From IMG/VR virus record IMGVR_UViG_3300018719_000034, positions 1-54,048 of that record: a stretch of 54,048 bases of DNA, one strand, 5' to 3'. This stretch comes from a virus. Under the pieces are notes generated by a model that did not search any database, had not been told where the DNA came from, and saw nothing but the letters and a program-made list of their open reading frames with translations. The position numbers and the translations under genes are program-made. Positions within the stretch are counted from its first letter, which is position 1. Every line of letters begins with the position of its first letter. This document shows, in pieces, positions 1-54,048 of the stretch.

Positions 1-282
1 ATGATGACACATGTCAAGCGTTCTCTGATCCCGGACGGGCCTCACGCGAATCGGGTGTATTCACCCGACATTCTCCCGCAGCTCCAATCGCTGCTGGCCG
101 CTCTCGCGGACATTGAAGTTGCCCATGCCCGACGCATCGAGGCGCTCAAGAGCAGCCCGATGGACGATCACCGCAAGGCGCAGCTGATCTCCGATCTGCG
201 CCAGAGCCATCGGCAGCAGCGCGCCCGCTATGTCGGAGAACTGACCGCATTGGAGAAGCGGATGGAATCCGCCTGCGGCTGA
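1..282 (+). CDS. Small hypothetical protein, possibly truncated by the window edge
   Basis: An open frame of 93 codons begins with ATG-ATG on the very first bases, so the true start could lie upstream and no ribosome binding site can be judged. The product is hydrophilic and mostly helical. Residues 25-90 are rich in Ala, Arg, Glu and Gln (for example LLAALADIEVAHARRIEAL), as in a short coiled coil. There is no signal peptide, membrane segment or cysteine motif. I do not recognise the family. It lies outside the prophage and has no close neighbour on its strand. Confidence 0.6.
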   Translation: MMTHVKRSLIPDGPHANRVYSPDILPQLQSLLAALADIEVAHARRIEALKSSPMDDHRKAQLISDLRQSHRQQRARYVGELTALEKRMESACG

Positions 283-722
283 GATCGCGGCATTGGGAAG
301 ATTCACCCGATGAAGGTGGGGCGGACGAGCCGGAGAGAAGCCCGCAGCACCCCGCCGGCGACAGAGGGAGCAGGTTCGTTCAAGGAACGGCCTGAGCTTT
401 GCTCCTGTCCATCTCTGACATAGCGCCCTACCGGGCTCTCGTGCCGATCTGCAATCGGCAGACGTCCGGATGCAGCAATGGCGCTTCCTCGATCCGGATC
501 CGCGCGCCTTGCGGTCCGGCCCTCGCATTCGGATCAACGCCGGCAGGCACTCGCCCCCAACCCTGTTATCAGCACCTGATCGCGTCGACGATGGAGTTAA
601 TCCAGGCCGCGTCAATGAATTGGACAGGAGCGCATGCATATCGGCAGCCGCGAGGTGCCCGCTAAGCGCTACGGGCGCTGCATAATAACCTAGAGAGCGG
701 CCATAAGGGTCGCCCCTTCTGT
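283..722. other. Stretch without a convincing gene
   Basis: Several open frames cross this stretch on both strands, but they show arginine/proline/cysteine-rich shadow composition and lack ribosome binding sites. I see no RNA gene, repeat or terminator here. Confidence 0.4.
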
Positions 723-911
723 TTGATGCGGGCAGCCATGGACGAAACTGCGGCCCTGGCACTTTCCCTTGGTGCTGGTTTTATCTCTGCTCCAGGCGTG
801 GCAAACATTCTCAGGAAGGATGGCTCCGCACAAACCAAAAGGCAGAGTCTTGCAGCAGTAGTCACGGGCATCGTCATATGGCTCGTGGTTTACTCTGCGC
901 GAACCAAGTAG
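723..911 (+). CDS. Possible small membrane protein
   Basis: This 62-codon frame encodes a peptide with a hydrophobic stretch near its C-terminus (AAVVTGIVIWLVVYSA, about residues 42-57) and a charged middle, as expected for a single-span membrane protein. An internal Met at codon 6 (position 738) is an alternative start. No good ribosome binding site precedes either Met and I recognise no family, so this may be chance coding. Confidence 0.25.
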   Translation: MMRAAMDETAALALSLGAGFISAPGVANILRKDGSAQTKRQSLAAVVTGIVIWLVVYSARTK

Positions 912-975
912 CCCCAAGGACGAGAAACAGCCTCGCCAGCCGAAGCCGGCAGGGCCAAGGGGTTGAAGAGAGTTG

Positions 976-990
976 CCGCATCTCCTGGGG
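976..990 (+). repeat. Leader motif shared with a second small gene at 9.4 kb
   Basis: CCGCATCTCCTGGGG occurs here and again at 9399-9413. In both places it lies about 20-30 bases upstream of the start of a 41-45 residue paralogous protein, so the leader was duplicated or conserved together with the gene. Confidence 0.6.
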
Positions 991-1011
991 ATGACGACTG
1001 TCTGAGGAAAG

Positions 1012-1149
1012 ATGGGCGGTAAAACGGCGTTCAAGTGGGGCAGTGAGATTACACAGAAGCAGCTCTCCGAAGAAGACCTGCCGGGCTTTGAACGGTGCGG
1101 GGCTATCTATCCTGATTTTACGAAGCAGCGAGACTTCGGCCGTCGATAA
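1012..1149 (+). CDS. 45-residue protein, paralogue of the prophage gene at 9443
   Basis: Read from ATG 1012, preceded by GAGGAAAG, the frame encodes 45 residues. It contains KWGSEITQKQ, then LPGFERCGAIYPDFTK. The protein at 9443-9568 has KWGCEIAQKQ and LPDLLRCGAIYPDLAK, so roughly 20 of 32 aligned residues are identical. The shared core with one invariant Cys, and the shared upstream motif, show it is a genuine conserved small gene and not a chance frame. Function unknown. This copy lies outside the prophage and the other lies inside its cargo region. Confidence 0.6.
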   Translation: MGGKTAFKWGSEITQKQLSEEDLPGFERCGAIYPDFTKQRDFGRR

Positions 1150-1217
1150 AAAATCCGCGGACCCGAGCTAACGGGACACAAATCTTGCGAGAATTTCTGC
1201 GTCGTACAGAGATCATC

Positions 1218-1421
1218 TCACGAGAGGCAAGGCACGTCCTGAGCGATGCCTGATTGCCCCATGCTATCGCCCTGGCAAGGGGAGGCCATGTCGACAGCGA
1301 CCTCTGCAAGACCGCGAAATACTTCCTTCACGTCTTCGGGGGCCTGATCCCAGGTCTGCTCATCGTTATCGACGCCGTAGAACGCTCGAGCGACACGCTC
1401 GATTTGCTGGCTCTGTCCCAT
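1218..1421 (-). CDS. Small acidic hypothetical protein
   Basis: A 67-codon frame on the minus strand starts at 1421 with a good ribosome binding site (TTTGAGGCAAA before ATG). The N-terminal two thirds read like a real soluble helical protein (IERVARAFYGVDND, then APEDVKEVFRGLAEVAVDMA). This pattern is common in small phage or plasmid-borne hypotheticals of Alphaproteobacteria, where a 'xVARAxxxxD' helix is followed by 'PxxVKxxFRxLAxxA'. Function unknown. It overlaps a plus-strand frame that looks like its shadow. Confidence 0.5.
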   Translation of the reverse strand: MGQSQQIERVARAFYGVDNDEQTWDQAPEDVKEVFRGLAEVAVDMASPCQGDSMGQSGIAQDVPCLS

Positions 1422-1546
1422 TTTGCCTCAAATCTGCTCTTCTGGGGATAAACGCCCATCCGGCCAGTTTTATTCCCTATGACCGATGGCCTAGGCCATA
1501 TGTTCTATTCGGAGGAGATCCGCTGCATGTGCAGGCAACCGAGAAT

Positions 1547-1598
1547 ACACCCTGCACCCCGAAAGCCGGGAGGGTGTCTTGTCCAAGCAATGTGCCGC
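1547..1598 (+). repeat. Hairpin plus 18-base motif, partner of 9354-9402
   Basis: A strong stem-loop (ACACCCT pairing with AGGGTGT, with an inner CCCCG/CGGG stem) is followed by GTCCAAGCAATGTGCCGC at 1581-1598. The same motif with two changes (GTCCAAGCGATGTACCGC) follows a CCCCGC/GCGGGG hairpin at 9385-9402. The rest of 1422-1735 holds nothing else I can support apart from the start region of the next gene. Confidence 0.45.
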
Positions 1599-1735
1599 GA
1601 AGTAAATCAAAGGCATGAGACCTTCTTCCTTTGAATCCTCGCGGGGCGCTCGCCCTGTTGTCTTTCCCTTCGTTGCAAATGCCGCAACCAGTGAATAGAA
1701 TCGAATTCCGTCTATCCGATCAAACCTAGGTAATT

Positions 1736-3178
1736 ATGCGAAACCGGCTTGCGCTTCTTAAGATCGTCCTTGCTCTAGCCTGCCTTAATACTGAACTGAG
1801 CGCAAAAGCAGCCGCGCCTGCTCTGAAACAGGACTTCGGCGCAGGAGCCGTGGGCTTGCCCCCGCTTCCACAGCCAAGAACGACGGCGTACCAGTTCTAT
1901 CGCCTGGAATTCCTTCCCGATGGCTATCCCGGTCGTCTGCTGAAAAATGGAAAGACTGTCCCTCACCCGATCTATGGGACCTATGTGATTCGGGATTACA
2001 TCGGGCTCTATACGAAGACTGACGATAGAAGGTATCTCGATGCGGCTAAACGGGTCGCGGATGCCACTATCACTCGGATGGACAGCATCGACGGATTTGA
2101 TGCTCTGGCATACTACTACGACCCTAACAACGGTCTCACTAATCTCCCTAGGCGGTTCTATTCGGGACTGACCCAGGCCCGCTATCTCGCCGCCTTCCAA
2201 ATGCTCTACGAAGCTAGCCGGGAGGAAAAATATAGAGTCGTAGCGCGCAAGATATTCAATAGCCTGAAAGTTCCCTCGCCCCAAGGCGGCGTGCTGGTTG
2301 AGTCGAGTTATGGGACAACCCTCGAGGAGTTCCCCCATGAGATCCCCACATACGTTTTGAACGGATGGACCACGATAATTCTAGAGCTGGTGCGGTACGA
2401 GAAGGCTACACAGGACCCAGAAGCGGCACGACTCATCCAAGACAATCTCTCGACGCTGGAGAAACTGCTACCGAGGTACGATTATCCAGAGCTGTTTCTT
2501 TCACGCTACCAACTTACAGGATCAGCGCGCCTGAAGTTCGTATTCCATCAACCGAACATGTGCAAAATCACGGCGTTTGGGACCTATGTTGATGGAATTC
2601 GATATTCCGCCAGTTCAGGAAGTACGAGCAGGTGGGACAACCATGTTGTCCCCGAGAAGACGGATCAGGATGGATATCCGACGAGCAGCGAAATCCTTGT
2701 CAATGGCGTCTTCAGCGCGATCAACGACAGGCAGCGTTACGACTTCAGCGCTGACTGCAAAGATGCCGCAAAGGTACAGACCTACATCGGCGTCAGCAAG
2801 TACGACGTCTTCCATTCAAGCGTCTTGCCCGAACAGTGGGTGAAAATCGATGAGAGACACCTCCCGAAGGGGGCAAGCACCTCAACCGTTGAACCAGAGA
2901 ACGAGCCGTTCAAGCTGGTCGCCTACCCCACCAACTTCTACAAGAACATTGGCGGAAAACGTTATAATGTTTACCATTGGTTGCACATCACAAATCTCGA
3001 CCGGTTAGCGAACGAGACGGGCAGCGAAATTCTTCGCACATGGTCCGGCAGATGGCACGACTATACGCGGGAGTGGGCAAAATCCGCTATCATCGCTCAG
3101 CCGAATGTGTCCTTCGAGTGCTATCCGGGACCGTGTACAACCGGCGTTTCCGATAAGCCGGACGAGGGCGAAGATTAG
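1736..3178 (+). CDS. Secreted D-glucuronyl C5-epimerase-like protein
   Basis: The 480-residue product begins with an export signal (MRNRLALLKIVLALACLN, cleavage likely near AKA). It resembles the C-terminal domain of heparosan/D-glucuronyl C5-epimerases (GLCE family): an alpha/alpha toroid with the sequence block YSGLTQARYLAAFQMLYEAS (about residues 141-160), a Gly-Gly turn near 185, and EEFPHEIPTYVLNGW (about 197-211). Characterised members flip the C5 configuration of uronic acids in polysaccharides; here the substrate is unknown and the role in the envelope or capsule is inferred. The start is supported by AGGTAATT just upstream. Base composition is lower in GC than its neighbours, suggesting transfer. 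It stands alone. Confidence 0.7.
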   Translation: MRNRLALLKIVLALACLNTELSAKAAAPALKQDFGAGAVGLPPLPQPRTTAYQFYRLEFLPDGYPGRLLKNGKTVPHPIYGTYVIRDYIGLYTKTDDRRYLDAAKRVADATITRMDSIDGFDALAYYYDPNNGLTNLPRRFYSGLTQARYLAAFQMLYEASREEKYRVVARKIFNSLKVPSPQGGVLVESSYGTTLEEFPHEIPTYVLNGWTTIILELVRYEKATQDPEAARLIQDNLSTLEKLLPRYDYPELFLSRYQLTGSARLKFVFHQPNMCKITAFGTYVDGIRYSASSGSTSRWDNHVVPEKTDQDGYPTSSEILVNGVFSAINDRQRYDFSADCKDAAKVQTYIGVSKYDVFHSSVLPEQWVKIDERHLPKGASTSTVEPENEPFKLVAYPTNFYKNIGGKRYNVYHWLHITNLDRLANETGSEILRTWSGRWHDYTREWAKSAIIAQPNVSFECYPGPCTTGVSDKPDEGED

Positions 3179-3253
3179 GCCCCTTCACAAAGCCATCATG
3201 GACGCTCTGAGGCGATTTGATGGGGCGAAGCCGCCTGGTTCCCAGACCGGTGA

Positions 3254-3606
3254 GTGATGACCACGCGAAGCAGGGGGACATCCATGCCCCACACCCGCTT
3301 TACGAAGGAGTTTCGGATGAGGCTGTGCGGCTTGCTCCGACGAGCGGCCGCAGCCGGCGTGAGGTCGCCGCGGATCTCGGCATCGGCCTGTCGCCCCTGC
3401 GCCCCTGGCTCGACTGCCGCCTCGAGCGCAAGATCGGCGCCCGAGGAGCGCCGAAATCCGAGCTCGTCTGGCGCGCCGTCTTCCAAACGCGCGCCGAGGT
3501 CATGACGGCGATCGGCCGTTGCATCGACGGCTTCGATAGCTCTGTCCGGCGTCCTTCGACGCTCGACTACGTCAGTCCGGTTCAGTTCGAAAGGCTGACC
3601 GGATAG
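3254..3606 (+). pseudogene. IS3-family transposase remnant (OrfA-OrfB fusion by deletion)
   Basis: The first frame (from 3287) begins MPHTRFTKEF as in IS3-type OrfA. The frame then shifts, and the neighbouring frame continues SDEAVRLAPTSGRSRREVAADLGIGLSPLRPW, the rest of the OrfA helix-turn-helix. It then jumps directly to VFQTRAEVMTAIGRCIDGFDSSVRRPSTLDYVSPVQFE, the C-terminal end of OrfB. The whole DDE catalytic core between them is missing, so it cannot transpose. I could not identify the terminal inverted repeats. Confidence 0.7.
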
Positions 3607-3664
3607 ATCCAAAGCCGCTCTCCACCAACCCGAAGCAAGTCCACCAGACGCCAATCTCTCGGCT

Positions 3665-4210
3665 TTGGCCCGGGTTCTGTCCTGGGGGCTAGATCGCGGC
3701 CTCGTGGACGACAATCCGCTGTCGATCTTCGCGCTAGCTTGTTCATCCAACCGGGCGGAGCAGATCTGGCTCCCCGAGCACGTGAAGGCCTTCAATGAGG
3801 CGACGCCTGAGGAAATGAAGGTGGCGCTCGCCCCACGATCATACGGGGACAGCGCCAGGGAGACGTTCTGGTCCTGCCCTGGTCCGCCTATGACGGTAAC
3901 GCCATCAGCTTGCGTCAGGGCAAGATGCGCCGGCACGCTTGATCCCGTGCGCCTCGGCGCTGAAGGAGACGCTAGACAGCCTTCCCTGTCGAGCCATCCA
4001 GATCCTCACTCGGACAGACAGCGCAACGGTATCCGAGATTGCGACCATCACCGACCACACCCAGGCTCATGCACAGAAGATTTTGGATCGCAATTTGGCC
4101 CGGACTCGCACTCTGGCAGAATCAGCCATTGCGAAATTGGGCGAGCACCATAGGAATAAACAGGCGCATAGTTTGCAAACTATTCTGCAAACCGAAACTT
4201 GCAGAGGTCG
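3665..4210 (+). pseudogene. Decayed tyrosine recombinase (integrase) beside tRNA-Pro
   Basis: Three frames together read as an integrase. Frame 2 from 3665 gives ARVLSWGLDRGLVDDNPL and RAEQIWLPEHVKAFNEATPEEMKVALA. Frame 1 from 3847 gives GQRQGDVLVLPWSAYDGNAISLRQGK. Frame 3 from 3939 gives IPCASALKETLDSLP and, after a deletion, VSEIATITDHTQAHAQKILDRNLARTRTLAESAIAKL. At least two frameshifts are present and the H-x-x-R catalytic segment is lost. Its C-terminal end lies about 30 bases from the 3' end of the tRNA-Pro gene, the usual arrangement for an element inserted at a tRNA. It is therefore a relic of an older element, distinct from the intact integrase at 52930. Confidence 0.8.
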
Positions 4211-4241
4211 GCGAAGATCCCAAAAACCTCAAGGAATTCAA

Positions 4242-4319
4242 TGGTCGGAGCGGCGGGATTTGAACCCACGACCCCTAGTCCCCCAGACTAGTGCGCTAAC
4301 CGGGCTGCGCTACGCTCCG
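4242..4319 (-). tRNA. tRNA-Pro (anticodon GGG), CCA encoded
   Basis: The minus-strand sequence folds as a full cloverleaf. The acceptor stem CGGAGCG pairs with CGCTCCG, the discriminator A is followed by encoded CCA (TGGT on the plus strand at 4242-4245), and the T arm contains GGTTCAAATCC. The anticodon stem CTAGT/ACTAG encloses CTGGGGG, giving anticodon GGG. The 3' end points left toward the integrase relic; the 5' end faces the prophage. Confidence 0.95.
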
Positions 4320-4449
4320 ACTGCCGAAAGGCTTGGATCGTCTAGCTATTTTGCCTTGGCGACGCAACCCCTAAAATTCACGTTCGGAACAGAAAGGAAC
4401 CGAACGGCACAGTTCGGGACGCAAATCCCCGAAAAAGTCCCGAACCGCT

Positions 4450-4464
4450 GTTCTGGGCTTGTTC
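4450..4464 (+). promoter_or_regulatory. Predicted LexA (SOS) box upstream of the left-end operon
   Basis: GTTC-TGGGCTT-GTTC matches exactly the alphaproteobacterial LexA target GTTC-N7-GTTC. It lies 30 bases upstream of the ATG at 4495. An imperfect palindrome, GTTCGGGAC with GTCCCGAAC (about 4411-4445), lies just upstream. Confidence 0.55.
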
Positions 4465-4494
4465 CCGCCCCTCTCTCTATCGGGAGGATGTGAG

Positions 4495-4968
4495 ATGAGG
4501 CGGTACGCTGAAGACACGTCCGTCTCGACGGACAAGAGCATTGCTGAGATCCGCAATACGGTTCGACGCTACGGTGCGTCCGAGTTCATGCATGCCGAGG
4601 GCGACACCCAGGCTGTTATCATGTTCTCGATGCACGACCGGCGTGTGATGTTCCGGGTCAACATGCCCGATCCGAAGGCCAAGCAGTTCACCCATACGCC
4701 GGAACAGCGGAAGTTGCGTTCGGCCGCTGCGGCCCAGGCAGCATGGGAACAGGCCTGCCGGGCCCGGTGGCGCTCCTTGGCTCTCGTAGTCAAGGCTAAG
4801 CTGGAGGCGGTCGCCTTGGGTATCACCGAGTTTGAAACTGAGTTCCTCGGCAACATCGTCATGCCCGGCACGAGTTGCACCGTGGGCGAGTTCGTGAAGG
4901 AGGACCTGCGGCTTGCCTATGAGGTCGGGCATACCGTTCCGCTCCTTCCCCATGGAGGCCGAGCATGA
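4495..4968 (+). CDS. Conserved phage protein of unknown function (RYAE/YGA type)
   Basis: ATG 4495 is preceded by GGGAGGATGTGAG and fits better than the upstream in-frame ATG at 4459, which overlaps the LexA box. The 157-residue product starts MRRYAEDTSVSTDKSIAEIRNTVRRYGASEF, followed by a beta segment (AVIMFSMHDRRVMFRVNMPDP) and a helical C-terminus. This is the layout of a small phage protein I know only as hypothetical. It is the first gene of a plus-strand operon (4495-5510) at the left end of the prophage, next to a Lar-like gene, and probably under LexA control. A 17-codon frame (4965-5018) overlaps its stop codon. Confidence 0.8.
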   Translation: MRRYAEDTSVSTDKSIAEIRNTVRRYGASEFMHAEGDTQAVIMFSMHDRRVMFRVNMPDPKAKQFTHTPEQRKLRSAAAAQAAWEQACRARWRSLALVVKAKLEAVALGITEFETEFLGNIVMPGTSCTVGEFVKEDLRLAYEVGHTVPLLPHGGRA

Positions 4969-5010
4969 GCAAGTCCCTTCCCGCCCCTCTCACGGCTTGG
5001 AGGGCGGGGG

Positions 5011-5340
5011 ATGAGTGAAGCCCTGAAGCCCTGCCCCTTCTGCGGAGGGAAAGCCGAGTTTGAGCGCAAGGGGACTGCCCGTTACTCAACCATCATCAGC
5101 TGTACCAACTGTGGCGCGAGGCTGGAGACGGGAGCGGAGTGGGCCCATGAGCGTGAATGGAACGAGCGCGCCTGCGACAAGGGCCTAGAACAAGTCGCTG
5201 CGGGTCTCGTCATGCTGCAAAGGGCAGTTCAGGAGGGAGATCCTCACAGGGAACTTCTTGTGCGGGTCTCGGACCTCATCAAGGAAGTCGCCGCCCTCTC
5301 CACCCCTCTGTCCTGCCTTGCTCTGGGAGGGGAGGAATGA
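5011..5340 (+). CDS. Lar-like restriction-alleviation zinc ribbon protein
   Basis: Residues 5-58 show the Lar signature: LKPCPFCGGKAEFERKGT, then ISCTNCGARL and a WNERA motif, with the four cysteines arranged CxxC...CxxC for one zinc. Lar of the Rac prophage modulates type I restriction-modification; here that role is inferred from the domain only. The extra C-terminal half (about residues 60-109) is a helical extension rich in Leu and Glu. The stop codon overlaps the next start as ATGA. A second Lar-like protein is encoded at 47225. Confidence 0.75.
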   Translation: MSEALKPCPFCGGKAEFERKGTARYSTIISCTNCGARLETGAEWAHEREWNERACDKGLEQVAAGLVMLQRAVQEGDPHRELLVRVSDLIKEVAALSTPLSCLALGGEE

Positions 5341-5510
5341 GTGAGCCTATCGCGTGGGAAAGCACCACGGTTGTGTTCAAGCGGTTTCTCACCGAGACAC
5401 AGTATCAGCGGCTCCGACCCTCATACCGCCGATGGTATCGACCATATCGATGCGCCTGCTGCACCGCCCTCACCTCTCCCCTTGCTCTGGATGGGAGGGA
5501 GGGCGAATGA
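5337..5510 (+). CDS. 57-residue conserved phage protein
   Basis: ATG 5337 overlaps the preceding stop as ATGA, with GGGGAGGA directly upstream, so translation is coupled. The product (MSEPIAWESTTVVFKRFLTE, then RLRPSYRRWYRPYRCACC) is basic and aromatic with a C-terminal CxCC cluster. It resembles short phage hypotheticals that carry a 'FRRWYRPYxCxxC' motif. Function unknown. Confidence 0.65.
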   Translation: MSEPIAWESTTVVFKRFLTETQYQRLRPSYRRWYRPYRCACCTALTSPLALDGREGE

Positions 5511-5601
5511 CCGGGATTTGAAGGAAGATAGCCCTACGTAGAAAGGCACCCCCGATGAGATGCGGGAGCGTATGAGCCAGTTTGCCCCCTTGAGTTTAAG
5601 C

Positions 5602-5630
5602 AAAAGGGCGACCAAAGCCGCCCTTCTTTT
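5602..5630. terminator. Bidirectional Rho-independent terminator
   Basis: AAGGGCG (5604-5610) pairs with CGCCCTT (5619-5625). The stem is followed by CTTTT on the plus strand and by TTTTG on the minus strand. It can end both the left-end plus operon and the toxin-antitoxin operon from the right. Confidence 0.75.
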
Positions 5631-5642
5631 CTCGTTCGGAAA

Positions 5643-5969
5643 TTATCCGTAAGCAGCCATTCTCTCTTCAGGCTCATCGCCAATCGAGAGAGCCCTCCGC
5701 ACAACATCGGGCTCTTTATCGATAATGGAAAGAAGCACACGGGCTGGTCCCTCGGGGCGGCGATCCCCCTGCTCCCAATGACGCACTGCAGCTAGGCTGA
5801 ACCCAAAGCGAACGGCAAACTCACGCTGGGTCAGATCGAGCTTTCTACGAATAGCTCGCACATCGACGCTGTCGGGGACGCATACGCTGCGTTCCCGTAC
5901 GTTGGTCGCTTCTCCCCGGGCATGCGCAAGCGCCTCCTGTAGCCCAGCGATGATCTTGCGACCGCTCAT
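5643..5969 (-). CDS. HigA/NadS-type antitoxin (HTH)
   Basis: The 108-residue product has a Cro/CI-type helix-turn-helix at about residues 38-72 (VRAIRRKLDLTQREFAVRFGFSLAAVRHWEQGDRRPEGPAR), the layout of antitoxins paired with RelE/HigB toxins. The start at 5969 has an almost perfect ribosome binding site, AGGAGGTGAG. It lies 45 bases downstream of the toxin gene, the toxin-first order typical of higBA. It is expected to neutralise the toxin and repress the shared promoter. Confidence 0.85.
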   Translation of the reverse strand: MSGRKIIAGLQEALAHARGEATNVRERSVCVPDSVDVRAIRRKLDLTQREFAVRFGFSLAAVRHWEQGDRRPEGPARVLLSIIDKEPDVVRRALSIGDEPEERMAAYG

Positions 5970-6014
5970 GACTCACCTCCTGTGTGACCTTCTTACTTTC
6001 TTACTTTTTACTCT

Positions 6015-6401
6015 TTACGCGCCTTTTCCGGTAACCAACCGGAGGGTGACCTTCAATTTCTCACGCACAATCTCATCAACGAGATCGCGCATGAGGCGTT
6101 TCTCCTTAGCGGTGAGATCAAGCTTCTCACCTTTTGCGTAAACCGCCAGGATGTAGACGGGCATGTTGAGATCTCTGAAGTAGTAGATCACACGTGCTCC
6201 GCCGCGCTTACCTTGGCCTCTCGCCGGCCATCGAAGTTTTCGAATGCCGCCAGTATCCGGGATGACCTTGCCAGACTCGGGGTAAACCGCGAGATGGTTG
6301 ATCAACTCTTCATATTCTTCCTGCGTGAAGACTGCATTTGCATCACGAATGCTGGCTTCAAGCTCTGCGATAGTTATGTTGTAGTTACACGCATTGAACA
6401 T
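6015..6401 (-). CDS. RelE/HigB-type toxin
   Basis: From ATG 6401 the product is 128 residues. It carries the conserved run of this RelE branch: YEELINHLAVYPESGKVIP, GGIRKLRWPARGQGKRGGAR, VIYYFRDLNMPVYILAVYAKGEK and a C-terminal LTAKEKRLMRDLVDEI. These toxins are ribosome-dependent mRNA endonucleases. The open frame extends to 6512, but the extra 37 codons run toward the promoter repeats and do not look like this family. The ribosome binding site (AGAGCAAG) is weak. The antitoxin gene follows in the same operon. Confidence 0.85.
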   Translation of the reverse strand: MFNACNYNITIAELEASIRDANAVFTQEEYEELINHLAVYPESGKVIPDTGGIRKLRWPARGQGKRGGARVIYYFRDLNMPVYILAVYAKGEKLDLTAKEKRLMRDLVDEIVREKLKVTLRLVTGKGA

Positions 6402-6488
6402 TTTTCTTGCTCTGCGAAGGTTGTCGGGTGCCGCCCCCAGCCCTCCTTCTGGTCCCAGTCCAACCGCAGGCAGCAATGTGTCACTACT

Positions 6489-6533
6489 CCATTGGAATAC
6501 CGAAAGCAACAAGAAAATGCGCCATTGGAATAC
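6489..6533. promoter_or_regulatory. Perfect 12-bp direct repeat, probable operator of the toxin-antitoxin operon
   Basis: CCATTGGAATAC occurs at 6489-6500 and 6522-6533, exactly 33 bp (about three helical turns) apart. It lies between the divergent toxin gene (start 6401) and the gene at 6584. Two same-face sites are what a dimeric HTH antitoxin could use for autoregulation; the actual binding protein is inferred. Confidence 0.6.
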
Positions 6534-6583
6534 TTGTTCCAGGTTAAAGCTAAGTTAACGTCGCCCTGATACCCCCCCTCCTT

Positions 6584-6850
6584 ATGACCTACTCCCGCGA
6601 CACCACCGCCCTCTCTGAACTCACCGACCAGCCCGTCAACACCTGGTCTGAGGAATGGCGGATAGAGACTGAAGCCCGTGCCATCCTGAAGATGTCCAAG
6701 GACGAGCGGGACGCCTTCTTCAACGGGAGGAAGGATGCGGACGGGAAGACCATCGACCGGGGCGTAGTCGCCATTCGGGGCCTCACGTCTGCCGAGCAGA
6801 TCAAGGCGACCGTGGAGCGGCTGCAGGCCGCACATGCCCAGCGCTCATAA
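6584..6850 (+). CDS. Small conserved phage protein (SEEWRxExEAR type)
   Basis: The 88-residue product begins MTYSRDTTALSELTDQPVNTWSEEWRIETEARAILKM and continues with a charged helical region (DERDAFFNGRKDADGKTIDRG) and an LTSAEQIKATVERLQAA tail. Short phage proteins with the same 'Lxxxxdxpv...SExWRxexEaR' opening occur in Rhizobiales, without known function. There is no purine-rich ribosome binding site: the bases before the ATG are CCCCCCTCCTT, which is unusual. A terminator follows at 6948. Confidence 0.7.
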   Translation: MTYSRDTTALSELTDQPVNTWSEEWRIETEARAILKMSKDERDAFFNGRKDADGKTIDRGVVAIRGLTSAEQIKATVERLQAAHAQRS

Positions 6851-6947
6851 TCAACGGGTTGGTCGACTATCCGACTGATCATGCGGGCTATCTAGCGTAA
6901 ACCTACTTCAACGGCCCTTTATCTGCCCCTACGGCCGTTCCCTTGAG

Positions 6948-6972
6948 AGCGCCATCGTGGCGCTTTTCTTTT
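6948..6972 (+). terminator. Rho-independent terminator
   Basis: AGCGCCA-TCG-TGGCGCT followed by TTTCTTTT ends the gene at 6584-6850. It is convergent with the end of umuC, which stops at 6971. The preceding bases TGCCCCTACGG also occur before the terminator at 9651. Confidence 0.8.
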
Positions 6973-8233
6973 AGGCCACGTGGGGAAGATCGGCCATCCT
7001 TGTCGTGTAGAGAGGCGAGCGGTTCTTGAACTTGGTCTCCCAGGGCTTCTTGATGCCGGCCGCTGCCAGGGTCACGGCGCCTCGACCGAACCGGGCATTG
7101 GCGGCATCCATGGCCGCCATGAGCCGCCCTCCCCGGTCCTGATCGAAGCCGCCAAAGAGCGCCCGCTGGGCCTTGTCCATCGCCACGAGATCGTCCGTCA
7201 CCACCCCGGCCTTGCAGTAATGGTATCCGTCCCGCCAGATCTGGCGCGCGCCAGCCTCGGCCGCCTTGACCAGAATGGTGGTGTCGTTGGTCGCCTCGAT
7301 CAGATGCACCGTCGTCGAGACGCTCCGCTGCGGCCGATCCGTGTCATGACCCGACGTGTGGTAGAAGACCGTAACATGATCGGTCCCGAGACCCTGCTTG
7401 CGCAGCTTCTCCGCGAGCCGGCTGGCATGGGAGGCGACAGCCTCCAGCATTTCCCGCAGCTCCGTGACTCGTCCGGCGAAGTGGCGCGTCACAGCGCATC
7501 CCTTCTGCTGAGGCGCGACGAGCTCCAGCGGTAGGCATGACGTGCCGCGCAACTCGTGCACGATCTTCTCGCCCACCACCGTCAGGAGCTGCCGCGCCTG
7601 GCGCAGGTCCATGTCCTTCAGGTCCGCCACGCTCTCCAGCCCCAAGCGATCGAGTTTCGCCGCGGACGCGCGACCGATCCCCCACACATCCTCGACAGGC
7701 CATCGGACCAGCCAATGGGCGCGGATATCCTCGTCGGTCAGATCACAGACCCCACCGAGTTCCGGCACGGCCTTGGCGATCCGGTTTGCGAGCTTCGCCA
7801 GCGTCTTGGTGGGGCCAATGCCGACACAAGTCGGAATGCCAACCCATTGCCTGACGGTCGAGCGCAGGTCGCGGGCGTAGGCAATCAGGTCCTTATGCTC
7901 GAACCCAGAGACATCGAGAAAGCTCTCGTCGATGGAATAGATCTCCACGTTCGGCGTGAACCGACGATAGACCTCGTTCATGCGCCAGCTCATGTCGCCA
8001 TAGAGCGTGTAGTTCGAGGAGAAGACCGCCACCCCTTCCCGCTTGCAGAGATCGCGGATTTTGAAGAAGGGCTCGCCCATGCGGATGCCGAGGGCCTTGG
8101 CTTCCGCCGTCCTGGCAACGGCGCAGCCATCGTTGTTCGACAGAACGATGACCGGCCGTCCCTCAAGACGAGGATCGAAGACCCGCTCGCACGAGCAATA
8201 GAACGAGTTGCCGTCGATGAGGGCGAAGGTCAT
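6971..8233 (-). CDS. umuC: DNA polymerase V catalytic subunit UmuC
   Basis: The 420-residue product is a complete Y-family polymerase. [21 protein letters not shown] carries the first metal-binding Asp and the steric-gate region, [10 protein letters not shown] (about residues 100-109) holds the catalytic Asp-Glu pair, and [16 protein letters not shown] is the helix-hairpin-helix. The C-terminal third is the little-finger/UmuC extension. With UmuD' it performs error-prone translesion synthesis. The start at 8233 overlaps the umuD stop as ATGA, so the two are translationally coupled. The longer upstream frame (to 8539) is just the umuD shadow. Control comes from the LexA box at 8680. Confidence 0.95.
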
Positions 8234-8658
8234 TTGCGCGCCTCGTACATCCGGCGATAGGTGCTCAGAGCAACCCCGAAGATTTGGTACTCGGAGTGCT
8301 CCGACATCTGGAACGGCGGAAACTCGTCGTTCTCGAAAGCGAAGCGAGCCCGCCCGCCGTTGATCAGCAGGCGCTTGACGCTGCGCTCGCCGTCGATGTC
8401 CACGACGACGATATGCCGGTTGGCTGGAGTGATGCTGCGGTCGACGATGAGGAGATCGCCAGGGAAGATCCTGGCCTTGACCATCGAATAGCCGCCGACC
8501 TTGAAGAGGAAGGTGAAAGCAGGATTGGGCGCCATCCATCGGGGAAGCTCAACCTGTTCCTCGATGTAGTCCTGTGCCGGGGATGGGAAGCCCGCACACA
8601 AAACATGACCGTACATCGGGACGTGCACCGTCCCGCTGTCACTGACTTGTGCCAGCAC
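8230..8658 (-). CDS. umuD: UmuD, S24-family autoprocessing subunit of Pol V
   Basis: The cleavage motif [11 protein letters not shown] is followed by the catalytic Ser in [21 protein letters not shown] (E. coli has GDSM, here GYSM) and the catalytic Lys in RSVKRLL. RecA-stimulated self-cleavage at Ala-Gly would give UmuD'. The open frame reaches an ATG at 8685, but that ATG lies inside the LexA box. GTG 8658, with GGAGAGCAGAC upstream, gives 142 residues and puts FPSP at residue 24, close to E. coli UmuD (139 residues). I therefore prefer GTG. It overlaps umuC as ATGA. Confidence 0.85.
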
Positions 8659-8679
8659 GTCTGCTCTCCATGTTCCTGA

Positions 8680-8694
8680 GAACATAAAGAGAAC
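8680..8694 (-). promoter_or_regulatory. LexA (SOS) box of umuDC
   Basis: GAAC-ATAAAGA-GAAC on the plus strand, that is GTTC-N7-GTTC read toward umuD, is an exact alphaproteobacterial LexA site. A flanking palindrome TGTTC-CTGA-GAACA (8671-8684) overlaps it. Confidence 0.9.
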
Positions 8695-8977
8695 ATGCTT
8701 CCCTAAGGTGTGTCAAACCGCCCCACAATTACATGTGGATAGCGGGGAAATCCGGGTTGCCAGAACATCAATAAGGAACCCGCTGACCAGAGGCAGTAAG
8801 GTGTCCGATAGATGGCTCAAGAAGGCAGAACCTGAGAGCCCTCCACCATCCGATATACTTAAGAGCCATTTGAGTTGAGCTATCTCCGCATTGCTTGGCA
8901 GAGTCAGTACAACTAATCTGCTCATCAAGGAAAAGGCCGTATTCGATCATTCTGTACTCCTGACTTGGAGCCGGAAC

Positions 8978-9316
8978 ATGAAGAAGATCGCCACGATATG
9001 CCTAGTTCTTCTCAACCTAAATTTAGGGGTGGTGGCCTCCCCCTTCATAGCTGCTTTGGCCGCGGACAACCCAATTCAGTTCGCCCAGAGCGATGAACAA
9101 AAGCGAAGGGAAGCTGAAGAGAGACAACGGCAGTGTGAGCGGGCCAAAGCAGACACGCTAGCTCGCTGCCTGAGTAATGTAAGCTCTGAATTTAGTAGAT
9201 GCGAAAGCGGTTGCAGTTCCAGCACTGATCACTTCGGCTGTCGTGATCGGTGCAGATCGAGCGAAAGTAGCAATCGGAGTACCTGCCATTCAGGCCTTAG
9301 CAGCATGTCTTGCTAG
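8978..9316 (+). CDS. Secreted cysteine-rich small protein (prophage cargo)
   Basis: ATG 8978 follows TTGGAGCCGGAAC. The 112-residue product has a clear export signal (MKKIATICLVLLNLNLGVVA, cleavage likely after AALA near residue 28), a charged linker EQKRREAEERQRQ, and then eight cysteines in about 62 residues within a Ser-rich domain. It probably folds by disulfides in the periplasm or outside the cell. I recognise no family. GC is lower than the phage backbone and it is transcribed alone next to umuDC, so it looks like a cargo (moron) gene that could alter the lysogen surface. Confidence 0.7.
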   Translation: MKKIATICLVLLNLNLGVVASPFIAALAADNPIQFAQSDEQKRREAEERQRQCERAKADTLARCLSNVSSEFSRCESGCSSSTDHFGCRDRCRSSESSNRSTCHSGLSSMSC

Positions 9317-9353
9317 ATTAGCTCGCACTGTTGTCACATCGTTATCTCCAAAA

Positions 9354-9413
9354 ACCCCGCCAACCTGAGCCAGCGGGGCGTGGTGTCCAAGCGATGTACC
9401 GCATCTCCTGGGG
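9354..9413 (+). repeat. Leader element of the 9443 gene: hairpin plus two shared motifs
   Basis: A CCCCGC/GCGGGG stem-loop is followed by GTCCAAGCGATGTACCGC (9385-9402) and CCGCATCTCCTGGGG (9399-9413). The first motif recurs at 1581-1598 and the second at 976-990, both outside the prophage. It is probably a transcribed leader or regulatory element; the mechanism is unknown. Confidence 0.5.
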
Positions 9414-9442
9414 GAGTAACTGTCAGAGCGAAGAGAGGCGCC

Positions 9443-9568
9443 ATGATGGCAAAGTGGGGGTGCGAGATCGCCCAGAAGCAGGCTGCGGGGGAGTACCTGC
9501 CCGACCTCCTCAGGTGCGGAGCCATTTATCCGGATTTGGCGAAGCGGTTCGCGCCTACGTCTAAATAA
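9443..9568 (+). CDS. 41-residue protein, paralogue of 1012-1149
   Basis: ATG-ATG at 9443 follows GAGAGGCGCC. The product contains KWGCEIAQKQAAGEYLPDLL and RCGAIYPDLAKRF, conserved with the copy at 1012. There is one invariant Cys in RCGAIYPD and one extra Cys here. It is too short for an enzyme; a small regulator or stress protein is possible, but nothing in the sequence decides it. A terminator follows at 9651. Confidence 0.65.
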   Translation: MMAKWGCEIAQKQAAGEYLPDLLRCGAIYPDLAKRFAPTSK

Positions 9569-9650
9569 CGAGTCTCCGGCGCCTCGACCGGGACCAGTGG
9601 CCCCGCTATTCTTAGATCGAGATCCATGGTTTGCCCCTACGGTCAGACTT

Positions 9651-9682
9651 AAGCGCCTTCGGACGGATGGCGCTTTCTTTTT
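9651..9682 (+). terminator. Rho-independent terminator
   Basis: AAGCGCC (9651-9657) pairs with GGCGCTT (9669-9675), followed by TCTTTTTG. It ends the small gene at 9443 and is convergent with the lysis genes. TGCCCCTACGG precedes it, as it precedes the terminator at 6948. Confidence 0.75.
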
Positions 9683-9684
9683 GT

Positions 9685-10014
9685 CTACTCCCTCCGCTGC
9701 TGGATGACCTCCCGAAGCAGGCTGTCCAGCCGGTCGCCGAGCTTCTCGATCGAGCCCGCTAGCCGCTCCTCAACCTCCCGCAGCACCTCTCGCGACACGA
9801 GCCGTTCCGCCTGTGTGACCTGATAGGCGTTCACGGAAGCCTGGAGGATGGCGATCTTTTCATGTGCCTTGTCGGCTTTCTCTTCGGCCGAGATAGCCCG
9901 CTTTTCGGCTGCCTGTGCTCTCTGCTCTGCCGCGATCAGGAACCTGATGATGCCGAGGGCGGCGCCCCCAATCATGAAGACGGTCGCGAAGCTGATTTCC
10001 CAGTTGAACTGCAT
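9685..10014 (-). CDS. Membrane-anchored coiled-coil protein of the lysis module
   Basis: The 109-residue product has one N-terminal membrane span (about residues 8-28, ATVFMIGGAALGIIRFLIAA). A long charged coiled coil follows (AEQRAQAAEKRAISAEEKADKAHEK and onward to EEVIQQRRE-type heptads). An anchor followed by a periplasmic coiled coil is the shape of an inner-membrane spanin, and the position directly after the holin fits. There is, however, no recognisable outer-membrane partner lipoprotein, so it may instead be a holin accessory protein. It is the last gene of the late minus-strand operon. Confidence 0.65.
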   Translation of the reverse strand: MQFNWEISFATVFMIGGAALGIIRFLIAAEQRAQAAEKRAISAEEKADKAHEKIAILQASVNAYQVTQAERLVSREVLREVEERLAGSIEKLGDRLDSLLREVIQQRRE

Positions 10015-10016
10015 GC

Positions 10017-10559
10017 TCAGCCACCCGCCTTTCCGGACGGCCGGACGGTCTCGGCAATCGCTCTCACCGTGTCCCCGCTCCGCTTAGAGCCTGCCGACGA
10101 GCCGAGCCAATACTGCACCACGGTCCCAAAGGCCGGGATGAGCGCGCCGAAGAGTACGTTCAAAAGCTGGGCCTGCGACGGGGGGAGATCGGCCCGCACC
10201 ACGAACAGCAATGCCATGACGGCGAAGAAGCCGACGATTACGATCACGGACACGACTGGAGCGCCCCAGGCGGCATTATGGCCTTGACGGGCGAGTTCCA
10301 AGGTCTGTTGCCTGGCGCTCTGCACGTCCTCGACAGCTAGGCGCGTTTCCTCGAGTTGGATCTTCGCCTGCTCGACAAAGGCATGGGCAAGCGTCGGGTC
10401 CATCTGGATCCGGTTTTGCGCCTTCTGCGGGTCGTCCGTGCCGAATACGATTTTGGCAGCGTCGGCCACCTTCCCGGCCGCCGTACCCGCTTTGCCTCCA
10501 GCGAACACGCCGATGAGATCGGGAGCGTATTGCAGTAACAGTCCGATAATGGGGTGCAT
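10017..10559 (-). CDS. 3TM-type holin (GTA holin family)
   Basis: The 180-residue product has an N-terminal hydrophobic segment (MHPIIGLLLQYAPDLIGVFAGG), a soluble helical middle including an EETRLAVEDVQSARQ region, and two C-terminal membrane spans (about residues 100-122 and 131-151). This is the layout of the three-span holins of gene-transfer agents and related phages, which often have 'NRIQxDPxLAxAxxExxK' in the middle. It would form the membrane lesion that releases the endolysin. It sits between the endolysin and the coiled-coil gene. Confidence 0.85.
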   Translation of the reverse strand: MHPIIGLLLQYAPDLIGVFAGGKAGTAAGKVADAAKIVFGTDDPQKAQNRIQMDPTLAHAFVEQAKIQLEETRLAVEDVQSARQQTLELARQGHNAAWGAPVVSVIVIVGFFAVMALLFVVRADLPPSQAQLLNVLFGALIPAFGTVVQYWLGSSAGSKRSGDTVRAIAETVRPSGKAGG

Positions 10560-10569
10560 GGAAGGCCTC

Positions 10570-11244
10570 CTAGCGGATCATTTCCTTGAGGGTTTTGCTG
10601 TCGATGCCGAGGAGCGCGGCCACGGCCACAAGGGCCGCCACAAGGGCGGACATGGCTGCGAGCGCCGCAGCGGAGGGGGCGGGTGTCTCAATGGGCTCGA
10701 TATCAGGAGGCGGCGGGATGTGGTCGGCCGCGGCCGCCATGGCGAGGGCTTCCTTGCGGACGCCTTCCACGCGGCTCGACCAGCCCTTGCCAAACGTGTC
10801 CCAAGTCGCGAGCCCGCGAAGGAAGTTCAGCCGATCGTCACAGATGCGGTTGATGACGGTCGAAGGAGGAACCGCCTTTACGGCTTCCAGGGTCTTGGGC
10901 CCTACGACCCCATCAGCCGGAGCGAGGACGGCTCGCTGGAGCCACTTGGCGGCACGGCTCGGACCCGAGTTCACGGCTGCATCGAACACGCAGAGGTCCA
11001 CCCCGGCGGGCAGATCATCCGCCCTCACCCTGTCCCAATAGTTCTGCTTGTAGATCGGAGTCACGGCGGGCACCGTCAGGGACCGGACCTCGGCCTTCGT
11101 AGCGGGGCGGCCGAGCCACGCCGACAGAGTGCCGATCGTCACGCCCAGGTTCGTAGCACCGCCTGGGTCCTTCGGGTGATCCACATACCCGCCCTCATGC
11201 CTCAGGACGAGCTCCAGCGCCCTCCCGAACGTATCGGTAGCCAT
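10570..11244 (-). CDS. Endolysin, glycoside hydrolase family 108 muramidase
   Basis: Start ATG 11244 follows AAGAGGATACCC; the longer frame to 11268 starts inside a terminator stem. Residues 3-90 are the GH108 (ZliS) domain: ALELVLRHEGGYVDHPKDPGGATNLGVTIG holds the catalytic Glu in HEGGY. Residues about 90-170 are the family's peptidoglycan-binding half (VCDxAVNSGP-type motif seen as VFDAAVNSGPSRAAKWLQRAV). The C-terminus has a proline-rich linker and a hydrophobic span (ALAAMSALVAALVAVAALLG), suggesting membrane tethering. It cleaves the glycan strand of the cell wall at the end of the lytic cycle. Confidence 0.9.
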   Translation of the reverse strand: MATDTFGRALELVLRHEGGYVDHPKDPGGATNLGVTIGTLSAWLGRPATKAEVRSLTVPAVTPIYKQNYWDRVRADDLPAGVDLCVFDAAVNSGPSRAAKWLQRAVLAPADGVVGPKTLEAVKAVPPSTVINRICDDRLNFLRGLATWDTFGKGWSSRVEGVRKEALAMAAAADHIPPPPDIEPIETPAPSAAALAAMSALVAALVAVAALLGIDSKTLKEMIR

Positions 11245-11268
11245 GGGTATCCTCTTACTGTTGGACAT

Positions 11269-11294
11269 GAAAAAGCCGCCCGGTGAGGGGCGGC
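11269..11294 (-). terminator. Rho-independent terminator upstream of the endolysin
   Basis: On the minus strand GCCGCCC-CTCACC-GGGCGGC is followed by TTTTT. It separates the lysis genes from the acyltransferase, so read-through or a promoter in 11295-11630 is needed for lysis gene expression. Confidence 0.8.
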
Positions 11295-11319
11295 GGGAAC
11301 TCAGGCTAGAGGTATGGCC

Positions 11320-11560
11320 ATCATGGTCACACCTTCGCTTGAAGGGGTGTACCGTCTGGTGCTCCCCTTGCGGTTATGTCTGAGGGGGTACAGTGCACCG
11401 CCTCAGGGCCTCCGCACTATGGAGGCCCTTCGAGGGATACTCGTACTGTGAGTACCCTATCTGCGGGCAGCAAAGGCGAAGGGGTACCGACAGCACAGGC
11501 CCCCCTGTTTAGGATCAGGGCGTCCATAGTGTGGACACTCTAAGGGGTGGGTCTACTATA
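11320..11560. other. Non-coding region made of successive hairpins
   Basis: No credible gene lies in 11295-11631. Instead, stem-loops follow one another: CACCTTC/GAAGGGGTG (about 11320), AGGGCCTCC/GGAGGCCCT (11405-11429, perfect 9 bp), AGGGATACTC/GAGTACCCT (11433-11459), ACAGG/CCTGT (about 11494-11507), GTCCA/TGGAC (about 11521-11535) and AAGGGG/CCCCTT (about 11540-11571). Motifs such as GGTACC and CATAGTG recur. This looks like a structured RNA or a leader that controls the lysis genes. I do not recognise it. Confidence 0.5.
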
Positions 11561-11631
11561 CCGCCCCCTTGCACCGCCAAGCGCCGCCCGAAGTTCTCGG
11601 TGGTCATAGTGCCCTCGTGATGGGGGTGTGG

Positions 11632-11656
11632 AAAAGGCCGCCGAAGCGGGTGGGCC
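11632..11656 (-). terminator. Probable terminator of the acyltransferase gene
   Basis: Directly after the stop codon the minus strand reads GGCC-cac-CCG-ctt-CGG-c-GGCC followed by TTTT, an imperfect stem with a short U tract. Confidence 0.6.
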
Positions 11657-13654
11657 TTAGTGCGCGCCTACCGAGGTCAGTCGATGTTGAAGGTAGGGCG
11701 CAAGTGACCGCGAATAAGTGCGTGTGAAGTGCCCTCTATCTCGCCACACGATTACATTCCCGACAACTTCGGGGCAGATCCCGTCCGGACAAAAGGCATC
11801 AATCATATTGACTATTGTTGCGCCAGCTTTGTTTGCAGCCGGCACTATTGGGTCAAAGCGTTCAATTTCCGTCTTTCGCACAAAACAATCTTCGGGGGGC
11901 TTAGTCCCCAAGCACCCTAGCAAATCCTCAGGGAGATTGGGGGTATCCGCCATAACTAGAATACGGGCGCCGCTACGCTTCATTCTCTCAAAAGTTCTGA
12001 AGATCGCTTCCACCATGGTATCATTGTTATGTTCCGGGTACAGGCGTTGAAGCGCTGACTGGCTATAAATGATAAGGTCTGGCTTCTCACTCTCAATCCA
12101 TTTGAGAACATTCTGCCCCCAGACCAAGCATTCAGCGTATTCCTTGCCGAGCCTAACGACAGGCACATCAAGGATCGGGCAAGCTGACTTTGTTTGCAAC
12201 GTTACTCGCCATCGCTGTTGCTCGCTAATGCTACGCAGAGCCGGGAGCCAGTTTGTAGCCTTTGAGTCACCGGCGAGAACTACATGAAAATTTGAGTTTC
12301 GATCGCCAAACTCACACGACCGAACGACTTCGGCAGGCGGGTCAAGGTGGCACTTGTCTCTATAGACGTCGGAGTAATCGCCTCGTGCACTGTGGATTGG
12401 GGGCAAAAACTCGGAAGTCGGCGGGACAGCCGCTTTCTCGAACAGGGCTGCAGCTCCGGGATACAACAGGCGCTTGTCGGTATGTGTGGACGCTACCACG
12501 TTCTGGCTATTGAGGACGCTCAAAGTGAGTAGTGGCACTGCGATACAACTAAAAACAGCGACGACGACGGTGGGAACAAAAGCGAACGGCGGGAGAGTTA
12601 CCTTTCTGTAACGGATAGGATCTTCGATCAATACCTTCGAGGCATAGCCAGCAAGCAATGATGCAGTAAGCAATACAATACCTTCGGCCAGAGAGAGCCT
12701 CTCAAGACCGAATATGCTCAGATAAAATACAATGAGAGGCCAGTGCCACAGGTATACGGAATAGGAAATATCCCCGATCCGCTGGAATGCAGCAGATGAG
12801 AGGACAGGATAAAGAAGGCTGTCTTGCTGATCCCCAGACGCGATCAAGAGGAGCGCCCCGGCGACCGGGAGCACTGCCCAATAGCCTGGGAATGCTGTAC
12901 TTGCGCTAAAAGCGAAGGCCGATGCAAGTATCAAAAGAAGACCCGTGGCGCGCATCGCCCCTGCGAGCACAGCACGGGGTTTCGGGCATGACAATACGGC
13001 TAGAAGCCCGCCAGAACCTAGCTCCCATATACGAGCGTGAGTAGCAAAATATGCATAGGCAGGGTCAGCACGGGTCAGCACTACTGACACAGAAAAGGAC
13101 AGTACAGTTACAACTGCAAGGATCCACAGCAGGAGAGTCAGGAAACTAAGCCTCCGCCAACATTGCGCTATGACTCCAGCGAAAATTACTAACAGAGGCC
13201 AAGCAACATAGAATTGCTCTTCTATGGCAAGAGACCAATAGTGCTGCACCGGGCTAGCTGGGCCATCGGCATTCAAATAGTCTACCGCCATCTCTGCAAG
13301 CCGCCAGTTCTCGACATACAAGGCGCTTGCTACAAGAGATCCCGCTACGTCGCGCATATTTGCTGGTGGGAGCAGAGGCATTGCCAGCCCAACTATCAGC
13401 AGGACAAAAGTAGCGGCTGGTAAGAGCCTACGGATACGCCCCCCATAAAACTTCGCGAGAGATACCTTTCCAGTTGCCTCGATCTGCCTCAGGAGAGCCG
13501 AGGTAATCAGATATCCAGAGATAACGAAGAACACATCGACGCCGACATATCCGCCGGGAAGCACCTCTGGCCAAAGGTGAAATACAAGAACAGAGAGCAC
13601 TGAGACTGCACGCAGGCCCTGAATATCCGACCGAAAGGCGACATTTTCCTTCAT
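11657..13654 (-). CDS. O-acyltransferase (acyltransferase 3 + SGNH), OafB/OatA type
   Basis: Of the 665 residues, about 1-350 form the ten-span acyltransferase-3 membrane domain. It opens FRSDIQGLRAVSVLSVLVFHLWP with the conserved His, then GGYVGVDVFFVISGYLI. About 430-660 form a periplasmic SGNH esterase-like domain, with GDS in VVLAGDSKATNWLPAL and the Asp-x-x-His pair in WRDRGHFT. Such proteins O-acetylate lipopolysaccharide or other surface sugars. In prophages they change the serotype and block superinfection. GC is clearly lower than in the flanking phage genes and it has its own terminator, so it is a cargo gene between tail fibre and lysis genes. Confidence 0.9.
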   Translation of the reverse strand: MKENVAFRSDIQGLRAVSVLSVLVFHLWPEVLPGGYVGVDVFFVISGYLITSALLRQIEATGKVSLAKFYGGRIRRLLPAATFVLLIVGLAMPLLPPANMRDVAGSLVASALYVENWRLAEMAVDYLNADGPASPVQHYWSLAIEEQFYVAWPLLVIFAGVIAQCWRRLSFLTLLLWILAVVTVLSFSVSVVLTRADPAYAYFATHARIWELGSGGLLAVLSCPKPRAVLAGAMRATGLLLILASAFAFSASTAFPGYWAVLPVAGALLLIASGDQQDSLLYPVLSSAAFQRIGDISYSVYLWHWPLIVFYLSIFGLERLSLAEGIVLLTASLLAGYASKVLIEDPIRYRKVTLPPFAFVPTVVVAVFSCIAVPLLTLSVLNSQNVVASTHTDKRLLYPGAAALFEKAAVPPTSEFLPPIHSARGDYSDVYRDKCHLDPPAEVVRSCEFGDRNSNFHVVLAGDSKATNWLPALRSISEQQRWRVTLQTKSACPILDVPVVRLGKEYAECLVWGQNVLKWIESEKPDLIIYSQSALQRLYPEHNNDTMVEAIFRTFERMKRSGARILVMADTPNLPEDLLGCLGTKPPEDCFVRKTEIERFDPIVPAANKAGATIVNMIDAFCPDGICPEVVGNVIVWRDRGHFTRTYSRSLAPYLQHRLTSVGAH

Positions 13655-13809
13655 ACGGGTGCCCTTAGCAGATAGCTTTCACGGGTCAAGCAGCTGTGGC
13701 ACCCAGCTTTGCGCAATGTAAGGTAGTTATATTCAGTCGCATACTGCGGGGCCTGAGAGGTGGAACGGGAAGTCAGGCCAGTGGGCTGCTATAGAGCGTT
13801 GCGAGCAAG

Positions 13810-15675
13810 CTAAGACGCCGGCTTCAGCTCGCTTAGGAAGAACGAGAAATCCAAATCCTCACGGGTCGCCGTGCTGCCAACGGTGCCCATTGTCACCTGT
13901 AGGCTGTTAGACGAGGCGACGTAGCGGTATGCTGCACGATCGCTGCCGGCCGCCACCATGGCCACAAAGGCATAATCCGTATGGCCGAGATTGTGCGTGA
14001 TCTGGAAGACGCCGGTCGCCACCTGTGATACAGACCAGCCATTCGGGAGAGTGCCCGTGACGCTGGCACCGAGGCTCCCGCGGACAAATCCCTGGTATGG
14101 CAAACCCTGCCCGATAATCGGAGCTTCGACGGCGTCTTTCCAGCGGTTGCCGACATCGCGCAATTTGGTCTGAGCGGACAGGTTGAGATACTTCCTGCCA
14201 GCATCGGCCACGTAGGTTCCGAGCCGCGAGAACGTGTTCCCCATCAAGTTGAGGTCGATCGCCCCAGCCGTTCTGATGTTGTTGGTGACAAAACTCGTTG
14301 TGCTGATGCGGTTGAAGTTATTGCCGATGAAGGTTGCCGCAACGCGCCCGGCGCCGGCGTTGCTCAGGGACACGTCGAACCCGCCGCGATTGGTCTCGAT
14401 ATAGCACTGCATGAAGGTCGGCCCGGCTTCGCCCGTGGAACCATCCATGCGCAGGAGAACGCCGCCGGTCGAGTTATTGCCCTGCGTGCCGTTGCCCTCG
14501 ATCTGGCACTTGATGAACGATACGCCCGAGGTGTTATCGTACCCGTCGAAGGCCATCGTGAGGTTCTGCCGCCATTCGCAGCCCAAATAGAGATTGGCGT
14601 TCGGCGCACTGTCGCCCTTCTGGGTTTGCGTGCCCTTGTTGTTCGAGGTGAAAGTGAGGCCGGTGAAATTGCTCGACAAACAGCCTTGGTTGAGCAGGCC
14701 GACATGGAGGTTGGTGAAGGTGCACTCGGCCACGGTGAGGAATGCGACATCCTGCAGGAATAGGCCAGTCGCCGTTCGGGGCGTCGGAGTGCCGCCCGCA
14801 AAACCGAGATCCGAAATCGTGATGTGCGCATGCGAGGCCGATGTGAGAGGATTGTCGCCCTGGATATGGAACGTGTTCATCGCGTCCGTGGACGCCTTGA
14901 TGATCGTGTTCCCCTTACCATCACCCTTGATGTTTACGCGGCGGGTATTGGTGTTCGGCTCACCAGTCACGCCGCGCAGGTCGAGGAAAATCTTCTGGTA
15001 GACGCGGTATGTTCCAGCCGTGAAGTGTAGGGTGCCGCCGCGGGCGAAGATAAAATCAAGCGCCGCCTGGGTCGCCGCGCTGTCGTTGGCGCTATTGTCA
15101 CCCTTGGCACCGAACATCTTGACGTTCGGTGATGCTTCCGAGAGTTCCCACCACGCACCATCGGCGCTCTGGAAGTGCCACGCCTCCGCGGGGGACGGCG
15201 CGGGGGTCCTTTTGTAGAGTGCCCTGCCCCCATCGCCTGCGGCCTCGTACCCAGCTGTCATGATGTAGGTACGCGCGGCCGGGATGTTGGACGCCATGGC
15301 CAGAGCCCGAGAGGGATAGGTGGGCACGTCGCCCGCGCCGACAACCGCGGCCTGATCTGCCGCTTGGATTGCCAATTCGGCCGCGGCCTCCGCCTCCTCT
15401 GTAGATGCGGCGACCTCGGCCAGCGCTTCATTTTTGGCCGCTTCAATGGCTGGGATAGCCCCCTCCACTGTGGCGATGCCTTCCTCAAGCTCTGTGGCAA
15501 GACCCCCGAAGACACCGCGAAGTTCTGCCTTTTTCGGGTGGTAGACGCCCGACTGCGGATCACCGACCGGGAGCGGCGCATTGGTCGGCGGGTTCGGCAG
15601 ACCATCGCCCGTGAAGCGGTTGAACTCACGGAAGATCCGGTTGATGTCGTCTGAAGCAGCCATAGAAAAACCCAT
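13810..15675 (-). CDS. Tail fibre / tailspike with pectate-lyase-like beta-helix
   Basis: The 621-residue product has an N-terminal virion-attachment region ending in an Ala/Glu-rich helix (about residues 60-110). A right-handed beta-helix starts at SPNVKMFGAKGDNSANDSAATQAALDF (about 180-206), the hallmark of the pectate lyase superfamily domain in tailspikes. The helix continues to about residue 520. The last 100 residues form a separate, probably receptor-binding or chaperone-like tip. It is the last tail gene and probably decides host range. ATG 15663 is an alternative start; neither start has a strong ribosome binding site. Confidence 0.85.
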   Translation of the reverse strand: MGFSMAASDDINRIFREFNRFTGDGLPNPPTNAPLPVGDPQSGVYHPKKAELRGVFGGLATELEEGIATVEGAIPAIEAAKNEALAEVAASTEEAEAAAELAIQAADQAAVVGAGDVPTYPSRALAMASNIPAARTYIMTAGYEAAGDGGRALYKRTPAPSPAEAWHFQSADGAWWELSEASPNVKMFGAKGDNSANDSAATQAALDFIFARGGTLHFTAGTYRVYQKIFLDLRGVTGEPNTNTRRVNIKGDGKGNTIIKASTDAMNTFHIQGDNPLTSASHAHITISDLGFAGGTPTPRTATGLFLQDVAFLTVAECTFTNLHVGLLNQGCLSSNFTGLTFTSNNKGTQTQKGDSAPNANLYLGCEWRQNLTMAFDGYDNTSGVSFIKCQIEGNGTQGNNSTGGVLLRMDGSTGEAGPTFMQCYIETNRGGFDVSLSNAGAGRVAATFIGNNFNRISTTSFVTNNIRTAGAIDLNLMGNTFSRLGTYVADAGRKYLNLSAQTKLRDVGNRWKDAVEAPIIGQGLPYQGFVRGSLGASVTGTLPNGWSVSQVATGVFQITHNLGHTDYAFVAMVAAGSDRAAYRYVASSNSLQVTMGTVGSTATREDLDFSFFLSELKPAS

Positions 15676-15726
15676 GCGAAAGCGCCCGCGGAAGCGGGGC
15701 GGGTGGACAAGAGGGGGTGGAGTTTT

Positions 15727-17760
15727 TTAGAGAGTGACCGTCACTGGCCCTGTGGGGGCAGACGGGGTTGCGGCGACATTGACCGCGCGGACCCAGTAGC
15801 GCCTGGTTCCGGTGCCTGGGGCGGAGTCGGTAAAGAACGCCTCGGCGCCTGCCGCGCCATAGACTTCGGCAATCTTGGTCGCCGCACTGAAGGTCGTGGT
15901 CGTGCCGCGATAAACTTCCGTGTAGTAGAAGCCGGTTGTATCTGGATTATCCCAGGAGAGGTTGACCGCACCGCCTGCGACAACGGCCGACAGGTCGGTC
16001 GGGGCTGCTGGTGTGGGCGGGTTGATCGTGACCTTGATCTCACGCGTCGGGGACCACGGGCCGGCCGTGCCCTGCGATGTTCGCCACCGCGCCCGAACCT
16101 GATAGGTCTTGCCGTCATCGACCAGGCCGGAGAACGCTTCCAGAGACCCGGAGGCGACATCCATCTTCTCCCACTGGTCTCCGGCGAGCCTGTATTCGGC
16201 GTCGAGTTGGAGATCCTCACGGCTGGGAGCGGCGACACGGGCCCGGATGGCGGAACCCGTTATGGTGCTCGTGATCGTGCGGTTGACGAGGCGCAGAGCC
16301 GGCGTCACGGGCGTCTCAAGCGTCAGGTCAGGGCGAGTATCCTGTGCCGGAGGCGGAGCGTCGAGCTCTTCCGTTGCCGGGTTCCACGCATAAGCAGACG
16401 AGTTCAGAGCCGAGATGGAGATTTCGCACCCCGTCAGGTCCGGCCGGATCGAGAAGCCTAGAACAAGGAATGTATCGTCGATCTCCAGTTCCGGCAGCAC
16501 AACGCGGATGGTGCGTTCGCCCAAGGCATTCAGGCCGGCCAGATTGGTCGTGATCGTGCCACGCCAGCGCGGGTTGCTCTTGGCGATATGGATCTTGGCG
16601 AGACGCCGCGCCTGCGAGGCCGAAGGCACGAGATCGAGAGCGAGGTCACTTGTCAGCGGCCCTTGTTCAGCCTGCGCCGCGAGGTCGACCCATGCCGCCG
16701 CTTCCGTCGTCTGATAGTCGTGCTGCGGTGACGTGTAGAGTACCTTCAGCTCATTGAAGGCAGCAAACCTGTTGTTACCCTGCTCAAGCTGATGGGCGAG
16801 GATGTCCTTCTCTTCGATGGTGACGGTTGGAGGCGTCCAGACGCCGCCGCGAATGGCGATCTTGCCCTCTGCCGTCTGATAGAGCTCCGCATCGCAGGCG
16901 GCTCGCATGCGGTCGAGCACGTCCTGCGGGTCCTCCGTCAGAGAATAGATCCCCCAGATGCGATAGCGCTCCTCGGTGCCCCCGCCCTTGAGCGGAATGT
17001 GCTCATCGCACACATTCGCAAAGGCGCGGAAGCTTTCCAGGTCGATATCCGACAGGCTGCGCTTGTAGCCGTCAGGGCTGGTCAGATAGTCCAGGATGCA
17101 AAGCGCCGCGTTGTCGCTCCAGGCTGTAACACCCGTGCGCGGATCATAGACCTTGGAGAGCCGCGCCACGACGCGCACGGGCGTGTTGTAGCCTTCGGGG
17201 AAGACGGCCTGATACTCCTCTGCCGGAGGCGACCGGAAGTTCGAAACGTAGTAGGCAATACCCCGCAACCGATGCGCGGTCGTCCAGATCCCCGGGAAGC
17301 CATCCATGAGAACCGGATCCGCTGCCTGATTGGACGTTCCGAGATGCCCGAACAGGCGCACATATTTGCCGTCAAACGGCTTGTTGGTCACAAAGCCCGT
17401 CGATGCCACATCAACGCGGCGGTCTCCGACCCACCATTGCTCGATAGCGTCCACTTCGCCGGAATGGAACATCACGGCTTGATACAGGTTCATGCCGCGG
17501 CTTTCCCAGAAGGCTCGCGTGCCCGCCAGTTTGGCGCGGCCATAGCCCCTGATGCGGTCGCCTACAGCTTGATTGAGCGTCGCCTGTGCCTGTGGCGTCT
17601 TGCCGACCGGTAGCTTAGTCCGTGTCAGCCCCGACAAGGCAACGCTTGCGCCGATGGCGAGCGCGCCGCCAATCAGAGAGGCGGTCGACATGCCAAGGAT
17701 TGTTGCCGGCAGCAGGAGAGCGCTTGCGATGAAGCCGCCAATTACAGTGAAGATAGCCAT
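15727..17760 (-). CDS. Tail tip attachment protein J-like (host specificity)
   Basis: ATG 17760 overlaps the preceding stop (TGATG), giving 677 residues; the longer frame is the GNAT shadow. Unusually, residues 1-60 are hydrophobic (MAIFTVIGGFIASALLLPATILGMSTASLIGGALAIGASVALSG), resembling fusion of a lambda gpI/K-type membrane-interacting piece. Residues about 60-480 match the phage-tail J core (RGYGRAKLAGTRAFWESR, VGDRRV, IWGIYSLTEDPQDVLDRM). The C-terminus, about 580-677, is a fibronectin type III domain (PAAPTDLSAVVAGGAVNLSW). It forms the central tip that contacts the receptor and is followed by the tail fibre gene. Confidence 0.85.
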   Translation of the reverse strand: MAIFTVIGGFIASALLLPATILGMSTASLIGGALAIGASVALSGLTRTKLPVGKTPQAQATLNQAVGDRIRGYGRAKLAGTRAFWESRGMNLYQAVMFHSGEVDAIEQWWVGDRRVDVASTGFVTNKPFDGKYVRLFGHLGTSNQAADPVLMDGFPGIWTTAHRLRGIAYYVSNFRSPPAEEYQAVFPEGYNTPVRVVARLSKVYDPRTGVTAWSDNAALCILDYLTSPDGYKRSLSDIDLESFRAFANVCDEHIPLKGGGTEERYRIWGIYSLTEDPQDVLDRMRAACDAELYQTAEGKIAIRGGVWTPPTVTIEEKDILAHQLEQGNNRFAAFNELKVLYTSPQHDYQTTEAAAWVDLAAQAEQGPLTSDLALDLVPSASQARRLAKIHIAKSNPRWRGTITTNLAGLNALGERTIRVVLPELEIDDTFLVLGFSIRPDLTGCEISISALNSSAYAWNPATEELDAPPPAQDTRPDLTLETPVTPALRLVNRTITSTITGSAIRARVAAPSREDLQLDAEYRLAGDQWEKMDVASGSLEAFSGLVDDGKTYQVRARWRTSQGTAGPWSPTREIKVTINPPTPAAPTDLSAVVAGGAVNLSWDNPDTTGFYYTEVYRGTTTTFSAATKIAEVYGAAGAEAFFTDSAPGTGTRRYWVRAVNVAATPSAPTGPVTVTL

Positions 17761-18191
17761 CAGAGCACCTTCGCCCAGGCAATTTCGGAGCGGGCAAAGC
17801 CCTTGCGTTCGAGAATGAGAGCCGGGCCTTCGGCGCCGGGAGGGGTCGACATGCGGATGGCGAAGCAGCCCTTGTCGCGCGCCCATTGCTCATAGCGGGC
17901 GAGCAGCTGGCCGCCGACGCCGCGGGCATGCGGTTCGACGTACCAGCCGTGTTCGATTGCTACCGGCGCGGGCGAGATTGATGACGTGCCGATGGAGGCA
18001 ATCAGCATACCGACGGTCTCGCCATCCTTTTCCGCCACAAGTGCTAGACCGTCGGCGTGCGCCAGGAGGGCCTGCACGAAGCCCTCGGTGAAGGCGCGGT
18101 ACATGGGGATGACAATCCCGGCTACCTCATGCAGGCGCGCGGTCATGTCGAGGATGGCCGGGATGTCGGCGGGAGTAGCAAGGCGGATCAT
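17760..18191 (-). CDS. GNAT N-acetyltransferase in the tail operon
   Basis: ATG 18191 overlaps the upstream stop as ATGA. The 143-residue product is a compact GNAT fold: MIRLATPADIPAILDMTARLHE at the start, a beta-strand EKDGETVGMLIASIG, and the acetyl-CoA loop in WYVEPHARGVGGQLLARYEQWARDKGC (R-x-x-G-x-G/A motif seen as RGVGGQ). GNAT genes at this place, between distal tail genes, recur in phages of Alphaproteobacteria. The acceptor substrate is unknown; a tail protein or host factor is possible. Its stop overlaps the J-like start. Confidence 0.8.
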   Translation of the reverse strand: MIRLATPADIPAILDMTARLHEVAGIVIPMYRAFTEGFVQALLAHADGLALVAEKDGETVGMLIASIGTSSISPAPVAIEHGWYVEPHARGVGGQLLARYEQWARDKGCFAIRMSTPPGAEGPALILERKGFARSEIAWAKVL

Positions 18192-18829
18192 GCAATGCCT
18201 CCACCCGATGCGAGCGCCAGTCCCGCGGCAAAGAGCCAAGCGAAAACGGGCCAGCGGATCGTCTTGGTGACGAGGTTCGTGACCTGCTCGAGCCCCCTAT
18301 CTCCCGGGAACCGAGCGTTCTGGTCGCGATCGGTATAGAGCCCATAGGCGGGGCGACGGCGGTTGACCCACAGGCTTTCGGCCGTCACCGAGACGCTGCG
18401 GGCTGTCGGGCCTTCAGCGGCATAGGACATCTGATCCATCAGCCCCGACCAGACGGCGAAAGGCTGATCGAGGTTCGTCCAGGGCTGCACACCGGCATTG
18501 TCCGGCGTGGCGTCGAAAAATTGAATGTAGACCGTTACACGACGGTCTTTCACACGGTCTGACGCCTGCCGAGCGAGGGTTACGATGGTGGAGTCGACAC
18601 CCGACAATGTGAACGTGGCCTTCGGGGCGACCGTGCCGATCGGCTGGTCGAGGCCGCTTACCGAGATGAGCTCTCCGGTCCCCTGCCAGGTCTGGCCGCC
18701 TGCCTGAAGCGGCCCGAAACCTGGCCACCAGCGGCGGGGCGCGTTCTTGAAGTCCATGAACACGAGGAGCGATGCGGCAATCGTGCGGCCAGAGAGTTTG
18801 GCCGCGATAGTCTGCGGGAAGAAGCCCAT
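18188..18829 (-). CDS. Distal tail / tail assembly protein
   Basis: The 213-residue product reads as a beta-rich tail protein with GTGELISVSGLDQPIGTVAPKATFTLSGVDSTIV in the first half, and SVTAESLWVNRRRPAYGLYTDRDQNARFPGDRGLEQVTNL near the end. The latter is typical of lambda L/K-region equivalents in rhizobial siphophages. The C-terminal 20 residues are hydrophobic (WPVFAWLFAAGLALASGG). Position between the other distal tail protein and J supports a baseplate role. The exact homologue is uncertain. Confidence 0.7.
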   Translation of the reverse strand: MGFFPQTIAAKLSGRTIAASLLVFMDFKNAPRRWWPGFGPLQAGGQTWQGTGELISVSGLDQPIGTVAPKATFTLSGVDSTIVTLARQASDRVKDRRVTVYIQFFDATPDNAGVQPWTNLDQPFAVWSGLMDQMSYAAEGPTARSVSVTAESLWVNRRRPAYGLYTDRDQNARFPGDRGLEQVTNLVTKTIRWPVFAWLFAAGLALASGGGIA

Positions 18830-18884
18830 TTTTGTCTCTGGTTAACCGCTTGGGGGCTAGCTTGATTGCACGGGAGAAGCGGCC

Positions 18885-19133
18885 ATGAAGCAGTCTGAGT
18901 TATTCAGCATATCGACCTTTGCCACCACGCAGTTCAGCTTCAGGCTCTGCGAGATGCTGGTAGCAAAGGGGATACTAACTCAGGCCGAGGCCTCAAGGAT
19001 CATGGTCCAGACTGCCGATGATTTACGCTCGGCGACCGAAGACGATCATATGAAAGCCGCTGGAGAAACTGTTGCGCGCACCTTTGAAAAGATGGCCGCG
19101 TGGCTTCAAGGAGATCCTGGCGAAGGTCTCTGA
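18885..19133 (+). CDS. Opposite-strand cargo gene inside the tail operon
   Basis: The 82-residue product (MKQSELFSISTFATTQFSFRLCEMLVAKGILTQAEASRIM, then ENMxAAGExxARxFEKMAAWLQ-type helices) is a small soluble helical protein with a good ribosome binding site (GGAGAAGCGGCC). It is the only plus-strand gene between 9682 and 36407 and separates two tail genes that would otherwise be close together. This is the layout of a moron expressed from the prophage. I recognise no function. Confidence 0.65.
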   Translation: MKQSELFSISTFATTQFSFRLCEMLVAKGILTQAEASRIMVQTADDLRSATEDDHMKAAGETVARTFEKMAAWLQGDPGEGL

Positions 19134-19187
19134 AGGCGGCTTTGATGTCCTGGCTGCTCGGGCTGTACACGGGGCGCTCCTGCTGCA

Positions 19188-19874
19188 TCATACTGCCTCA
19201 ATGAAATCGAGACTGGCGTTCCCCCAGCGACCGAATTCAAGCGAGAGTTCGCCGGAAGTGTCATCGGCCAAGCGCATCAGGCAGACAGGACGGTCCAGGA
19301 TCACGCGGGTTGAAGACGAAGCCGCAGCCCGCAGCCTAGGCCAGAAGCGAACCTGCGTTGGGCTTGTTGGCGTCTCCTGCCAAACGGCATGAGCCAGATA
19401 CAGACGATTGCCTATGCCAAAGTATTGACCGGGCTGGGGTCCCCTGCCATTGACGAGCGTGAGGCTGATCTGGGTCGCGCCGAGCGCGGCAGCCGAAGCA
19501 AGCCGCGCATGCGTGAATTCGTCCTGCCCCCAGCCCGATAGGTCCCAATTGTAGAGATCCTCCGCATAAGAAGCCGAGCCAATCTGTTCCAGTCGCCTTC
19601 CGTTGATGTCGCGCGGACCTTGCAGCTCCCACTTCGGCACGAGGATGGTTCCGGTTCGCCCCTCCAACTGTGCAAGCATGGCCCTCCACGCTAGGATGGC
19701 ATTTTCGTTGGTGATAGGCACATCGACGCGAGCCTTCCAACGCCCCGCGTTCGATACTGTTACCTGTTCGAACCCGGTGATCGAGAGCCCGCCAGAGCGT
19801 GAAGGCGTGTCAGGATGGAACATGGCCTGACGAGGGAATATCGCCGCAGGCCATTGCATCGCATTCGCAGCCAT
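19188..19874 (-). CDS. Minor tail protein (distal tail)
   Basis: ATG 19874 overlaps the tape-measure stop as TGATG, so translation is coupled. The 228-residue product is beta-rich, with PSRSGGLSITGFEQVTVSNAGRWKARVDVPI near the start and LRAAASSSTRVILDRPVCLMRLADDTSGELSLEFGRWGNASLDFIEA at the end. This pattern, ending in a 'DRPxCxMRL' run, is found in the minor tail proteins that follow the tape measure in lambda-like phages. It probably connects tube and tip. Confidence 0.75.
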   Translation of the reverse strand: MAANAMQWPAAIFPRQAMFHPDTPSRSGGLSITGFEQVTVSNAGRWKARVDVPITNENAILAWRAMLAQLEGRTGTILVPKWELQGPRDINGRRLEQIGSASYAEDLYNWDLSGWGQDEFTHARLASAAALGATQISLTLVNGRGPQPGQYFGIGNRLYLAHAVWQETPTSPTQVRFWPRLRAAASSSTRVILDRPVCLMRLADDTSGELSLEFGRWGNASLDFIEAV

Positions 19875-21685
19875 CAACTGAACCTTTGATTGATATCAGA
19901 CAGACGGGACGGCAGGGCACGGTCATAGGCAGACAAACCTTGCCGAACCCCAGCCTGAACCATTTGCATGATCTCAGCATTGCCGCGAGCACCCTCGACG
20001 TTCACGCTGATGCTGACTGCCGTGTCACCGCCGCTCTTGCCTATTTCATGGTTCGGGATGACCTGGGAGCCACGCGGGAGGTTGACAATCTCCGGGCCGC
20101 GTTCGCCGACCCAGGTGGGACCACCTCGCCAGTTGTTCGTACCTTGGGCATTCTTGCCGATATTGAGATTTAAGAAGCCGAGGGGGCCTTCCTTACCGAA
20201 GGCGTAGTTGAGGAACCCTGAGATGATCTTGTTCGCCATCATCTTGGCGATGTCGGCGACGAGTTTCCTGAGAGCGTCTGCCGCGCGGAAGGTCCCGTTC
20301 ACGATATCGTCGAAGACCGTCATGAACGAGCTCTGCATCGTCATGGCAATCTCGTTCGACTTCTTGCCCGCGTTCTGCATCTTGTCCTGCGCCTGCTCGA
20401 CGGCGCGCTGATAGGTGTCCCAATCAATGGCGCCAGCATTGAGCAGCGTGTTGAGACGCTCGATCTCGATCGCCAGGGCTTCGGCGGGCGTGCGAGTGGC
20501 CTCAAAGACGCGCTTGCCTTCTTCAGCCAGACGGTTCGCAGATGCGCTTGCAGCCTGGGCGGCTTTATCGATGCCGCCCTTAGCTTTGTCCGCGCCCGCG
20601 TTGATCATGATTGCCGCCGCGTCAATGGGGGCCGCAATCTTGCGGGCCGTCTCAGGGGCCGCCGCCTGGATCTCATCCGCCTTGCTCCAGAGCCGCGAGA
20701 GCATGTCCTCCACGCCCTTCGTGACCTGCTGCGAGCCAGAGCCCTCGGCCCATGTCTTCCCGACTGCCTCGAAGTCGAGAGACCCAATGCTGCCAAGGAG
20801 CTTTGCGGCGAAGGCAACATCCTTCGCGACGGCGATCATGGCGCCGGACGCGACCGCAGCGACACTCACAAGGCCTTTGAGAACGACAACAACCGCCTCA
20901 AGCGCGATCTCGAAATTCTTGGACTCGGACGCGGCCTGAACGAACCAATTGGAGAGCGCCTCCAGAGAGGGGGCAAGGCGGGCCGTCAGTTCGGTCCACA
21001 TGCCCTCCATCATTTTCGTCAGGCGCGATAGGTTGTCATTGAACGCCTCAGCCGCTTTGCCGGTCCGCGCGTCGATGACAATGCCGAGGGCATCCGCCTC
21101 GTCCTTCATCTGCTGGAGACCGTCGCGTCCAGCGTTGAGCATCGGGATCATATCGGCGCCCGCGCGCCCGAACAGCTGGACCGCAAGCGCCGTCTTTGCC
21201 GCCCCATCCTCCATGCGCGAGAAGCGGTCGGCAAGGTCGGACATGACCTCAGACGAGGTGCGGGCCGAGCCATCCGCGTTCGTGAGCGCAATTTGCAGCC
21301 CCTGGAAGATCAGCGCCGCCTCACCCGTAGGCTTGGCGAGCGCTTCCGTCATGGACTGCCCGAGCCGCCGTAGACTGGTCGAAAGCCCCTCAAAGGAGAC
21401 GCCCGACATATCGGCAGCATGCTTGAGCCGTGACAACTCCTCGATAGGAACGCCCAGGCTCTGAGCGGCCTTGCTCATGGTGTCGGCTTCGTCGAGCACG
21501 CCCTTGATAGCGAGCGCCATTGCAGAGCCGGCCGTGGCGACCGCAGCCGCAGCCGCGGCAAGCCCGACCTTGACGGCCGTGGAGAACTTGGAAAGTCCGC
21601 CCTCGGCCTTCTTCAGGCCATCCTGGAATTGTGCGCTATCGAGCCCCAGGTTGACCCGGAGCGCGCCGACGACAGCATTTGCCAT
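19874..21685 (-). CDS. Tail tape measure protein
   Basis: The 603-residue product begins MANAVVGALRVNLGLDSAQFQDGLKKAEGGLSKF, the usual opening of lambda-family tape measures. It continues with long alpha-helical stretches, an Ala-rich hydrophobic region (about residues 38-62) and a second hydrophobic segment near 260-290. The C-terminal part (GGPTWVGERGPEIVNLPRGSQVIPNHE) is the common end motif. At about 1.5 angstrom per residue this predicts a tail near 90 nm. The product sets tail length and helps DNA ejection. It follows the tail chaperone genes. Confidence 0.9.
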   Translation of the reverse strand: MANAVVGALRVNLGLDSAQFQDGLKKAEGGLSKFSTAVKVGLAAAAAAVATAGSAMALAIKGVLDEADTMSKAAQSLGVPIEELSRLKHAADMSGVSFEGLSTSLRRLGQSMTEALAKPTGEAALIFQGLQIALTNADGSARTSSEVMSDLADRFSRMEDGAAKTALAVQLFGRAGADMIPMLNAGRDGLQQMKDEADALGIVIDARTGKAAEAFNDNLSRLTKMMEGMWTELTARLAPSLEALSNWFVQAASESKNFEIALEAVVVVLKGLVSVAAVASGAMIAVAKDVAFAAKLLGSIGSLDFEAVGKTWAEGSGSQQVTKGVEDMLSRLWSKADEIQAAAPETARKIAAPIDAAAIMINAGADKAKGGIDKAAQAASASANRLAEEGKRVFEATRTPAEALAIEIERLNTLLNAGAIDWDTYQRAVEQAQDKMQNAGKKSNEIAMTMQSSFMTVFDDIVNGTFRAADALRKLVADIAKMMANKIISGFLNYAFGKEGPLGFLNLNIGKNAQGTNNWRGGPTWVGERGPEIVNLPRGSQVIPNHEIGKSGGDTAVSISVNVEGARGNAEIMQMVQAGVRQGLSAYDRALPSRLSDINQRFS

Positions 21686-21697
21686 GAAACAAACCTC

Positions 21698-21919
21698 TTA
21701 GGGCTGTGCGCGGGCGTTCACCCGCTTGTCGAAGGCGATGACGGCCGCCAACTGCTCTTCCCAGGTCTTGCGCCGTTGGGGTTTAGCGCCGATCAGCAGA
21801 TCCTTGAGCGGCGGGAACTTCTTTGTGCGCGGGAGGGCCGCCGTATGCCAGGCGAGCCATGCCCGCTCATCGTGCTCGCGCTTGAGACGCTCGGTCGCGC
21901 CATCAAGCCGCGCCTGCAT
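21698..21919 (-). CDS. Tail assembly chaperone, downstream frame (gpT-like part)
   Basis: The Met at 21919 is only an internal one: the open frame extends upstream through WSWLELLSTYTAAGLDPDSFWRITPKEM, the conserved start of this TAC family, and overlaps the end of 21988-22350 in the -1 frame. No start codon with a ribosome binding site is available upstream, so expression probably comes from a -1 frameshift near 22036. The core (LDGATERLKREHDERAWLAWHTAALPR, then KKFPPLKDLL) is typical of GTA-type TAC proteins, which load the tape measure before tube assembly. Confidence 0.75.
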   Translation of the reverse strand: MQARLDGATERLKREHDERAWLAWHTAALPRTKKFPPLKDLLIGAKPQRRKTWEEQLAAVIAFDKRVNARAQP

Positions 21920-21987
21920 CTCCTTGGGTGTGATCCGCCAGAAGCTATCCGGATCCAGCCCCGCCGCCGTATAGGTGGAGAGAAGCT

Positions 21988-22350
21988 CTAGCCAGCTCCA
22001 CCCGCTTTCCGAGGGCGCGAGCCGTTTGCTTTCCCCTCCTTGGGATCGGGGAATGCCTTGGCGAAGGCCTCTCCAATGGCTTCCATCGTCGCCGGAACGC
22101 CCGCCGCCGAGATAATGTTGCCCGCCTCCTCCACCGAGGTGCCGGGATGATGGTCTAGCAGAGCTGCCCAGACGAGCGTCCGGATGGTCTTGAGACGCAC
22201 CTTGGAGCTATCGCCCATCTGCGCTGCAATGGCATTCACGCTCTCCCCGAGCGCATCCTCCAGTTCGCACAAAGCATTGATGGAGAACGACAAGGTGTAG
22301 ACCTTGCCGTCCACGTCGAGGGCTACTTGCCCCTTGTGAGGATTAGCCAT
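21988..22350 (-). CDS. Tail assembly chaperone, upstream frame (gpG / GTA gp10-like)
   Basis: The 120-residue product (MANPHKGQVALDVDGKVYTLSFSINALCELEDALGES, then RTLVWAALLDHHPGTSVEEAGNII) matches the GTA-gp10/TAC family that precedes tape measures. Its start overlaps the tail tube stop as TAATG. The last 15 residues (KANGSRPRKAGGAG) are low in complexity and follow GGGGAAAG, where ribosomes could shift to the -1 frame and continue into the next chaperone, as in lambda G-GT. Confidence 0.85.
   Translation of the reverse strand: MANPHKGQVALDVDGKVYTLSFSINALCELEDALGESVNAIAAQMGDSSKVRLKTIRTLVWAALLDHHPGTSVEEAGNIISAAGVPATMEAIGEAFAKAFPDPKEGKANGSRPRKAGGAG
22029..22036 (-). other. Candidate -1 frameshift site GGGGAAAG
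   Basis: In the zero frame this reads GAG GGG AAA GCA. A -1 slip keeps GGG in the P site and moves Lys-AAA to GAA, continuing into the open downstream chaperone frame. AAGGAGG overlaps it. It is not the canonical X-XXY-YYZ phase, so the exact slip point is uncertain. Confidence 0.4.
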
Positions 22351-22781
22351 TAGGGAGTCGCCGTGCCAGTGACATAGGAGCCCGTCACCTTGAAGGTCAC
22401 GGTCGCGGTCATCTTGTCTTCGGTCGGAACGGCCGGTTCATAGCCGGTCAGGATGCCCGAGAAGGTCCACGTCACTTCGTTCGGGAACGTGATCCGGCAG
22501 CGCACGCGCTCGCGGGCGGTGCGGACGGTCTGAATGGTCGTGTCGGCGTCCGAGCCCGGGATGAAGTTCATCTCGAACGAGGCTTCGCCCGGGTCGTTCA
22601 GCCCGAGGATGAACTCTCGGGTTGCGTTCGGGGAGGCCATATGCGTGGCATCGATCACGTCGATGTTGTCGCTCGGCGGCGTGATGTCCGTGACTTCGGC
22701 AATGTCGTTCCACGTTGCGCCATCGTCGGTCGAGATGGCAAACCGGGAGCCGTAGCCGATCATGGCTTCAGTTTCGGCCAT
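22350..22781 (-). CDS. Major tail tube protein
   Basis: The 143-residue product has the beta-sandwich sequence of a phage tail tube protein: MIGYGSRFAISTDDGATWNDIAEVTDITPPSDNIDVIDATHM, then TREFILGLNDPGEASFEMNFIPG and a final FSGILTGYEPAVPTEDKMTATVTFKVTG. Its position between the tail terminator and the tail chaperones is the standard one. It polymerises into the tail tube around the tape measure. The stop overlaps the chaperone start. Confidence 0.9.
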   Translation of the reverse strand: MAETEAMIGYGSRFAISTDDGATWNDIAEVTDITPPSDNIDVIDATHMASPNATREFILGLNDPGEASFEMNFIPGSDADTTIQTVRTARERVRCRITFPNEVTWTFSGILTGYEPAVPTEDKMTATVTFKVTGSYVTGTATP

Positions 22782-22793
22782 TGGTCAGTCCTT

Positions 22794-23162
22794 TCAGGTG
22801 TGAGAGAGAAGGAAGTCGATGGAGACGCGATGAAGGGCTTGATCGCCCTCGTAGAAGTCGCGCTCGCCATCGACGAACGCGCCCTGAAACATTCCGCCCT
22901 TGTGCCCGCTCAGGCGCGCGATCAGCGCACGGCCGGCAGTCTTGGCCGCCGCGTAGGTCTTGCCGTACACATCCGCCTGAACCCGGCTGGAGACAAGCCC
23001 GGAGGGGCCTTGGGTGTGATAGTCGCGATCCCCGCTGATACGGGTCAGGACGATGGCCGGCACCTCTGACGCCTGCGGGCGCTGCACCCAATATACCCGG
23101 TTGCCGACAGCCGCTTGCACCCCGGTGTCAGCCAGGATGAACGCAATCAATGCTTCTTCCAT
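22794..23162 (-). CDS. DUF3168-type tail terminator/completion protein
   Basis: The 122-residue product opens MEEALIAFILADTGVQAAVGNRVYWVQRPQ, with PAIVLTRISGDRDYHTQGPSGLVSSRVQADVYGKTYAAAKTAGRAL. This is the DUF3168 pattern of GTA gp8-like and lambda gpU-like proteins that cap the tail and join it to the head. The order head closure - HK97 gp10-like - DUF3168 - tail tube supports it. Confidence 0.85.
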   Translation of the reverse strand: MEEALIAFILADTGVQAAVGNRVYWVQRPQASEVPAIVLTRISGDRDYHTQGPSGLVSSRVQADVYGKTYAAAKTAGRALIARLSGHKGGMFQGAFVDGERDFYEGDQALHRVSIDFLLSHT

Positions 23163-23163
23163 G

Positions 23164-23634
23164 TCAGCCTTTCGCGGCCTTCGCAGCCAGTCGAGCGGCG
23201 CGGCGTGCCAGACGCTTCGCCGCCTTTTCGATCTCGTCGCCCAGCTCTTCTTGGATGGTCTTCAAAACCGCGCTTTTGTTCTGGTCCCATGCAGGCCGGA
23301 GGAAGGGACGCGGCGGGGTCTTCGCGGTTCCAAACTCCACAAGGTGAGCATGAGGGAGGGCCGCCGCGCCTGCGAAGAGTTCAACGCCGGCTTTCTCGTC
23401 CGCGGCGCGCTTCCGATTGAGACGCCGCTGCCGCTTGGAGAGCCGGGTCGTGACACGCAGGGAGTCGCGCAATTGTCCCTCATCCACCGGGACCAGTTCC
23501 TTGGCCGTCGAGATCACTGGAGCAATTGCCCGGATACCGATCCGCCTGAGCACTGCCTTGCTCGTGGACTTGGGCAGCTCCGAAAGAGCCGTCTCTAGTT
23601 CCTTCAAGCCCTCAAGTTTGACGGTGGTCTTCAT
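23164..23634 (-). CDS. HK97 gp10-like head-tail connection protein
   Basis: ATG 23634 overlaps the preceding stop; the longer frame is a shadow. The 156-residue product begins MKTTVKLEGLKELETALSELPKSTSKAVLRR and has the family motif VDEGQLRDSLRV and HLVEFGTAKTPPRPFLRPAWD (about residues 98-118), followed by a Lys/Ala-rich helix. Members are neck or tail-completion proteins of HK97-type phages. Confidence 0.9.
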   Translation of the reverse strand: MKTTVKLEGLKELETALSELPKSTSKAVLRRIGIRAIAPVISTAKELVPVDEGQLRDSLRVTTRLSKRQRRLNRKRAADEKAGVELFAGAAALPHAHLVEFGTAKTPPRPFLRPAWDQNKSAVLKTIQEELGDEIEKAAKRLARRAARLAAKAAKG

Positions 23635-23966
23635 GCTACCCGCTCCGCACGGGCTGCGGCCGTGATCTCCAGCCCCACGCGGCGCCCGATTTCCTTCACC
23701 GCATTGATGGCGTAGATACGCCCGTCGAACAGAACACGGTCCCTCGGGTCGATGTCCTTCACAGTGTTCGACCACCGGATCCGGAAGCGGGTCGTGACCT
23801 CGGCCGCCACCTCGGAGGCCTGCCACCGCTCACTGTCGCGGATGTCCTCTTTCGATGCCCAGACGGTTGCCAGATCAGCCCAGGTCTGAACGTCCTCGTT
23901 GAACTCGTTCTTGGTCGTGGTGAACCGCTGGAGCGTGATGCGGCGGTCGAGTTTCCCGGCTTCCAT
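23631..23966 (-). CDS. Phage head closure / head-tail adaptor protein
   Basis: ATG 23966 overlaps the upstream stop as TGATG. The 111-residue product has the head-tail joining fold sequence: GKLDRRITLQRFTTTKNEFNEDVQTWADLATVWASKE, then RFRIRWSNTVKDIDPRDRVLFDGRIYAINAVKEIGRR. This is typical of SPP1 gp16-like closure proteins (Phage_H_T_join). It seals the connector after packaging. Confidence 0.9.
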   Translation of the reverse strand: MEAGKLDRRITLQRFTTTKNEFNEDVQTWADLATVWASKEDIRDSERWQASEVAAEVTTRFRIRWSNTVKDIDPRDRVLFDGRIYAINAVKEIGRRVGLEITAAARAERVA

Positions 23967-24328
23967 CACGCACCCCGGCTGATGTTGCGGGCCACCTCAA
24001 CAAGAGACACGCCCGTTGCATTGGCGAACTTGCAGAGAGACATTACAGCTTCTTCCTCAAGCCAGTGGATTTCGGTCGCTGGCTTGCCGTCCGCCACGTC
24101 TCGAAGGGTTGGCGAGCAGTCCAGCCCGAGCCAATAGGCCAGCAGGCAGTGGGCAAGATCATGCTCGGTATTCATGGCTTCAGCGTCCGGATAGCCGAGC
24201 CCCTTGGCAGTCTCCGCCTGCCCCGGCTGTTCTGCATGCAGGGCGTGAACTTCCTTGCCGTCAGCAAAGCGAGTGACGGTGTAGCCGTCGTGGATCTCGA
24301 CGGTGATAGAACCGAGTTGGATCATCAT
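23966..24328 (-). CDS. Hypothetical protein within the head-neck operon
   Basis: Starting at ATG 24328 (ATGA overlap with the preceding stop) the product is 120 residues: a beta-hairpin start (MMIQLGSITVEIHDGYTVTRFADGKEVHAL), then AEAMNTEHDLAHCLLAYWLGLDCSPTLRDVADG and a helical end. The H-D-L-A-H pair is curious but insufficient to call a metalloenzyme. Tight overlaps with the connector and closure genes say it is expressed with the head genes. I recognise no family. Confidence 0.7.
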   Translation of the reverse strand: MMIQLGSITVEIHDGYTVTRFADGKEVHALHAEQPGQAETAKGLGYPDAEAMNTEHDLAHCLLAYWLGLDCSPTLRDVADGKPATEIHWLEEEAVMSLCKFANATGVSLVEVARNISRGA

Positions 24329-24600
24329 GCCAATGTCGGATCGCGATGCCACACGAGGAGATCCTTCACGGTCTGGGACAGGATCTCCTCGTGATGGTCA
24401 TAGAGCGCTTCGAAAACGAGCAGGATGGCGGCCTTGATGTCGTGTGGAACGGTTTCGGCCGTCCACTCGTAATCGGTCCGCTTGATGTAATGGGCCACGA
24501 TACTGGTTGCCTGCTCCATCTTGCGGAGAACGTCGGCCTCGTCATATGCAGCGTCGATACGCGCCTGATCCTTGGCCTCTTGGAGGGTAATCAGCGCCAT
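24325..24600 (-). CDS. Head-tail connector protein (gp6-like)
   Basis: The 91-residue, almost fully helical product (MALITLQEAKDQARIDAAYDEADVLRKMEQATSIVAHYIKR, then PHDIKAAILLVFEALYDHHEEI) has the spacing of HK97 gp6/SPP1 gp15-type adaptors. 'Lxxakxxlrid...D..l....aa...v..yi' is followed by a conserved 'ik.a.l.lv..lY..re'. It forms the ring below the portal. Confidence 0.85.
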   Translation of the reverse strand: MALITLQEAKDQARIDAAYDEADVLRKMEQATSIVAHYIKRTDYEWTAETVPHDIKAAILLVFEALYDHHEEILSQTVKDLLVWHRDPTLA

Positions 24601-24601
24601 G

Positions 24602-25471
24602 TCACGCCCCCTTGGCCGGGACGCCGACGCGCACGGGCTCGCTGGGCTTGGCTTCCTTCATCACGCCGTCGCGGCCGTCCCTGCCCTTCTTCACGGCAAG
24701 ACGCCAATCCCCGCCCTCGCCAGGCTTGGACGAGGTGTCCTTTTGGGCAATCCAGAAGGATCCTGCCCAGGTCGCGCCATCGCCCGCCTTGTATTCCTTG
24801 CCTTCCGCATAGATCCCGCGATCGATCACGACCGGGAGCGTGAAGGCGAATTCCTTGACGCGCTCGCCCTTGGTGAACTTCAGGGTGACGGTCTTCTCGC
24901 CGTCATAGGAGGCTTCCAGATCATCGAAACCGAAGCCGTCTGCGCCAGGCTTACCGTCTTCCCCATCCTTGCCGACCACGGGGCCGAGGTTTCGCGTCTC
25001 GCCGTTGGTGAGGGTCACGACAAGCTCGCCCGACCGATCGATGATCGCGCCTGCGAGGCCGACCCCATCTTTGCCGTCCAGGCCGTCTTTGGGAGTGGGA
25101 AGTTCCTTGATGCGCTTTTCGACCTCGGAGGTAATGAGCGGGGCAACGTCCTCGACGGTGACGCTCTTGCCATCCTGCGGCGCCGGAATGGCGGCGACCG
25201 CCTTTTGAACCTCTTCCATCACCATGGCCGGGATATCGGGTAGCGCCGGAAGCTCGATGGCCTCAATGGCGCCCTTCAGCCCTGCGACCTCCTCCTCGAT
25301 CATCTGGCGAACCTCGCCAAGGTCGGCATCCTTGCCGTCTCGCGGCGCCGGCAGTTCATTGAACCGCTTCTCCAGAGCCTCCATGCGTTGCAGGATCGGG
25401 CCCAACTCCTTGCCGACGAACTCCTTGACCACGCCGACGATCTCTTGGCCGAAGGCTTTTCCATCGAACAT
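24602..25471 (-). CDS. Collagen-like structural protein with carbohydrate-binding module
   Basis: The 289-residue product begins with a helical region (MFDGKAFGQEIVGVVKEFVGKELGPILQRMEALEKRF) and contains several collagen-like Gly-X-Y blocks (PRDGKDAD, PKDGLDGKDGVG, VGKDGEDGKPGADG, KKGRDGRDG). It also carries a small CBM5/12-like segment, YAEGKEYKAGDGATWAGSFWIAQKDTSSKPGEGGDWRLAV (about residues 215-254). Such chitin-binding-type modules bind sugars or cell surfaces. Its place between portal and connector, with a start overlapping the portal stop, suggests a virion component, perhaps a head or neck decoration. Confidence 0.75.
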   Translation of the reverse strand: MFDGKAFGQEIVGVVKEFVGKELGPILQRMEALEKRFNELPAPRDGKDADLGEVRQMIEEEVAGLKGAIEAIELPALPDIPAMVMEEVQKAVAAIPAPQDGKSVTVEDVAPLITSEVEKRIKELPTPKDGLDGKDGVGLAGAIIDRSGELVVTLTNGETRNLGPVVGKDGEDGKPGADGFGFDDLEASYDGEKTVTLKFTKGERVKEFAFTLPVVIDRGIYAEGKEYKAGDGATWAGSFWIAQKDTSSKPGEGGDWRLAVKKGRDGRDGVMKEAKPSEPVRVGVPAKGA

Positions 25472-26814
25472 CAGCGAAGTCCCTTGTAGATTTCCACGAG
25501 AGCGGCGCGAGCCTCGGCCTCGAGTGCGTTGTCGTTGGCAACCGGTTCCGCCACCGGGGGCTCTGCCGGCGCGTTCGCCTGCGCAATGAGTTGGGCGTCA
25601 CGGGCCGCGATGGCCTCAATCGAATGATCCTGCATTTGCAGGTAGATCGTATTCCCGCCCGGGACCTTCTTGAGCTCCAGCTTCTTGCGGCGCTCGTCCA
25701 GGGTCATGACGCTCTTAGCCTTTTCGAGCACGTCCATCTGCGTCACGCTGTCCATGCGCAGGAGGTTGTCCGTGTCGAACTCGGTGCCGATGTTCTCGCC
25801 CATGCCGAGGCCTTCATCGAGGCAGAGTTCGATAGCTTCGATGAGCACCTGCAAGCACTGGGCGTAGTACTCGACGTTCAGGCTCTGGATGTTGTTGTAG
25901 GTCGGCATCTGTCCGACGCCGATCTTGTAGGGCGGCACATGGTAGGTTGAGCAGATGACCTCGGCGGACCACTTCAGCTGCTCGATGAGTTGCGAGTCGA
26001 CGGCCTTCGCCCTCATGGCCTCATACTTCAGGCCATCGCCAAGAACCGCCACCTTGCCGGAATTCTTGCCGGAAAAGTTCGTGTCCCAGTGCTCCTTGAG
26101 GCGCTTGGCCGTCTCGTCGCTGATCGCGCCCGGGGCGGTCAGGATGCCGCCCGGTTGCGCCCCGTTCTGGAAGAAGAGCGTGCTGTCGTTCTGGATCGCG
26201 AGACCCTGGACGGCGGCCAGCCCGCCCGCGAAGATGGGAGAGAGGCCGATCAGCGGGTGAAAGAAGCAGTTGAAGCGGTCATGGATGACTTCCCGGGCCG
26301 GAACGGTGACACTCGCAGGCAAGCCACTCAGGTTGTCTGTGTTGAGCTGGTAGAAGACCGAGCCGTCATCCGCCACAAGCGGGGTGACGAGGGTCCAGTC
26401 CAGCACATAGAGCCGGTTGACCACGCCGCGGGCGTCCCGCTGCTTCAGGATGAGCGCATTGCCCCGCTGGAGCTTCGACAGCACCCAGCTTTCCATGAAC
26501 TGCATGCGGTTCTGGAAGTGGTTCGGCTTACGCAGGACAGGCGAATAGGCCGGATTGGTCGTCTCCGACCAGATCCCGTCCGCATCTTTCTGCACGAGCT
26601 TGATGCGGAGCTTTGCGATGTCCGAAGCAATGAGCGTGCGGCAGGCAAAATCGGCATGATTGGACAGAACGGAGTCATAGCGGACTTCGACATTGCTTTG
26701 CCAGTTACCCGCCGCCGCTTCGAGAATACGCCACCATCCCCTCTGCACCTGGCCAACAGGAGCAAGGGCTTTCTGTTGTGTACTGCGGGAGATCTCTAGA
26801 CCAAAGATCCGCAT
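25471..26814 (-). CDS. Portal protein, HK97 family
   Basis: The 447-residue product from ATG 26814 (AGAAGGGAATTAGA upstream) has the HK97-portal pattern: RTLIASDIAKLRIKLVQKD, PNHFQNRMQFMESWVLSKLQRGNALILKQRD, the loop GLSPIFAGGLAAVQGLAIQNDSTLFFQNGAQPGGIL, and the C-terminal QMPTYNNIQSLNVEYYAQCLQVLIEAIE. It forms the dodecameric ring through which DNA is packaged. Unusually it lies downstream of the capsid gene, and its first 19 bases overlap the homing-endonuclease gene upstream. Confidence 0.95.
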   Translation of the reverse strand: MRIFGLEISRSTQQKALAPVGQVQRGWWRILEAAAGNWQSNVEVRYDSVLSNHADFACRTLIASDIAKLRIKLVQKDADGIWSETTNPAYSPVLRKPNHFQNRMQFMESWVLSKLQRGNALILKQRDARGVVNRLYVLDWTLVTPLVADDGSVFYQLNTDNLSGLPASVTVPAREVIHDRFNCFFHPLIGLSPIFAGGLAAVQGLAIQNDSTLFFQNGAQPGGILTAPGAISDETAKRLKEHWDTNFSGKNSGKVAVLGDGLKYEAMRAKAVDSQLIEQLKWSAEVICSTYHVPPYKIGVGQMPTYNNIQSLNVEYYAQCLQVLIEAIELCLDEGLGMGENIGTEFDTDNLLRMDSVTQMDVLEKAKSVMTLDERRKKLELKKVPGGNTIYLQMQDHSIEAIAARDAQLIAQANAPAEPPVAEPVANDNALEAEARAALVEIYKGLR

Positions 26815-27623
26815 TCTAATTCCCTTCTGCGCCGAGCCCATGAGGCTTTGACGGCGCGAGAGAGCTTCTTTCGATAATCGGGGTCATCGAACACCTTGCG
26901 CATCTTCGCTTTGTGTTCGGGCGTCATTCGTGCCTTCGCGGCTTTTTCAATCACCTCGCGAGAGGCTTTCTTGAGGTTTGCGCGACAGACATCCGCGTTC
27001 TGCGAAGTCGCCCAGAACCGCTTCGATGCTCTAGATACTCTCTGCCTTACCTCGTCCGTGATGCCGCTTCGTATCTTGGCTCGCTTTTCGCGATCCGCCC
27101 ACGCAGCTCGGGACTTTGCCGCCATCATGGCCTTGTATTCCGGCGTTGCTCTACGCTTTGCAGCCTCAGCAAGTCGTGCTCGTTTCTCGGGACTCCGGTT
27201 CGCCGCAGCAGCAGCCTCCCGCTTAGCGGGGTCATCCCATCGGGCCTTAGCTGCCTCCGACATTCTGCGGCGAGTCTCAGGATCGCGCATTCGCGCGGTC
27301 TTCTCTGCCAGCTGCCTGTCCGAAAGAGGCGCACCCTCCCCACCCATGGTCCGGTTGAATAGACTGAGCCCCCTTGCCAGGGCGGCGGCTATCTCATCCT
27401 GCTCTGCCTTCGTCCAGTCGTCGCCATCCGCGACCTCACGAAGAATGACCAACTCCGGTTCGAGCCCTTTTGCGACCAGCCCCTTGATCCAGCAGTCTTT
27501 CGGATGCCTCGGATTGCGCAAGCCTAGGTGCGCCCTCAGCCTGCGCTTCGGGTCGTCTGACTTACCAACATAACGGATTTCGCCGCGCAACGGGCATCGG
27601 AGCCCGTAGATATATACGGTCAT
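26796..27623 (-). CDS. GIY-YIG homing endonuclease with NUMOD-type repeats
   Basis: The N-terminal GIY-YIG domain (MTVYIYGLRCPLRGEIRYVGKSDDPKRRLRAHL, with catalytic Arg in KRRLRAH and Glu near 73) is followed by an array of basic NUMOD3-like units. In these 'MSEAAKARWDDPAKRE', 'ARLAEAAKRRATPEYKAMMAAKSRAAW' and 'KAKMRKVFDDPDYRKKLSRAVKASW' repeat one theme. This is the architecture of freestanding phage homing nucleases. It lies between capsid-side genes and portal and overlaps the portal start, consistent with insertion into the head operon. It may mobilise itself between related phages. Confidence 0.85.
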   Translation of the reverse strand: MTVYIYGLRCPLRGEIRYVGKSDDPKRRLRAHLGLRNPRHPKDCWIKGLVAKGLEPELVILREVADGDDWTKAEQDEIAAALARGLSLFNRTMGGEGAPLSDRQLAEKTARMRDPETRRRMSEAAKARWDDPAKREAAAAANRSPEKRARLAEAAKRRATPEYKAMMAAKSRAAWADREKRAKIRSGITDEVRQRVSRASKRFWATSQNADVCRANLKKASREVIEKAAKARMTPEHKAKMRKVFDDPDYRKKLSRAVKASWARRRRELECGSLV

Positions 27624-27766
27624 AGCCTCCTCCTATAGAAGCTGTTCCTAGATGAAGGTGTGCGTCAGGCCGCTAGGAAACGGCTTTTCGGGAGCTACCC
27701 TAGACGCACAAGGTATTTGTATCTGTTCTCGATAAGATTTGCGACTGCTGATGCCGAATGTTCACA

Positions 27767-27961
27767 TCAGGATTGCTGCGCCTTAATGGCCGCCATCTTT
27801 GCGTCTATCCGACCCCGATCGACTTCTTCTAAGTATTCTCTAGCGGCAGCCTCAGGATCGTCATAGACCAAGCCCCTTTTCTTCCACGTCGCGGCTATCC
27901 ATTGGATCCGAGCTTGATCATCGCCAAGTCGCTTTACAGGTGCGAAGACGGGCTGCCTCAT
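27767..27961 (-). CDS. 64-residue hypothetical head-operon protein
   Basis: A small basic-acidic helical protein (MRQPVFAPVKRLGDDQARIQWIAATWKKRGLVYDDPEAAAREYLEEVDRG and a helical end) starts two bases after the stop of the preceding gene. No motif is recognised. It is followed by a 143-base gap before the homing endonuclease gene, probably an insertion boundary. Confidence 0.6.
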   Translation of the reverse strand: MRQPVFAPVKRLGDDQARIQWIAATWKKRGLVYDDPEAAAREYLEEVDRGRIDAKMAAIKAQQS

Positions 27962-27963
27962 GG

Positions 27964-28176
27964 CTATTCAGCCTCGCTGCTGATCACACCAAGCCGCATA
28001 CCGCTCTCGAGGATGAGAACAGGAGCATCCTCCCCGGCGAACTGCTTCCAGACCTGCACAATGCGTTCGCGCTGGTCCATGGAGATACAGCCTGGAGTCG
28101 TCAGCACGAACTTGTCGCCTGGCTTAATCTCTAGCCTTTGCAGATCACCTAAGAAGCGGATTTCATTGTCGCCCAT
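27964..28176 (-). CDS. 70-residue conserved phage protein, paralogue of 32771-32992
   Basis: ATG 28176 follows GGGCTGACGAT and lies just after the preceding stop. The product contains LQRLEIKPGDKFVLTTPGCISMDQRERIVQVW and APVLILESGMRLGVIS. The protein at 32771-32992 has VERLELQKDDLLVITFDCALTDEMARRL, DVIILDHGARLAVVS, so the two share the same beta-alpha-beta layout. Function unknown. Homologous phage proteins act as small accessory units in the head operon. Confidence 0.7.
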   Translation of the reverse strand: MGDNEIRFLGDLQRLEIKPGDKFVLTTPGCISMDQRERIVQVWKQFAGEDAPVLILESGMRLGVISSEAE

Positions 28177-28180
28177 ATCG

Positions 28181-28414
28181 TCAGCCCTTCGCTTCAGCGA
28201 TCTTGGCTTTGAGCGTCTCGGCATCCCAGCCGTGGTACGGCTTCTTACCGACCGCCTCCTGATACTCTTCGCGAAGAGCCTTCAGCTCCTCTTCCGGGTT
28301 CACGGTCTGGCGCGCCTGCATGTCGCGCCGGCCATAACCCAGCCTGCCGAGAATACGGGCGTAGCGGGGATCGCGAGCGCGAAGGGCACGGTCCATGTAG
28401 CTGTGAGATTTCAT
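28181..28414 (-). CDS. 77-residue phage protein with C-terminal GKKPYHGWDAETLKAKI motif
   Basis: A strong ribosome binding site (ATAGGAGGCCTTC) precedes ATG 28414. The N-terminal half (YMDRALRARDPRYARILGRLGYGRRDM) is basic. The C-terminal half ALREEYQEAVGKKPYHGWDAETLKAKIAEAKG is a SAP/HeH-like small helical motif often found in phage head-region proteins. It lies directly downstream of the capsid gene and may aid head completion or bind DNA. Confidence 0.7.
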   Translation of the reverse strand: MKSHSYMDRALRARDPRYARILGRLGYGRRDMQARQTVNPEEELKALREEYQEAVGKKPYHGWDAETLKAKIAEAKG

Positions 28415-28479
28415 GAAGGCCTCCTATGAGGGAACCGGCCGCAAGTGATTGCGGCCGGTCATGAGGTTTAGGCTACCGA

Positions 28480-29880
28480 TCAGGGAGTCGGGGCAGCCGG
28501 GGCGCCCCAGGCGACGCCCGACAGAAGCGCGACACCGCTGGCGCGACGGCGAGCCCAGTTGATCGTGCGCTCGGCGCGGAAGCCGACCGAGTTGGTCTGC
28601 CAGAGCGACACGAGGGACGCGCCGGTCGGGGCGCCGGAATCACCGGTCGGGTTGTCGGCCATTTCGAGCGAGGCCTCGCGGCTCATATCGACGGCAATGC
28701 CGCCGTCATCCGCAAGGTAGATGTCGCTGGCGTTCACCAGAGCCACGATCCCATCCGGCACATACTCGGACACGATAGCCGGCAGGCCGAAGAAGGTGCC
28801 CCCGTTCATGCCGATGCCGGGGAATTCCGCCTGTCCAAGCGGGTTCTGCATCAGCGACAGGGCGAGGGCCGTCGTGGCCCGCATGATCCACACGCCGGAG
28901 GTCGGGGCGTTGTTCGCAGCGATGAAGGCCGCGAAGAGAGCCTGGATGTCGGCGCGGACATCATCCGCCGTGGTGCCGGTGGACGCGACCGGAGTGACAC
29001 CGTTCGTGATGGACGCCGGAGACACGCCTGCAACTTCGGCCTTGGCCGGGTTGATGAAGTCCAGATCCAGACGTTCCCGCAGGGCTGCGGCGAGCTGGTC
29101 ACGGACGATCACCTCGGCGGACGGGCTGGAATTGCGGAGGACCTCCTCCGTCACGACCGCGATATTGGCGACCTTCAGGGGCTCCATGGTGCGGCGCTCG
29201 AAGTCGAACTTGGTGAGCGGCTTTGCCTTGCCTTCACCAACCCAGTAACCGTCGCCGCCCGAGGTCTGACCGACAAGGGCAACCCGGAACGGAACGCGGC
29301 GCAGGGCCGGAACGCCATTGGCGCCGAAGCGGCCAAGGATGGTCTGGGGGCGCAGGAACTCGACGAAGTCGGCAAACACCGAGCTTTCCTCACCCACCAG
29401 AGCGCCGGCCCAAGTGGGGTCGGTCGTGGTGGCCGCGGGAACGGCGGCCTTGGACACGATACCGTAAACGACCGAGTCCTCGCCGTAGAGCTCCTTGGCG
29501 ACCGTGCGGGGGCTCTCGCCGTCCAACTTCGCCAGGGCCTTGACGCGGGCGAGGCGGGCGAACCCGATACCCGGATCGAGCTTCGGCTGAGCCTTCACGA
29601 TCACGCCCGATCGAGCAGCGGCGCCTTCGTTGCCGGTCTTGATCTGGTTGTGAACAACCGGCTTGGCAGAGGCGGCCTGCGCCTTCTCCAGCGCGCGGAG
29701 GCGCTTCAGGTCGCCGTCGATGGCGTTGACTTCCTGCTCGAGAGTGTCGAACTCCTCCTGCTCCTCAACCGTGGTCGAACGGCCTTCATCGATGGACTTC
29801 TGCATGACGTCGCCCATGCGTGCGGACTTGGCCTGACGCGAGGCCTCAAGTGCCGCAATCTGTTCTGCGATAGTCTTCAT
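28480..29880 (-). CDS. Nested start: scaffold-capsid protein without protease
   Basis: Inside the fusion gene, GAAGGAGGG lies 8 bases before ATG 29880 (Met205, MKTIAEQIAALEAS), exactly at the junction between protease and scaffold domains. Internal initiation here would give a 466-residue scaffold-capsid protein in excess over the protease fusion, as lambda C/Nu3 does for protease and scaffold. The site is seen in sequence; its use is inferred. Confidence 0.6.
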   Translation of the reverse strand: MKTIAEQIAALEASRQAKSARMGDVMQKSIDEGRSTTVEEQEEFDTLEQEVNAIDGDLKRLRALEKAQAASAKPVVHNQIKTGNEGAAARSGVIVKAQPKLDPGIGFARLARVKALAKLDGESPRTVAKELYGEDSVVYGIVSKAAVPAATTTDPTWAGALVGEESSVFADFVEFLRPQTILGRFGANGVPALRRVPFRVALVGQTSGGDGYWVGEGKAKPLTKFDFERRTMEPLKVANIAVVTEEVLRNSSPSAEVIVRDQLAAALRERLDLDFINPAKAEVAGVSPASITNGVTPVASTGTTADDVRADIQALFAAFIAANNAPTSGVWIMRATTALALSLMQNPLGQAEFPGIGMNGGTFFGLPAIVSEYVPDGIVALVNASDIYLADDGGIAVDMSREASLEMADNPTGDSGAPTGASLVSLWQTNSVGFRAERTINWARRRASGVALLSGVAWGAPAAPTP

Positions 29881-30492
29881 GTTCGTGCCCTCCTTCGGGC
29901 GCAAGTTGACGGATGTGATGGTTTTTCCGGAGGCGCCCGGAGGGGTCTTCACAGGACGCTCGATAGTGCCAGTCGCGGCGGGAGCGTTCGTGTCGAAGGA
30001 CTTGATGAGAGCGACACCTGTCGCGTCCATGTTTTTGATGCTCGTCATGATGGCTTCCGGCTGGGCCGGGATCGTGACGGCAGAAAGCTCGTAGACTTCC
30101 GTCTCTGAGAAGCGGATACCGCCATTCTCGATGAAGCTGTATTCGATGGCACGGAAGCCGATGGACACGGCCCGGACCAATCCAAGCTTGATCGACTGCC
30201 AGGCCTCCTCAATGCGATCCCGAAGCGTTCCATCTTCGGCAATCGTCGGGATCTCGGCTTCGAAGGTAATGCCGTCCTTCGTGGGCTTGTCGAACTTCAC
30301 CGTGCCGATCGGCTTGGTCGCATCGTGTTGCCAAAGGAACGGCAAGGGGTTGTTGAACTTAACGCCCAACGGCTCGACTACATCACCAACTCTGTCGACA
30401 GCGGGGGTCGTCGCGATACCCCGAATGATGCGCTTCTCCTCGTTCACCGCTTTGATGGTGAGGTATGAGTATGCGCGGCGCGTCACAGTCAT
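28480..30492 (-). CDS. Prohead protease - scaffold - major capsid fusion (HK97 type)
   Basis: The 670-residue product joins three functions. Residues 1-165 are a U35 prohead protease (catalytic His in LPFLWQHDATKPIG, Ser in LVRAVSIGFRAIE). About 205-285 form a charged coiled coil (IAEQIAALEASRQAKSARMGDVM and onward), equivalent to the HK97 delta/scaffold domain. About 310-670 are the HK97-fold capsid (VFADFVEFLRPQTILGRFG, EYVPDGIVALVNASDIYLADDGG). Cleavage by the protease domain would release the capsid protein. A strong ribosome binding site before Met205 suggests a second, shorter product (see 28480-29880). Confidence 0.9.
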   Translation of the reverse strand: MTVTRRAYSYLTIKAVNEEKRIIRGIATTPAVDRVGDVVEPLGVKFNNPLPFLWQHDATKPIGTVKFDKPTKDGITFEAEIPTIAEDGTLRDRIEEAWQSIKLGLVRAVSIGFRAIEYSFIENGGIRFSETEVYELSAVTIPAQPEAIMTSIKNMDATGVALIKSFDTNAPAATGTIERPVKTPPGASGKTITSVNLRPKEGTNMKTIAEQIAALEASRQAKSARMGDVMQKSIDEGRSTTVEEQEEFDTLEQEVNAIDGDLKRLRALEKAQAASAKPVVHNQIKTGNEGAAARSGVIVKAQPKLDPGIGFARLARVKALAKLDGESPRTVAKELYGEDSVVYGIVSKAAVPAATTTDPTWAGALVGEESSVFADFVEFLRPQTILGRFGANGVPALRRVPFRVALVGQTSGGDGYWVGEGKAKPLTKFDFERRTMEPLKVANIAVVTEEVLRNSSPSAEVIVRDQLAAALRERLDLDFINPAKAEVAGVSPASITNGVTPVASTGTTADDVRADIQALFAAFIAANNAPTSGVWIMRATTALALSLMQNPLGQAEFPGIGMNGGTFFGLPAIVSEYVPDGIVALVNASDIYLADDGGIAVDMSREASLEMADNPTGDSGAPTGASLVSLWQTNSVGFRAERTINWARRRASGVALLSGVAWGAPAAPTP

Positions 30493-30526
30493 GACGACCT
30501 CCGATTAACTGCGGGTTCCATTGTGG

Positions 30527-32083
30527 TCAGCCCAGCACGAGCATCTGATAATCGGGCTTGCGCTCTTCGACGTGCGTGCCCGCAACGCTCTTCGCCATGG
30601 CAAGGGCAATCATGCCGTCGATACGTCCGCGGCTCTTAGCCTTGGTTAGTTTCCGGTTGCCCGCCGGATCCTGCTGAACCACGGCATTTGCGGCGCACAT
30701 CGTCAGAACCGGGTGGTTGCCGTGTGCGATCTTCCCGTTCAGGAGGTCGCTTTCCAGATCACGCAAGGCGGGGCTCATCGACTGGAAGCCCTGCCCAACC
30801 TCTACGAACTTCGCCAACTCGGCTTCGGTGAAGCCTGCCTTCTCGAGCCAGGGCTTGAGATGCCGCCAGTTCCAGCGGTCGAACCCGACCTTCTGCACGT
30901 TGTAGCGATCGAAAAAGCGCCGCAGATGTCCGGCGACGAACTCATATTCGATGCTCTTAGCGCCCGGGATGGCTTCAAGGTGCCCTTGGTCAGCCCAGAC
31001 ATCGTAAGGCACCCGGTCCTGCCGCGACCGCTCCCGCAGGCCTTCGCCCGGGAGCCAGAATGTTGGCTTCACGTTCCAGATGCCGTTGACCGGCGCCATG
31101 GGCACAAAAGCCGTAAGGTCGTTCACCTCTGAGAGATCGAGGCCCGCATAGACCGGCAGATCCCCGAAGTCGTCTATCACGTCGTCGCCGTTCGCCACCC
31201 AGATCGCCCGCGAGATGAAGGGGTTGTTCATCTCCACGCGCTGGTTCAGCACGAGGTTGCGATATTCCGCCTCTCGCGAAGGCATCCGGCGCGCATCCTC
31301 GGCCATGGCGAGGACTTCGCGCTTGTTCATGAACACGTCGAAGGCAGGGTTCGCGGCCCTGATTGCCTTCTCACTGAACGGGTCGAGGTCTTCCGGTGCC
31401 GTGTCGAGACGCAGCACAGTCCGAGGATCGTGGCCGGCCTTCGCGTCATCGATCAGAAGCGACAGCAAGTCCGCCTCGGTCGGGGCCTGCGTCGAGATGA
31501 TGATCGAGAGCGGGTCCTCCTGCGCTGCGGTTGCCGTTTCCAGCGCCTCGTAAAGATCGAACTTCGGCCCCCTCACCTGCCCGAGCTCGTCGTGAATGTT
31601 CAGGACGGGCGAAAGTCCGTAAGCCGTGGAGGCTTCTGCCGAGAGCGCCCGGTAGACTGACCCAAGCTCTGGACAGACAAGCTGCTTGCCGGAGTCCTTG
31701 ATTGCCACATAGGCGGACAGCCTTTCCGACATGCGAACCATCTTCGACGCCAGGGCGAAGAGGATGGCCGCCTGATCGCGCGACTGAGCGCCCGAATAGA
31801 TCTGCGAGTTAGGCCGCGCCTCCGGTCCGCACAGGTGCAAAAGCACGATCATGGCGGACTCGGTTGTCTTGGCGTTCTTACGGCCCCGGGAAATGATCGC
31901 TCGGCGGGTGCCGTGCGGGTTGTCGTAGATCGCCCGGAAGTCCTCCTTCATGTATTCGGTCATCTTGAGAGGCTGACCGACGAACTTGCCTTCAGGGATC
32001 CGGATATTCTCTTCGCACCACCGAATGTTTCGCTCGGCTCGCGTCTCTGGGCGGTCCTTCTTCCTGCGCTTTACGCTTCCCAT
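30527..32083 (-). CDS. terL: Terminase large subunit
   Basis: The 518-residue product contains a Walker A-like loop SRGRKNAKTTESAM (about residue 65), Walker B VLNIHDE (about 160), coupling motif IIISTQAPTEAD, and the RNaseH-like nuclease with Asp residues in YAGLDLSEVNDLTAF, FDRWNW and GRIDGMIALAMA. It cuts and pumps DNA into the prohead using ATP. It belongs to the HK97-type (Terminase_1) branch. Its start overlaps the small-subunit gene by 13 bases. Confidence 0.95.
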   Translation of the reverse strand: MGSVKRRKKDRPETRAERNIRWCEENIRIPEGKFVGQPLKMTEYMKEDFRAIYDNPHGTRRAIISRGRKNAKTTESAMIVLLHLCGPEARPNSQIYSGAQSRDQAAILFALASKMVRMSERLSAYVAIKDSGKQLVCPELGSVYRALSAEASTAYGLSPVLNIHDELGQVRGPKFDLYEALETATAAQEDPLSIIISTQAPTEADLLSLLIDDAKAGHDPRTVLRLDTAPEDLDPFSEKAIRAANPAFDVFMNKREVLAMAEDARRMPSREAEYRNLVLNQRVEMNNPFISRAIWVANGDDVIDDFGDLPVYAGLDLSEVNDLTAFVPMAPVNGIWNVKPTFWLPGEGLRERSRQDRVPYDVWADQGHLEAIPGAKSIEYEFVAGHLRRFFDRYNVQKVGFDRWNWRHLKPWLEKAGFTEAELAKFVEVGQGFQSMSPALRDLESDLLNGKIAHGNHPVLTMCAANAVVQQDPAGNRKLTKAKSRGRIDGMIALAMAKSVAGTHVEERKPDYQMLVLG

Positions 32084-32484
32084 GGCTTTTTGACTACGCT
32101 CGGCTTGCGCGCCTGCTCGGCCCGAACCGTCGCCTGCTGAGAGATCCGCATCCGGGTTGCGAGCGACGAGATCGCCCGACCTTCCCGTTCCTGCATCTTC
32201 AGAAGACGGTCATAGTTCTCCACGTCGAAATCGGGGGACTTCTCCAGGTCGGCGATGAGTTGAGCCACCCTCCGGGCAGCAACGACATGCCGACAATACT
32301 GGGCGAGCATGCCGTGAGTTTCGCGCGGAAACCAATCGGCCGGCATTCGATTAACGACCGCCCACCATTCTTCCGCCTGTTCGTCCGTCAGATCATACGG
32401 AGCGTCCGGGCGCTGAACCGTCTCCACTGCGACTGCCGCCGGGACGGCCAGCGATGCCGCTGACTTGCGTCCTCGCGTAGCCAT
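32071..32484 (-). CDS. terS: Terminase small subunit (P27-like)
   Basis: The 137-residue product (MATRGRKSAASLAVPAA, then YDLTDEQAEEWWAVVNRMPADWFPRETHGMLAQYCRHVVAARRVAQLIADLE) is a P27-type small terminase. The LLKMQEREGRAISSLATRMRIS segment at about residues 93-115 is the oligomerisation/HTH region. It recognises the packaging site on phage DNA. It precedes and overlaps terL; the upstream 90 bases contain a C8/G4 run that could be part of cos or pac but cannot be assigned. Confidence 0.85.
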   Translation of the reverse strand: MATRGRKSAASLAVPAAVAVETVQRPDAPYDLTDEQAEEWWAVVNRMPADWFPRETHGMLAQYCRHVVAARRVAQLIADLEKSPDFDVENYDRLLKMQEREGRAISSLATRMRISQQATVRAEQARKPSVVKKPWEA

Positions 32485-32582
32485 GTCGTGAAACCTTTTT
32501 TCTACAGGTTTTGGAAAGGAAGAGTTCGCCCGCCGGTCCTAGGCGGAATGGCTCTGAGGTCTCAGATACCCCCCCCGGGGCA

Positions 32583-32774
32583 TCACTCGGGCCTGACCAC
32601 CTCGAACTCGTGAATGTCGCGGTAGTCCTTGTTCACCTCGAGCCGCGCAGCGCCTGTGTTCTCATCGGTGCATGCCGCAAGGGCAGCTTCCTTCGTGTCA
32701 TAGACGCCATTGAGTTCCCACGCATGTGGGCCTTGTTCAGGGAGCAGACGGCACACAACCCAGACTTCCTTCAT
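32583..32774 (-). CDS. 63-residue hypothetical phage protein
   Basis: The product (MKEVWVVCRLLPEQGPHAWELNGVYDTKEAALAACTDENTGAARLEVNKDYRD) looks like a small beta-alpha-beta domain. Proteins with the 'VWVV....E.....W...GVydtkeaA..aC' layout are common phage hypotheticals. ATG 32774 has AGAGGAAGCAGC upstream and overlaps the preceding stop. It ends just upstream of the terminase genes. Confidence 0.7.
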   Translation of the reverse strand: MKEVWVVCRLLPEQGPHAWELNGVYDTKEAALAACTDENTGAARLEVNKDYRDIHEFEVVRPE

Positions 32775-32992
32775 GCTGCTTCCTCTGCCTTGCTCACGAC
32801 AGCCAAGCGAGCGCCGTGGTCTAGGATAATCACGTCGCCTTCGCCTAAGCCCTTGCGTTCGAGGATGGGCTTTAGTCTGTCGCTGAGGCGACGAGCCATC
32901 TCATCTGTCAGGGCGCAATCGAACGTGATGACGAGCAGGTCATCCTTCTGAAGCTCAAGCCTCTCGACCTTGCCCTCTAGGATATCGGTCAT
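32771..32992 (-). CDS. 73-residue conserved phage protein, paralogue of 27964-28176
   Basis: ATG 32992 overlaps the preceding stop as ATGA with GAGGG nine bases upstream, better than ATG 33001. The product has VERLELQKDDLLVITFDCALTDEMARRLSDRLKPIL and DVIILDHGARLAVVSKAEEA, clearly the same small family as the protein at 27964. Function unknown. Confidence 0.7.
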   Translation of the reverse strand: MTDILEGKVERLELQKDDLLVITFDCALTDEMARRLSDRLKPILERKGLGEGDVIILDHGARLAVVSKAEEAA

Positions 32993-33486
32993 ATGGTGCA
33001 TCCCTCATGGTAGGTGCGCTTAGCATTGAGGTAGGCTGCCTGCGCTCGATCGACCGTATCGAACCGGCCTAAGTGCACCTTCTGGCTCCCGACTGTGATG
33101 TTGGCCTCATACTTCCTGCGCGAGGGGACATACGAGACGCCAAGGACGCCGGTGCTGTGGTTGTTCTTCCTTGCCCTGTGCTCGTTCTGGGCATTGATGG
33201 TGTGTGGCACGTCCCGCAGGTTGGTGATGCGGTTATTGGACCGGGTGCCATCGATGTGGTCTATCTGCCCCTCGGGCCATTCGCCGTAGTGGAGAAGCCA
33301 CACAAGGCGGTGCAGGTAGACGCGGCAGCCAGCGAAGACCACGCGAGAATAGCCATCGCCATTATCGTTCCTGACCGGGCCCGCTTCTCCGCGGGTGCTC
33401 TTGGCTCTGCGAGAAACGATGCCCGTCGTAGGGTCATACGAAAAAACCGCCCGTGCTTGGGCGGCTGTAATGTCTCGATATCCCAT
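32989..33486 (-). CDS. HNH endonuclease with AP2 DNA-binding domain
   Basis: The 165-residue product has an HNH core (LHRLVWLLHYGEWPEGQIDHIDGTRSNNRITNLRDV, about residues 58-93) followed by an AP2-like domain (GVLGVSYVPSRRKYEANITVGSQKVHLGRFDTVDRAQAAYLNAKRTYHEG). This combination is typical of freestanding phage homing endonucleases. It is embedded in the operon upstream of the terminase and overlaps its neighbour by ATGA. Confidence 0.9.
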   Translation of the reverse strand: MGYRDITAAQARAVFSYDPTTGIVSRRAKSTRGEAGPVRNDNGDGYSRVVFAGCRVYLHRLVWLLHYGEWPEGQIDHIDGTRSNNRITNLRDVPHTINAQNEHRARKNNHSTGVLGVSYVPSRRKYEANITVGSQKVHLGRFDTVDRAQAAYLNAKRTYHEGCTI

Positions 33487-33489
33487 TGG

Positions 33490-33831
33490 TCAGTTCTCTA
33501 AGGGCCAACCATCCGCGTCTACAGCCTGGAACCTGCCTCGCTCTTCCCTTTGCTTGTCCCTGTTATGGTGGGTCTCGCAAAGCGATTGAGTGTTCTCGTA
33601 CGAGAAGAACAAGGCGGCATCGCCTTTATGGGGCTTGATATGGTCCACGATCCAGGCCTTACCGACCCTTCCCTGCTCGGCACACATCCGGCACAGAGGC
33701 TCGTCTCTCAGTCTCTTGGACCTGATGGCGTACCAACGTTGGGTCTTGTACCAAGCACGCCACGGCTTCTCTGCCCTGCGCTTGGCGTCGTATTCCCTGT
33801 TGCGGGCTCTGTGGTCGAGGGGCTTGGGCAT
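33490..33831 (-). CDS. HNH endonuclease adjacent to terminase
   Basis: ATG 33831 overlaps the preceding stop (TGATG). The 113-residue product shows a zinc-binding HNH: LCRMCAEQGRVGKAWIVDHIKPHKGD, then YENTQSLCETHHNRDKQREERG. HNH proteins of this type next to terminase genes (HK97 gp74-like) stimulate terminase nicking at cos, so a packaging role is likely here, in contrast to the homing-type HNH next door. Confidence 0.85.
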   Translation of the reverse strand: MPKPLDHRARNREYDAKRRAEKPWRAWYKTQRWYAIRSKRLRDEPLCRMCAEQGRVGKAWIVDHIKPHKGDAALFFSYENTQSLCETHHNRDKQREERGRFQAVDADGWPLEN

Positions 33832-34019
33832 CACGCCGCCGATGGATTTGCCTTCTGATTGTGGGCCCGCAAACAGCGAGCAACGGACGACTGTTCCAAT
33901 TCCCGAAGCGCTTGCTCTATGCAAAGATAGTCATAGGAGCGGACATCGAGAACATCGCGCCCTTCGGCCTTAGCCCTCCGAACCCATGCGGAAGTTTCGT
34001 CACCGACCTCTGGTCTCAT
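33831..34019 (-). CDS. 62-residue hypothetical phage protein
   Basis: A small helical protein (MRPEVGDETSAWVRRAKAEGRDVLDVRSYDYLCIEQALRELEQSS) overlaps the next gene (TGATG) and its predecessor (ATGA), so it belongs to the same translationally coupled set. No motif is recognised. Confidence 0.6.
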   Translation of the reverse strand: MRPEVGDETSAWVRRAKAEGRDVLDVRSYDYLCIEQALRELEQSSVARCLRAHNQKANPSAA

Positions 34020-34225
34020 TGGCCGTCTCTCGACAGGAGAGCGGCATTAATGCGGAGACGGTCATCAATCCGAGCCAGAACATCGCTTAGTTCAGCCTGG
34101 GCCTTGTCGATGTCGTAGATCCTCAAAGCGTCTTGAACGCGCTTAAGATGGGCTGCCACGGCGCAAAGCATCGGGCTCTCGCCCATCTTCAAAGCGGCTT
34201 TGGCAGACTCGTCTAAGGTGATCAT
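34016..34225 (-). CDS. 69-residue hypothetical phage protein
   Basis: An all-helical protein (LDESAKAALKMGESPMLCAVAAHLKRVQDALRIYDIDKAQAELSDVLARIDDRLR) starts at 34225 with GAGAGGCACC upstream. It begins the tightly overlapped set leading to the terminase genes. Function unknown. Confidence 0.6.
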   Translation of the reverse strand: MITLDESAKAALKMGESPMLCAVAAHLKRVQDALRIYDIDKAQAELSDVLARIDDRLRINAALLSRDGQ

Positions 34226-34360
34226 GGTGCCTCTCGTTCAAAATGAGGAGCCATCCGGGGTGCGCGTCATAGAGAGGCGTGGACGGCTTTGTTAAGCGAC
34301 TTGTATAGAAAAGGCCCGGCTTCTATTCACATCCTAATCATGTGCATAGGGGCTTGGGCA

Positions 34361-34504
34361 TCATGCCAGCAACAGTTCCCGGCGCATTGCCTGCTGGCTA
34401 TCGAGATGGAGCATGAACACCTGCTTCTTGCGCATCTCGGATAGTTGCAATTCGGTTTGGTTTTCCCTGAGTGTCTGGGTGAGGAAGCGGCGCAACTGAT
34501 CCAT
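34361..34504 (-). CDS. 47-residue basic helical protein
   Basis: From ATG 34504 the frame gives MDQLRRFLTQTLRENQTELQLSEMRKKQVFMLHLDSQQAMRRELLLA, a regular amphipathic helix. It begins four bases after the stop of the 25-residue membrane peptide. Its own stop forms TGATG with an eight-codon frame MPKPLCT*, an echo of the HNH start at 33831 (see findings). Function unknown. Confidence 0.45.
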   Translation of the reverse strand: MDQLRRFLTQTLRENQTELQLSEMRKKQVFMLHLDSQQAMRRELLLA

Positions 34505-34508
34505 GGGA

Positions 34509-34586
34509 TTACCCGAACAGAGAGCCAAGGATGAAGCCCGCAGCGAACAGGCCAACTAGCAGAAGCACGATCACTTCAGAGGCCAT
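34509..34586 (-). CDS. 25-residue membrane peptide
   Basis: ATG 34586 follows GAGGTAGAGAG. The peptide MASEVIVLLLVGLFAAGFILG plus four residues is a single membrane span. Such micropeptides are frequent near phage late promoters. Function unknown. Confidence 0.5.
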   Translation of the reverse strand: MASEVIVLLLVGLFAAGFILGSLFG

Positions 34587-34590
34587 CTCT

Positions 34591-34704
34591 CTACCTCAGC
34601 CAGCCGTTTCGCTCGGCAATGGCCATCTGCACATAGATGCCGGGAGAAACCTCGACCATCACAGCCCCATCGAGTGTGCGGGTGTAACTTCTTCGCTTTG
34701 ACAT
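34591..34704 (-). CDS. 37-residue basic peptide
   Basis: The frame from ATG 34704 encodes MSKRRSYTRTLDGAVMVEVS, then PGIYVQMAIAERNGWLR. It directly follows a terminator and precedes the membrane peptide by four bases. No strong ribosome binding site is seen. Real but unknown, or chance. Confidence 0.4.
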   Translation of the reverse strand: MSKRRSYTRTLDGAVMVEVSPGIYVQMAIAERNGWLR

Positions 34705-34713
34705 TTGGGCATG

Positions 34714-34765
34714 AAAAAGCCCCTGTGCTCGCTTCGGGCAGAGTGCCGAAGGTACTGGCAGGGGC
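34714..34765 (-). terminator. Large terminator-like hairpin at the head of the late region
   Basis: On the minus strand GCCCCTG pairs with CAGGGGC around a structured loop (inner CTTCGGCA/TGCCCGAAG), followed by TTTTT. It separates the 35160-36277 gene pair from the late genes. Late transcription must start below it or pass it by antitermination. Confidence 0.7.
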
Positions 34766-34930
34766 GGGTCCTAGAAACGCTAACGCACTCAGGGTGAAAT
34801 CACCGCCGAGCGCTATGTGAAGATATAACTAGCGCATGAGCTATTCGGTTGCAAGTGAGAAGCGACAGGTTATCCCCATCGCCTCTCTGCTGGCATCAGC
34901 CGAGACCTAACTAGCCCTGCCAAAACAGAA

Positions 34931-35151
34931 CCCGCCAGAACCTACCTCACCTGCCCCGCCCTGCCTTTCCCCGACCGACCTAACCCTGCCTTGCCTGCCA
35001 TGCCTGCCTCGCCTTGCCTCACGCGACCGTACCTCGCCATCCCCGGCCTTGCCTCACCACACCTGCCCTGCCGTGCCTCACCGCAACAGACCTGAACTAA
35101 ACACGCCTTGCCTGCCCAACCGTACCTCACCCCACCTAACCCAACCACGCC
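34931..35151. repeat. Degenerate pentanucleotide repeat tract
   Basis: Over about 220 bases, CC recurs at intervals of almost exactly five bases with three variable bases between (units such as CTACC, TCACC, TGCCT, TTGCC). Uninterrupted five-base registers run at about 35028-35068, 35072-35117 and 35121-35151, with single-base phase changes between. Read on the minus strand this is an AGG/GGN series resembling repeated Shine-Dalgarno cores. No repeat unit is conserved, so it is not a CRISPR array or simple microsatellite. The frame crossing it (34942-35244, minus) is a low-complexity artefact. Confidence 0.8.
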
Positions 35152-35159
35152 AATAGCCC

Positions 35160-35639
35160 TCATGCTGCCTTTTGCGGCTGCATGTTCTCGATAACAGCGA
35201 AGAGACGGGCGAACTCTACAAGTTCTGAATGCCTCTTGCGCCAATCCTGCAATTCCTTCCAGGCCTGTGCAAGGACCTGAGCCCGCAACTCGGCGTCAGA
35301 CATCGCGTGGACGACCGAAGTATATGAGCGGTCCTCATCACGCCGGACGTTGACGAACGCTCGGATTGGCTCCTTGCCTTGGTCTGTTTCGCCGTCGCCC
35401 ACCATCGTAATCATGCGGATGACATAGCCAGCCTGTGTGAGGCGGTACTGATGGGCGGCTTTCTTGTCGTTCCACTCAAAAGCAGGATGCAGCGGATTGT
35501 CTTTGTTCCGGGCCTCTTGAACCACATCCTCTTGCGTCAAACGCCCGTTGCGAGAGACGCGGATGCGTTCAAGCTCCTCACCAGCTGCTTGGGCGGGCAC
35601 CGGGACGCCCGCTTGTGGTTTCCAGAAGTAAGTTGTCAT
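35160..35639 (-). CDS. Conserved phage protein of unknown function beside the repeat tract
   Basis: The 159-residue product begins MTTYFWKPQAGVPVPAQAAGEELERIRVSRNGRLTQEDVVQEA, then KDNPLHPAFEWNDKKAAHQYRLTQAGYVIRMI and a helical end (SDAELRAQVLAQAWKELQDWRKRHSELVEFARLFAVIE). The 'HPAFEWdd..AAh.yRl.qA..lIR' block recurs in phage proteins of Rhizobiales that always follow a gene like 35642, but no activity is known to me. Its stop codon lies nine bases from the pentanucleotide tract. It forms a pair with the next gene, two bases apart. Confidence 0.75.
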   Translation of the reverse strand: MTTYFWKPQAGVPVPAQAAGEELERIRVSRNGRLTQEDVVQEARNKDNPLHPAFEWNDKKAAHQYRLTQAGYVIRMITMVGDGETDQGKEPIRAFVNVRRDEDRSYTSVVHAMSDAELRAQVLAQAWKELQDWRKRHSELVEFARLFAVIENMQPQKAA

Positions 35640-35641
35640 GA

Positions 35642-36277
35642 TTACACCTCCACTCCACTAGCGACATGGAAACGGCCATAGACGCCATCGCGTTCAGGCC
35701 GCCACTCTCCAACACCGACCGCAAAACCGGCCGTCTGGAACAGGTTCACCACTTGAGCCGCCGACATGACGTTGGCGTTGTATTTGACCGTAAGAATTGC
35801 CGACCACGGGTCGAACTCGCCGCGATATCGAAGATCAGCCGTTCCCATGCCGACGCGGGCAATGTCCTCGCGCATGGACGGAGGGGGCCCTTTGATCTCC
35901 ACGAACTCGCCCTCGACGTGAAACGCCTGACGAGCTGCCACCTTCGTGATTGAGCCAATGGAGGTGCAGGCAGTCACAGCGGCAGCCTTGAAGGCCACGG
36001 CAGGGAAGCCAAAGCGGCCCTTTTGCACGTCCTCTTCGCTCGGCTGATCCGGCATGCCGTCGAGCCAATACATGCTTTCCACGAAGTCGCGCCAAGGGTC
36101 TTTGGCCTCACGGCCTGCCGACGCCTTCTTGGTCTGTTTGGCGAGCATCTGCTCACGAGCCTTCTTGGAGAAGGCATGAACGATCAGCGGGCTATCCCCG
36201 ACGATGGGAATTTCGATGGTCTTGATAGCCAGAGGAGGCAACTCGATAGCGACGCTGGAACTTGACTTAGCAACCAT
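35642..36277 (-). CDS. Conserved phage protein, possible RAMP/Cas7-like fold
   Basis: ATG 36277 follows AAAGGAGACCGTA, giving 211 residues. Recognisable blocks are IPIVGDSPLIVHAFSKKAREQMLAKQ (about 24-49), GFPAVAFKAAAVTAC (about 90-104), SMREDIARVGMGTADLRYR (about 131-150) and ILTVKYNANVMSAAQVVNLFQTAGFAVGVGEWRP followed by DGVYGRF. The last block reads as beta-alpha-beta ending in a glycine-rich loop, resembling RAMP proteins of CRISPR effector complexes. There is no cas gene or array here, so the similarity is a fold-level inference only. Members of this family occur in many phages, usually next to a partner like 35160. Confidence 0.75.
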   Translation of the reverse strand: MVAKSSSSVAIELPPLAIKTIEIPIVGDSPLIVHAFSKKAREQMLAKQTKKASAGREAKDPWRDFVESMYWLDGMPDQPSEEDVQKGRFGFPAVAFKAAAVTACTSIGSITKVAARQAFHVEGEFVEIKGPPPSMREDIARVGMGTADLRYRGEFDPWSAILTVKYNANVMSAAQVVNLFQTAGFAVGVGEWRPERDGVYGRFHVASGVEV

Positions 36278-36299
36278 TACGGTCTCCTTTCTCGACTTT

Positions 36300-36327
36300 G
36301 CGTTTACAAAACTAACCCTAGCGTTTA
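36300..36327. promoter_or_regulatory. Direct repeat in the divergent promoter of 36277 and 36407
   Basis: GCGTTTA occurs at 36300-36306 and 36321-36327, 21 bp (two helical turns) apart, in an AT-rich intergenic region that also holds a -10-like TATGAT (36326-36331). This is a candidate operator for the adjacent HTH protein. Confidence 0.5.
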
Positions 36328-36406
36328 TGATACTGTTCGTCAACCAAAAATAACCGAGGCGGTTAAAATGATTGCCCTGAGTAAGCGTCCTGTGTACGAA
36401 GCGGCT

Positions 36407-36643
36407 ATGATTACGCCCGCTCAAATCCGCGCTGCCCGTGCCCTGCTCGGCTGGAAACAGACCGACCTAGCGGAAGCCTCTGGCGTGTCCGAGATGAGCG
36501 TGAAGAATATCGAGCGCGGCGCGTCCGACCCTCGCATGAGCACCCTTCGGGCCTTGCAGGAGGCGTTCGAGGCTCATGGGGTGATCTTCCTTGAGCCGGG
36601 AACGAACCGGGAGGGCGGCCATGGGGTGCGCTTCAAAGGCTGA
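36407..36643 (+). CDS. XRE-family HTH regulator
   Basis: Starting at ATG 36407 the product is 78 residues, a length common for this family: MITPAQIRAARALLGWKQTDLAEASGVSEMSVKNIERGASDP is a complete five-helix XRE domain. The tail ALQEAFEAHGVIFLEPGTNREGGHGVRFKG is typical of its close relatives. The upstream 13 codons to 36368 are unlikely to be translated. It is divergent from the 36277-35160 pair and convergent with the NusG-like gene, so it probably represses the pair through the repeats at 36300. Confidence 0.85.
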   Translation: MITPAQIRAARALLGWKQTDLAEASGVSEMSVKNIERGASDPRMSTLRALQEAFEAHGVIFLEPGTNREGGHGVRFKG

Positions 36644-36646
36644 CCG

Positions 36647-37315
36647 CTACTCCGCCGCCTCCAGCCGCTGCAATTCCGTTGCCTTGATCTTCACCTTCGA
36701 TGCCCTGCCCATGATGTCGAGCACCACCTCCACCCTGCCCTTTGAGAGCATGGACACGACTTGTGCCTGAAGGTCTGCGAAGGCTCCGACAGTAAGCCGC
36801 ACGACCTCGCCAGGGTTGTACTGAGGGCCAACGTCCGGCAGGCGGGTGAAGTCGAACTCGCCGGCCAACTCCCGCTCAAGCAACCGCGTGAGCGGGCCTA
36901 CGGGCACCTCGACAGGCACCCCCTCGAAGCGGACCACCTTCTCGACACCGTCGACGCCCCGGAGATTGTAGAGATCCTGTCCGCCCTCATTCACGGGCCG
37001 CCCGTAATTCTTCAGACCAATGAACAAATATCTCGGGAACAAGGGCGACTCCCGGGCTTCCTTCTTGCGGGCGTGCACGACCCAGCGCTTGGTCTGTGGC
37101 AAGTAGGTCTGATACCCGGCACGACGGAGGCCGAGCTGCGCCCTCCTCTCGCACTTGGGATTGCAGACGACGACGAACCAGGTGAAGCCTTCGAAGGACT
37201 CCGGAGGCTCGTGGTTGATGGGCGGCACTTCCCGGAACTGAGATACCAGATCCGGGGCGAGCTGCATAAGCCCTTGGGCTTCGGCAGACAGTTGAAGGCG
37301 GGGGAGATTGGTCAT
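36647..37315 (-). CDS. NusG/RfaH-like transcription elongation factor
   Basis: ATG 37315 overlaps the methyltransferase stop as TAATG. The 222-residue product has an NGN domain (FEGFTWFVVVCNPKCERRAQLGLRRAGYQTYLPQTKRWVVHARKKEARESPLFPRYLFIGL, about residues 42-102) and a C-terminal KOW-type region (YNPGEVVRLTVGAFADLQAQVVSMLSKGRVEVVLDIMGR). NusG paralogues bind RNA polymerase and modulate termination. In a phage early operon this one could let polymerase pass the terminators at 44041 and 34714. Confidence 0.85.
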   Translation of the reverse strand: MTNLPRLQLSAEAQGLMQLAPDLVSQFREVPPINHEPPESFEGFTWFVVVCNPKCERRAQLGLRRAGYQTYLPQTKRWVVHARKKEARESPLFPRYLFIGLKNYGRPVNEGGQDLYNLRGVDGVEKVVRFEGVPVEVPVGPLTRLLERELAGEFDFTRLPDVGPQYNPGEVVRLTVGAFADLQAQVVSMLSKGRVEVVLDIMGRASKVKIKATELQRLEAAE

Positions 37316-38514
37316 TATTCGGCTGCCTGTAGCTGGGGGATGGAGATCAGGTCTTCGACGGCTTGGATGCGCTCGCCGATGAAACGCATGCAGGGGACGG
37401 CCATGGAGTTGCCGAGGGCCTTGTATCGGGGGCCATCGGGGGGCATGCCCTTGCGCCAGGGGGTCAGGGTGTAATCGTCGGGGAAGCCCTGAAGGCGCTC
37501 GCACTCGCGGGGAGTGAGACGACGGGCAGACGATCGAGCGAGCAGACCGATCGTCTGCCCGTCGGTGTCGAGCGGGCCAGTCATGTCGCCATACTGGCAG
37601 ACGTCAGACTGGCGGGCATCAAATGCATGCGCGATCAGGTTTTCATGGCTGTCCTGCGCCCTGCCGCGCAGAGTGCCGAAGCCTTCTTGCCAGAAGCCCG
37701 CGCCGGTTGTGTGGACGGGCACGAGAGGAGTGCCGCGCCCGGTGCCGTCCTCTGATGCGTCGAAGCCTTCACCGCGTAAGGAATGAGCGACGAGCGTCTC
37801 GGTCTCGTAGTCCTGCCGCCCCATGCCGCCCGCATTCAGGCAATGTGCCACATTGCCTGTCGAGGGGATCAAGTGCCCTGCCTGTCCTTGGTTGCCGTCT
37901 GCGCCACATGTTCCAACGCCGTTTGCAGTGAGGGCGGCAACTGCCTCCCGCGCTTTTCGGCTCGGCGCAGAATGCCCTTGCAGGCTGTGGCGCTCAAAAA
38001 GAACCGCTGCGGCAGGTCGCCAGTCTCCAAGATATCCGACAACGAAGACGCGACGGCGCCGCTGTGGAACTCCAAAGTACTGAGCGTCAAGCACTCGGTA
38101 GGCGAACCCATACCCGAGTTCGACCATGCCCCCGAGAATGGCACCAAAGTCCCGTCCTCCGTTCGATGACAGGACGCCGGGGACGTTCTCCCAAACCAGC
38201 CATCGGGGCCGTGTGCGGTCAGCCAGCCTAAGATACTCGAGCGCCAGGTTACCGCGCCCGTCTGCCAATCCGCCTCTGAGGCCCGCGACCGAGAAGGATT
38301 GGCAGGGAGTTCCGCCGACAAGAAGGTCAATTGCATCGTACTCGTCGCCTTTGATAGTGGTGAAGTCGCCGTGCAGCGGCACATGCGGGTAGTGGTGCTG
38401 AAGGACAGCGCGGGGGAACGCCTCGATCTCGCTGAAGAACGAGGGCTTCCATCCGAGAGGATGCCAAGCGACGGTTGCCGCTTCGATGCCGGAACAGACG
38501 GAACCGTACCTCAT
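37315..38514 (-). CDS. dcm: C5 cytosine-specific DNA methyltransferase
   Basis: The 399-residue product carries the motifs in order: I (LFSG-type, here SVCSGIEAATVAW), IV with catalytic Cys (GGTPCQSFSVAG), VI (VWENVPGVL), VIII (QRRRRVFVVG) and X (GPRYKALGNSMAVPC). The target recognition domain between about residues 170 and 330 is unusual and short in conserved features. It transfers a methyl group from S-adenosylmethionine to cytosine, probably protecting phage DNA. No partner restriction gene is present. The gene overlaps HTH genes upstream by ATGA. Confidence 0.95.
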   Translation of the reverse strand: MRYGSVCSGIEAATVAWHPLGWKPSFFSEIEAFPRAVLQHHYPHVPLHGDFTTIKGDEYDAIDLLVGGTPCQSFSVAGLRGGLADGRGNLALEYLRLADRTRPRWLVWENVPGVLSSNGGRDFGAILGGMVELGYGFAYRVLDAQYFGVPQRRRRVFVVGYLGDWRPAAAVLFERHSLQGHSAPSRKAREAVAALTANGVGTCGADGNQGQAGHLIPSTGNVAHCLNAGGMGRQDYETETLVAHSLRGEGFDASEDGTGRGTPLVPVHTTGAGFWQEGFGTLRGRAQDSHENLIAHAFDARQSDVCQYGDMTGPLDTDGQTIGLLARSSARRLTPRECERLQGFPDDYTLTPWRKGMPPDGPRYKALGNSMAVPCMRFIGERIQAVEDLISIPQLQAAE

Positions 38515-38825
38515 GCTGCTGCCTTCCGTTCGTTGTGGCGTGAATGGGCGACCTGGCGAAGGGCTCGGCGGATGGTGCTTTCATGAACGCCTAGGCGCTC
38601 GGCAATGAGGCACAGGGCGACGCCGCTCGCCTTCATCCTAACCGCCTCAGCATAGTCGAACCGGCGTCGCTGCCCCGGTTGCCTTCCGCTCGGAATTCCC
38701 TTGACGATCTTCTCCATGGACGTGCGGCCGATGTTGAACTTGTCTTGGATGTCGAAGGGGTCCGTGCCTTTGCGCCATGCATCCCGGATGGCGACCTTCA
38801 TCTCGTCCGTGATCTTGACGCTCAT
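38511..38825 (-). CDS. Tandem-HTH protein (two units)
   Basis: The 104-residue product contains two helix-turn-helix units: PFDIQDKFNIGRTSMEKIVKGI (about residues 22-43) and ALCLIAERLGVHESTIRRALRQV (about 70-92), joined by a basic PSGRQPGQRRRFDYAEAV linker. The same unit-linker theme recurs in 38822-39451 and 43058-43360. It probably binds DNA with multiple recognition helices. Target unknown. Confidence 0.75.
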   Translation of the reverse strand: MSVKITDEMKVAIRDAWRKGTDPFDIQDKFNIGRTSMEKIVKGIPSGRQPGQRRRFDYAEAVRMKASGVALCLIAERLGVHESTIRRALRQVAHSRHNERKAAA

Positions 38826-39451
38826 GCAGCCACCCGTTCCATGCTGGCGAGAGCCTGTGAGACTGCCGACTTGGATACGCCCATGCGCTCCGCGACTTCG
38901 GTGAGCTTGAAGCCCTGGCGAACCAGAGCGGCCGCTCTGCCATGGTCGAATGACCGAGGGCGGCCCATGGGCGGAGTGGCCTGCCTCTGCAATCCCCTGA
39001 CGTGGTAGAGAATGGCGGCCTCGGTGACATTGTGCTCGGCGGATAGATCAGAGAGGCTAGCGCCAGCGATCCAGTCCGCCTTGATCTTCGCAACAGCGCG
39101 GGCATTGAGCTTATGGGGGATCGATACACCGCGGCTGCGGCCCCGGGACAGTTCCGAAGGCGTGCACCCGAACGCCAGCTTGCACACGCGGAACACATGA
39201 ACTCGGGAGACACCTAGGCGCTCGCAGATCAAGGTGACGGAAAGCCCCTGAGCGAGGAGTTGCGCGACTCTCTGGCGGGATTGGCAGGGACGCCTTCCGG
39301 GCTTCGCCTGTACCGGGATGTCGGCCGTGTAGCGGGAGACCGTGCTTTGGTCGACACCTAGCTCGATGCTGATCTCGAACTGAGGGGCACCTGCCCAACG
39401 GGCCTTGCGGATGGCTTTGATCTTTTCCTGGGGGAGCGGATGGGCGCTCAT
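38822..39451 (-). CDS. Tandem-HTH protein (four units)
   Basis: Four helix-turn-helix units are spread over 209 residues: FEISIELGVDQSTVSRYTADI, VTLICERLGVSRVHVFRVCKL, LSDLSAEHNVTEAAILYHVRGL and LTEVAERMGVSKSAVSQALASM. Linkers of the type KPGRRPCQSRQ and MGRPRSFDHGRAA lie between them. No other domain is seen. Overlaps with both neighbours (ATGA) put it in the early operon. It looks like a duplicated version of the 38511 protein. Confidence 0.75.
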   Translation of the reverse strand: MSAHPLPQEKIKAIRKARWAGAPQFEISIELGVDQSTVSRYTADIPVQAKPGRRPCQSRQRVAQLLAQGLSVTLICERLGVSRVHVFRVCKLAFGCTPSELSRGRSRGVSIPHKLNARAVAKIKADWIAGASLSDLSAEHNVTEAAILYHVRGLQRQATPPMGRPRSFDHGRAAALVRQGFKLTEVAERMGVSKSAVSQALASMERVAA

Positions 39452-40179
39452 GCTGCTTGCCCTCTCTTCATGCCTGCGAGGATCTTGGCGAGACCGGCGC
39501 CGATGGTGACGGGCGCCTTGGCCTGCGCTTCCAGACGTTCCAGCACCTGCTCTGGCGTCTCCCGCGGCTTCTTCGGCTCGTCCTTGGCGGCCATCTGCGG
39601 GCGGATGTCCTTCTCCCAGCGCATCACCGCAGCGGCGCGGGCAGCTTTGTCCGGGTCCGGAGCAGGGACAACCTCCGCATCAAGCACGTCAGCAATAGGC
39701 CCAAGTTCGTCTCTGACAGGCGAGATGATCGCGCGGCACTCCTGGGCTAGCTGAGCGGACGAAGGGCACTCAGAGGCCTTCCAGGGGGTTTCGTTGCGAC
39801 CATCGCGGAAACGGGCGCAGGCTTCCTGCACGGCCCAGAGCGGAAAGCTGTCGAGAGCCTTGAGGTAAAACTCAACCTGGAACTTCGCGCCGGCCGGATC
39901 GGCGCCATAGGTCGGGAAGCCTGCCTTGAGGGCTCGGATCGCCTGCCTCATGGGCTCCTCGTCTCCAGGGGACAGCGCCGCCATCAATTCGGCGCGGCGG
40001 GACTGCAACGCCTCAAGCTCAGCTCCGGTAGGTGCCATTTGCTCGGTAATCGAGAATTTGCGGTACGGGCCGGGAATGGCTTCCAGACGGTTCGCGAACT
40101 TGGCAATCGTATTCGACAAGTCGCGGCCCATAGGAGCGGGCATGCGGGGCTGCTGATAGGTCGTCATCTGGCGTGTCAT
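39448..40179 (-). CDS. Replication-associated protein, possible helicase loader
   Basis: The 243-residue product has a helical middle with MRQAIRALKAGFPTYGADPAGAKFQVEFYLKALDSFPLWAVQEACARFRDGRNETPWKASECPSSAQLAQECR. This block is common in phage proteins encoded beside DUF1376 replication proteins. The C-terminal 60 residues are charged and flexible. Position and pattern suggest a helicase-loader-like role, unproven. Its 5' end overlaps the preceding gene by about 160 bases in another frame; a later start (Met48, 40038) would reduce this, but the N-terminal sequence looks genuine. Confidence 0.7.
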   Translation of the reverse strand: MTRQMTTYQQPRMPAPMGRDLSNTIAKFANRLEAIPGPYRKFSITEQMAPTGAELEALQSRRAELMAALSPGDEEPMRQAIRALKAGFPTYGADPAGAKFQVEFYLKALDSFPLWAVQEACARFRDGRNETPWKASECPSSAQLAQECRAIISPVRDELGPIADVLDAEVVPAPDPDKAARAAAVMRWEKDIRPQMAAKDEPKKPRETPEQVLERLEAQAKAPVTIGAGLAKILAGMKRGQAA

Positions 40180-40969
40180 GGCGAGGATCCATGTGGTTCA
40201 AGAGGTCGGCAACGAAGGGGTTCTTGGAAATCGGCTGGGGGCGGCTTGTCGGCGGCGGGGCCTGGGATGCAGACCGGGGCCGGTACTCGTTGGTCCAGAG
40301 TTCTTTCTTGAGCCAGCGGTGCAAGGCGGGTGCGTACTTCGGCTCTTCGATGTGAGCGGCGAGGCGCCTGATGCCGTCCACGATCACGTCGAAAGGGATC
40401 TTGTCGCCTTTGAAGACAGCATCCAGGGCGGCCATGCTGTCTTTCTTGTCGTCGCGCTTGGGATAGATCGCCCAGACCTGTTCCCGATAATCGGAAGGCC
40501 AAGGGTTCTTGCGCTCACGAGGAGAGAGTGAAGATACGCTAGTATCTGAACTCTCTTTACTAGGGTTAGGGTTAGGAGCTTTTTTCTGGGCTGCCCGCGA
40601 CGAACCCGCTGGGTTTTGCGATTCGTTATTTTCCAATGACTTAGGGCGCCCACCATGCAAACCATTCTGGCGTGCGACCTCAGCACGTTTGCTTACGATG
40701 TCCCGCTCTTTGCTCAAGCGCTTCTGCATCCAGAAGCCATCCTGAAGGGTCCAGAACTCCATGATGGTCGGCTTGATCCGAAGCCATGTGCGCTTGTCGA
40801 CACGAGCCCAGCGGGCGAGCTTTGCATCATCGTCAGGCAGGCGGCAATCAGACGAGCGCCAGGCGACCATGATCAGGAGAAGATAGGCGCCGGTCTCTTG
40901 GGCGGAGAGATGGCCGGTATCGGCAAGGAAGGCATCAGTGAACAGCGGGAGGCTGGGGAATGCGCTCAT
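40019..40969 (-). CDS. DUF1376-family replication initiation protein
   Basis: ATG 40969 overlaps the preceding stop as ATGA. The 316-residue product begins with the DUF1376 domain (MSAFPSLPLFTDAFLADTGHLSAQETGAYLLLIMVAWRS, then LARWARVDKRTWLRIKPTIMEFW and QKRLSKERDIVSKRAEVARQNGLHGGRPK). A polar linker follows, then a second helical region near 165-235. DUF1376 proteins are winged-helix initiators or primosome components in phage replication modules. No phage helicase or polymerase is seen, so replication must use host machinery. Confidence 0.85.
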   Translation of the reverse strand: MSAFPSLPLFTDAFLADTGHLSAQETGAYLLLIMVAWRSSDCRLPDDDAKLARWARVDKRTWLRIKPTIMEFWTLQDGFWMQKRLSKERDIVSKRAEVARQNGLHGGRPKSLENNESQNPAGSSRAAQKKAPNPNPSKESSDTSVSSLSPRERKNPWPSDYREQVWAIYPKRDDKKDSMAALDAVFKGDKIPFDVIVDGIRRLAAHIEEPKYAPALHRWLKKELWTNEYRPRSASQAPPPTSRPQPISKNPFVADLLNHMDPRHDTPDDDLSAAPHARSYGPRLVEYDCQVREPSGSHSRPVPQILDYRANGTYRS

Positions 40970-41382
40970 TGGAGCACCTCGCCTTCCTTGATGACGCACT
41001 GTGCGTGCTCCCAGGCCTCGCGGGCCAGAGTCTTCTCATAAGCGGCATCGATCTGTTCCGCGCTCCACCCTGCGAGGTTAACCTCAAGAGCGGCGCGAAT
41101 ATTCAGGCACATCAACTGGATCGCCACGATCGGGTCGATGGCAAACCATTCTCCATGCAGGCGGTGATCAACCTGTGTCTCGTGGAAGCAAGACTCGATG
41201 TAGCGGGCGACAGCCTTGTTAGGCATCCGAAAGACCCACACATACGCAACCTTCTCAGGCGAACCTGTTTGAATGGCTCGCAGACGGGCATGGAAATTAT
41301 GGGTGATCCCGATCTTAACCGGTCTGTCCATCAGGCCGTTTCGGATCGTGCCGACGATGTAGACATAGCAGTCATCGCTCAT
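40966..41382 (-). CDS. GIY-YIG nuclease-like protein (T5orf172/MUG113 type)
   Basis: The 138-residue product reads YVYIVGTIRNGLMDRPVKIGITHNFHARLRAIQTGSPEKVAYVWVF, the GIY-YIG variant with Tyr-x-Tyr, Lys-Ile-Gly-Ile-Thr and Arg-x-x-x-Ile motifs. It continues with a Glu-containing helix (ARYIESCFHE, the catalytic Glu). Members are small nucleases of phages and mobile elements. It lies in the replication operon with ATGA overlaps on both sides, so a role in DNA processing is possible. Confidence 0.8.
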   Translation of the reverse strand: MSDDCYVYIVGTIRNGLMDRPVKIGITHNFHARLRAIQTGSPEKVAYVWVFRMPNKAVARYIESCFHETQVDHRLHGEWFAIDPIVAIQLMCLNIRAALEVNLAGWSAEQIDAAYEKTLAREAWEHAQCVIKEGEVLQ

Positions 41383-41579
41383 GCTGCTTCACCTTTCGTT
41401 TCGGTCTCCATCCGATGCGAGAAGCACCGCCAGCGGCCGGGGATGTTGCGGAGGTAGGAAACGTCGTAGCCGAACGATGCGCGCTCGCCGCAGACCTCAC
41501 AGGCATGCTGACCGATGATGTCGCGCTTGGCTTCAGGCTTCGGAGTCGTGAGGAATTGGAGCTGGAGGGACTTGCTCAT
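41379..41579 (-). CDS. 66-residue zinc-finger-like phage protein
   Basis: The product has CEVCGERASFGYDVSYLRNIPGRWRCFSHRME. A CxxC pair and a later Cys-x-x-His can bind one zinc. It overlaps both neighbours by ATGA. Function unknown. Confidence 0.7.
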   Translation of the reverse strand: MSKSLQLQFLTTPKPEAKRDIIGQHACEVCGERASFGYDVSYLRNIPGRWRCFSHRMETETKGEAA

Positions 41580-42340
41580 AGAAGCGCCTCCTGCACAGGA
41601 GCCGCAGGACGCTGAATAAACATGTCGGGTTCAGCGAGAGCGCGATCGATGCGGCGGCAAGCAAGGTCGAAGTACTTCGGATCAACCTCACAGCCGATGA
41701 ACTTGCGGCCGAGTTTGGCTGCCGCTACGCCCGTCGTGCCCGACCCCATGAAGGAATCCAGAACGGTCTCGCCGGGAGACGTGAACAGCGACACGATTTC
41801 CCGCATAAGGCTGACGGGCTTCTCGGTCGGGTGCTGACCGGTGCGGTCGGCATTGTTGGTCGGGTGCGTGAATACGCCCCTTTTCCCGCCACCGTTCCAC
41901 TTGGCATGACCACGCCCGCACCACGTCGTAGTGATGCACTCATATGCCAGCGCAGGCCCTTGCCCGTTCAGTTTCGGGGTGGCGTCAGGCTTAACCCAGA
42001 TGCAAGTCGTCTTGAACTTCAGGCCGCTGGCAACAAGTGCCTGCCGCCAATGCCACACCCCCTCGACATTGCAGAAGGCGAGGAGCCAGCCCCGATTGAG
42101 GCGTTTAACCTCCTCAATGAACGGCTGCCTAATCTCGTCAATGCCGGCGAACCCAAGGGACTTGCGCTCGTTGCCGCCGTCCGTCCGTCGCAGCTTCACG
42201 GATTCATGCAGGTCGTGCATGAGTTGCTCATAAGGCGGGTCGGTGATGATATGGTCGACCGGGGCAAGCGTCGGCAGGATCTCGCGGCAGTCGCCCAGAT
42301 AGAGGGTCACATCGTCGGAGAGTTGTTCGATACGCGACAT
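41576..42340 (-). CDS. DNA adenine-N6 or cytosine-N4 methyltransferase
   Basis: The 254-residue product contains catalytic motif IV DPPYEQ (about residue 34) before motif I SFMGSGTTGVAAAKLGRKFIGCEVD (about 195-218), the beta-class order of N6/N4 methyltransferases (D12/ParB-Mtase family). HPTEKPVSLMREIVSLF precedes motif I. It probably modifies phage DNA to avoid restriction or for regulation, like CcrM relatives; the target is unknown. It forms an operon with the VRR-NUC nuclease. Confidence 0.9.
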   Translation of the reverse strand: MSRIEQLSDDVTLYLGDCREILPTLAPVDHIITDPPYEQLMHDLHESVKLRRTDGGNERKSLGFAGIDEIRQPFIEEVKRLNRGWLLAFCNVEGVWHWRQALVASGLKFKTTCIWVKPDATPKLNGQGPALAYECITTTWCGRGHAKWNGGGKRGVFTHPTNNADRTGQHPTEKPVSLMREIVSLFTSPGETVLDSFMGSGTTGVAAAKLGRKFIGCEVDPKYFDLACRRIDRALAEPDMFIQRPAAPVQEALL

Positions 42341-42801
42341 CAGCGGACCTCCGTGAACTTCACGCGGAGGCAGCCCCAGGCGTTCAGGGTCTCAACCGCA
42401 TCCTTGAAGGTGTCGACAACGGCATGGGGGATGCCGTTCTTGCGGCAGAAGGTGGCGAAGTCTTCCTGATTGTCGTTCAGGGTCTCTCCTTCCCGCTTGA
42501 GCTCCAGAGCATGGAAGAGGCCCGTGGGGGCGACGAGTTGGAAATCTGGCCAGCCAGCCTTCAGGCCCATTCGCTTGAGCTTGGCGCCCGTCTTGTCGTC
42601 GCGCAGTTCGCCGGCCGGAAAGTGCGTGTAGCGCCAATCCGGATGGCAGAAGTCCTTCAGGAACTTCGCGACATCAAACTGTAGCTTCAGTTCTTTCGGG
42701 CTCGGTATCTGCTCTCGGCTGATCACCTCGCCCGTGAACAGCGGGAGGCGCGGCTTCGGCGCTCTCTTACGCGTGCGCGTGCACGTGCGAGGGGCGGTCA
42801 T
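42340..42801 (-). CDS. VRR-NUC domain nuclease
   Basis: ATG 42801 overlaps the GapR-like stop (TGATG); the longer frame is a shadow. The 153-residue product has the VRR-NUC core: LKLQFDVAKFLKDFC, KRMGLKAGWPDFQLVAPTGLFHALELKREGETLNDNQEDFATFCRKNGIPHAVV with catalytic Asp and Glu-x-Lys (WPDFQL...ALELKRE). It then ends in DAVETLNAWGC. Standalone VRR-NUC proteins resolve branched DNA, so this could be the phage Holliday-junction resolvase. Confidence 0.9.
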   Translation of the reverse strand: MTAPRTCTRTRKRAPKPRLPLFTGEVISREQIPSPKELKLQFDVAKFLKDFCHPDWRYTHFPAGELRDDKTGAKLKRMGLKAGWPDFQLVAPTGLFHALELKREGETLNDNQEDFATFCRKNGIPHAVVDTFKDAVETLNAWGCLRVKFTEVR

Positions 42802-43058
42802 CAGATCATCCCCAGCGCTTGCATGTAAGTTTCGAGGATGGCGTCCTCTTCCTGGCGCTCGGCTACGTCCTGGCGGCGGATAGCGACGATCTTCTTGATG
42901 GCCTTCGTATCGAAGCCACAGCCCTTGGCTTCCGCGTAGATATCCCGCTTGTCGCCGTTCAGGCCCTTGATCTCTTCCTCGACACGCTCGATGCGCTCCA
43001 CGAAGGCACGGAGCTGGTCGGCAGCAACGGACTCGGTGTTGAATGCTTGATCGTCCAT
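42801..43058 (-). CDS. GapR-family (DUF2312) DNA-binding protein
   Basis: The 85-residue product ([75 protein letters not shown]) matches GapR over its whole length. Alphaproteobacterial GapR binds overtwisted DNA ahead of replication and transcription and stimulates topoisomerases. A phage copy between a tandem-HTH protein and a nuclease suggests help for phage replication or interference with the host GapR. Both ends overlap neighbours. Confidence 0.9.
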
Positions 43059-43360
43059 CAGGCGGCAGCCTTTCCGGTCTTGAGGGTGTTGTGGACGGCG
43101 GACACCGCGCAGCCGAGGGCGGCAGCAATCGCGCGGTAGCTGTAGCCCTGCTCACGGAGGGCCTTGCACGTGTTGAACGCGACCTTCTTCCTGGGCCCGC
43201 GCTTCAGAGGTCCGAAGGGAAGCTGAATGCCCTGCGTGTAGCGGTGGATAGCGCCCCTGCCCTTCACCTTGGTAAGAGAGGACACTTCGCTGATGCTGTG
43301 GCCCTTGGCGCGAAGGGCTTTGATGGTGGCGATCTTCTCGTCAGGAAGGCGGCGGGGCAT
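43058..43360 (-). CDS. Tandem-HTH protein (two units)
   Basis: The 100-residue basic product has units [23 protein letters not shown] (about residues 23-45) and [22 protein letters not shown] (about 75-96), linked by [26 protein letters not shown]. It belongs to the same repeat family as 38511 and 38822. Probably an early regulator. Confidence 0.75.
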
Positions 43361-43863
43361 TATGCGGCTCCCCGGATCTTGGTGACGTTCTTGCGAGCGT
43401 CGAGCTTCGCCTGCGCGGCCAGTTCGGCGGCTGCTGCAGCCTCGCGAAGCTCCCTGGCCTCCCTGACGATGCGGGCGAGTTCATCCTCGTCCCAGTCCTG
43501 ATCCGCGATGCCCTCGGCAATCGCCTGGATGGTCTGCCCGCTCTCAGTAGCCAGCGTGGAAAGGTGAGCAACGAGGCAGGCGCTGGCAGACACGGCCGTC
43601 TTCTTGACGATCAGATACCCGGCCATGTCGGCGAGGTGCTTCGTCACGACCGGCTCGCCGATTTCTCGCTCAAGATCCGCAATCACGTCGATGGGCGCAT
43701 GGCAGTCCTCTTCCTTCGGATTGCCATAGCGGTTCAGCGTCTGGTGACGACCACGGGTGACGAGTTCTGCAGCCTCTTGGCCGCCTGCCTTCTTCAGAAG
43801 CTGCCGGAAAGCAGCCTTGAGGGAGAAGCGGTCCTGCTCTGTGGTGGGGCGTGTCGGGTTCAT
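43360..43863 (-). CDS. CII/CP76-like phage regulatory protein
   Basis: The 167-residue product starts MNPTRPTTEQDRFSLKAAFRQLLKKAGGQEAAELVTRGRHQTLNRYGNPKEEDCHAPIDVIADLEREIGEPVVTKHLADMAGY. This is the layout of the Phage_CP76 / CII-like regulators: a YdaS-like DNA-binding first third followed by a helical oligomerisation part rich in Ala and Arg. It is the second protein gene of the early operon, after cro and a terminator, the same place as lambda cII. It could steer the lysis-lysogeny decision. ATG 43863 is preceded by AGGA; a TTG at 43869 is also possible. Confidence 0.75.
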   Translation of the reverse strand: MNPTRPTTEQDRFSLKAAFRQLLKKAGGQEAAELVTRGRHQTLNRYGNPKEEDCHAPIDVIADLEREIGEPVVTKHLADMAGYLIVKKTAVSASACLVAHLSTLATESGQTIQAIAEGIADQDWDEDELARIVREARELREAAAAAELAAQAKLDARKNVTKIRGAA

Positions 43864-44040
43864 GTGCAAAGGTTCCTACGAGTGCACGGTGACGCTTGCC
43901 CCGCCTGCTGCGATAACCGCAGCCGTAGACAGGGGGCTGGAACGATGAGCGACGGCAAAGGAGCGAAGGGCGCGAGTGACCGAGAAGTGCGCGCTCACAT
44001 TCGCCGCGTGCTGAAGAAGCTGTTGCCGAAGGGTGGAGAG

Positions 44041-44083
44041 AGAAAAGGCGCGGGCGACCCAAAGCGGTTGACGGTCGCCCGCG
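44041..44083 (-). terminator. Terminator between cro and the CII-like gene (tR1-like)
   Basis: A perfect 11-bp stem (CGCGGGCGACC with GGTCGCCCGCG) is followed on the minus strand by GCCTTTTCTC. It would stop most transcripts from the cro promoter unless antiterminated. The rest of 43864-44317 shows weak overlapping frames on both strands (for example 43876-44199 minus, with a fair ribosome binding site), none convincing. Confidence 0.75.
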
Positions 44084-44317
44084 CAGTTAGCGTCGGCGGG
44101 GGGCGTTGTGCCGACGCGGGAGAACAGATTAAATCCAGTATACGTGCCCATGAACGTAGCGATGTACTTTGCTGGACCTCTCGAAGGAGCAAGTTTCATC
44201 TACCTAACTCCGAGGGAGTACGCTGGCGCATAATAGTAATACGATACGTAGCAATGATGTGCTTTGATGTTGCTGGGATCAACGAAGCCGCATTGGCGCA
44301 GAAGAGCTGAAAGGCCA

Positions 44318-44590
44318 TCATGCGGCTTCCTTCTTCGAGGGGGCCGCTCGCCGGGATGATGCAGCTCCCTCGCTGCACGAGGGACGAGCATGAGCGTTCA
44401 CAAGCACTTCGTAGCTGACGCCCTTTATTCCCCGCTTTTTGGCGGCCTTTACCAGGGCGGGCCAGTAGTCAACCGGAATGGAGCCCCTAGCCTTCATGAC
44501 GGTGGCGTGGCTCTCCCGCTTCAATCCAAGATCTCTGGCCAACTCAGAGGCCGATGGCCACAAGGCGATAATGTCGTGAACGCTGCTCAT
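44318..44590 (-). CDS. Cro-like HTH regulator
   Basis: The 90-residue product (MSSVHDIIALWPSASELARDLGLKRESHATVMKARGSIPVDYWPALVKAAKKRGIKGVSYEVL) has a Cro-type HTH at about residues 13-35 and a basic tail. It is divergent from the CI-like gene across a 72-bp operator region. Its promoter (TTGACT 44625-44620, TAGCAA 44602-44597) places the transcript start at or a few bases before the ATG, so the mRNA may be leaderless. It should repress cI and start the lytic arm. Confidence 0.8.
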   Translation of the reverse strand: MSSVHDIIALWPSASELARDLGLKRESHATVMKARGSIPVDYWPALVKAAKKRGIKGVSYEVLVNAHARPSCSEGAASSRRAAPSKKEAA

Positions 44591-44596
44591 GCCCTA

Positions 44597-44652
44597 TTGC
44601 TACAGTACGTAGCAGATGAAGTCAACCCCCATCGTAGCAGCGAGTTTGCTAC
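44597..44652. promoter_or_regulatory. cI/cro operator and cro promoter
   Basis: The palindrome TGCTAC-AGTAC-GTAGCA lies at 44598-44614, between the -35 (TTGACT) and -10 (TAGCAA) of the minus-strand cro promoter. A second pair of half-sites in the opposite order, GTAGCA (44634-44639) and TGCTAC (44647-44652), lies next to the cI start. The first palindrome recurs at 45819-45835. Confidence 0.85.
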
Positions 44653-44662
44653 AGACTGGAGA

Positions 44663-45397
44663 ATGAAAACACGGGGCGAACGTCTGGCCTGGGCCAGAGA
44701 ACAGGCTGGTTATGCGTCCAAGAGTGAGGCTGCGCGCGCACTCGGGGTGAAGATCAGCACATACAACGCACACGAGCGGGCCGGCCAGCCTGGCGCCCGC
44801 GACTTCTCCCCTGAGGATGCGGAGAAGTACGCCAGGGCTTTCCGCGTGGCACACTCTTGGCTTGTCACGGGCAAGGGCGACCCGAAGGCGGGAGGCGACG
44901 AAGTGCCGCCGCAATTAAAACCCGCAGACGTATCCCTAGGAAGGTATGTGGTTGCTGGCAAAGTTGCAGCTGGCTCCTTCCGCGAGGTTGATGAGTATTC
45001 CGACGAGGAGCCGGTTAAGATCGAAGCTCCGGCGGATATGAAGTACCCAGACGCACGACGCATAGCATTCCAGATCGAGGGCGACTCGATGAACAAGGCG
45101 AAACCTCCCATGCTGGAAGGTGGATATGTGCTTTGCGTGGATTTCGATGACCTGGAGAACCGGGTCCCGCTCCGCGATGGTATGAAGGTCGTCGTTGAGC
45201 GCACCAAGTTGGGCGGGCAACTCCGCGAGTGGTCCGTAAAGGAGGTGGAGCTCTACGAGGATCGCGTTGAGTTCCACCCTCGCTCGGACAACCCGCATCA
45301 CAAGCCAATCGTCGTCCCGCGCAACTACGAGCCGGAAGATGGTACCGAGGTAAGGATCCTGGCACTTGTCCGGAGCGTGCACTACCCTGCTGATTAG
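44663..45397 (+). CDS. CI-like repressor, XRE HTH + S24 peptidase
   Basis: ATG 44663 (TGGAGA upstream) gives 244 residues. About 1-70 are an HTH domain (MKTRGERLAWAREQAGYASKSEAARALGVKISTYNAHERAG). A linker with the presumed Ala-Gly cleavage site (VAGKVAAGSFREVDE) follows. About 130-244 are an S24 protease with the catalytic Ser in EGDSMNKAKPPMLEGGYVLC and Lys in the VVVERTK/VKEVE region. RecA-stimulated self-cleavage would induce the prophage. It is expected to bind TGCTAC-N5-GTAGCA and block both early promoters. The longer upstream frame to 44390 is not used. Confidence 0.9.
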   Translation: MKTRGERLAWAREQAGYASKSEAARALGVKISTYNAHERAGQPGARDFSPEDAEKYARAFRVAHSWLVTGKGDPKAGGDEVPPQLKPADVSLGRYVVAGKVAAGSFREVDEYSDEEPVKIEAPADMKYPDARRIAFQIEGDSMNKAKPPMLEGGYVLCVDFDDLENRVPLRDGMKVVVERTKLGGQLREWSVKEVELYEDRVEFHPRSDNPHHKPIVVPRNYEPEDGTEVRILALVRSVHYPAD

Positions 45398-45654
45398 TAC
45401 GGCGGCTCAATCCATTCGACCTTCACTCCGGTAACTGTCCCAATCGGGCACTCGCATTTCCCGCACATGAAGGACTGCCTCGCCAGAAGGCCACTCTCAA
45501 TCAGCTCGTCTTCCGTTGTGATGTACGGCGGAAGGGCCTGCAGGTATCGCGAAGAGGGCCTCTGGCAGTTGTAGCAGTTCAGAAAGACTTGGAAGCGCGG
45601 CACCTCGCCCCGATACCCGCTGTCATAGTCTTGCTGAATCATTTGGCTCGACAT
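45394..45654 (-). CDS. Zinc-ribbon protein behind a LexA box, next to cI
   Basis: The 86-residue product (MSSQMIQQDYDSGYRGEVPRFQVFLNCYNCQRPSSRYLQAL, then FMCGKCECPIGTVTGVKVEW) has CxxC and CxxC-x-C pairs that can hold one zinc. ATG 45654 follows GGAGAAACGG. It ends convergently with cI by four bases, and an exact LexA site lies 44 bases upstream of its start. A gene switched on by SOS beside the repressor could act in induction, but the sequence shows no known antirepressor. Confidence 0.7.
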   Translation of the reverse strand: MSSQMIQQDYDSGYRGEVPRFQVFLNCYNCQRPSSRYLQALPPYITTEDELIESGLLARQSFMCGKCECPIGTVTGVKVEWIEPPY

Positions 45655-45697
45655 CCGTTTCTCCCGTTGACGCTGCGTCAGGCTGACTCAGAAATGA

Positions 45698-45712
45698 GAA
45701 CAGAACAAGAAC
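45698..45712 (-). promoter_or_regulatory. Predicted LexA (SOS) box
   Basis: GAAC-AGAACAA-GAAC (GTTC-N7-GTTC on the minus strand) lies 44 bases upstream of the zinc-ribbon gene start at 45654. GAAC occurs a third time within the spacer (GAACAGAACAAGAAC). Confidence 0.65.
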
Positions 45713-45807
45713 ATGGTCCTGTGGATAGTGGGGATCACTCTCCATAATTTCCTAACTGCCTGAAGGCTAAGGAAGAAAGCCATCTGCTACGACCTGTGAC
45801 AAATGAC

Positions 45808-45836
45808 TTGACCCGTACTGCTACGTGCTGTAGCAA
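45808..45836 (+). promoter_or_regulatory. Early plus-strand promoter with CI operator
   Basis: TTGACC (45808-45813), 17 bases, then TAGCAA (45831-45836). The spacer contains TGCTAC-GTGCT-GTAGCA (45819-45835), the same palindrome in the same register as in the cro promoter. Another half-site TGCTAC lies at 45785-45790. It starts the operon 45867 to integrase. Confidence 0.85.
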
Positions 45837-45866
45837 TAGGTTCATCGATTTCACAGGTGAGCCGCA

Positions 45867-45977
45867 ATGCAGACCCTCCCCACCTTCACTCTTGAAGTCC
45901 TCCGCGATGGCTTTGCCATTGTGTTCCTGATCGGCGTTGTCGCGCTCGCTTGTGTGGCTCTCGGTGGGGGCTACTGA
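45867..45977 (+). CDS. 36-residue membrane peptide, first gene of the plus early operon
   Basis: ATG 45867 follows ACAGGTGAGCCGCA. The product MQTLPTFTLEVLRDGFAIVF, then LIGVVALACVALGGGY, has one membrane span. It is about 25 bases from the predicted transcription start and one base before the next gene's ATG. Early phage membrane peptides often alter host physiology or exclude other phages. Function unknown. Confidence 0.65.
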   Translation: MQTLPTFTLEVLRDGFAIVFLIGVVALACVALGGGY

Positions 45978-45978
45978 G

Positions 45979-46467
45979 ATGGCACAGCAGGCAATCACTC
46001 CCCGCCCAACCCGCCGCTCTCCCGAAGTGCTTCGCGCTGCCGCTGAGGCCATGGCGCCCGAAGTGGCCCAATGGTGCGAAGAGCCGGTTAGCGAAGAGAT
46101 CATCTCGGGGCTCGAAAAAGCTCTCCGCTATGACCAGGATGGGTACGAGTTGGCTCAAGCGCTTGAGCGAGCTTGGGGTATCTCGCCTGACGCGGAACTG
46201 GTCGAAATTCTCGATAGTGCGTGGTCCCACCTTTGGGATGCGGAGCGCAAAGCCGTCTGCGATTGGGTGAAGGCGAACGGTATCAGCCTTGACCTCGATC
46301 TTGAGACGATGGTCGAGACACCGGGTGGCGTCGGCCCGATCCGCGCCAGGAATGAAGCAGAGGCAACATACACGGTCTTCCTTGAGGACCATGGCAAGGA
46401 CAAGCCCGGCACGTACATCGGCAGCATCTATGTCGCTGAGAAGTGCAAGGCCGTGGAGGTTGTGTGA
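45979..46467 (+). CDS. Early phage protein of unknown function
   Basis: ATG 45979 starts one base after the stop of the membrane peptide. The 162-residue acidic product contains RPTRRSPEVLRAAAEAMAPEVAQWC, DQDGYELAQALERAWGISPDAELVEILDSA and a C-terminal beta region (YTVFLEDHGKDKPGTYIGSIYVAEKCKAVEVV). The middle resembles proteins that carry 'DgyelAkaLe...w..d.elVeild', without known activity. It overlaps the next gene as TGATG. Confidence 0.7.
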   Translation: MAQQAITPRPTRRSPEVLRAAAEAMAPEVAQWCEEPVSEEIISGLEKALRYDQDGYELAQALERAWGISPDAELVEILDSAWSHLWDAERKAVCDWVKANGISLDLDLETMVETPGGVGPIRARNEAEATYTVFLEDHGKDKPGTYIGSIYVAEKCKAVEVV

Positions 46468-46685
46468 TGTTCCACTTCCCACGCCGCTCTCTCTCCCGCT
46501 TCGACTTCGACATGGCTCTTCGCGACATGAAGAACAGCCGCGAAGCCGAGAAGCTCCTTGCCGCCGAGACGCTCCAGGCCATCAAGGACGCAGACATGAC
46601 CCTTGGCGTTCTTGGCGTTGGTAAAGCCGACGATCTGCGCCGCCGTCTCTATGACCTGACCTGCAAGCTGGAGGCGCGTCGATGA
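46467..46685 (+). CDS. 72-residue early phage protein
   Basis: From ATG 46467 (TGATG overlap) the product is MFHFPRRSLSRFDFDMALRDMKNSREAEKLLAAETLQ and a helical remainder (ADDLRRRLYDLTCKLEAR). It is a helical, charged, soluble protein. No motif recognised. Confidence 0.65.
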   Translation: MFHFPRRSLSRFDFDMALRDMKNSREAEKLLAAETLQAIKDADMTLGVLGVGKADDLRRRLYDLTCKLEARR

Positions 46686-46999
46686 GCAAGCATACTCCTG
46701 GGCCGTGGGCGGTAGAGTTCAACAGCTATGGGACCGCGTTCGTATACGGCGGCCCTGCTACTGAACAGACATCATCTACAGGCGTGAAGTACCGCGCCAT
46801 TGTGTGCGGAGGCGACAACCCCGCCACTCTTAAGAGGGACGACGCCCGTCTTATCGCCGCCGCTCCTGAGATGCTGCAGGCGCTGAAATGGGCAGAAGAG
46901 CACGCCGCCGAAAGCGAAGCCGGACGTGACGATGCTTGGTACCAGAACCTTGCGAAGCTGGAAGCAGTCATCGCCAAAGCGGAGGGCCGCAATGTCTAA
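46682..46999 (+). CDS. Conserved phage protein with HTPGPW and LIAAAPEML motifs
   Basis: The 105-residue product starts MSKHTPGPWAVEFN and contains KRDDARLIAAAPEMLQALKWAEEHA, the two sequence marks of a very widespread small phage protein family found in accessory early regions. Despite its frequency no function is known to me. It overlaps its neighbours by ATGA and by eight bases. Confidence 0.8.
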   Translation: MSKHTPGPWAVEFNSYGTAFVYGGPATEQTSSTGVKYRAIVCGGDNPATLKRDDARLIAAAPEMLQALKWAEEHAAESEAGRDDAWYQNLAKLEAVIAKAEGRNV

Positions 47000-47225
47000 C
47001 GTCATTCGCCCCCGCCCTCGCCTTCGCGCCCTCCCCTTGATCACCTCTGAGCAGATCGCCGTCAGGGATGCTCTGGCAGAGGACGACAAGCCCGCCTGCT
47101 CCGCATGTGCTGACCGTGGGGTGATCTTCTTCCAGACGGCATACGGCCCGAGCTACCGCCCCTGCCCTTGCGGCGGGACTGATGCGGATCGGGTGGAACT
47201 GCCTGAATTCGATGGAGCTGCGTGA
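46992..47225 (+). CDS. 77-residue zinc-ribbon phage protein
   Basis: ATG 46992 overlaps the preceding gene. The product holds CSACADRGVIFFQTAYGPSYRPCPCGG, a CxxC and a CxC pair suited to one zinc. It overlaps the next start by TGATG. Function unknown. Confidence 0.65.
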   Translation: MSNVIRPRPRLRALPLITSEQIAVRDALAEDDKPACSACADRGVIFFQTAYGPSYRPCPCGGTDADRVELPEFDGAA

Positions 47226-47497
47226 TGAGTCTGCAGCAGATTGAGCCGGATGATTTCGACATCTTCGTTGCTGGGCATGTCGGCGTTCTAAAGCGATGCC
47301 CGTTCTGTGGTTCCGACCCTCTGGTCCACAACAGCGTGCGGACGGAAGGTACCTTCAGCGGCAAGCCAGTTTACCGCAGCACCGTTTCCTGCGTGAGGAC
47401 CGATTGCATGGCCAGCGTGGGCTACAACGCCGACAACAAAGAGGACGCTCGGAAAGGCGCGATAGATCGCTGGTCTCGTCGGGTGGAGGCCGACTAA
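47225..47497 (+). CDS. Lar-like restriction-alleviation zinc ribbon protein
   Basis: The 90-residue product has KRCPFCGSDPLVHNSVRT, then STVSCVRTDCMASVGYNADNKEDARKGAIDRWSRR. It shows the Lar pattern CPFCG...C...C...A...W..R. It is the second Lar-like gene of the prophage (the other at 5011). Its placement early in the recombination operon fits protection of incoming phage DNA from type I restriction, by analogy with Rac Lar. Confidence 0.75.
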   Translation: MSLQQIEPDDFDIFVAGHVGVLKRCPFCGSDPLVHNSVRTEGTFSGKPVYRSTVSCVRTDCMASVGYNADNKEDARKGAIDRWSRRVEAD

Positions 47498-47688
47498 TGC
47501 CCCGTTTCAGCAGCCAAGAGTCCACGGTTCTCCTCGAAGTCGTCGAGACATTCGCTGGCACCACACAGGACGCCAAGATCCGCGCCTGCCTGAACAGCAT
47601 CTCCCGCAAGGTCCGCCAGTGCAGAGATCACCACGTCCGCAGAGCAACCGAACAACGGAGGGCCGGTCGTGTCGTTCAAAAGCCCTGA
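47497..47688 (+). CDS. 63-residue basic phage protein
   Basis: ATG 47497 overlaps the stop as TAATG. The product (MPRFSSQESTVLLEVVETFAGTTQDAKIRACLNSISRKVRQ and a basic tail) is helical with an Arg-rich end. No family recognised. Confidence 0.55.
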   Translation: MPRFSSQESTVLLEVVETFAGTTQDAKIRACLNSISRKVRQCRDHHVRRATEQRRAGRVVQKP

Positions 47689-47800
47689 GTGCCGCGCCTT
47701 CAGCCGGAAGGCTCACAATCTCGCTCTCTTCCTCTTGGGGGCAGTGACCCTCGTAGCCTTTGGCGTCCTGCTTCATTCGGTTTGGGTACTGCGTCCATGA
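47669..47800 (+). CDS. 43-residue membrane peptide (GTG start)
   Basis: GTG 47669 follows GGAGGGCCGGTC. The product (SFKSPECRAFSRKAHNLALF, then LLGAVTLVAFGVLLHSVWVLRP) has one membrane span after a basic head. Its stop overlaps the next ATG (ATGA). It overlaps the previous gene by 20 bases. Likely real given the coupling on both sides. Confidence 0.55.
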   Translation: MSFKSPECRAFSRKAHNLALFLLGAVTLVAFGVLLHSVWVLRP

Positions 47801-47943
47801 GGCAGGTCGTCATCAATCTCCGGTGGGAAGGCCCTGAAACCAAACGGTTAGCCCGCCTGAAAGCCACCACCACCGCCCGACTCTGCAAGGAGCTTGGACG
47901 GCCGAAACCCATCCTGAAGCTGCCGAAGGACAAGCATCAATGA
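47797..47943 (+). CDS. 48-residue basic phage protein
   Basis: ATG 47797 overlaps the preceding stop as ATGA and its own stop overlaps the ERF gene start. The product (MRQVVINLRWEGPETKRLARLKATTTARLCKELGRPKPIL and a basic tail) is small and basic. Function unknown. Confidence 0.55.
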   Translation: MRQVVINLRWEGPETKRLARLKATTTARLCKELGRPKPILKLPKDKHQ

Positions 47944-48686
47944 GCAACCAATCCAACGCCGTGGCTGTCCAAGAGTCTGTCTCTGCTCCCGCCATTCCAG
48001 AGAGCGCCGCGATCATCCAGGTGATCGAGCGCGCCGCCATGAACCCAAATGTCGATATCGACAAGATGGAGAGGCTGTTGCAGATGCAGGAGCGCATCAT
48101 GGAGCGGAACGCCAAGGCTGCCTATGCGGCTGACCTCGCCCGGATGCAGCCCGATCTCCCGATCATTACCGAGCGCGGCGGCATCAAGGATCGAAGCGGC
48201 AACATTCAGAGCACCTATGCCCTCTGGGAAGACATCAACGAGGCCATCAAGCCGGTCCTCGCCAAACACGGCTTTGCCCTGAGCTTCCGCACCGGTCAGG
48301 AAGAGGGACGCATCACGGTGACGGGCGTCCTCTCCCACCGTGACGGCCACAGCGAAGAGACGACCATGCATCTGCCGATCGACACCAGCGGCAGCAAGAA
48401 CTCCGTCCAGGCGCTCGGCTCCTCCATCTCCTACGGCAAGCGGTACACCGCAGGCGCCCTGCTCAACATCACCAGCCGCGGCGAGGATGATGACGGCAAG
48501 GCAGCCGGTGGCGGTGAGACGATCACCGAAGAGCAGGCCATGACCATCCGCGAGCTAATCGAAGCTGTCGGGGCCAACGAAAAGAGATTCCTCGAATACC
48601 TGAAATCGCCAAGCGTCTCGGCTATCCCGGCCAAGGACTACGAGCGTGCTGTTGCGGCCCTCAACGCAAAGAAGGGCAAGCAATGA
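47940..48686 (+). CDS. ERF-family single-strand annealing protein
   Basis: The 248-residue product has the ERF core at about residues 50-180: RNAKAAYAADLARMQPDLPIITERGGIKDRSGNIQSTYALWEDINEAIKPVLAKHGFALSFRTGQEEGRITVTGVLSH and GSKNSVQALGSSISYGKRYTAGALLNI. ERF proteins form rings that anneal complementary strands and work with a 5'-3' exonuclease, which is the next gene. The C-terminal 60 residues resemble the tails that recruit partners. The two genes overlap by ATGA and form the phage recombination system. Confidence 0.9.
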   Translation: MSNQSNAVAVQESVSAPAIPESAAIIQVIERAAMNPNVDIDKMERLLQMQERIMERNAKAAYAADLARMQPDLPIITERGGIKDRSGNIQSTYALWEDINEAIKPVLAKHGFALSFRTGQEEGRITVTGVLSHRDGHSEETTMHLPIDTSGSKNSVQALGSSISYGKRYTAGALLNITSRGEDDDGKAAGGGETITEEQAMTIRELIEAVGANEKRFLEYLKSPSVSAIPAKDYERAVAALNAKKGKQ

Positions 48687-49315
48687 GCGAGATCGTTCAA
48701 GGCTCTGAAGAATGGCTCGCCATTCGCGTCGGCAAGGTTACGGCCTCCCGAGTGGCAGACGTGATTGCCAAGACGAAGAGCGGCTGGGGAGCGTCCCGAG
48801 CGAACTACATGGCAGAACTCATCGCAGAACGCCTGACCGGTGAACCTGCTGAGAAGTTCACCAGCGGGGCGATGAAGTGGGGCACGGAGATGGAGCCGGA
48901 CGCCCGCATTGCCTACGAGTTCCGGACGGATGCCGAGGTGGTTCAAGTCGGCTTCGTCCCGCATCCGGCTATTGCCATGACGGGCGCGAGCCCCGACGGC
49001 CTCGTTGGGGTGGACGGGCTAGTCGAGATCAAGTGTCCCAGCACGGCCACCCACATCGACACCCTCATCAGCCAGACTGTCCCGGGCAAGTACGTCACGC
49101 AGATGTTCTGGCAGATGGCCTGCACCGGCCGTCAGTGGTGCGACTTCGTTTCCTTCGATCCTCGCATGCCCGAGCACATGCGGCTGTTCGTGAAGCGCGT
49201 CCCTCGCGACGACGCCCGCATTGCGGAACTCGAGCGGGATGTTGCCGACTTTCTGGCCGAGCTGGATGGCAAGCTCGCTGAGCTCACCGCCCTCTATGAG
49301 AGGAAGGCTGCGTGA
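48683..49315 (+). CDS. YqaJ-type viral exonuclease
   Basis: The 210-residue product shows the lambda-exonuclease/YqaJ pattern: EEWLAIRVGKVTASRVADVIAKTKSGWGASRANYMAELIAERLTG, GTEMEPDARIAYEF and the active site ASPDGLVGVDGLVEIKCPS (Asp...Glu-x-Lys), with a final coiled coil. It resects double-stranded ends 5'-3' and feeds the ERF protein. Confidence 0.95.
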   Translation: MSEIVQGSEEWLAIRVGKVTASRVADVIAKTKSGWGASRANYMAELIAERLTGEPAEKFTSGAMKWGTEMEPDARIAYEFRTDAEVVQVGFVPHPAIAMTGASPDGLVGVDGLVEIKCPSTATHIDTLISQTVPGKYVTQMFWQMACTGRQWCDFVSFDPRMPEHMRLFVKRVPRDDARIAELERDVADFLAELDGKLAELTALYERKAA

Positions 49316-49830
49316 TGTCTGCCGCTCCTATTCTCTTCCAGTGGACGGGCGAGGCCATGGCACCTCACCCTCGCTTCCGGCGAGAGTGTGACGCCTCGTT
49401 CGTGGTCGGTGAGAACTACCGCCTTGCCGTTCAGGAGCACCGCTCCCAGGCCAATCACAATCATTACTTCGCGGCCATTCAGGAAGCCTGGATGAATCTG
49501 CCCGACCTCATGGCCGAGCGGTTCCCCACGACCGAGCATCTTCGCAAGTATGCGCTGATCAAGGCTGGCTATCGGGACGAACGGTCCATTGTCTGCAACT
49601 CCAAGGCCGAGGCGCAACGCATTGCCGCCTTCATTAAGCCCATGGACGAATTCGCCGTCGTGACCACTCACGAGGCCGTTGTGACGGTCTGGACGGCTAA
49701 GAGCCAATCCAAGGCCGCCATGGGTAAGCAGGTATTTCAAGAGAGCAAGAACAAGGTTCTGGATGTGCTGGCTGAGATGATCGGCGTCCAGCCTGAGACG
49801 CTCACGCGGAATGTCGGGAGGGCGGCATGA
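49315..49830 (+). CDS. Conserved phage protein in the recombination cassette
   Basis: The 171-residue product starts MSAAPILFQWTGEAMAPHPRFRRECDASFVVGENYRLAVQEHRSQANHNHYFAAIQEAWMNLPDLMAERFPTTEHLRKYALIKAGY. This block is conserved in many phages between recombination and HNH genes, usually annotated hypothetical. The YFAAIQEAW helix and TTEHLRKYALI are its marks. The position recalls lambda ninB, but similarity is not evident by eye. It overlaps the exonuclease stop (TGATG) and the HNH start (ATGA). Confidence 0.8.
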   Translation: MSAAPILFQWTGEAMAPHPRFRRECDASFVVGENYRLAVQEHRSQANHNHYFAAIQEAWMNLPDLMAERFPTTEHLRKYALIKAGYRDERSIVCNSKAEAQRIAAFIKPMDEFAVVTTHEAVVTVWTAKSQSKAAMGKQVFQESKNKVLDVLAEMIGVQPETLTRNVGRAA

Positions 49831-50189
49831 CCAAGCGCAAGCACCGCTCGGCCAAGGAACGCGCCCGCCTGTTCAAGCTCTTCGGCGGCAAGTGCTACCT
49901 CTGCAATGGAGCCATCGACGGCACGAAAGAGGCATGGGAGATCGAGCACGTGATCCCGCTCGCTCAGGGAGGTGACGACGAGGACAGCAACCTCCAGCTC
50001 GCCCATGCCAAGTGCCACAAGGCCAAGACGGTTCAGGATGTAGGCAACATCGCCAAGGCCAAGCGCCGGGAAGCTCGCCACACAGGGGCGGCAGTTCCGA
50101 AGCGTTCCATCCCGCAGCCTCCGAGGGCTCCCAAGCGCCCCTCCAAAGAGCTTCCGCCCCGCCGCCCCCTATTTCGCCAAGCATCGTAA
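49827..50189 (+). CDS. HNH endonuclease
   Basis: The 120-residue product has a compact HNH: GGKCYLCNGAIDGTKEAWEIEHVIPLAQGGDDEDSNLQLAHAKCHKAKT (about residues 20-68), with two zinc CxxC pairs and the His-Val/His metal residues. A basic, proline-rich tail follows. It is part of the recombination operon and could act as a nicking enzyme or a selfish gene. Confidence 0.85.
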   Translation: MTKRKHRSAKERARLFKLFGGKCYLCNGAIDGTKEAWEIEHVIPLAQGGDDEDSNLQLAHAKCHKAKTVQDVGNIAKAKRREARHTGAAVPKRSIPQPPRAPKRPSKELPPRRPLFRQAS

Positions 50190-50198
50190 GGCAGACAA

Positions 50199-50549
50199 AT
50201 GACCTTAGTGAAACGATTGGAAGACGCCATTGAACATCACCGGATCATGTGCTGCGCACTGACCGTCCGAGCCATGGATCGAGAGACGAAGGGCGAAGGC
50301 ATCCGTGAAGAGCTTTCCAATGCAGACGCCAAACTCCTCGACACGATCATAGCCGCTCTATCCGAAGGAGAGATGGTGAGGGTGCCGAGAGAGCCGACTG
50401 AGGAGATGCTTATTCGTGGCAGCGAGGCAATCGACCTTGCGGAAGACGACGGACACAACGCTGACAACTGGAAGATTGAAGCGCGAGAAGCCTACCGCGC
50501 CATGATCTCCGCTTCCCCCTCTGTCAAGGAGCACGGGAATGTCGAGTGA
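50199..50549 (+). CDS. Early phage protein with MVRVPREPTEEML motif
   Basis: The 116-residue product has a helical first half and then EGEMVRVPREPTEEMLIRGSEAIDLAEDDG, followed by AREAYRAMISASP. The 'vpreptEeMl.ag..a' box is frequent in accessory early phage genes, often beside Ea22-like proteins as here. No activity is known. Its end overlaps the next gene by 11 bases. Confidence 0.75.
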   Translation: MTLVKRLEDAIEHHRIMCCALTVRAMDRETKGEGIREELSNADAKLLDTIIAALSEGEMVRVPREPTEEMLIRGSEAIDLAEDDGHNADNWKIEAREAYRAMISASPSVKEHGNVE

Positions 50550-52290
50550 GAAGAGAAATCAGGGCGCACCCTTCGGGTCAGGCTCTCGTCGTTCCGATCA
50601 AGCTGCTTCGCATCTTGACCCTGCGGGCCTCGATCCTTTGCGCAAGAACTCGCCGCCTACGTTGGAATGGGAGTACGTGTCCGGCGTCGGCCACGTGTCC
50701 CGCACGTCATTGACTTATTTTTTCAATGCGCCAAGCGGAGGATGGGAAGCTAGTGGGTGGAAGGGCATTCACCGCATATTTCATGCGACCAGGAAGACGT
50801 TCGAAGAGGCAAAGGCGGCAGCGCAATCGGATTATGAGAGCCGACTTGCTTCCGCCGCATGCGTCAGCGATGGCAACCGGAACGGCGAAGACCGCGATAG
50901 CGGGCTGAGTGCGAAGCATGCCAGCGCGGTGCCCAACGGGCAGACGCCCTCTCCCTCTCTTCCTGAGACTACCGGGAGTGAGGCAAAGCGCGTCTCGATC
51001 TCGAAAGAGCTATTCGATGATTTGCGGAGCGTTCTAAGCGATGCCAGCAGCGGCAATGACCCCGACGATGACCCGATAGCCGATCTTGTGAAGCGGCTGA
51101 ATGCTGAGACCGCCTCCCCCCTCCCCACCAGGACGGACTATGCGGAGGAAGCATTCATCCTCTTGACAACAGGCGACGGCGAAGGAGCGGAACTTGTTCT
51201 TGGCCGAGACACGCTGCGTCAGAAGACCCGCGAGTGTCTTTGGTGCGGGGACGAGCCGGATAATGAACTTGAGGACTACATCCAGCGCATTCTTAGTATC
51301 GTCTCAGACCCAGATCATCCCGAATGGCAAGAATATGGGAAAACGCCTCGTCTCGTATTCAGCTTCGAGGATGGCGGCATTGAAATCATCAAGGTTCAGG
51401 TTTCCCAAGCCCTCCTCACCCTCCAGCAGGACCGGGACGAGGCCAAGTGCCATAATTCCAAAATGACCGTTCTGGCATTTCGTCATGCAGTAACCGTAGC
51501 TCGGCAACTGAAAGAAATCGCCACCCTCCAGCAGGAGAACGAGAAGCTGAAAGCCGAGATTGCGTCCGGCTCGTGGTTCAAAGAGGCGGACATCGATGCT
51601 CTCCTGCGGAGGATCACGGAACTGGAGAAGGAACGGGACGAGTGGAAGCGTCTTTGCGACGAGGGCGGCAAGGTCGAAGTCTATTGGAGCAATCGCGCCG
51701 AGGCTGCGGAGGCTCAAGTCGCCACCCTCCAGCAGAAGACCGCAGGGCTTGAGGAAACCTTGCGCCGTGTCCATCCCAACCCGGCAGACTATCGCTATTG
51801 GGAAGGCCGGTATCGTGATGAAGCCGCTCGCGCCGAAGCCCTCCAGCAGGAGAACGAGAAGCTGAAGGCCGAGATGGCGTCCGGCTCGTGGTTCAAAGAG
51901 GCGGACATCGATGCTCTCCTGCGGAGGATCACGGAACTGGAGAAGGAGCGGGACGAGGCGAGGACAATCGTTGCCTGCGCGAACAACTCAGCTTTCGGCT
52001 CTCACGGGTATTTCACGGAGGCTTCAGCAGGCAGGACGCTGGCGGAAGCCATCGAGGATCTGAAAGCGGATTGCCGGATGCAGTTCGCCCGCGCCGAGAA
52101 AGCCGAAGCCGCCCTCACCGCCTCCCAGGCAGAGCGCGACCGTCTCAAGGGTGAGGTGGAGCGGAAGGACAAGGCGCTAGAGGAGATTGCCGCCCTTGAT
52201 TATCGGTATGCGGCCACGAACGGGTGCGCTTCCAAGGCTAACCGGATCGCCCGCACCGCCCTCTCCTCAAAGGCAGGAGACGGGGAATGA
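50539..52290 (+). CDS. Ea22-like coiled-coil protein with internal duplication
   Basis: The 583-residue product starts with a variable region (about residues 1-150) including an EWEYVSGVGHVSRTSLTYFFN patch and low-complexity linkers. A long coiled coil follows from about 290 to 570. Two copies of a 40-residue unit, LQQENEKLKAEIASGSWFKE plus ADIDALLRRITELEKERDE, occupy about 329-368 and 434-473. They come from an almost perfect 119-bp direct DNA repeat. Such Ea22-type proteins vary strongly among phages by recombination. Function unknown. Confidence 0.7.
   Translation: MSSEKRNQGAPFGSGSRRSDQAASHLDPAGLDPLRKNSPPTLEWEYVSGVGHVSRTSLTYFFNAPSGGWEASGWKGIHRIFHATRKTFEEAKAAAQSDYESRLASAACVSDGNRNGEDRDSGLSAKHASAVPNGQTPSPSLPETTGSEAKRVSISKELFDDLRSVLSDASSGNDPDDDPIADLVKRLNAETASPLPTRTDYAEEAFILLTTGDGEGAELVLGRDTLRQKTRECLWCGDEPDNELEDYIQRILSIVSDPDHPEWQEYGKTPRLVFSFEDGGIEIIKVQVSQALLTLQQDRDEAKCHNSKMTVLAFRHAVTVARQLKEIATLQQENEKLKAEIASGSWFKEADIDALLRRITELEKERDEWKRLCDEGGKVEVYWSNRAEAAEAQVATLQQKTAGLEETLRRVHPNPADYRYWEGRYRDEAARAEALQQENEKLKAEMASGSWFKEADIDALLRRITELEKERDEARTIVACANNSAFGSHGYFTEASAGRTLAEAIEDLKADCRMQFARAEKAEAALTASQAERDRLKGEVERKDKALEEIAALDYRYAATNGCASKANRIARTALSSKAGDGE
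51524..51957 (+). repeat. 119-bp direct repeat within the coiled-coil gene
   Basis: Copies at 51524-51642 and 51839-51957 differ at only three positions, lie 315 bp (105 codons) apart and keep the reading frame. Recombination between them would delete or add 105 residues without breaking the gene. Confidence 0.9.
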
Positions 52291-52649
52291 GCCAGCCCGT
52301 TCGCGTTCAGCTATCCCGTCGCAAGGGCTGGAGGATGCCAGAGAACACCGTGAAGGTGACGCGGCCTGGACCATGGGGGAACATGTTCGTGGTCTCGACC
52401 AAGGTGAGGCCAGGGGCAGGTGTCGGCGGACACTATATCGCCGTGCCAACTGTCGAAGATGCGGTCGAATGCTTCCGGCTGCTCATGGAAGAGCGGCCAG
52501 ACTTGTCCGACGCCGCACGCGAAAGGCTCCGAGGCAAGAACCTCGCCTGCTGGTGCCGCCTCGATCAGCCCTGCCATGCTGACGTGCTGCTTGAGATTGC
52601 GAACCGTCCGGTTTGCGAGGCAGTTTCCCCCTCTCCCTCACAGGTCTAA
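52287..52649 (+). CDS. DUF4326 family protein
   Basis: The 120-residue product reads VRVQLSRRKGWRMPENTVKVTRPGPWGNMFV, then VEDAVECFRLLMEERPDLSDAARERLRGKNLACWCRLDQPCHADVLLEIAN. It has the complete DUF4326 signature, with a conserved CWCxxxxxCHAD. The family is common in phages and mobile elements. A nucleotide- or metal-dependent role has been suggested for the fold, but none is established to my knowledge. It overlaps the previous stop by ATGA. Confidence 0.9.
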   Translation: MSQPVRVQLSRRKGWRMPENTVKVTRPGPWGNMFVVSTKVRPGAGVGGHYIAVPTVEDAVECFRLLMEERPDLSDAARERLRGKNLACWCRLDQPCHADVLLEIANRPVCEAVSPSPSQV

Positions 52650-52652
52650 CCC

Positions 52653-52745
52653 ATGGAACGCAACCCATTGAAGGACAAGCTTCGGGCTGAAGACCGGGAA
52701 GGCTTTCGGCTCGTTACTACGCTCACTCAGATAGGTGGAAGATGA
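52653..52745 (+). CDS. 30-residue peptide upstream of the excisionase
   Basis: ATG 52653 follows CACAGGTCTAACCC; the peptide MERNPLKDKLRAEDREGFRL plus ten residues ends with ATGA shared with the excisionase start. Its main role may be to couple translation into the excisionase. Confidence 0.4.
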   Translation: MERNPLKDKLRAEDREGFRLVTTLTQIGGR

Positions 52746-53122
52746 GCAATCTCCTGACCCTTGCAGAGGCGGCCGAAGCGCTCAGGATGTCCGAGCGCAC
52801 CTTGCGCGAACACGTGAGACAAGGTGACATTGCCTACATCGCCATCGGGCGCGGGGCCCAGCGACGGCGCCGCATGTTTGACCCGGCAGACCTCGACGCC
52901 TTCAAAAACCGGCAGCGGAGAACCGACCTTTGTCCGTCTACAAGCACAAGAAATCGCCTTTCTACCACTACGACTTCCAATACAAAGGTCAGCGTCTTAC
53001 CGGTTCGACCGAATGCACGAACAGGCGGGACGCCGAGAGGAAGTTCCGTGAGGAAATCCGGCCCGCGCGCCGCGCGGAAGTGGATCAAGCCGTCCGAGAC
53101 TCCTCCCCCGGCAAACCCATGA
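52742..53122 (+). CDS. Excisionase-like HTH protein
   Basis: Residues 1-60 form a MerR/excisionase-type winged helix (MSNLLTLAEAAEALRMSERTLREHVRQGDIAYIAIGRGAQRRRRMFDPADLDAFKNRQRR). The remaining 66 residues overlap the integrase gene in another frame. The first part of that tail (LCPSTSTRNRLSTTTTSNTKV) resembles tails of related excisionases, so the overlap may be real coding. It directs recombination toward excision together with the integrase. Confidence 0.8.
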   Translation: MSNLLTLAEAAEALRMSERTLREHVRQGDIAYIAIGRGAQRRRRMFDPADLDAFKNRQRRTDLCPSTSTRNRLSTTTTSNTKVSVLPVRPNARTGGTPRGSSVRKSGPRAARKWIKPSETPPPANP

Positions 53123-54048
53123 GCTGGGGCGAGGCCCGTGACCGGTATTGGGCAGAGGTGGGCCAGCACCATGCGGGCGAAGGTGCCGCCAACACTCAGC
53201 GGGCTCTAGAATGGCTGGACACCCACATCGGGCGCGGGACGCTCCTCCGGGATATCGGTAACGGTAAGGTGGCTGAGATCGTGGCCAAACGGCGCGGCGA
53301 CGGTGTGGCGCCGGCCACCGTCAATCGGTCCGCAACGGAGCCCCTGCGCAAGGTCATGCTACGGGCCCGGGATATCTGGGAACAGCAGATCCAGGCGATC
53401 CGCTGGAAAGAGCATCTCCTGCCAGAGCCGGAAGAACGGGTACGGGAACTGACGCAGGAGGAGGAACAGCGGCTGTTGGAGAACATTCGCCCCGACTACT
53501 TGCCCCTCTTCCTGTTCTCGTTGGCCAGCGGCGTCCGTCTGGGTGGCTGCCTGGCCCTGCGCTGGCAGGACATCGACTGGGGCGGCCGCGAGGTCCACAT
53601 CAAGGGCAAGGGCGGCAAGAACTACAAGATCCCGCTCTCCGTCACTATGCGCGAAATCCTGTGGCCGCTGCGGGCCCATCACCCGGAGGCCGTCTTCACC
53701 TACGTGGTGCAGCGGACGCGCGGGAAGCGGATACGGGGCACTTGCCTCCCGATCACGGCCTCGGGGCTCAAAACGGAATGGCGAAGGGCCCGTGAGGCCG
53801 CAGGACTGCCCAGCACGGGCGAGGATTGGGAAAGAGGCTATCGCTGGCACGACAATCGCCATACGCGGGCCACGCGACTTCTACGTCAGAACGGCAACCT
53901 GAAAATGGTGCAAAGGCTGTTGGGCCACCGCAAGATCGAGACGACGGTGAAGTACGCGCACGTTACAATGGATGACCTTCGGGATGCTCTCGACACAGAG
54001 TCCCGAACTCGTCCACAAAACCACGGAGGTCAAAAGCGCCTAAGATGA
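52930..54048 (+). CDS. int: Phage integrase (tyrosine recombinase)
   Basis: The 372-residue product, starting at TTG 52930, has an N-terminal arm-binding region (SVYKHKKSPFYHYDFQYKGQR), a SAM-like core-binding domain (about 85-165) and the catalytic domain with Arg in LASGVRLGGCLALRWQD. It also has Lys in GKGGKNYKIPL, His and Arg in WHDNRHTRATRLL, His in LLGHRKIETT and the nucleophile Tyr in VKYAHV. All catalytic residues are present, unlike the relic at 3665. It starts inside the excisionase frame, and its stop is the last base of the window, so the attachment site lies just beyond. Confidence 0.95.
   Translation: MSVYKHKKSPFYHYDFQYKGQRLTGSTECTNRRDAERKFREEIRPARRAEVDQAVRDSSPGKPMSWGEARDRYWAEVGQHHAGEGAANTQRALEWLDTHIGRGTLLRDIGNGKVAEIVAKRRGDGVAPATVNRSATEPLRKVMLRARDIWEQQIQAIRWKEHLLPEPEERVRELTQEEEQRLLENIRPDYLPLFLFSLASGVRLGGCLALRWQDIDWGGREVHIKGKGGKNYKIPLSVTMREILWPLRAHHPEAVFTYVVQRTRGKRIRGTCLPITASGLKTEWRRAREAAGLPSTGEDWERGYRWHDNRHTRATRLLRQNGNLKMVQRLLGHRKIETTVKYAHVTMDDLRDALDTESRTRPQNHGGQKRLR

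What the first reader, a model, noticed from the sequence alone, without database searches (positions are those of the whole stretch)
34931..35151. Degenerate 5-bp periodicity over ~220 bases without a conserved unit
Unlike microsatellites, only the CC positions are fixed and the other three bases vary. Phase is kept for 9-10 units at a time and changes by single bases. On the minus strand, the sense of the adjacent genes, it reads as AGG every five bases, resembling consecutive Shine-Dalgarno cores or protein-binding half-sites. Selection for spacing and not for sequence is unusual.
Basis: seen in the sequence. Interest (0 to 1): 0.65.

Follow-up and report, generated by a model that had tools for sequence, protein, structure and literature searches.

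The report
Phage guide-RNA array of VIPR type
The odd five-base rhythm is a phage's array of guide RNAs for VIPR, a CRISPR-like weapon described in 2026, and the guides in this phage can be decoded and point at genes of rival phages while its own copies of two of those genes carry changes that avoid them.

Summary
In detail: minus strand 34911-35151 is 50 GGY-NN units (44 of 5 nt, 5 of 4 nt), 104 bits against at most 20 in shuffles. It is not a decayed microsatellite or a run of Shine-Dalgarno cores. It is a VIPR guide-RNA array (vrRNAs), a system reported in a 2026 preprint (PMC13142463). Of 120 such tracts, 114 found by DNA pattern alone, 96 have one protein family in the same locus (median 35 nt away, 95 on the same strand). 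The window's member (35642-36277, minus) matches the solved SUSP1 Vipr (profile E 1.5e-41) and folds like CRISPR Csm3/Cas7. The single-base phase changes are 4-nt GGCA units that separate guides of 7-11 units. Read with the 1-nt-skip code, guide 4 perfectly matches the PLFPRYLF codons of the NusG-like antiterminator in 34 contigs, guide 5 a small gene of the same operon, and guide 2 (22/22) a DUF927 gene that a sister phage's guide also hits. The phage's own antiterminator encodes PLFPRYLF with TTG/AGA/TTG, mismatching its guide at all three residues where synonymous codons can. The kind is known; the decoded targets and this apparent self-avoidance are the new part.

The parts
34911..35151 (-). 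vrRNA (guide) array: 50 GGY-NN units, 44 of 5 nt and 5 of 4 nt
35117..35151 (-). guide block 0: GT TG TA GG GA AC TG (7 units; target not identified)
35068..35112 (-). guide block 1: AA GT TA CA CT GC GA AC AG (9 units); single exact hit L381:2919-2944, in frame (KVYHLAETS); tentative
35009..35063 (-). guide block 2: GT GA AA CG AT GA AC CG GA AA GA (11 units); 22/22 match to a DUF927 gene, L380:5329-5360
34956..34995 (-). guide block 4: AA AG TA CG GG AA AG GG (8 units); exact match to PLFPRYLF codons of the NusG-like antiterminator in 34 viral contigs
34912..34951 (-). guide block 5: GA AG CT GG CT TT AG TA (8 units); exact match to the ERLGLLR-stop end of a small gene in the same rival operon
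34952..35116 (-). stretch holding the five 4-nt GGCA units that separate the guides (35113-35116, 35064-35067, 35005-35008, 34996-34999, 34952-34955)
35642..36277 (-). vipr gene, RAMP/Cas7-like protein (phrog_4652)
35160..35639 (-). conserved accessory gene (phrog_15946), candidate vap; winged-helix-like fold only weakly indicated
36647..37315 (-). the phage's own NusG-like antiterminator (phrog_6386), homologue of the gene hit by guide block 4
37023..37045 (-). own PLFPRYLF site written CCC TTG TTC CCG AGA TAT TTG TTC: 3 mismatches to guide block 4, all synonymous
34591..34704 (-). own homologue of the small gene hit by guide block 5, ending AERNGWLR instead of AERLGLLR

Best explanation
The tract is the guide array of a VIPR system (vipr, accessory gene, array, in that order, one direction). 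Shown here: the protein family and its fold, its tight link to such tracts, the division of the array into guides by 4-nt GGCA units, and gapped matches of the guides to phage genes. Inferred from the preprint: the array is transcribed with the genes, the RNA is bound by a row of Vipr subunits that hold the GGY bases, and the NN pairs together read double-stranded DNA with one skipped base per pair, repressing transcription of the target. In this phage the guides point at genes of rival phages: a NusG-like antiterminator, a small gene of the same operon, a DUF927 gene and perhaps one further small gene. Its own copies of the first two carry changes that break the match.
For: Vipr profile of 94 relatives hits PDB 36pp 'SUSP1 Vipr protein' at E 1.5e-41, and the family HMM hits SUSP1 agp039 at 1e-46. 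The model (pLDDT 93.5) resembles Csm3/Cas7 (best VIA-align Z 11.3, rmsd 3.4 over 152 residues; best Foldseek match a type VII CRISPR-Cas chain, E 9e-6). 96 of 120 tracts have the family in the locus, 95 same strand, median 34.5 nt. Positive control: the same finder recovers one vrRNA upstream and three downstream of SUSP1 vipr, as the preprint reports. Targets: guide 4, 57 exact hits of which 34 in one gene family; guide 5 hits several of the same contigs; guide 2 22/22 in frame. Guides of sister phage L001, not used to fetch the targets, gave 2 hits at skip 1, none at skips 0, 2 and 3, and 0 or 1 in 150 unit-order shuffles; one lies in the same DUF927 gene as guide 2.
Against: No RNA data. 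No conserved 3' tail, part of the SUSP1 vrRNA, was identified between or after these guides. The accessory gene is not homologous to SUSP1 vap1 by profile. Block 0 has no target, block 3 is a single unit, and the block 1 hit alone is near chance. Some scaffold units deviate (GTT, GTC, CGT).
Confidence: 0.95

Rival explanations
1. A pentanucleotide microsatellite that expanded by slippage and then decayed.
For: The tract is 5-periodic; true microsatellites such as (GGCAA)n and (GGGCA)n do occur in some viral contigs.
Against: In 96 Vipr-linked pieces each G of GG is about 90% conserved while all 16 NN pairs occur at 3-11%. Blocks keep a guide-like length between GGCA units, and the NN bases match rival genes in frame.
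Confidence: 0.02
2. Series of Shine-Dalgarno-like cores or a protein sponge in the 3' UTR, acting on ribosomes or on a CsrA-type protein.
For: AGG about every five bases in the sense of the genes; the tract directly follows a gene.
Against: The base before GG is not fixed (unit position 5: A 0.28, C 0.23, G 0.21, T 0.28). Linkage is to a RAMP protein family, and the code finds targets.
Confidence: 0.01
3. A low-complexity protein is encoded (window ORF 34942-35244 minus; annotated as gp48 in mycobacteriophage Donkeykong).
For: An ORF runs through the tract in the window, and a CDS is annotated over the Donkeykong tract.
Against: The 4-nt units shift the frame at every guide boundary and the units are 5 nt, so no one reading is kept between relatives. 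The ORF exists because GGYNN units contain few stops (inference).
Confidence: 0.01

Closest known systems
VIPR of Escherichia phage SUSP1 (preprint PMC13142463; PDB 36pp)
   Same: Homologous Vipr (HMM 1e-46); GGY/NN repeats next to vipr on the same strand; the 1-nt-skip reading gives in-frame matches with the skip at codon position 3.
   Different: Here guides are contiguous in one array, separated by GGCA units with no tail seen between them; the accessory gene is from a different family (phrog_15946).
Other VIPR types of the preprint, including 'staggered arrays with overlapping vrRNAs'
   Same: The array form named there (fig. S18, not readable here) may be this one.
Class 1 CRISPR-Cas (Csm3, Cas7)
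   Same: RAMP fold; RNA-guided recognition by a row of subunits.
   Different: No repeat-spacer array; the guide is gapped; one small gene.
Mycobacterium phage Donkeykong gp48-gp50 (NC_051648)
   Same: Tract, Vipr (42.6% identity) and phrog_15946 homologue together.
   Different: The tract lies before vipr and is annotated as a protein.

Membership tests
VIPR | Vipr: single-domain RAMP protein | tested here: met
   Profile match to SUSP1 Vipr E 1.5e-41; Cas7/Csm3-like model.
VIPR | Adjacent tandem repeats, fixed GGY and hypervariable NN (9-16 units per vrRNA in the preprint) | tested here: met
   7-11 units per block here; G 0.92/0.90, Y 0.94, NN near-uniform over 96 linked pieces.
VIPR | Non-contiguous DNA code with 1-nt skip | tested here: met
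   In silico only.
VIPR | Targets competing mobile elements | tested here: met
   Hits in phage antiterminator, DUF927 and portal-like genes; no Vipr found in 17 of the 20 antiterminator-bearing records searched whole, one of the other three being L001 itself.
VIPR | Carried by a phage or prophage | tested here: met
   Terminase large subunit 64-67% identical to Pseudomonas and Klebsiella phages, HNH endonucleases and a NusG-like antiterminator.
VIPR | vipr-accessory (vap) gene | tested here: inconclusive
   Conserved neighbour phrog_15946 near 38 of 120 tracts, not homologous to SUSP1 vap1; vap2-6 sequences not available.
VIPR | Structured 3' tail on each vrRNA | tested here: inconclusive
   None apparent between blocks; terminator-like hairpins follow the array in L002, L003, L378, L379.
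VIPR | Expressed vrRNA bound by Vipr; repression of targets | not testable with these tools
   Needs RNA and protein work.
CRISPR-Cas | Array of identical repeats with unique spacers | tested here: not met
   Tandem Repeats Finder shows only short local matches in the tract.

The most novel reading that the evidence does not exclude
VIPR phages tell self from non-self by synonymous recoding at six-fold degenerate codons. Because the skipped base falls on codon position 3, a guide against a conserved protein motif also threatens the phage's own copy, and the only silent escape is to swap Leu CTN/TTR or Arg CGN/AGR. The window does so at all three possible residues of PLFPRYLF. Compared with it, sister phage L001 has a guide switched at the Arg unit (reads AGR instead of CGN) and its own Arg codon switched the opposite way (CGG instead of AGA).
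Probability: 0.5. Interest if true: 0.75.

Novelty: new member of a known kind. Interest (0 to 1): 0.62.

Why it matters
VIPR was proposed in 2026 as a precursor of CRISPR. This locus gives a decodable array from a lineage other than the two tested in the preprint's main text, shows where guides begin and end in tail-less arrays (GGCA units), names targets (a conserved antiterminator motif and an operon neighbour), and suggests a concrete answer to how such a phage avoids silencing itself. It also explains protein-free or mis-annotated GGYNN tracts in many phage genomes.

Tried and rejected
Paper search for pentanucleotide repeats in phages: nothing. Search of all guides against the first 3.2 Mb of loci: no clear excess for any skip length, because rivals were not in that set. 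NN spectrum against codon positions: best correlation with codon positions 1-2 (r 0.58; others at most 0.23), but a flat spectrum fits almost as well by KL, so it is not used as proof. The 15-nt GGTTAGGTAAGGATA repeats first mixed in by the AGG pattern lie in or beside a replication-type gene family of other phages and are a different thing. Structure search with the accessory protein gave only weak winged-helix-like matches (Z 6), so no function is claimed. Self-avoidance: L472/L473 (apparently one phage species) also carry TTG/AGG/TTG but a different, single-guide VIPR without that guide, so they do not count as carriers. 'Relatives' could not be drawn for a virus record. The host was not identified; the nearest Vipr in a sample of 397 genomes of the order of Aureimonas is 63% identical.

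Full report
OBSERVATION. The 5-base periodicity is real and far beyond chance. Read on the minus strand, 34911-35151 consists of units GG-pyrimidine-NN. Its only phase changes are five 4-nt units, all GGCA, which cut it into blocks of 7, 9, 11, 1, 8 and 8 units.

SURROUNDINGS. Upstream on the same strand lie phrog_15946 (35160-35639), phrog_4652 (35642-36277), a NusG-like antiterminator (36647-37315) and a C5 DNA methylase (37315-38514). No Pfam family covers the first two.

RELATIVES. Pattern scans of viral contigs and genomes, plus five loci from a protein search and the window, gave 120 long degenerate GGYNN tracts in 104 loci, up to 1556 nt. In 96 of the 120 a homologue of phrog_4652 lies in the locus, 95 on the same strand, median distance 34.5 nt; phrog_15946 accompanies 38. 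Leaving out the six tracts chosen by protein, the link still holds for 90 of 114 found by DNA pattern alone.

WHAT IT IS. A profile of 94 family members matches one PDB chain well, 36pp 'SUSP1 Vipr protein', E 1.5e-41. [quoted passage not shown]) describes VIPR: a RAMP protein plus vrRNAs of alternating GGY/NN, in which the NN pairs read DNA with one skipped base, usually the codon wobble position. The AlphaFold2 model of the window protein (pLDDT 93.5) is Cas7/Csm3-like. As a positive control, the tract finder used here recovers one vrRNA before and three after the SUSP1 vipr gene, as the preprint states.

GUIDE BOUNDARIES. Over 59 array pieces with three or more 4-nt units, these are mostly GGCA and stand most often with 9-12 five-nt units between them. 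Guide 2 confirms the boundary: the 22-base match covers exactly the 11 units between two GGCA units and stops there (one search shows the codons on either side, GGC and CTT, which do not fit the neighbouring units). The preprint mentions staggered arrays in a supplementary figure that could not be read, so this may be known.

TARGETS. [quoted passage not shown] the four outer bases match as well (22/22), in frame, with the skip on codon position 3, in a DUF927 gene of an integrase-bearing contig. Guide 1 (18 bases) hits one contig, in frame, in a small gene; alone this is near chance for a collection of that size. Guide 4 (16 bases) hits 57 contigs, 34 of them in the same gene at the codons for PLFPRYLF of the NusG-like antiterminator. 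Guide 5 (16 bases) hits 22, about ten of them at the ERLGLLR-stop end of a small gene, and several contigs carry both sites. The targeted operon is the syntenic one: in L001 the VIPR cassette sits between the antiterminator gene and the small gene. The sister phage L001, whose guides (other than the homologue of guide 4) played no part in fetching these contigs, gives a perfect 18-base match to the same DUF927 gene and a 23/24 match to a portal-like gene (by resemblance to a Pfam-confirmed portal, L381:5759-6973). There were no hits of these guides at skips 0, 2 or 3, and 150 unit-order shuffles gave 0 (149 times) or 1 (once).

SELF-AVOIDANCE (suggestive). Antiterminator homologues were then collected by protein similarity with patterns outside the motif, so their motif codons were not selected. 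All 13 that have the motif and come from records without a detected Vipr match guide 4 perfectly (CTN, CGN, CTN). The window's own gene encodes the same eight residues with TTG, AGA, TTG: three mismatches at exactly the three residues where a synonymous change can alter codon positions 1-2. With the window's codon usage (TTR 13% of Leu, AGR 16.5% of Arg; counts) all three would occur by chance at about 0.003; with that gene's own usage, about 0.014. L001's guide differs at one base, in the Arg unit (reads AGR), and its own gene has CGG there, again with both TTG codons: three mismatches to its own guide. The window's copy of the small gene differs too (AERNGWLR), by amino-acid changes. Limits: two related carriers, and one further phage species (L472/L473) has TTG/AGG/TTG without the guide. 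The preprint's main text says the skip defeats wobble changes; it does not mention six-fold codons.

HOW IT WORKS. Most likely the array is the 3' part of the vipr operon transcript. Terminator-like hairpins follow it in relatives L002, L003, L378 and L379; in the window a GC-rich inverted repeat followed by Ts near 34716-34768 was seen by eye only. Processing, Vipr binding and repression are taken from the preprint and were not tested here. phrog_15946 is a candidate accessory protein; its fold gives only weak winged-helix-like matches, and SUSP1 vap1 is not its homologue.

VERDICT. A new member of a known, very recently described kind, with decoded targets and a testable self/non-self hypothesis.

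Noticed in passing
L014:4956-4996, L052:5453-5502, L064:1444-1509 and dozens of similar loci: Short AGG-5 repeats (GGTTAGGTAAGGATA, period 15) in or beside one gene family, often next to SSB- and helicase-loader-like genes; probably a replication origin or a coding repeat, not VIPR.
   Followed up: partly
L193:7607-9162: 1556-nt GGYNN array of 312 units with only four 4-nt units next to a Vipr gene; how its guides are delimited is unclear.
   Followed up: no
L364:5986-6372 (Mycobacterium phage Donkeykong gp48): An annotated hypothetical protein that lies over a vrRNA array; such ORFs in phage records are probably annotation artefacts.
   Followed up: partly
L479:1057-1777 and L480:1380-2100: A different, single-guide VIPR in records that also carry a recoded antiterminator motif (TTG/AGG/TTG), perhaps resistance to others' guides.
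   Followed up: partly
window 27646-27710 (-): int-alpA RNA (RF02996) above its gathering score.
   Followed up: no
window 36368-36643 (+): Helix-turn-helix gene (HTH_3) antisense to the VIPR operon, between the antiterminator and vipr; also next to the operon in L001.
   Followed up: no
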